23,060 nucleotides of DNA from a virus: the IMG/VR virus record IMGVR_UViG_3300030451_000383, positions 1 to 23,060 of that record; one strand, 5' to 3'. The position numbers and the translations under genes are program-made. Positions 1-23,060 of the stretch are shown here, one piece after another. How positions within the stretch are numbered: the stretch's first letter is position 1; each line of letters begins with the position of its first letter. Under the pieces are notes generated by a model. It had not been told where the DNA came from. It did no database searches and saw only the letters and a program-made list of their open reading frames with translations.

Positions 1-377
1 CCATGATGGCTATATTTAATGCACCGGTAGATTTAGCTATGCATGAAGATAGAGCAATACTTACAGCTATAGAAATAAAAAGAAAAATGAAAGAAGCAGA
101 TTTAGGTATTGATATTGGTATTGGAATTAATTCAGGTGTTGTTATGTTAGGTAACTGTGGAAGCAAAGATAGATTTGATTATACTGCTATTGGTGATGCA
201 GTTAATCTTGCAGCTAGAATGGAATCAAGTTGTAAAGAAGTAGGGGAAGATATAGTAATAGCAGAAAACACAGCACTACAAACAGATATGAAACTTGTTA
301 AGTTAGAACCTATTAAAGTAAAAGGTAAATCTAAACCTATAAAAATATATACAATAGACTTGACAAATTATTTATAG
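1..377 (+). CDS. Class III adenylate/guanylate cyclase, C-terminal part (5' end outside window)
   Basis: This is the C-terminal ~124 residues of a class III nucleotidyl cyclase catalytic domain, which makes cAMP or cGMP from ATP or GTP. It opens with MMAIFNAP, the stretch that normally follows the second metal-binding Asp, so the rest of the catalytic domain and any sensor domain lie left of the window; the ATG at position 3 is internal. The GIGINSGVVMLGN strand-loop is at visible residues 39-51. The signature DYTAIGDAVNLAAR follows, with Thr61 at the substrate-specifying position (Thr there is typical of class IIIb enzymes, usually adenylate cyclases) and the transition-state Asn68 and Arg72 both kept. 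The fragment therefore looks catalytically competent. Base composition matches the phage genes beside it. A phage-borne cyclase would be unusual; a bacterial gene at a prophage edge is the alternative. Family call very secure, origin unsure. Confidence 0.9.
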   Translation, partial: MMAIFNAPVDLAMHEDRAILTAIEIKRKMKEADLGIDIGIGINSGVVMLGNCGSKDRFDYTAIGDAVNLAARMESSCKEVGEDIVIAENTALQTDMKLVKLEPIKVKGKSKPIKIYTIDLTNYL

Positions 378-387
378 ACATTATAAT
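360..387 (+). promoter_or_regulatory. Sigma70-type promoter for hsp20
   Basis: A perfect -35 hexamer TTGACA (360-365) and a perfect -10 hexamer TATAAT (382-387) are separated by 16 bp. The predicted start site near 394-396 lies just before a structured leader. The promoter overlaps the last codons and stop of the cyclase gene, so hsp20 can be transcribed independently of it by host RNA polymerase. No sigma32-like heat-shock promoter was seen, which suggests heat control is post-transcriptional. Confidence 0.75.
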
Positions 388-395
388 ATAGACAA

Positions 396-443
396 GAGTG
401 TGCGAAAGGTCGGCACTCATAAACTTGCTTTATAAAAGGAGTT
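396..443 (+). promoter_or_regulatory. ROSE-like RNA thermometer in the hsp20 leader
   Basis: The leader folds into two hairpins. Hairpin I: GAGTGT (396-401) pairs with GGCACTC (413-418 and neighbours), continues past a bulged G402 with C403-G412 and G404-C411, and closes a 6-nt loop. Hairpin II: bases 422-431 pair with 435-443. ACUU pairs with GAGU, G427 is bulged, and CUUU pairs with AAAG across a 3-nt AUA loop. This buries the Shine-Dalgarno AGGAG (437-441), which lies 5 nt before the ATG. UUGCU (425-429) opposite AGGA with an unpaired G is the defining core of ROSE elements, which repress small heat-shock genes of alpha- and gammaproteobacteria at low temperature. Classical ROSE leaders are longer (about 70-120 nt), so this is a compact version. 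Pairings were found by eye, not by energy calculation. Confidence 0.62.
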
Positions 444-446
444 AAT

Positions 447-860
447 ATGACAAATATAAAAGCATTTGGGCAGTTCAGCCCGTTCTCTGTTGGTTTTGAT
501 GAAATGTTTAATACATTGCAAAGAGCATCAACACCAGCATCAAACTATCCACCTTACAATATTATTAAAAAAGGTGAAGCATACTTTATTGAAATGGCAG
601 TAGCAGGACATAAACAGTCTGATATTGAAATTGAAATAGAAGATAATACTTTAAGAGTCTCTGCAACTTATGGAGATAGAGATGATGATATAGAATTTGT
701 TCACAAAGGAATTTCTGAACGAGGATTTTATAAATCATTTGCTCTTGCAGAGTATGTTGAAGTTAAAAAAGCTAAGATGTCTGATGGTATTCTAGTAATT
801 GAACTAGAAAAAAACATACCAGACAGCGAAAAACCAAAAAAGATTAAGATTTCTGGTTAA
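447..860 (+). CDS. hsp20: Small heat-shock protein, Hsp20/alpha-crystallin family (IbpA-like)
   Basis: A 137-residue ATP-independent holdase chaperone that binds unfolding proteins and keeps them refoldable. The alpha-crystallin domain spans about residues 33-122, starting at the NYPPYNI strand. It includes VAGHKQSDIEI and the late signature A-x-x-x-D-G-I-L-x-I (109-118). The C-terminal tail carries the oligomer-bridging I-x-I motif (IKI, 133-135). The HKGISERGF segment is typical of the IbpA/class A branch. The ATG has a strong AAGGAG 5 nt upstream that is predicted to be masked in the leader hairpin. Hsp20 genes are known in marine T4-like phages, where they may protect virion proteins or the stressed host. 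The gene follows the cyclase on the same strand but has its own promoter, and it faces the minus-strand phage operon. Family assignment very secure; whether it is phage or host flank is open. Confidence 0.95.
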   Translation: MTNIKAFGQFSPFSVGFDEMFNTLQRASTPASNYPPYNIIKKGEAYFIEMAVAGHKQSDIEIEIEDNTLRVSATYGDRDDDIEFVHKGISERGFYKSFALAEYVEVKKAKMSDGILVIELEKNIPDSEKPKKIKISG

Positions 861-865
861 AAATA

Positions 866-980
866 GCTAAATCCTCTCAGAGGCACGGAGAAGCCCGTGG
901 TTGAATAATAGGTCTTTTTGAAGCAAAGGTATTAACTACCCTCTAAATGTTTAACCTCGGGCATACTGTGAGGTCGATTT
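866..980. other. Structured intergenic segment between convergent genes (terminators or small RNA)
   Basis: The 123-nt gap between hsp20 and the FecR gene has no convincing ORF but is dense in inverted repeats. CCTC/GAGG pairs at 873-876 with 880-883. CACGG/CCGTG pairs at 884-888 with 895-899. GGTA/TACC pairs at 928-931 with 937-940. ACCTC/GAGGT pairs at 954-958 with 970-974. A long-range option also exists: AAATC (869-873) with GATTT (976-980), next to CTC/GAG, would close the whole segment, and AGAGG (879-883) can pair with CCTCT (940-944). A run of five T follows at 914-918. The simplest reading is back-to-back termination signals for the convergent transcripts. A compact structured RNA is possible; it matches no RNA family I recognise. 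Confidence 0.4.
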
Positions 981-983
981 TCT

Positions 984-2090
984 CTAATCTCCCTGTTTTA
1001 TAGTTATTGTTGAAGAACTTCCACCATTTACTATAATTTGTGTACTCTTTCCATTTTGTACAAGGATAACAGTATAAGAACCTGTCTTATCTAAATCTAA
1101 TCTTATAGTATCTTCTAATGTTCTTAAGAAAGTTATGATATTATCTGTAGCAAAAGTATTAATCTGTGTGTTAGAATCAAAACCCATAGCTGTTCCTTTT
1201 AAATCTAGGTCAGCTTTTAATATTGTTTCAGTCTGGTCAAGTTCGTTTACATCTTGTATAATGTCTAACAAGTCTTCAAGAAAGTTTACATCTAAATAAT
1301 TTATATCAAGTTCAGTAAACTCTAACTCATCTTCTGCAAGATAGTCTACTTCTAAATCATCAAAGTCAAGGAAGTCAGCATCAAGAATATTAGAAACGCT
1401 ACCTCCATCTTCTCCCTGTACATCTACATTCTCCTGTGGTGGATTAACAATTAACATATTATCTATTAACTCTAAAGTAATATCTAATATAACTGGTTTA
1501 GTAGGTTCTGTTTCAAACATAGAAACTGTAGTAGCTTGATAGGGTCGGTTAAGCACTACCTCTCCCATAGCTGTTGCTACTAATATTTCTCCACTAGGAG
1601 TACCATCATCTTTTGGTAATAATATAATTAAAGACTCTCCAATCTCATTAACTGTGATTGTAAAATCTGTACCACGAATTGAAACATTAGCACTCGGAGT
1701 TGAGATAGCTATGTTCTCTTTGTTTATATTATTTAACTTGCCAGTAATAAACCTTGCAGTTCCACTAGCAAACTCTAGAGCCATCTTAGATTTAGATGGG
1801 TCAGGGTCATAGATAAATTCATCTATAACTAATTGTGAATGTTCTGTTAGTCTAACTCTAGTGTCGTTTAAAAATGTTATTCCTATTCTACCATTAGAAG
1901 TTTCGACATTGTCATAACTTTCTATACTAAAAGATAAGGCAGCATCATAAGGTATATCCCTTACAACTCTGCCTGTACCTTTAAGTTCTGTTACGCTTCC
2001 AATACTAGCATCCGACTGTTGTGCCACCATCGTTTTGGATAACACAGACAGTACCATTATTGCCAGTAGAAAGTATCTTGAGCCAATCAT
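984..2090 (-). CDS. Secreted FecR-domain protein with acidic repeat tract, last gene of the curli-type cassette
   Basis: A 368-residue exported protein. Residues 1-23 are a signal peptide (hydrophobic core FLLAIMVLSVL, likely cleavage after MVA). Residues about 30-185 form a FecR-type beta domain, with GSVTELKGTGRV at the start and the hallmark VSIRGTDF at 137-143. Such domains occur in periplasmic or surface proteins and are not limited to iron sensing; no sigma factor or TonB receptor is nearby. Residues 236-285 are a strikingly acidic, quasi-repeated tract (D/E-x-D/E-F/Y-L pattern), followed by a beta-rich tail. The first 86 nt overlap the end of the curlin-like gene in another frame, which implies coupled translation. 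I infer that it works with the cassette, as anchor, adaptor or exported cargo. Domain call secure, function unknown. Confidence 0.82.
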   Translation of the reverse strand: MIGSRYFLLAIMVLSVLSKTMVAQQSDASIGSVTELKGTGRVVRDIPYDAALSFSIESYDNVETSNGRIGITFLNDTRVRLTEHSQLVIDEFIYDPDPSKSKMALEFASGTARFITGKLNNINKENIAISTPSANVSIRGTDFTITVNEIGESLIILLPKDDGTPSGEILVATAMGEVVLNRPYQATTVSMFETEPTKPVILDITLELIDNMLIVNPPQENVDVQGEDGGSVSNILDADFLDFDDLEVDYLAEDELEFTELDINYLDVNFLEDLLDIIQDVNELDQTETILKADLDLKGTAMGFDSNTQINTFATDNIITFLRTLEDTIRLDLDKTGSYTVILVQNGKSTQIIVNGGSSSTITIKQGD

Positions 2091-2721
2091 TGTCTAATGT
2101 ACTTAGTTGTTGTATATTGAAAGTTCTAGAATTACCGGTTTGGTCTAAATAAAAATAACCACCAGCATAGCCACTACCTGTAAAGGTAACATTGTTGCTA
2201 TCTCCATCAACATCAACATAAGAAGTACCACTATCATAGTTTATATCAAAATCAAATGTATTACTATCGCCATTAATAATCCAGTCTAAGTCTGTATTAC
2301 TAGCCATAGCACTTGTACCTAAATCTAGTGTAAAAGTATTACTACTACCTGTAGCATCTACATTTAAATTAGAACTATCAATACCATAAGTATTTGTTGG
2401 GTCTGCTTGTATAGTAAATGTATTACTGTCTCCATCAAATTCAAAGAAACCTGTAATGTTATCTCCTAGTATATCCCCAAGAAATTTATTACTATCTCCG
2501 ATTTGATTAATATCTAAAGTTAAATTTAATCCATCTAAATCTAAAGCAGTTAAAGTTCCTGCGACAGAATTTAATCCACCCATTATATTTCCAGAACCAA
2601 GTTGTTCTAAATCTATATTAGCAGTAGCACCTGATTGGTCAACATATATTTCGTTATCAGCCCCGTATGCTGTCAATGCAGTCAGCATCACAATCAGGCT
2701 CATTAATTTCAATTTGTTCAT
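2005..2721 (-). CDS. Curlin-repeat-like secreted protein (CsgA/CsgB-type subunit candidate)
   Basis: A 238-residue protein with a signal peptide (1-20, cleavage near AYG/ADN) followed by serial beta-strand repeats. The repeat turns are G-D/S-x-N-type motifs at 42-45, 75-78, 97-100, 125-128, 151-154, 173-176, 196-199 and 220-223, spaced about 22-33 residues apart. Strands have alternating hydrophobic and polar residues such as TFTIQ and TFTLDL. Q-x-G at 29-31, 40-42, 73-75 and 193-195 matches the Q-x-G-x-x-N signature of curlins, the functional amyloid subunits exported through CsgG. Several repeats have Asp or Asn in place of Gln, so amyloid formation cannot be assumed. Two Cys lie near the C-terminus (226 and 238). 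The start is inside the end of csgG (65-nt overlap). Position directly after csgG supports it being the CsgG substrate. Confidence 0.75.
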   Translation of the reverse strand: MNKLKLMSLIVMLTALTAYGADNEIYVDQSGATANIDLEQLGSGNIMGGLNSVAGTLTALDLDGLNLTLDINQIGDSNKFLGDILGDNITGFFEFDGDSNTFTIQADPTNTYGIDSSNLNVDATGSSNTFTLDLGTSAMASNTDLDWIINGDSNTFDFDINYDSGTSYVDVDGDSNNVTFTGSGYAGGYFYLDQTGNSRTFNIQQLSTLDNDWLKILSTGNNGTVCVIQNDGGTTVGC

Positions 2722-3511
2722 ATTCCCAATACCCTCTTTCTATTCCTATTTCTATTAAGTTAAATACTCCAGTTTCTATTGCCTTTTGCAAAGCTATAGA
2801 ACCCACCTCATTCTCAGCAACGCCTCCCTCTATTTCTACTAGTTCAGTACCAGCTTCTATAAAACGGAAGACATCCTGAGAAACACTTGTGGAGACAATG
2901 CTTTTAGAAACTAATGTTTCTACTAACACTTCTCCTGTCGATACAGAAACTAATCGTAATGATATAGTTACTACATCTTCTCGGTATTGTTTGCTTGTAC
3001 CTATTCCTAAGTACCTAGCACCCATACCACCAGATTGAACATTTGTATCGTAGTTAATAACTCCACCTTGTATTAACAATCCTGCAAATAACAAAGGTTG
3101 AAGTTGTTTATCTTCATCAAAGTTTTCTCTAGTTGACCGGATTAGTTGTCGTTCTTTAGTAAGGTTATCTAAACCTACTCGTTCAACAACTCTAAAAAAT
3201 TCACCGTTAGCAGCATGTTTTAAAGCCCTGATAAGTAATGCTTCAGGAGCTTGTGTGACTGCTGTACTAAATAAAGCAAAGCTACTATTACTTTTTCTTT
3301 GCCCTGTTAAATCTTGAAAGCTATCTCTATATACTGCTATTACTGGTTTTCTTTTAGCAGGAGGTAATTCAGCTAATTGAGCTGATTGTAAATCTAAAAT
3401 ATTAGCAGGTTGTATATTTCTAGTTAGTGATAAGTCTGTATTTTTATTTAAGACTGCACAACTAGAAACTAAAATTGCCAATAGGAAGCTGTATAGTAGT
3501 CGTATCGCCAT
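2657..3511 (-). CDS. csgG: CsgG-like outer-membrane curli secretion channel lipoprotein
   Basis: A 284-residue lipoprotein of the CsgG family, whose E. coli member forms a nonameric outer-membrane pore that exports curlin subunits. The signal peptide ends in a lipobox, V15-S-S-C18, with Cys18 the predicted lipidated residue. Family landmarks are all present: DLTGQ (67-71), FSTAVTQAPEALL (81-93), NERQ-like TKERQLIR, SGGMGARYLGIG (160-171), SVSTGEVL (189-196), FRFIEAG and the AIETGVFNLI-x-x-GIERGYW end (244-262). Phe81 corresponds to the E. coli eyelet Phe56, but the Asn55 equivalent is Leu80 and there is one extra residue before it, so the constriction may be more hydrophobic. A tail of ~20 residues with Cys274 and Cys278 extends past the family core and overlaps the curlin-like gene. 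The gene starts inside csgF (50-nt overlap). Family assignment very secure. Confidence 0.95.
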   Translation of the reverse strand: MAIRLLYSFLLAILVSSCAVLNKNTDLSLTRNIQPANILDLQSAQLAELPPAKRKPVIAVYRDSFQDLTGQRKSNSSFALFSTAVTQAPEALLIRALKHAANGEFFRVVERVGLDNLTKERQLIRSTRENFDEDKQLQPLLFAGLLIQGGVINYDTNVQSGGMGARYLGIGTSKQYREDVVTISLRLVSVSTGEVLVETLVSKSIVSTSVSQDVFRFIEAGTELVEIEGGVAENEVGSIALQKAIETGVFNLIEIGIERGYWEYEQIEINEPDCDADCIDSIRG

Positions 3512-3956
3512 TACTGTCTGTTATTACCAAAGTTATAATTCCATCTTCAACACTATATGTAATAGTGTTACCTTCTAAAGTTAAAGTACCTTCTGTACTT
3601 GCTGTTTCTCCAAACAAATTTTCTACTAACTGCCTTGATAGTTGTGCATATATTCTAGATTCTAAATTTCTAATAAACCTTGCAAGTGTTGTATTTTCTT
3701 TGTCTCTTTTAATCTGGTCTTGTAAAGCTTTTATTTCTTCTTTAATAGACATCTTTCTATTAAACTCTTGATTCTCTATAGTAAGATAATGTGCTGATGT
3801 ACCTATACCACTAAAACTAGGATTCTTAAATTGATGTACCATTTCATCAGCTATATTATTTAATGACCAAAACATAATAAGCATAGTCCAAAAGAACATG
3901 CAAAATTTACAGTTTCTATCTGTTTTGTAACTATTAAATGTTGGTTTTAATTTCAT
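3462..3956 (-). CDS. csgF: CsgF-like curli assembly factor
   Basis: A 164-residue CsgF homologue. In E. coli the mature N-terminus of CsgF plugs into the CsgG channel, forming a second constriction, and the rest helps nucleate curli at the surface. Here the N-terminal hydrophobic stretch (about 19-31) is a signal sequence with likely cleavage near residue 37. The diagnostic F-x-N-P-x-F-x-G motif follows at 43-50 (FKNPSFSG), as at the mature start of E. coli CsgF. A helical middle (68-115) leads to a beta-rich end resembling the family's TSTIQ tail (TTTIQL, 152-157). The N-terminal region before the hydrophobic core is long and Cys-containing; an internal ATG at Met20 could also give a normal signal peptide, but AAGGAT about 10 nt before the first ATG favours the longer form. 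It begins 1 nt after a 46-codon membrane-protein gene. Confidence 0.88.
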   Translation of the reverse strand: MKLKPTFNSYKTDRNCKFCMFFWTMLIMFWSLNNIADEMVHQFKNPSFSGIGTSAHYLTIENQEFNRKMSIKEEIKALQDQIKRDKENTTLARFIRNLESRIYAQLSRQLVENLFGETASTEGTLTLEGNTITYSVEDGIITLVITDSNGDTTTIQLPIGNFSF

Positions 3957-3957
3957 T

Positions 3958-4098
3958 TTAAAATATCCTTGAGTTTACCCAAAATGCTAATAACATAAGC
4001 CCAAACATTCCTACTTGTACAAATGATGCTACAGTTATTTGTGTCATTGGATGCACATCTTCTAATCTATCAATCTTTCCTTTGGTCTTTTTTTCCAT
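3958..4098 (-). CDS. 46-residue single-TM small protein upstream of csgF
   Basis: A short ORF read directly from the minus strand: ATG at 4098-4096 and TAA at 3960-3958. The product begins MEKKTKGKIDRLEDVHP, a charged hydrophilic head, and continues into one hydrophobic segment (about residues 21-42, including VGMFGLMLLAFW), ending in NSRIF. The head before the TM suggests an N-in orientation. The start overlaps the end of the preceding membrane-protein gene by 29 nt, and its stop is 1 nt before the csgF ATG, so translational coupling is likely. A GAGAG lies upstream as a weak ribosome-binding site. It could be a lysis-related peptide (pinholin or antiholin-like) or an accessory of the curli cassette. 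No family recognised; coding status is supported by fit into the packed operon. Confidence 0.6.
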   Translation of the reverse strand: MEKKTKGKIDRLEDVHPMTQITVASFVQVGMFGLMLLAFWVNSRIF

Positions 4099-4357
4099 CT
4101 GCTCTCGCTAATTTATCGACATCTATAGGAACTTTTAAGGCTGTTCTTACCATTGTATCTATTCTTATCATGTCGTTATCCATTTGTCTTACTCTATCTA
4201 TTAACGCAACTATCATACCATGTTGTGTGTCTAGTTTTTTATGCACATCTGCTATTAGATGATTAAATAATTTCCAAACCATCCAACCAGCACCAACTGC
4301 AAAAGCTGCAGGAATACCTACAGTTTCTAATAAATCCATCCATTGACTGCTGTTCAT
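4070..4357 (-). CDS. Small membrane protein with one TM and helical tail, holin-like
   Basis: A 95-residue protein with one hydrophobic segment (about residues 12-33, VGIPAAFAVGAGWMVWKLF). An amphipathic, probably coiled-coil helix follows, with repeated D-x-M/V spacing (about 37-75), then a strongly charged tail. One TM followed by a polar helix is the layout of small UviB/BhlA-type holin-like proteins, but there is no specific signature. The start overlaps the stop of the preceding 3-TM gene by 1 nt (TAATG), and the end overlaps the 46-codon gene by 29 nt. Location between virion genes and the curli cassette suggests a role in cell exit. Function not assigned. Confidence 0.7.
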   Translation of the reverse strand: MNSSQWMDLLETVGIPAAFAVGAGWMVWKLFNHLIADVHKKLDTQHGMIVALIDRVRQMDNDMIRIDTMVRTALKVPIDVDKLARADGKKDQRKD

Positions 4358-4797
4358 TATCTACCCTTTGCTAAACTACCACCAAAGTACATACCTATAA
4401 TAGCTGATACTAAGTTAGTGTCTAATTGTGTAATTACAAGACCTTGAAAGGTTATCCAGTCAAATACTTCTCTACCACTTCTAAACAGTCCTCCGGGATT
4501 CCATTGTGTATAACCAACAGTAACTGCAACTTCTGGATAATACACAGCAACTAATTTAGGAAACACAACAATAGCAAATACAGAACTTAAAGCTATAATT
4601 CTTCTAGTCCAAGCAAATCCTTTATCTTTTAATCCATGGTTTCTAGCTGCTTTAGTTGCTTTTAAATTAAACTCGCCTCTGGTTATAAGTAGTTTTTCAT
4701 TTTCCATTTTAGCTTTTCTACTTTCAGCCCAGATACTCATTAATCCACCAAGCACAGTTGATGCTAACATAGTTATGATTTCAAACGGAAAACCCAT
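4357..4797 (-). CDS. Three-TM membrane protein, holin candidate
   Basis: A 146-residue protein with three hydrophobic segments: about 7-24 (IITMLASTVLGGLMSIWA), 66-87 (IIALSSVFAIVVFPKLVAVYY) and 120-142 (ending IIGMYFGGSLA). A basic, helical linker (25-65, rich in Lys and Arg) lies between the first two. The short C-terminal FGGSLAKGR resembles the FG-x-R-type ends of the 3-TM holin family found in gene transfer agents and many phages. Holins make inner-membrane holes that time lysis. Its position directly after the large internal virion protein carrying a glucosaminidase domain, with 1-nt TAATG coupling, is where lysis genes often sit. The holin role is inferred from topology and position, and no spanin pair was recognised nearby. 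Confidence 0.68.
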   Translation of the reverse strand: MGFPFEIITMLASTVLGGLMSIWAESRKAKMENEKLLITRGEFNLKATKAARNHGLKDKGFAWTRRIIALSSVFAIVVFPKLVAVYYPEVAVTVGYTQWNPGGLFRSGREVFDWITFQGLVITQLDTNLVSAIIGMYFGGSLAKGR

Positions 4798-7700
4798 TAG
4801 TCAAATGTGCCTTTTTCTAAATTACGATTGTAAACAGCAGATACTGTTCTAATATATTCTTGGTCAGTAGCATAACCAGCCTTTTTTAATTCTTCTAAAA
4901 ATTCTAAATCACTTGATGCTTCTAAAGCTTTTTTATATCTAGGAGTACCATCATCATATACTCCTGTTTTTAAAAAGTTTATATAACCATCTATATTTTC
5001 TCTAACAGAATTATAACTTCTAAAATTTGCTACTTCATCTACTAAACCTTTTCCATAATCTTCTTTTGTGAGCATTCTTGTACCTTTAAAATCTTCTCCT
5101 TTTCTTACTTTAACTCCAAAAGTATTATTATGCTCTCTAGATAAATCACTCATTCCATATCTACTTTCTACTGCAGCTTGTGCTGCTGCCATTTTTGGAA
5201 ACGGATGCCCACTATCTTTTAATATTAAATACATATCTCTAACAAAATCATCAGGGTTTTTGTTTACCATAGCATTATGAGTATGCTCCCCTTTTTCATT
5301 AAATTGTTTTTCTAATTGAGTTTTAGAATTACTTAATAAATCATTTATAGTAGTACCAAAAGAATCAACAGGTCCACCTTCATCAAAATTTACTTTAGGT
5401 TTATATTCATACTGACCCATATATTGTGTAAATTGTTTTGTTGGTTTTGATGCTTCAGAAGGATTTAATCCTGTAGTTTTTATACTTTTAAATATGTCAT
5501 TTAAAATTTTGTTAACTCCTCCTGTCGCAAAACCTAATCTATTTGCATCTTGAAAATATGTATTACCTGTAATAGGATTTTGTCTATCTATAGGGTCTTC
5601 TTCAACATTTAAAACTCTACCACCTGTTTTTTTCTGTTGTCTTTTTTCTTCTATATCTTTTTTAGTTTTTTCTTTTACACTTTCTGTATACATTTCAAAA
5701 GCACTCATATCTTCTTTAAAAATTTTATAAGTATTTTCATCATACATAACAGGTAAATCTGATAATGCTCTATCTATTCTATAAATATCAGGCATAAGCT
5801 CTCTATAAACTTTGTTATCATCTCTTTCCATCATTTTTAGTTTCATATTATCTGATATACGCAATGGGTTATATCTTTTTTGTCTTATGAAAGCTCTTTC
5901 TGTTTTACTAATATTACTATCATACATTAATTTTGCAGTATTTAATCCTAAAAAATCTGCAGATTGATTAAATTTAGCATATTTTACATAATTTTTATAG
6001 TTTAACATATTAACATCAATATAATTATCTATAAATTTTTCATATTCTAATACTTCTCCAATACCATTATTAATATTATTAGCATGTTGACTTTTCATTT
6101 TTTTGTAGTCATTACTTTTAAATTGATGAATATTTTCTAAATATTCTTTATTCATTGGAGACATTCCCCACCCAGTAGTAAACTTCATAAATTGGTCTAA
6201 CTCATAAATGTCTTGTTTATAGTATGTTTGGTCTTTACCAAAGGTTTTTGTGTAATCAAAAAATCTATCTACTGAACCGGGTAATAAAGTTTCTGTCATT
6301 AATTTACCAAAAAGAATAGGAGAATTATAAAGTTTATTTGTTGTAGGGTTTCCATAATCTACGTATTCATATCTATCACCCATAAAATTAAAACTCATAT
6401 TACCACCAGTTTTAGTTTTACCATTTGAAAATAAAAAATCTGATAAAGGTTCTTGAATCATAGATTCTCCTAAGAAAGGACTAACTGCTTCTCTAAATAA
6501 ATTATCTAATAAAGCTGTACTAAAATCTTCATTATTTATTTCATTATTAAAAAATTCATTACCTATTAACTTTACAACTTTTTTAGGATAATCATAAGCA
6601 TCCCAAGAACTTAAATTTCCTATCATAGGAGTTCCATCTTCAGCAACTGTTATTGCTATTTTAGAATTTCTCATATAATCTGGTAAGAAATCTTTGTAAG
6701 CTTCTGTTTCAGCATCAGATAAACCTGACATAGCTTGACTTGTTTTTTCAATAGCTGCTGCTCCTGTTCCTGCTACTGCTGTAAAAGAACCTAATCTTAA
6801 ACCACCTCTTTTTAAATATTCATTAGCAGCTTGATTATGTCCTAAACTTCTTAGTCTTGAAAATTCTTGAAATTCTCTTCTTGCTTGCATAATACTTCCG
6901 TAAGATATTCTTACAGATTCTGACATAAAAGAAAAGAATCTTCCCATAAATGGAACAGCTCTAACTTCTTTAAAAAATTCAGGAACTAAATCATAATTAG
7001 GTAAAGTATTTCTAACTATTCTAGCTGCTTCTTCTTCAATTTGTGTTGGAGATTTTTTTAATGCTTCTGGTAATGCATCATTTATTTTTTTAAGATTTTG
7101 TTCTTCTCTAATAAACATATTTATTTTAAAGAAGTCATCCTCTGCTATATAAGCATTTTGTGCTTTAGCAGATAATTTTTTTAAACCTATTTTTTCTGCT
7201 GCCCAATCTAAATTACCTAAAATAAAACCTTTTGGTTTTGTAGCTAAATCTCCAGCTAATGCTTGTAAATCTCTAGCAACTACTCCTTTATTTAATAAAC
7301 CTAATTCAGATAATCTTTCATGAAATTTTTGAGCATCTTTATTGTTTTTTGTTCTAGACCTTAAAATCTTTATAATTTCTCTAGTTTGTTTTACATCAAA
7401 AACATTTATACCATTTGCTAATGACATTTGAACACCACCAGTCATATTCTTTACATGAGTTGTGTGAGACCAAATAGTTTTTGCTTTTTGAGAAATTCCT
7501 TTTAATTTCATTAAATTAGTATATAATCCACCAAGGTATTTAGCATTCATTAAATTTTGTGTTAAACCTTTGTGACCATTAAAATAAGAAAGCATTTCTG
7601 GAGATGTATATTTTCCTGACAATGGACCAAAACCTTCTGGTATTACTTCTGTAAAAATTCCTTGTTGTTTTCTTCTAATATAAATACCTATACCATCTTG

Positions 7701-9623
7701 AAAAGCACCATCATAAAATTTAGCATCTTCTAAAAGTTTTGATAATTTAGTAGTTGAATGAATTATAGCTTCTGTAGGGTCATCTATTTCACCAAGTAAT
7801 TCTCTTATTGGTTTTGGTATTTGCTTTTTATTTTTTAATATTTCTCTTCTAACTCTGTCAAAACTTTCTAAATTAGCTGTAAAAGTTTCTTTTTTACCTA
7901 TCTCTTCAAAACTATTCATAACAGCTTTAGTTTCTAATAATAACTCATCAGGAGTTATATTAGGATTTTGTAGTTTAAGTTGAGATTCTATATATTCTTC
8001 TGCTCTTTTCTTTACATCATTAGTAGGTTTATAATTACCATCTTCAAAAGCTTTGTAAGACCTTCTAACATAAAAACCTAAATTATCAGCAAATATTTTT
8101 TTCATTTCAGGACTAATATAATTAGTTCCCATAAGCATTTTAGTTAAATCATCTTGATACTCTCTAGCTTTTAAAACATATTCTCTTAGTTCTTTTGGTA
8201 ATTTATTTAATTCTTTTTTAAACTGTGCAGATTGAGTTCTTCCTAAACTAATTTTACCACCTGTAATTATCGTAGGACTTCTAAAATCTGTAAATAAAAC
8301 ATAGTTTATTTGTTTTTTAATATCATCAGAAGATTTACCAGTTCTTTTAACAATATCATCAATAGTAGACTCAAGATTAAAAGCTATATTAGCTACTGTA
8401 TCTGAATGCATTTCTTTACGATTTTCTGCTCTTAAAAATCTTTCAAATAATTTATTGCTTCTAGCTCCTCTAGAAGTAAACATTTTTTTTCTAATAGTTT
8501 CAAGTGACCTTACTAATCTATTTTGTGCAAATTGTGGAGATATATTAAACAAACTAAATTTACTAGGAATAAAAGCTTCTATGTCTCCTTCTCCAGTTAC
8601 AACAGGTTCATTTTTATATTCTTTATTTTTTCTATTTTTAGTTTCTTCAAATTTTCTATTTTGTTTTGCTACTCTTAATTGAGCAGCATTTTCATTGCTT
8701 GAACTTCTAATTGCATTTAAAAATCTTTCTTGAATTTCTTTAGGTTGATTTTTAAGCTTATCTAAATTTTCTATAAAACTTTTTTTAAATCTTGAAGCAA
8801 AATCTACAGCTTTACCTGTTAAATTAAATTTTCTATTTAGAATACCTAGACCATGTCCTGCCCCTATCATTCCACCAGTAAATAATAATCCTTCTGCTAA
8901 CATATTCATTCTATCATTTAATCTATCTTTTTGAACAGATTGACCCTCTGGTAATTCTAAATATTCTTGTATATCTTCTAACATACCATCATTTTCTGGA
9001 AGAACAGCTCCTATTATTGGAGCAATATTTATTAATGCTGGAGTGCCTTCAATATCAAACATTGTTTGAACAGCAGTTTCACCTGCTATTACTTGTCTTC
9101 CAACATCTCTATTAAATATTTTTTTAAAACCTTTTTTTGATTTAGTTGCTTTTTCAGCTTTATCAAAATATTTAACACCTTTTAAAGCTTTATCTATTCC
9201 TTTAAAACCAACTACTAAATTAACAATGTCATTTGTAAATTCACCTGCTGCTGTTTCCATTTCAACTACAGAGCTGTTTAATCCATATCTTTTTTTTCTT
9301 TTTATTATTCCTTCACCATGCATAGCAACTAAAAATTCATTCAGAGCATCTTCTTGTACTTGTCTTTTTTCTTTTCTTTCAGGAGTTTCTGGTCCAGCTA
9401 CTCCATCTACTACCATTCTACCTATATCCATAGCATTATTTAAAGTAGTAGTTTGAGTTCTAGCTATAAATTTTTTAAATTTTCTTGTAGGTGTAGGTAA
9501 TATACTTTCGTATAAAGACATTTGAAGATTTGTAGGATTGTATCTTACAAAATTATAAAGATAATCAGGAACATATTTATTTTCCTGAAATTCATTTTTA
9601 TCTTCGTTTGAATTATCTGACAT
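4797..9623 (-). CDS. Giant internal virion / DNA-ejection protein with C-terminal glucosaminidase domain
   Basis: A 1608-residue protein, the largest in the window. Most of it (about 1-1330) is helical, Lys/Glu/Asn-rich and without a recognisable enzyme; one Gly-rich hydrophobic patch (near residue 250, LLFTGGMIGAGHGLGIL) could meet membrane. Residues about 1458-1608 form a FlgJ-like N-acetylglucosaminidase domain (GH73 type): AAAQAAVESRYG with candidate catalytic Glu1486, then NNTFGVK, and a YNRNL end. This suggests local peptidoglycan cutting at genome entry, as T7 gp16 does with its transglycosylase, although in gp16 the enzyme is N-terminal. Three GG-x-V motifs (TGGRV 1333-1337, FATGGV 1365-1370, FDEGGPV 1413-1419) sit in the linker just before the hydrolase. 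It starts directly after the previous stop (TAAATG) and overlaps the holin candidate by 1 nt. It may double as lysis enzyme, because no separate endolysin is visible. Confidence 0.85.
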   Translation of the reverse strand: MSDNSNEDKNEFQENKYVPDYLYNFVRYNPTNLQMSLYESILPTPTRKFKKFIARTQTTTLNNAMDIGRMVVDGVAGPETPERKEKRQVQEDALNEFLVAMHGEGIIKRKKRYGLNSSVVEMETAAGEFTNDIVNLVVGFKGIDKALKGVKYFDKAEKATKSKKGFKKIFNRDVGRQVIAGETAVQTMFDIEGTPALINIAPIIGAVLPENDGMLEDIQEYLELPEGQSVQKDRLNDRMNMLAEGLLFTGGMIGAGHGLGILNRKFNLTGKAVDFASRFKKSFIENLDKLKNQPKEIQERFLNAIRSSSNENAAQLRVAKQNRKFEETKNRKNKEYKNEPVVTGEGDIEAFIPSKFSLFNISPQFAQNRLVRSLETIRKKMFTSRGARSNKLFERFLRAENRKEMHSDTVANIAFNLESTIDDIVKRTGKSSDDIKKQINYVLFTDFRSPTIITGGKISLGRTQSAQFKKELNKLPKELREYVLKAREYQDDLTKMLMGTNYISPEMKKIFADNLGFYVRRSYKAFEDGNYKPTNDVKKRAEEYIESQLKLQNPNITPDELLLETKAVMNSFEEIGKKETFTANLESFDRVRREILKNKKQIPKPIRELLGEIDDPTEAIIHSTTKLSKLLEDAKFYDGAFQDGIGIYIRRKQQGIFTEVIPEGFGPLSGKYTSPEMLSYFNGHKGLTQNLMNAKYLGGLYTNLMKLKGISQKAKTIWSHTTHVKNMTGGVQMSLANGINVFDVKQTREIIKILRSRTKNNKDAQKFHERLSELGLLNKGVVARDLQALAGDLATKPKGFILGNLDWAAEKIGLKKLSAKAQNAYIAEDDFFKINMFIREEQNLKKINDALPEALKKSPTQIEEEAARIVRNTLPNYDLVPEFFKEVRAVPFMGRFFSFMSESVRISYGSIMQARREFQEFSRLRSLGHNQAANEYLKRGGLRLGSFTAVAGTGAAAIEKTSQAMSGLSDAETEAYKDFLPDYMRNSKIAITVAEDGTPMIGNLSSWDAYDYPKKVVKLIGNEFFNNEINNEDFSTALLDNLFREAVSPFLGESMIQEPLSDFLFSNGKTKTGGNMSFNFMGDRYEYVDYGNPTTNKLYNSPILFGKLMTETLLPGSVDRFFDYTKTFGKDQTYYKQDIYELDQFMKFTTGWGMSPMNKEYLENIHQFKSNDYKKMKSQHANNINNGIGEVLEYEKFIDNYIDVNMLNYKNYVKYAKFNQSADFLGLNTAKLMYDSNISKTERAFIRQKRYNPLRISDNMKLKMMERDDNKVYRELMPDIYRIDRALSDLPVMYDENTYKIFKEDMSAFEMYTESVKEKTKKDIEEKRQQKKTGGRVLNVEEDPIDRQNPITGNTYFQDANRLGFATGGVNKILNDIFKSIKTTGLNPSEASKPTKQFTQYMGQYEYKPKVNFDEGGPVDSFGTTINDLLSNSKTQLEKQFNEKGEHTHNAMVNKNPDDFVRDMYLILKDSGHPFPKMAAAQAAVESRYGMSDLSREHNNTFGVKVRKGEDFKGTRMLTKEDYGKGLVDEVANFRSYNSVRENIDGYINFLKTGVYDDGTPRYKKALEASSDLEFLEELKKAGYATDQEYIRTVSAVYNRNLEKGTFD

Positions 9624-10958
9624 TTAATTGCCCATTACTTGTTCTATCATATCTCTAATAGCTGCAGCTTTATTTTTAAAATATAATTTTTCAGCATTGG
9701 CACGGTCATCAGGGTCAAATGCATTAATATAATCATCATTCTGCATAAGATAGTCTGCATCTGCCGAAGATGTTGATATAACTTGTATTATAGCTTTGTC
9801 AATAGTGTCTATTTCATATGCTTTTAATTCTGTTTCTAATCTTTTAATATTTCTTTGATTTGCATCAGGGTCTTGCATTGCATCTTGATATTGATATAAA
9901 ATATTTAAATATTCATTTGTTCGTTTACTTCCTATACCAAGACTTAATGCAGCATAATTATTTCTTTTTCTTATGTAATGTTTATATGATTCTGTTCCAA
10001 CTTTAGGTCTATTAGTTTCATCAATTCCCTCTACATTATCATACATATTATAAGCTCTTTGTAATTTATCTTTTTCTAAATCAAAGTCTGTAGTTTCAAT
10101 AACAACATGGTCTTTTAGTTCTCCACGAGTCATTGTTCCTTTTGGTAAAGTTTGTATTAAACTTAGTCTTATTTCCTCAGGTAAACTTTGATTCATTAAT
10201 ATAGCTTCTTTCATTTCTCCTGTAGTCATAACAAATTCATTAGGATTTCTAAATAATGCAATTTCATCTCGTGGTTTAATTTCATCAGGGTCTACTAAAT
10301 ATCCAAAAGTTCCTCTATTTGCTACCTTTCTTCTGTCTTCTAATGTAGGAGCAGTTGGGTCAACTTTTTTACGACCTTCTGTTATTCTATTCCAACCAGC
10401 ATGTACTAAACTTCTATTTTTAGGAGCATTAATTTCTTCTGCTCTTTGATTATAATAATCATTAAATGGTTGATAAAATTGTTCTTTAGTCATTTTAACA
10501 TCAAAGTTTCCTGTATTAACTTTTTTTGTATGATTGTTTAATAAAGCTGTAGCGTAATCTTCTATTTCTTTATTTCTATCAGCTATTTCACTCTCTAAAG
10601 CAGTTTTTATATTAAAGTCAGGATGCATTTCATTATACTTTGCTAATGCTTGTTTTTTAAAATAATTTGAATCGCCTTTATAAGCTTTTTCTGTAGCTAT
10701 TAAATCTTGATAAGCTTCCCACTTTTGATTCATTCCACCTAAATCAAATACTCTTTCTCTATCTAAACTTTTTAAATTTTTTTGAACTTTTTGTTGCATT
10801 TGAAATTCTTTCATACCAAATAAAGTTTGTGCTAATAAAATATTTCTTAAAGATTTTGTATCTCTATTATTACTTTGACTCCAAGCATTTGCTATATCAT
10901 ACCAACTACTTTTTTGATTATTTGATTTATCTAACAAATTTTTTAAAATATCAGCCAT
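9624..10958 (-). CDS. Putative internal virion protein, helical, 444 residues
   Basis: A hydrophilic, mostly helical protein without signal peptide or TM. The N-terminal region (about 15-75) is Gln/Asn-rich (WSQSNNRD, MQQKVQKN), and the remainder is rich in charged residues and Tyr. I do not recognise a family. It lies between a 198-residue conserved-type phage protein and the giant glucosaminidase-bearing virion protein, and abuts the latter with no gap, so it most likely belongs to the inner core or ejection apparatus, as T7 gp15 does before gp16. That parallel is positional only. The start is supported by AAGGAGA 6 nt upstream, encoded in the last codons of the preceding gene. Confidence 0.72.
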   Translation of the reverse strand: MADILKNLLDKSNNQKSSWYDIANAWSQSNNRDTKSLRNILLAQTLFGMKEFQMQQKVQKNLKSLDRERVFDLGGMNQKWEAYQDLIATEKAYKGDSNYFKKQALAKYNEMHPDFNIKTALESEIADRNKEIEDYATALLNNHTKKVNTGNFDVKMTKEQFYQPFNDYYNQRAEEINAPKNRSLVHAGWNRITEGRKKVDPTAPTLEDRRKVANRGTFGYLVDPDEIKPRDEIALFRNPNEFVMTTGEMKEAILMNQSLPEEIRLSLIQTLPKGTMTRGELKDHVVIETTDFDLEKDKLQRAYNMYDNVEGIDETNRPKVGTESYKHYIRKRNNYAALSLGIGSKRTNEYLNILYQYQDAMQDPDANQRNIKRLETELKAYEIDTIDKAIIQVISTSSADADYLMQNDDYINAFDPDDRANAEKLYFKNKAAAIRDMIEQVMGN

Positions 10959-10960
10959 GT

Positions 10961-11557
10961 TTATTCTCCTTTACTTAATAAACTATTACTTCCTACTTCT
11001 TCTACTTTTTCTAAAAGACTAGGTTGTATTTCAGTTTGTTCAATTACTTCTCTAACATCTTCAGGAACAGATTGTGGACTAACTCGCTGTACTGCTTTTT
11101 TTCTTATTTGGTCTAATGCACCTATTTCTTGTTCTATTTTTTCTACAGCTTTATCGCCCATCATTTCTTCAACATCATCATCATCAACAGAATCTAATTT
11201 ATATTTTATTTCTGCTTTTTCACAAAGAGCCATAATCATATACATAGTCGGTTCCATTAATAATGTCATTAAATCAGGATTCCATTTACCTTCTAAAAAT
11301 CCTTGATATAAAATTATAGAAGCAATATCTATAACACTAACTCCTTTTGTTATATTTATTAGTACATTTGCAGTAGTTTCAGGCTGTGTTAAAATTTCAA
11401 AAGTATATAACATAGCTTCTTTAGGATTACTAAACTCTGCAGGTTTTTCCCAGTTATATGGTTGCTCTGGAGAGTTAGTAAGACTTTGACCCGGAATAGG
11501 TCTTCCTGTATCTAAACTTTGTTGCATAAATTCTATTGCATTTCTTGATGTTGCCAT
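10961..11557 (-). CDS. Conserved-type phage structural protein, 198 residues, unknown role
   Basis: A soluble acidic protein whose N-terminus carries RPIPGQSLTN followed by a Pro- and aromatic-rich PYNWEKPAEF segment (about 18-43). That arrangement looks familiar from marine phage proteins, but I cannot name a function. A hydrophobic helical middle (about 60-115) is followed by an Asp-rich stretch (DDDDVEEMM, near 125) and a helical C-terminus. It ends in K-G-E-stop, where the codons themselves form the AAGGAGA ribosome-binding site of the next gene. A TAGGAG precedes its own ATG. Neighbours suggest a virion inner component or a chaperone for one. Confidence 0.68.
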   Translation of the reverse strand: MATSRNAIEFMQQSLDTGRPIPGQSLTNSPEQPYNWEKPAEFSNPKEAMLYTFEILTQPETTANVLINITKGVSVIDIASIILYQGFLEGKWNPDLMTLLMEPTMYMIMALCEKAEIKYKLDSVDDDDVEEMMGDKAVEKIEQEIGALDQIRKKAVQRVSPQSVPEDVREVIEQTEIQPSLLEKVEEVGSNSLLSKGE

Positions 11558-11565
11558 TATTTCTC

Positions 11566-12567
11566 CTATCCGTATAATCCTGCTAAATGATTAGGTGTTC
11601 CTACACCATAAACACTTTGGTTAGCCATTTGTGTTATGTTATTAAAATTTGGTACTCCTGTAACATTAGCCATCATTGGTCCTACTTCTTGTAGATAAGC
11701 TCCCTGTGCTTGTACTAATGGAGGAGCTGGTACAATACCCATTCTTGTTCCTCCTTCTGGTTCATCTTGAAATTGTGACATAATCATTCCAGTACCTACT
11801 CCTGCTATTGTATCTGGAACAACAGTTGAGTCTGGTCCTACAAAATAATCTTTTATATTAGTAGCTATTGATTTTTCAGCAGGTACTGTAGCTTCAACTC
11901 CTTGAGTAGGAAATATGTTACTTTGTGTACCAAGACCACCAGTTGCACCTTCTCCAAATCCATCTGTTTCTACTTTTGGAAAATCTACTTTTGGACCACT
12001 TCCTTCAGCAAAGCCTTTGTTTTTTTCTAAAAGATTTAAATTCTCTGTTACTTCTGGTACAGTTTGGTCTAATATATTACTTTCAGTAGTTTCAACCAAT
12101 GCATCAGTAATAGTAGAAGATGGAGTAGTATTACCAATTATTGCTGAAGAATCTAAAGCTGCATAAGCATTATTAGCTGCATCTACATTTGTAGGAGATG
12201 TTTCAATTAAAGTTGATACTTTTTTTGATAAAGCATCTGTTCCTTTAGCAACTTCAGAAATTTCTGCTGAAGAAAGAGCTGCTTCTGTTCCTATAGTGCC
12301 ACCACCACCTCCACCTGTTACTAAAGTTCCTGATTGCACTCCAAAACCTCCACCAGCTCCTACAGCACTTTCAGCAGCAACAGTAGTTTCTGCAGCAGCA
12401 GTACTGGCTTTACCAAAAGTACTACCAAACCAATTACTTAATCCTTTAGCAACAGCACCCATGGCAAAGTATAAACCTACCATACCTACAATTCTACCTA
12501 TCTTAGAGCTAAAAAGTTTCTTTACTCCTTTTTTAATTTTTCTACCTATTTTTCTTAATTTACCCAT
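11566..12567 (-). CDS. Putative internal virion protein with cationic amphipathic N-terminus, 333 residues
   Basis: The start is taken at the ATG at 12567 (MGKLRKIGRKIKKGVKK). A further upstream in-frame ATG (12618) would place 17 codons inside the previous gene, whereas this one has GGAGGAG about 11 nt upstream and lies 4 nt after the previous stop. The N-terminal ~20 residues are strongly basic and amphipathic, followed by a hydrophobic segment (about 23-42, IGRIVGMVGLYFAMGAVAKGL). The remainder is low-complexity Ala/Gly/Ser/Thr-rich sequence with a glycine run (GGGGGG). A membrane-active N-terminus on a small protein encoded before the large core proteins is reminiscent of T7 gp14, which forms the outer-membrane part of the ejection conduit. 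Functional assignment is inference. Confidence 0.7.
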   Translation of the reverse strand: MGKLRKIGRKIKKGVKKLFSSKIGRIVGMVGLYFAMGAVAKGLSNWFGSTFGKASTAAAETTVAAESAVGAGGGFGVQSGTLVTGGGGGGTIGTEAALSSAEISEVAKGTDALSKKVSTLIETSPTNVDAANNAYAALDSSAIIGNTTPSSTITDALVETTESNILDQTVPEVTENLNLLEKNKGFAEGSGPKVDFPKVETDGFGEGATGGLGTQSNIFPTQGVEATVPAEKSIATNIKDYFVGPDSTVVPDTIAGVGTGMIMSQFQDEPEGGTRMGIVPAPPLVQAQGAYLQEVGPMMANVTGVPNFNNITQMANQSVYGVGTPNHLAGLYG

Positions 12568-12571
12568 ATTT

Positions 12572-14662
12572 TTAATAATCTCCTCCACCAGTAAATCCTC
12601 CGTAGCCTCCATAACCACTTGTAAAAGAGTTACTTAGTGTACTTACTAATGTTGTTAAATAATTATCAAATGTTTTACCAGCACTACCTTCATTACCAAT
12701 AGCTGTTGAAACTATTTGAGCCATTCTGTTTTGTTCGTTTTCATATGCTCTGAAATCAAAGTCTGCTTGGTCTCTTAGTTCTTGCCATAAAAAAGCCATA
12801 GATTGCATAGTCATACCAAAAGCATTTTGTGCGTTTTGTGCATTAATTTGATTTTGAGCAGCACTATTAATTGTATTAGCTTGTCTTCTCCATTGAACAT
12901 TAGAAGCTTCAACTGCTGCAGCATTTTGTGCATTCCATTGATTTCTTGCAAAGTCCTGTTGAGAATTAAATTGGTCAACCTGTGTAGCAAGTTGTGCATT
13001 AAACTTTTCTAAATCAGCATCTCTATTAGCTCTTCTAGCTTCTGCAGCATTTAATTGAGTAGCATTAAATTGTTTCATTGCATTTTGTTGACTAGCGTTA
13101 TACTGGCTCATTTGTGCATTAAGACTTGCCATAAACTGTTGAGTTTGATTTGTACTAGCAGAATTAAATTGTCTTGCAGCATTATCAGCAGCTTGATTGC
13201 TTAAAATTCTTTGTTGATTTTGTTGAGCTTTTAATACAGTAGATTGTTGTCTATTGTTTAAGTTAGCCATATCTGTTTGTAAGAATGCTTGAGCATTTTG
13301 TATTTGACTCTTTTGATAAAAATCAGCTTCAGCTAAATTAGCTTGAGACATAAGTAAAGCATCTTGTACTACTCCTTGTTGTTCAAAATTAGCATTCTGC
13401 ATTCCTACGCTTTGTAAAAACTTACTATTAGCTAATTCTCTTTGTTGGTCAGCATTAAATTGAGCCATATCTAATTGAAATACATTACTAGCATTTTGTA
13501 GTGTTACTTGTTGTTGTCTTTGTGCATTTGCTTCAGCAACTTGTGCTTCTATACTTCTTTGTTGACTTACGCTTTGTTGTATAGCTTGAGCATTACTTTG
13601 AGCTAAAGGTACTGCACTTTGTATAATAGCATTAAATAAATTATCTCTACCAACACTAGAAGCAGTTAAACCTCTTTGTGCTAACATAGCTTCTACACTA
13701 GCAACAGCAGGTTTAGCCCATGTAGGTATTTCACCATTTTCCATACCACTTAAAAGACTATCCATTTGATTAGATACTAATGCTTCTTCAGGTAGTCCAG
13801 CTATTATACCTCTTTCTTGTTCTGTAAATTGTGTAAGTTTATCTTCTAAAGCTTCAGGATTATTACCTAATTCAGCAATAGCATTTTCAGGTAATCCTGC
13901 ATTTCTTAATTGTTTTTTAGCTCTTGTTACTCTAGCTAAATCACTTCCAGCATTTCTAGCTGCTTCTGCTTTTGCTTCAGGACTTAATGTTCCTACTACT
14001 CTTTCAGCTAATGCACCATCTGGTATATCTACTGTAGCTGTTTTTATTGGGTCTACTCTATCTACTCCAGCAGCTTTAGCCAACATATCATCAGTAGTTT
14101 GAGTTTGTGCTACACCTACTTGTGCATCTTCACTTACTTGTTTTGCTGTAAAGGTATCTGTTGTTACTCCAGTTGTTCTACCTTCAGAAGCTACACCACC
14201 TGTTGTAACAGTTTCTGGAGTTACTGGTTTTGCTTCATCGGCTGTTGCTTTAGTATTAGGGTCTTGTGTTACAACAGTATCAGGTTTAATATTTTCATCT
14301 ACTTTAGTCCCACCTTCTGTACTAACATCTGCTATTACAGCACTATCAGGAACTTGACCAGAAGCACCTTCTTGTATTCTTGCTGCACTTTCTGATATTC
14401 TATCTGTTCTTTGTTGAGATGCTGTAGTATCTTGATTTTTACCAAATCCAACAGTCATTTGAGGTGTAGCTGCTTCAGGATTTTCAAGATTTACTGTTTG
14501 TTCAACATTAAACTCTTCATCTTTTATATCAGGTCCATCATCTTCTTTCATTTTTTTTACCATATTACCTTCTTGATAACTTACTCTACCACCTGTACTC
14601 ATATCTACTCTACCACCTGTAGTATATTTTTGTTTATATTTTTTCTTTTTGTTTTTTGCCAT
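12572..14662 (-). CDS. Gln/Asn/Ala-rich helical virion protein with N-terminal TGGRV repeats
   Basis: A 696-residue protein in three parts. The first ~40 residues are very basic and carry TGGRV twice (15-19 and 23-27). Residues about 40-330 are Thr/Ala/Glu-rich and low in complexity. Residues about 330-610 are an extended Gln/Asn/Ala-rich helix with recurring Q-F/L-N-A-x-Q spacing (for example QFNATQLNAAEA), probably a long coiled coil or alpha-helical bundle. The C-terminus turns Gly/Tyr-rich (YGGYGGFTGGGDY). The GGA GGA GAT ending provides the ribosome-binding site of the next gene. Such long polar helices fit internal core or ejection proteins that leave the virion unfolded. No family recognised. 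The start has GAGGT upstream and is 1 nt after the previous stop. Confidence 0.75.
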   Translation of the reverse strand: MAKNKKKKYKQKYTTGGRVDMSTGGRVSYQEGNMVKKMKEDDGPDIKDEEFNVEQTVNLENPEAATPQMTVGFGKNQDTTASQQRTDRISESAARIQEGASGQVPDSAVIADVSTEGGTKVDENIKPDTVVTQDPNTKATADEAKPVTPETVTTGGVASEGRTTGVTTDTFTAKQVSEDAQVGVAQTQTTDDMLAKAAGVDRVDPIKTATVDIPDGALAERVVGTLSPEAKAEAARNAGSDLARVTRAKKQLRNAGLPENAIAELGNNPEALEDKLTQFTEQERGIIAGLPEEALVSNQMDSLLSGMENGEIPTWAKPAVASVEAMLAQRGLTASSVGRDNLFNAIIQSAVPLAQSNAQAIQQSVSQQRSIEAQVAEANAQRQQQVTLQNASNVFQLDMAQFNADQQRELANSKFLQSVGMQNANFEQQGVVQDALLMSQANLAEADFYQKSQIQNAQAFLQTDMANLNNRQQSTVLKAQQNQQRILSNQAADNAARQFNSASTNQTQQFMASLNAQMSQYNASQQNAMKQFNATQLNAAEARRANRDADLEKFNAQLATQVDQFNSQQDFARNQWNAQNAAAVEASNVQWRRQANTINSAAQNQINAQNAQNAFGMTMQSMAFLWQELRDQADFDFRAYENEQNRMAQIVSTAIGNEGSAGKTFDNYLTTLVSTLSNSFTSGYGGYGGFTGGGDY

Positions 14663-14663
14663 T

Positions 14664-14906
14664 TTACTTTACCTCAAAGAGTTTGTCAACCTTTTCATGT
14701 AATTTTTCTAATCTATCCATTAGGATATTCATATCATCTTTTACTTCTTGTTTAGTAACATAATCTTTTGCAATTTCTTCACGAGTTTTGTTTAAAAGTA
14801 TGTCTATTCTTTTTGCTTCTGTTTCGTTTTTACGAATGCCATAAAGCACCGGAGCTAACACCAAAGTTATAAAGATGTTCCAAAATAAATAAGGTGTTAA
14901 TTCCAT
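14664..14906 (-). CDS. Small protein with N-terminal TM and coiled coil, holin-like
   Basis: An 80-residue protein: one hydrophobic segment (about 5-24, PYLFWNIFITLVLAPVLYGI), then a charged helix with heptad spacing (about 28-80, including MNILMDRLEKLHEKVDKLF) typical of a coiled coil. This layout resembles XhlA/UviB-type phage membrane proteins associated with lysis, though an adaptor or anchor role is equally possible. It sits well away from the other membrane genes, between the fibre-proximal gene and the internal virion proteins. GAGGTAAAG at its end is the ribosome-binding site for the next gene. Confidence 0.68.
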   Translation of the reverse strand: MELTPYLFWNIFITLVLAPVLYGIRKNETEAKRIDILLNKTREEIAKDYVTKQEVKDDMNILMDRLEKLHEKVDKLFEVK

Positions 14907-14912
14907 AGCTTA

Positions 14913-15167
14913 TTAGTTAGCTGCGATATAAGCTTTACCATCTGTAATAGCTGTTGTATAAGATGTTTTACTATCTGAACTACCTTTTACATCTGGGTCA
15001 GTATATTCTAAAATAACTTCTAAATGGTCTACATTTCTTTGAACCATTGCATTTATTTCAGCTTGTGTCAAACCTTCAACATCCCAACTTCCAGCTTTTA
15101 CACCATTAATAAGTGATACGCTATCTGTTGCTGCTGTTAATACTTCGCTTACTGTTTGTGTTGACAT
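14913..15167 (-). CDS. Small tail-fibre-proximal protein, 84 residues, unknown function
   Basis: A soluble acidic protein with no signal or TM. It starts MSTQTVSEVLTAA and contains NAMVQRNVDHLEVILEY, a probable amphipathic helix (about 40-57). It begins 2 nt after the fibre stop, using AAGGAGA encoded by the fibre's final Lys-Gly-Glu codons, so it should be made together with the fibre. By position it could be a fibre assembly factor or a minor tail component. No family recognised. Confidence 0.65.
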   Translation of the reverse strand: MSTQTVSEVLTAATDSVSLINGVKAGSWDVEGLTQAEINAMVQRNVDHLEVILEYTDPDVKGSSDSKTSYTTAITDGKAYIAAN

Positions 15168-15168
15168 A

Positions 15169-18100
15169 TTATTCTCCTTTTAAGTTTTTAATTTTAGTCA
15201 TGAGTTCATCATAACCATCCATATCCTCTAAACCTTTTGGTTTGTGTGAATCTTTTTTAAGTTCTTCTACTTGAGTAGACAGTTCTTGAATTGCTTTTAC
15301 CATTAAAGGCATTAATGAAGCATCTCCAACTCTTTGTCTACCATCATCATCTTCCATCCATAGACCAAAACCTTCTTTTAAATTATGATTATTAATTGTT
15401 TCTTTAACTTCTTGAGCTATAAAACCATGGTTATATTTACCATTCATAACTCTTTCTTCAGAATCTTCATAGCAATTTAATTCTTGTGGAACATCTTTTG
15501 ATTTTTTCCATCTAAAAGTAACAGGTCTTAAATCATTTATGAAATCTAATCCTATTTTTTCATCTTGTATATCTTCTTTTAATCTTTCATCAGAGGGTGT
15601 ATACCAAGAAGTTTCACCAAACACTAAAGCTGAATCTGTTGAACCATATCCAACAGTAATACTATTATTTGTTGCTCCAGTTGCACTATAACCAAGAACA
15701 ACTCTACCTACTGCTCCAGAAGAACCTGCATCATTTAATTTACCAATGATTACATTTTGTCCACCAGTAGTTAAATCATCACCAGCAGAACGACCTATAA
15801 GAGTATTATTACCTGCTGTAGTTATTGAGCTACCAGCATCATCACCAATAACAACTGAAGTGTCCATTGTAGTAGCACTACTTGCAGCACCTTTTCCTAT
15901 AATAACATTACTACCACCTGTAGTAATAGCATTACCAGCTTGATAACCAACAGCAGTATTACCACTAGCAGAAGTATTAGCATTAAGAGCATACCTACCA
16001 ACAGCAGTATTATCATCGCCTGTAGCATTTAGTAAAGCTTCAGTTCCAACAGCAGTACATGAATCAGCAGCATCAGAAGCTTTCATAGCTTCGTAACCTA
16101 TCGCTACATTTCCATTTTCATTACTAGCTTCTAAAGCTCTAAAACCTACTGCTACACAAAAAGAACCAGTTGTACTGGCTTCCATAGCTTGTTCTCCCAT
16201 AGCAACATTTCTATACCCTGTTGTGGTTGCTTTTAAAGCATTACTACCAACTGCAATATTATTACTTGCTGTAGTATTAGCATTAAGAGCATCTTTACCT
16301 ATAGCGACATTAGAAACGCCACTTGTGTTTGCCCTTAAAGAATGTTTACCTACTGCTACATTTTCACTACCTGTATTGTTTTCTAATGCTTCAACACCTA
16401 TAGCAACATTATCTGCTCCTGATGTAGTGTCTAGTAAAGCTGCTCTACCTATAGCAACATTATCAGTACCAGTTGTTAGTTTACCCATAGCTTCATAACC
16501 AATACCAGTATTATTAGTTCCTGTAGTAATTGCATCAGCACACTCAGCACCTATTGCTGTGTTCTGCGCCCCTGTAGTGTTTGCAAATAATGCTTGATAA
16601 CCAACTGCTACATTATTGTCTGCTGTAGTGTTTGCTTTTAAGGCTTGCATACCAATAGCTGTATTTTGTGAACCTGTGCTGTTAGTACCTAATGTAGCTC
16701 CAGTAGCACCATCAGAACCACCAACAGCAACATTATGTGTTCCAGTTGTGTTATTTGTTAAAGCTAAAGCTCCTACTGCTGTATTTTCTGCACCTGTGGT
16801 GTTTGCTGCTAATGCTAATCTACCTACACCAACATTTAATGTACCACTTGTAAGTGCATCTAATGCAGAATTACCTAAAGCAGTATTATAGTTACCTGTT
16901 ACAACACCACTAGCTACTGAATCATCACCTATAGCTGTATTACCTGCACCAGTTGTTAAAGCTCCTAAAGAATTAACACCGATACCAACATTTCCATTTC
17001 CTGTAGTACAAGCATCTAAAGAATTAGAGCCAACTGCAACATTTTCTGAACCCGTAGTATTAGATTCCATAGAACTTCTACCTATAGCAACATTATTACT
17101 TGCTGTTGTATTTGAATCTAATGCTCTTCTACCTAGAGCAACATTATAATCACCTGTTGTATTTGTATCTAATGCTCTATAACCCATAGCAACATTGTAA
17201 GAACCTGTAGTAATTGATAATCCAGCATCTGCTCCTATTGCTGTATTTTCAGAACCTGTTGTATTTGCTCCTAAAGAACGATAGCCAACTGTTGTATTAT
17301 AACTAGCAGTAGTATTAGCATCTAAAGCATTAGCTCCAACTGCTGTGTTGTATTGCCCTTCTGTATTAGCATCCATAGCAGCATAACCAATAGCTGTGTT
17401 TCTTTCTGCTGTTGTGTTTGTGTCTAGTGCATAAGTTCCTACTGCTACATTTAAAGCACCAGTAGTATTGTCATTTAAAGCATCTGAACCTATAGCAATA
17501 TTAGCATTGGCTGTAGTATTTGCTGCTAAAGCACCAGAACCTACTGCTGTATTATTATCGCCAGTAGTGTTTGCATTTAAAGAACTTAAACCAACACCAG
17601 TATTATCTGAACCAGTTGTGTTAGCAAACATACTATTAGTACCCATAGCAGTATTATCATCACCACTTGTTAAATTATTAAAAGCTTGATGTCCTAAACC
17701 TGTATTATTAGAAGCTGAAGATAAAGTACCTGTACCAGCATCATTACTAATAAGTAAGCTATTTGAAAAATTTGTTATGTTGTATTTAATACCTACACCA
17801 TTAATAAGACCACTTGACACAGTAATACCATCAGAATCTATAACAACTCTTTCAGTACCACCAGTATCAAATCTTATTTTATCTTCATCACTTGATTCTT
17901 CTACTTGTATTTTTGTATCTGCATCTGCATCAGTAATTTCATTAGTTGTAGCACCTGATACTGAAAAGTCTAAAGTACCATCACTATCTTGATAAGTGAC
18001 TGTAATACCTGATTCAGTATTTGAAGATACCATAGCTCCTACAGTATCTTGAATAACTTCTGAAAGGTCAATGTTTGCAGTACCATCAAAGCTTACGCCA

Positions 18101-19590
18101 TGTATTGTTCTTGCAGTTTCTAAAGCTGTTGCAGTAGCTGCATTACCTGTAGTATCTTGGTTAAGTGTTCCAACTGTAAAGTCTAATGTTCCATCTCCAT
18201 CTTCGTAAGCTACTGTAATACCACTTTCAGTATTACTAGATACCATAGCTCCTACAATATCTTGAACTTGTTCTGTAGTAAGAGTCGCTGAAATTTTAGA
18301 ATCTAATTGTGTTTGTATATTAGATGTAACACCATCAAGATAATCAAATTCAGTAGATGTAACTCCTGTAGCATGTAAAGTATCTAAATAATTTAATTCT
18401 GTTACACTACCAGTATATCCATCTAAAACATTTATTTCTGCAGCAGTCGCTGTAACTCCATCTAATATATTTAACTCTGCTGTCGTGCTTGTAACACCAT
18501 CTAGTATATTTAATTCGGCTGTGGTACTTGTAACACCATCAAGTAAGTTAAGCTCTGCAGCAGTTGATGTAACTCCATCAAGTATGTTTAACTCTGCTGT
18601 AGTAGCTGTTACACCATCTAGTATATTAAGTTCTGCAGCAGTTGATGTTGTTGCTAAACTTACAGCTCCACTAGAAACTGTAAAGTCAGCACTATCAAAT
18701 GAAGCAACACCTTTATTACTTGTTGTTGCATCTTCACCAGCAATAGTAATTGTATTACTTGAAGCAGAAGTATCAATACCTTCGCCACCTGCAATAGTTA
18801 ATGTTTCACTATCTAAGTCTATTGCTATTGTGCCACTATCTGTAGTAGCATCTAAATCTTGTGCTGTAACCTGTGAATCTACATAAGCTTTAATAGATTG
18901 TTGAGAAGCAATACCTGTAGCACTATTAGAAGACATATCATCTTCATCAAGAAAAGCTTTACCATCTAATATATTTAATTCGGCTGCTGTAGATGTTACA
19001 CCATCCATAATATTTAATTCAGCAGTAGTTGCAGTTACTCCATCCATAATGTTTAACTCTGCTGTAGTTGCAGTAACTCCATCAAGTATATTAAGTTCTG
19101 CTGCTGTAGATGTTACTCCATCAAGAATATTAAGCTCGGCTGCTGTGGATGTCACTCCATCTAATATGTTTAGTTCAGCAGCAGTTGATGTAATTGCTGT
19201 ACCATTAAAGTTTATAGCATCTACATAAGCTGTACCATCTATATATAAATCTTTAAATTCAAGTGAGCTAGTACCTAAATCAATATCATTATCAGTAACA
19301 GGAACAATAGCTCCATCAGCTATGTAAAGTTGTTGTACTGAGCTACTTGATACTTCTACATAAAATTCAATGTAATTATTTGATGTATCTATTAAAACTT
19401 TGTTGTTTGGAGAAGTTTCTCCTGCATCTCCTATTAATCCTATAACAGGACCAGAGGCTGCTGTGCCATCATGTGTGTGTCCTGTAGAATTATGAAATGC
19501 ATTAACTAACTGATTATATTCATTATTGAATAAAGCAGCAGTAATTGTATCTCCATCTGCAAATGAACTTTGTCTTGTATATCCTGCCAT
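15169..19590 (-). CDS. Tail fibre with two repeat arrays and C-terminal S74 intramolecular chaperone
   Basis: A 1473-residue trimeric-fibre-type protein. Residues 1-130 form a probable virion-binding head ([19 protein letters not shown] and HTHDGTAA are typical of phage fibres). Two blocks of a 13-residue [15 protein letters not shown] repeat occupy about 134-210 and 315-421. Two near-identical segments containing [14 protein letters not shown] lie at about 447-472 and 518-543. Residues 629-1315 hold about 40 tandem repeats of ~17 residues (N-T/V-A-V/I-G-x-x-A-L-x-x-N-T-T-G-x-x), resembling the left-handed beta-roll head of YadA-type adhesins. Residues ~1330-1473 are a Peptidase_S74 domain: [11 protein letters not shown] with the Ser1333-Asp1334 self-cleavage site, [14 protein letters not shown] and a terminal coiled coil. 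These domains trimerise the fibre and then cut themselves off. The fibre likely recognises the host surface. Ribosome-binding site AGGAG lies inside the end of the preceding gene. Confidence 0.93.
15646..17706 (-). repeat. About 40 tandem 51-nt (17-residue) coding repeats in the tail fibre
   Basis: The unit encodes N-T/V-A-V/I-G-x-x-A-L-x-x-N-T-T-G-x-x. I count 39-40 copies over residues 629-1315, with a few length variants, such as 16-residue units and one of about 23 residues near residue 970. Copies are diverged at the DNA level but share recurrent words, so the array could lengthen or shorten by recombination. Confidence 0.88.
18328..18648 (-). repeat. Second block of 39-nt (13-residue) ELNILDGV repeats
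   Basis: Six clear copies of [15 protein letters not shown], followed by degenerate ones (VTELNYLD and TEFDYLDGV), at fibre residues 315-421. Probably a trimeric stalk. Confidence 0.85.
18961..19191 (-). repeat. First block of 39-nt (13-residue) ELNILDGV repeats
   Basis: Six tandem copies at fibre residues 134-210, two of them with Met replacing Leu (ELNIMDGV). The same unit reappears about 100 residues further on, indicating block duplication within the gene. Confidence 0.87.
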
Positions 19591-19593
19591 TAT

Positions 19594-21201
19594 TTATCTC
19601 CTGCCTGAAGGTATGTAATCTACATAAAAACCATTTATAGTATAAGGGGCTTTCGTGTCATCACTTATAATTGTAAAATTGTTACTTGTTCCACTTCCTT
19701 GTAATGGAACTCTTATTAAAGGGTTATCTCCTCCACCAAATACATTAGTATTAAATAATGCATCTGCAAACTTTGAAGGTGGATTAATAACTCCTATATC
19801 AAATAAATCTGGTGGTTGTGGTATATCTGTATTACCATAATCAAATCTTACTTGTAAGTCTGGTTCAACAATACCTTCTGAACTTGCTGAAACTCTTACA
19901 TAGTGTAAAGTTTTTAATGTTCCTAAATCACCATAATCATAGTTAGGTGTTTCAAACCTAGCTAATATATTACTGCCATCAAAACTATTTCCTGTATCAT
20001 GTTGATAAACAAAACCTTCTGTATCTCCATGATAATATTGTTCTACATTATTACTATCAAATCCTGAACCTATAGCAGTAACTTCTAAACTTCTTGTTTC
20101 TGACCATTGAAATCCGTTTGGTCTCAATGTTCCTATAATTCCTTTTTGTTGTGTTTGCTCTAAACTTGTATTTGTATAAAATAATCTGTACTGTGACTTT
20201 TCTCGTAATACAACACTATCTATTACAAATGAATTTATATTTTCTGCTAGTTCTGTTACTAAAGGTTGTATAGCTTTACTAACTGTTCCTAACTCAACAT
20301 CTCCGATTCTTGCAGTACCAGCAACTGTTCTTAATCCATCTGGTGCTAAAAATATTAAGTCACCACCAATCTCTTGAATACTATAGCCACTTAAACAGCC
20401 AACATTCTTTGTAACTGGTACTATAGCTATAGTACTTGAATTATTTATATTTATTAATTTAAATATACTATTGGTACAAAATATAAATAACTCATTACGG
20501 AATCCTCTGATTCCTTCTATTTGGTCTTCTACTACTATAGAACCTGAACCAGTACCACTAAAACTTGTAGGGTCTAATGTAGCACTATAAAATACTGTAC
20601 TTAAATTATCTTCAACTCCTGCAGCTATTAAATGTTTGTCGTGAGTTGTAACATATTTAACACCTTTAGTTCCTGTTACAGTTATTTCTTCTGCAAAAAA
20701 TGTTCTAGTGTTTAAGTTACCAGTACCTTCCATTCTAAATATGTAAGGTTTATTAGCACCATCAGCTATAATAACTTGACCATAATCAAATGTAGCTCCA
20801 TCAAATAATGTAAACTGACATTGACCTTGTGAAGTTCTTGTTAGTGTACTTCTACCTGTAAAAGCTGTGTAATCATCTCCACTACTTGCTACAGAACTTC
20901 TACCTATATTTAACCAAGTTTGTCCATCATTACTAAAAAATATTCCTGTACCTGCAGTAGCTATAACACCATCTGCATAAGGAAATACACCTAATATATT
21001 TGTTGTACTTCCTGTAGGTTTTGTAGCATTTGTTGTACCAAACTTTTGATAGCCATTTATTCTTCTATAACCACCTTCTGTAGAAACTTCAAAGTTTCTT
21101 AAGTCTTTTGCAACTCCGGGAGTTTTAAGTAAATTAATAACATTAGTTGAACTTACTAATCCTCCATCAACTGCAACTGTATATGGTTGACTTCTAGCCA
21201 T
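19594..21201 (-). CDS. Tail nozzle / DNA-stabilisation-type protein (beta-propeller-like)
   Basis: A 535-residue, beta-rich protein with no TM. The N-terminus (GLVSSTNVINLLKTPGVAKDLRNFE followed by GGYRRINGYQKFG) is the pattern of phage tail nozzle or packaged-DNA stabilisation proteins. In these, an early strand lists the loaded pieces and the body repeats blade-like segments such as GVIATAGTGIFFSNDGQTW, KHLIAAGVEDNLSTVFYS and DLIFLAPDGLRTVAGT. It corresponds in position to T7 gp12 or P22 gp10, which extend the portal and adaptor and hold DNA in. The start codon overlaps the adaptor stop by 1 nt (TAATG). Its final codons carry the AGGAG for the fibre gene. Role inferred from order and repeat pattern. 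Confidence 0.78.
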   Translation of the reverse strand: MARSQPYTVAVDGGLVSSTNVINLLKTPGVAKDLRNFEVSTEGGYRRINGYQKFGTTNATKPTGSTTNILGVFPYADGVIATAGTGIFFSNDGQTWLNIGRSSVASSGDDYTAFTGRSTLTRTSQGQCQFTLFDGATFDYGQVIIADGANKPYIFRMEGTGNLNTRTFFAEEITVTGTKGVKYVTTHDKHLIAAGVEDNLSTVFYSATLDPTSFSGTGSGSIVVEDQIEGIRGFRNELFIFCTNSIFKLININNSSTIAIVPVTKNVGCLSGYSIQEIGGDLIFLAPDGLRTVAGTARIGDVELGTVSKAIQPLVTELAENINSFVIDSVVLREKSQYRLFYTNTSLEQTQQKGIIGTLRPNGFQWSETRSLEVTAIGSGFDSNNVEQYYHGDTEGFVYQHDTGNSFDGSNILARFETPNYDYGDLGTLKTLHYVRVSASSEGIVEPDLQVRFDYGNTDIPQPPDLFDIGVINPPSKFADALFNTNVFGGGDNPLIRVPLQGSGTSNNFTIISDDTKAPYTINGFYVDYIPSGRR

Positions 21202-21965
21202 TAAAAGTATGTCCTATCATCTGTCATATATTTAGGAGCTGGATTCATAAGATTAGATTTCATATGCTTCATTCCTTTTTTATAATCTTCTAAAGCAAAA
21301 GCTGCTTGTTGTGGACTTTCTTTAAACTGCCATACATAGTATCTAGCTCTTGCAGTTACTACATTACTATATTGTTCTGGTAAAGCCATTGTATCTCCAT
21401 GAGCATCTAAAGCTGTTGGTTTTGTAAATGCATAAAAATGTACATTATAAACTTTATCAGGTATTGGACTTAATCCAAACTTTCTATTATCTGGAGATTT
21501 AATTACATATGTAGGTTCACCATATTGAGTATCAGCATCATCTGAATTTTCAGTATCTCTGTAGTATCTTCTCCAATCTGCAAGTGTTAAAAATTTTAAT
21601 CCTTTAGAAACATAAGGACTAGATTCTCCACTTACATTTATGGTAGTAATATAAAAATCATCCCAATCTATTGAACCATAATCTGTAGTTATACTAGAAC
21701 TATCAGCTTTTAATGTGTACCATCTTTGACCTGCTACACTTGCTACTGTTACATTACCATAAAAAGGGTCTGTACTTCCACTTACTCCAGCACTAAAGAA
21801 AGGTAATTGTGGTTCTTGATTAGCTATATCAAATATAGATTTATTAACTGCATCTTTAACAAATTTTTGCAAACCTATTGCAGTTGCAAAGTTTGCAGAA
21901 GTTAGTGGGATTTCATTTAGTTCTCGAAGAACTTCGTTAGTTAAATCTAAATATGTTGTAGCCAT
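21201..21965 (-). CDS. Head-to-tail adaptor / tail tubular protein A-like
   Basis: A 254-residue protein starting TYLDLTNEVLRELNEIPL, the short helical opening typical of podovirus adaptors (T7 gp11, P22 gp4 class). A conserved-looking core has RWYTL (about 80-85), LADWRRYYRD (about 127-136) and a late segment in which FGLSPIPDKVYNVHFYAF and LPEQYSNVVTARARYYVW join the adaptor to portal and nozzle. It ends in a basic helix with KKGMKHMKS. In T7-like virions this protein forms the ring under the portal. Both flanking junctions are 1-nt TAATG overlaps, so stoichiometry is probably set by translational coupling. Assignment rests on the opening, on the order capsid-adaptor-nozzle-fibre, and on size (larger than T7 gp11, 196 residues). 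Confidence 0.78.
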   Translation of the reverse strand: MATTYLDLTNEVLRELNEIPLTSANFATAIGLQKFVKDAVNKSIFDIANQEPQLPFFSAGVSGSTDPFYGNVTVASVAGQRWYTLKADSSSITTDYGSIDWDDFYITTINVSGESSPYVSKGLKFLTLADWRRYYRDTENSDDADTQYGEPTYVIKSPDNRKFGLSPIPDKVYNVHFYAFTKPTALDAHGDTMALPEQYSNVVTARARYYVWQFKESPQQAAFALEDYKKGMKHMKSNLMNPAPKYMTDDRTYF

Positions 21966-22111
21966 TATTTTTTATGTACCTTTTGTATTGCAAAGTTTGC
22001 CATTAAACTTGCACCTTTGTGTGGTACAAACTTTCCTTTGTGTTTCATTAATTTAAAACTACCATTTTTTTGCTTCATCCAATGATAGCCTTTAGGTGCT
22101 TTAACTTTCAT
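21965..22111 (-). CDS. 48-residue very basic small protein
   Basis: A short ORF read directly: ATG at 22111-22109 and TAA at 21967-21965. The product starts MKVKAPKGYHWMKQKNGSF and continues with LMKHKGKFVPHKGA, ending in a short helix and KVHKK. It is extremely Lys/His-rich with no acidic residue, suggesting nucleic-acid or capsid binding. Both ends overlap neighbouring genes by 1 nt (TAATG at each junction), which strongly supports it as a real gene despite its length. It lies just after the capsid, where small cement or DNA-condensing proteins are often found. Function unknown. Confidence 0.75.
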   Translation of the reverse strand: MKVKAPKGYHWMKQKNGSFKLMKHKGKFVPHKGASLMANFAIQKVHKK

Positions 22112-22293
22112 TATTTACCTTTTTCTTTTAAACTTTCGTTGTAACCTACCATTTCGCTACATTTTTTTTCTTTTTCTTGTATTGTATTGTAGTAAGAAAC
22201 TCCACCACCATGTTTGTACATCATACGACCACTTTTCATAGGTTTTCTCTTTTCAGTTCCGTATGCATACATTTTTCTTTTTTTATCTTTCAT
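22111..22293 (-). CDS. 60-residue basic small protein after the capsid gene
   Basis: A Lys-rich protein (MKDKKRKMYAYGTEKRKP) with a GG-x-V motif in its middle (MMYKHGGGVSYY, about 25-36) related to the TGGRV motifs of two virion proteins further along the operon. Two-thirds of it is charged or polar and it has no TM. AAGGAG 8 nt before its ATG follows directly on the UUCG hairpin. It overlaps the next small gene by 1 nt. A minor virion or head-completion role is plausible; no family recognised. Confidence 0.72.
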   Translation of the reverse strand: MKDKKRKMYAYGTEKRKPMKSGRMMYKHGGGVSYYNTIQEKEKKCSEMVGYNESLKEKGK

Positions 22294-22302
22294 TTTATCT
22301 CC

Positions 22303-22332
22303 TTAAAAGTGGAGGAGTCCGAAGACTCCCCC
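22303..22332 (-). terminator. UUCG-capped hairpin after the capsid gene
   Basis: On the minus strand a 9-bp stem (GGGGGAGUC with GACUCCUCC, one G-U pair) is closed by a UUCG tetraloop, at 22311-22332. The loop type gives exceptional stability. It is followed by AC and only four U (22308-22305), then the AAGGAG of the next gene. This looks like a leaky intrinsic terminator or an RNA-stabilising hairpin. It would give more capsid message than downstream message, as T7's terminator after gene 10 does. Confidence 0.75.
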
Positions 22333-22341
22333 GATTGATTA

Positions 22342-23060
22342 TTAATCAATACCGTAGAAAGCTGATACTAAAGCTTCAGGTCTTAAAACCTTTGCTCCGT
22401 ATACATGCAATCCTCTAACTATATCACCAAAAGATGTTGGGTCTCTTAGTGTTTCTGTTGAAATAATAGTTTGAGCAGTTGCAGTAGATGAAATGTGTCC
22501 ACCTAAAACTTTACCAGCAGCATTAGATGTGCTTGCAATGTTGTTAGATTTGTACATTTCAAATCCTCTTAGTTTTCCACTTGATACTAATCCATTTCTA
22601 ATTGAACCTTGACCTGCGTTGAAGTCTACAGATAACAATTTAGATGAAGCTTGACCTAAGACTTCGTAGAAGTCAGGACCTGCAACGAACCATCTACCTT
22701 CTTCAGGTACATTTTGTTCATCTAAAAGTCTTGCCATTCTAGCCATAACATCTATTGGGTCATGTTCATTAGTACCGAAACCAATGTCTAAGTTACCAGT
22801 TCCATCAAATGTACCAGCAGCTAAGTCGGTAGCATTGTCAGTACCTAACACATGGTCAGGTGAAGAACTTGAAACTCCTGAGAACATAGTTGCAATAACA
22901 GCAGCATCATATGAATCTCTCAATGCATATGCAGCAGATGATGTTGCGACTTCTTTAAAGTTGACATGTGACATGTTTGTTTCAATATCATCTACGATGA
23001 ATTTGAAAGCTTTAGCACTATCAACAACCAAAGTAAGTTCTTGGTCAGTTAGTCTAGTTT
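22342..23060 (-). CDS. Major capsid protein (5' end outside window)
   Basis: The reading frame is open to the window edge, so the TTG at 23031 is internal and the visible ~239 residues are the C-terminal part. Features fit a podovirus major capsid protein of the HK97 fold. FKFIVDDIETNMSHVNF is an E-loop/spine-like helix region, followed by YALRDSYDAAVIATMF. A Gly/Asp-rich insertion contains LAAGTFDGTGNLDIG. RWFVAGPDFYEVL is a strand-helix pair, then come GLVSSGKLRGFEMYKSNN, HISSTATAQTI and the terminal GLHVYGAKVLRPEALVSAFYG. That end, an 'exposed-strand then RPEALV' finish, is typical of phage coat proteins that also match bacteriophage P22/T7-like sets. It heads the visible operon and is followed by a hairpin. 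Assignment rests on these patterns and on gene order. Confidence 0.85.
   Translation of the reverse strand, partial: TRLTDQELTLVVDSAKAFKFIVDDIETNMSHVNFKEVATSSAAYALRDSYDAAVIATMFSGVSSSSPDHVLGTDNATDLAAGTFDGTGNLDIGFGTNEHDPIDVMARMARLLDEQNVPEEGRWFVAGPDFYEVLGQASSKLLSVDFNAGQGSIRNGLVSSGKLRGFEMYKSNNIASTSNAAGKVLGGHISSTATAQTIISTETLRDPTSFGDIVRGLHVYGAKVLRPEALVSAFYGID

What the first reader, a model, noticed from the sequence alone, without database searches (positions are those of the whole stretch)
984..3956. Curli-type secretion cassette (CsgF-CsgG-curlin repeat-FecR) at the end of a phage late operon
Seen: csgF, csgG, a curlin-repeat protein and a FecR-domain protein are encoded on the virion-gene strand without a break after the holin candidates. 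No CsgE, CsgC or CsgD is visible. Known: CsgG is an outer-membrane pore, CsgF gates it, and curlins are amyloid subunits; csgG/csgF-like genes have been noted in marine phage genomes. Inference: a phage carrying pore, gate, candidate substrate and a fourth exported partner is a complete minimal export system made late in infection. It could perforate the outer membrane at lysis in place of spanins, coat cells to exclude superinfecting phage, or glue cells or debris together to aid spread.
Basis: partly seen in the sequence, partly recalled or inferred. Interest (0 to 1): 0.9.

Follow-up and report, generated by a model that had tools for sequence, protein, structure and literature searches.

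The report
Curli-type secretion module in marine phage
A virus that probably infects the ocean's commonest bacteria (SAR11) carries a full mini-kit for exporting curli-like sticky fibres; this kit was already known from other marine viruses, but here it sits in a further virus lineage, always with two extra genes, and sister viruses carry a different export kit in exactly the same slot.

Summary
In detail: csgF, csgG, a curlin-repeat gene and a FecR-domain gene lie in that order on the virion-gene strand, with overlapping ends (50, 65 and 86 nt). The contig is a phage of the HTVC103P type of SAR11 podoviruses. The module is not new: HTVC008M, Melnitz and HTVC023P-type phages carry it, and Wittmers et al. 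2022 described CsgF-CsgG-CsgA/B-FecR-cyclase. I did not find it reported for HTVC103P-type phages. Further results here: (1) a small protein, p95, precedes csgF in every testable phage locus (174 of 174) and was never seen away from the module. (2) The cyclase belongs to the module: 102 of 108 csg+ loci have it, against 0 of 42 testable csg- sisters. (3) Caulobacteraceae MAG contigs hold csgF-csgG-curlin-curlin-fecR-cyclase, so FecR and the cyclase also occur in a bacterial operon. (4) In the same slot, sister phages carry a non-homologous export module; the two never co-occur. Most likely function: late export of curlin-like fibres onto the infected cell. Replacing spanins is not supported as a general role, because isolates without csg lyse their hosts and csg+ phages keep lysis genes, but an auxiliary lysis role is not excluded.

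The parts
3462..3956 (-). csgF (164 aa): signal peptide, CsgF neck-binding motif FKNPSFSG (F43, P46, F48, G50 invariant in 12 phage CsgFs)
   Evidence: Pfam PF10614 E 2e-20; phrog_35372; alignment A4
2657..3511 (-). csgG (284 aa): lipoprotein (invariant Cys18) outer-membrane pore
   Evidence: Pfam PF03783 E 6e-50; PDB CsgG E 3e-44; alignment A1
2005..2721 (-). curlin-repeat protein (238 aa): signal peptide, about 8 strand-turn units, C-terminal Cys pair (57 of 57); likely exported substrate
   Evidence: (AlphaFold2 all-beta, pLDDT 81)
984..2090 (-). FecR-domain exported protein (368 aa): signal peptide, FecR domain, acidic linker, beta-rich C-terminus
   Evidence: Pfam FecR E 4e-10; phrog_37870 E 1e-74; weak match to surface adhesin Lsa33; alignments
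4070..4357 (-). p95: hydrophobic segment plus coiled-coil protein, constant partner of csg in phages (1 or 2 copies)
   Evidence: phrog_18771; 174 of 174 phage csg loci with upstream sequence
3958..4098 (-). p46: 46-aa single-TM protein just before csgF; related segments serve as the CsgF N-terminus in some relatives; not exclusive to csg
3..377 (+). 3' end of the CHASE2-adenylate/guanylate cyclase gene (full 583-aa copy at record 51108-52859)
   Evidence: Pfam Guanylate_cyc E 3e-11; full copy CHASE2 1e-24 and cyclase 1e-20; 102 of 108 csg+ loci, 0 of 42 alternative loci
447..860 (+). Hsp20 gene; conserved marker at the edge of the exchangeable slot, not part of the module
   Evidence: Pfam HSP20 E 2e-16; window 341-983 is 96% identical to csg- sister L092 and the identity ends at the fecR stop
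4357..4797 (-). p146: holin-like membrane protein by position and TM segments; kept in csg+ and csg- phages
   Evidence: 59% identical homologue in HTVC104P

Best explanation
This is a phage-carried type VIII (curli) secretion module. Shown by sequence: an outer-membrane CsgG lipoprotein pore, a CsgF with the pore-neck motif, a Sec-exported curlin-repeat substrate, an exported FecR-domain protein, a constant phage-specific membrane/coiled-coil partner (p95) and a CHASE2 cyclase. Inferred: the genes are expressed with the virion genes late in infection, CsgG-CsgF forms the pore, the curlin protein is secreted through it and assembles on the infected cell as a curli-like fibre, and the FecR protein is a periplasmic or surface accessory, not a sigma-factor regulator. 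The fibre or coat then changes the surface of the dying cell or its debris (blocking other phages, or holding cells together). The phage lineage probably obtained the module from an alphaproteobacterial operon of csgF-csgG-curlin-curlin-fecR-cyclase type, directly or through other phages.
For: Family matches. Fixed order in about 200 phage loci. Median Ka/Ks about 0.1-0.2 for p95, csgF, csgG, curlin, fecR and cyclase: the substrate and accessories are maintained as well as the pore. Curlin unit signal and all-beta model. Conserved overlaps of about 53, 65 and 86 nt suggest coupled translation. Cyclase gained and lost with csg although Hsp20 lies between them on the other strand. Caulobacteraceae MAG contigs with csgF-csgG-curlin-curlin-fecR-cyclase. 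FecR relatives in other Alphaproteobacteria are mostly much longer proteins, many of 700-830 aa, and the protein weakly matches a surface adhesin. Expression in marine metatranscriptomes is reported for related modules (PMC9599517).
Against: No fibre has ever been seen; the Melnitz authors saw no clumping in cytograms or TEM (PMC9004378). CsgE, which speeds curli export, is absent. The curlin signal is weak in Pfam, and the Foldseek search gave no PDB match at E <= 0.001. AlphaFold gave no usable model of the FecR protein. Late expression is inferred from position only.
Confidence: 0.55

Rival explanations
1. The module helps lysis: CsgG pores open the outer membrane, with p95 as an inner-membrane partner, in place of or beside spanins (first reader; pinholin/secretin idea of the Melnitz paper).
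For: It sits next to holin-like and lysozyme genes; CsgG is the only clear lipoprotein gene in the record; the alternative module in the same slot carries a TM/coiled-coil protein with an Rz-like spanin match (phrog_739, E 2e-6).
Against: HTVC103P and HTVC104P lack csg and are lytic isolates; csg+ phages keep holin-like genes (101 of 107) and often a GH24 lysozyme; a lysis pore would not explain purifying selection on curlin, FecR protein and cyclase; p95 and the Rz-like protein are not detectably related.
Confidence: 0.17
2. An open CsgG-CsgF pore lets the infected cell take up large nutrients, as proposed for pelagimyophages (PMC7029224) and HTVC023P-type phages (PMC9599517).
For: No CsgE gate is encoded; CsgG forms a pore.
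Against: Does not need curlin or CsgF, both retained under purifying selection; a position among late genes is a poor time for uptake.
Confidence: 0.07
3. FecR and cyclase are regulators that switch the module on (iron or cAMP control), as in PMC9599517.
For: FecR domain and cyclase domain are present; the cyclase tracks csg closely.
Against: The FecR protein has an N-terminal signal peptide and no cytoplasmic anti-sigma region; its best annotated relatives are surface or long exported proteins. The gene order recurs in a bacterial operon. A regulatory role for the cyclase itself stays open.
Confidence: 0.15
4. A bacterial operon wrongly joined to a phage contig, or a non-functional passenger.
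For: The two ends of the record are diverged copies of one region.
Against: Same order within phage genes in about 200 loci and in sequenced isolates HTVC008M and Melnitz; low Ka/Ks.
Confidence: 0.02

Closest known systems
Pelagiphage T8SS module of HTVC023P-type phages and pelagimyophages (Wittmers et al. 2022, PMC9599517; HTVC008M NC_020484; Zaragoza-Solas et al. 2020, PMC7029224)
   Same: CsgF, CsgG, curlin repeat protein, FecR and cyclase in the same order; no CsgE or CsgC; upstream small protein gene(s)
   Different: Here in an HTVC103P-type phage; no second curlin gene seen after fecR; cyclase on the opposite strand behind Hsp20; much longer gene overlaps than in HTVC008M
Methylophilales phage Melnitz curli genes (PMC9004378; MZ577097)
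   Same: csgF, csgG, curlin repeat protein, FecR-domain gene and cyclase, preceded by two p95 relatives
   Different: A T4-like phage of OM43 bacteria; it has a second curlin-repeat gene
Caulobacteraceae MAG operon (L204, L205)
   Same: csgF-csgG-curlin-curlin-fecR-CHASE2 cyclase
   Different: Two curlin genes, no p95, flanked by genes of bacterial type
E. coli curli system (csgBAC-csgDEFG)
   Same: CsgG and CsgF homologous; curlin-type repeats
   Different: No CsgE, CsgC, or separate CsgA/CsgB pair; FecR protein, cyclase and p95 added

Membership tests
Type VIII secretion (curli) system | CsgG lipoprotein pore | tested here: met
   PF03783 E 6e-50, PDB CsgG E 3e-44; invariant lipobox Cys
Type VIII secretion (curli) system | CsgF with the N-terminal pore-binding motif | tested here: met
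   PF10614 E 2e-20; F-x-N-P-x-F-x-G region aligned with E. coli CsgF
Type VIII secretion (curli) system | Exported substrate with curlin repeats | tested here: met
   Unit matrix 19.5 against 3.1 +/- 2.9 in shuffles; NCBIfam CsgA 0.002; Pfam weak
Type VIII secretion (curli) system | CsgE periplasmic gate | tested here: not met
   No PF10627 match in the record, five related phage records or the two myophages; E. coli control positive. Published work says export can occur without it (PMC7029224)
Type VIII secretion (curli) system | Amyloid fibre on the cell surface | not testable with these tools
   Needs expression and dye or EM assay
Pelagiphage T8SS module | Order csgF-csgG-curlin-fecR with cyclase | tested here: met
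Pelagiphage T8SS module | 'Histidine kinase' gene before csgF | tested here: inconclusive
   The gene there is p95, 95 aa with no kinase match in Pfam.
FecR anti-sigma regulator | Cytoplasmic N-terminal region, TM, periplasmic FecR domain, partner sigma factor | tested here: not met
   Signal peptide then FecR domain directly; no such partner gene beside it
Spanin | Inner-membrane coiled-coil protein plus outer-membrane lipoprotein in lysis | tested here: inconclusive
   p95 has a hydrophobic segment and coiled coil and CsgG is a lipoprotein, but p95 has no spanin family match and csg- relatives are lytic
HTVC103P-type pelagiphage | TerL and tail proteins closest to HTVC103P/104P/115P | tested here: met
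   TerL 64-66% to HTVC115P/103P/104P, next best 48%; tail protein 44-45%

The most novel reading that the evidence does not exclude
The csg module and the alternative module (Asn/Thr-rich secreted protein, large secreted acidic protein, TM/coiled-coil protein) are two unrelated, interchangeable late export kits that do the same job for SAR11 phages. They occupy the same slot, never co-occur (0 of 226 csg+ loci carry the alternative, 0 of 82 alternative loci carry csgG; 16 and 8 long records searched whole also exclusive), both export a low-complexity or repeat protein plus an acidic-linker protein, and each has a membrane/coiled-coil partner. If true, marine phages commonly build a protein coat on the infected cell in more than one way.
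Probability: 0.3. Interest if true: 0.75.

Novelty: new member of a known kind. Interest (0 to 1): 0.5.

Why it matters
[quoted passage not shown] The new comparisons make the function testable: they define the module (p95 and cyclase included), point to a bacterial operon of the same make-up, and supply nearly identical phages that differ by csg versus another export kit.

Tried and rejected
FecR C-terminus as a curlin repeat: the ending looked curlin-like (TITIKQGD), but the matrix gave p 0.24 and profile comparison under 1% probability; rejected. FecR structure: pLDDT 48, not usable. Curlin fold search: only beta-helix proteins at E > 0.02, nothing specific. p95 related to the alternative module's Rz-like protein: no. 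RNA element near the genes: no Rfam match. Promoter and terminator scan: no more than shuffles. A 71-aa HTVC104P protein was considered as an outer spanin; it has two later cysteines and no firm lipobox, so undecided.

Full report
OBSERVATION. The four genes are present at the stated coordinates, all on the minus strand: csgF 3956-3462, csgG 3511-2657, curlin-like 2721-2005, FecR-domain 2090-984. Pfam gives CsgF E 2e-20, CsgG E 6e-50 and FecR E 4e-10; the curlin repeat is only 0.062 in this copy. CsgG aligns with solved E. coli CsgG at E 3e-44, from the constriction region through the barrel-hairpin regions. The loop of the E. coli constriction is rewritten: Tyr51 and Asn55 are not kept, and Phe78 is invariant in phage CsgGs. 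Pfam and NCBIfam support the curlin call weakly, but a position matrix built from curlin units of bacteria, pelagimyophages and related contigs scores 19.5 against 3.1 +/- 2.9 in shuffled copies, none of 500 reaching it. AlphaFold2 makes it all-beta with pLDDT 81, with no close PDB match. The curlin C-terminal cysteine pair is present in 57 of 57 relatives.

WHICH PHAGE. The window is the first 23 kb of a 53.9-kb virus record. Its terminase is 64-66% identical to HTVC115P, HTVC103P and HTVC104P and at most 48% to others; its tail protein agrees. It is thus an HTVC103P-type phage, a group described as infecting SAR11 and sharing HMO-2011-type structural genes (PMC8528129). The two ends of the record are diverged copies of the same cyclase-Hsp20-FecR region (81% identity), so it is near-complete but joined from two strains.

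MODULE LIMITS. In IMG/VR the order p95-(p46)-csgF-csgG-curlin-fecR-cyclase recurs in about 200 loci. Of 176 csg loci with enough upstream sequence, 174 have p95; the two without are bacterial. All 12 contigs with p95 but no csgG end within about 630 nt of p95. HTVC008M and Melnitz have two p95 relatives before csgF. p95 is 95 aa with a hydrophobic segment and a coiled coil and no kinase match. It is probably the 'histidine kinase' of PMC9599517, but I could not compare sequences. The CHASE2-cyclase (full copy CHASE2 E 1e-24, cyclase E 1e-20) is present in 102 of 108 csg+ loci with enough sequence and in none of 42 csg- loci that span the site. Gene overlaps are conserved: medians 53, 65 and 86 nt over 127-146 loci, so the signal-peptide codons of each downstream gene lie inside the end of the gene before. 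Median Ka/Ks is about 0.10-0.19 for p95, csgF, csgG, curlin, fecR and cyclase; overlapping frames and high Ks make these rough.

ORIGIN. A scan of bacterial genomes found two Caulobacteraceae MAG contigs (82 and 32 kb) with flanking genes of bacterial type and csgF-csgG-curlin-curlin-fecR-cyclase, without p95. So FecR and the cyclase are not phage additions, contrary to the statement in PMC9599517 that they are not within bacterial T8SS operons. This operon type looks rare: within the family only these two of 199 genomes had the full-length FecR protein, and in 385 genomes of the class one did, while 6 had a CsgG of this kind. All 83 phage-type CsgGs form one clade (support 0.997), and CsgGs of two groups of HTVC023P-type contigs nest inside the HTVC103P-type ones, implying at least two transfers between phage lineages. 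Several 'bacterial' hits in MAGs labelled Pelagibacter, Maricaulis and Flavobacteriaceae look like phage contigs.

THE SLOT. Isolates HTVC103P and HTVC104P lack csg, and in them Hsp20 directly follows the large virion gene. In other close relatives the same place, between the lysozyme/holin-like genes and Hsp20 or nrdB, holds another module: an Asn/Thr-rich secreted protein (mean 33% Asn and 25% Thr in residues 31-220, 70 copies), a large secreted protein with an acidic linker, and a TM/coiled-coil protein with an Rz-like match. The swap is recent: csg- L092 and this window share 96% identity over window 341-983, ending at the fecR stop and within the last codons of the cyclase, and L105/L107 are 97% identical next to the swap. 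The modules never co-occur: 0 of 226 csg+ loci and 0 of 82 alternative loci; whole-record searches of 16 csg+ and 8 alternative records agree. Related proteins occur in csg- isolates Mosig, HTVC033P and HTVC023P and were not found in csg+ HTVC008M or Melnitz. A third state, neither module, exists (HTVC103P). Among 18 terminase-selected records of at least 20 kb, 4 carry CsgG; many are fragments.

MECHANISM. The best-supported reading is late export of a curlin-like fibre. Shown by sequence: pore, pore-neck peptide, exported repeat protein, exported FecR protein, selection on all parts. Inferred: timing, fibre formation, benefit. The FecR protein has a signal peptide followed at once by the FecR domain, an acidic linker and a beta-rich end, and resembles surface proteins, so I treat it as an accessory or surface part, not a regulator. 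Lysis in place of spanins is not supported as a general role, but an auxiliary lysis role remains possible because CsgG is the only clear lipoprotein gene in the record and the rival module has an Rz-like protein.

KNOWN OR NEW. The cassette is known from PMC7029224, PMC9599517 and PMC9004378 and from annotated HTVC008M and Melnitz records. New here as far as I could find: the HTVC103P-type carrier (no curli mention in PMC8528129 or PMC9038755), p95 as constant partner, the cyclase as a module member by co-loss, the Caulobacteraceae operon with FecR and cyclase, and the mutually exclusive second export module.

Noticed in passing
L105:5872-9742 and 77 loci: Alternative three- to four-gene export module in the csg slot: Asn/Thr-rich secreted protein with a conserved C-terminal domain, large secreted protein with acidic linker, TM/coiled-coil Rz-like protein; function unknown.
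   Followed up: partly
window 1-983 and record 52823-53341: Both contig ends cover the same cyclase-Hsp20-FecR region at about 81% identity: the record joins two strains.
   Followed up: partly
window 861-983: Convergent intergenic stretch between Hsp20 and fecR with apparent hairpins, kept at 96-98% in csg+ and csg- relatives; no Rfam match.
   Followed up: no
window 4797-9623: 1608-aa virion-type protein ends in a glucosaminidase domain (Pfam E 8e-23).
   Followed up: no
window 15169-19590: 1473-aa tail-fibre-like protein with long near-repeats ([12 protein letters not shown], and NTTG/NTAIG units) and a Peptidase_S74 chaperone end.
   Followed up: no
L201, L202, L203, L206, L209: MAG contigs labelled Maricaulis, Pelagibacter or Flavobacteriaceae carry the phage-type csg module with p95 and appear to be misbinned phage contigs.
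   Followed up: partly
GenBank OR851715: A 1,499-base record named Salmonella phage S.Kent 1-2-1 encodes CsgG; likely a bacterial fragment.
   Followed up: no
L086:10588-11913: HTVC008M gp018 joins a PA14 domain to curlin repeats: a possible second, adhesive substrate.
   Followed up: no
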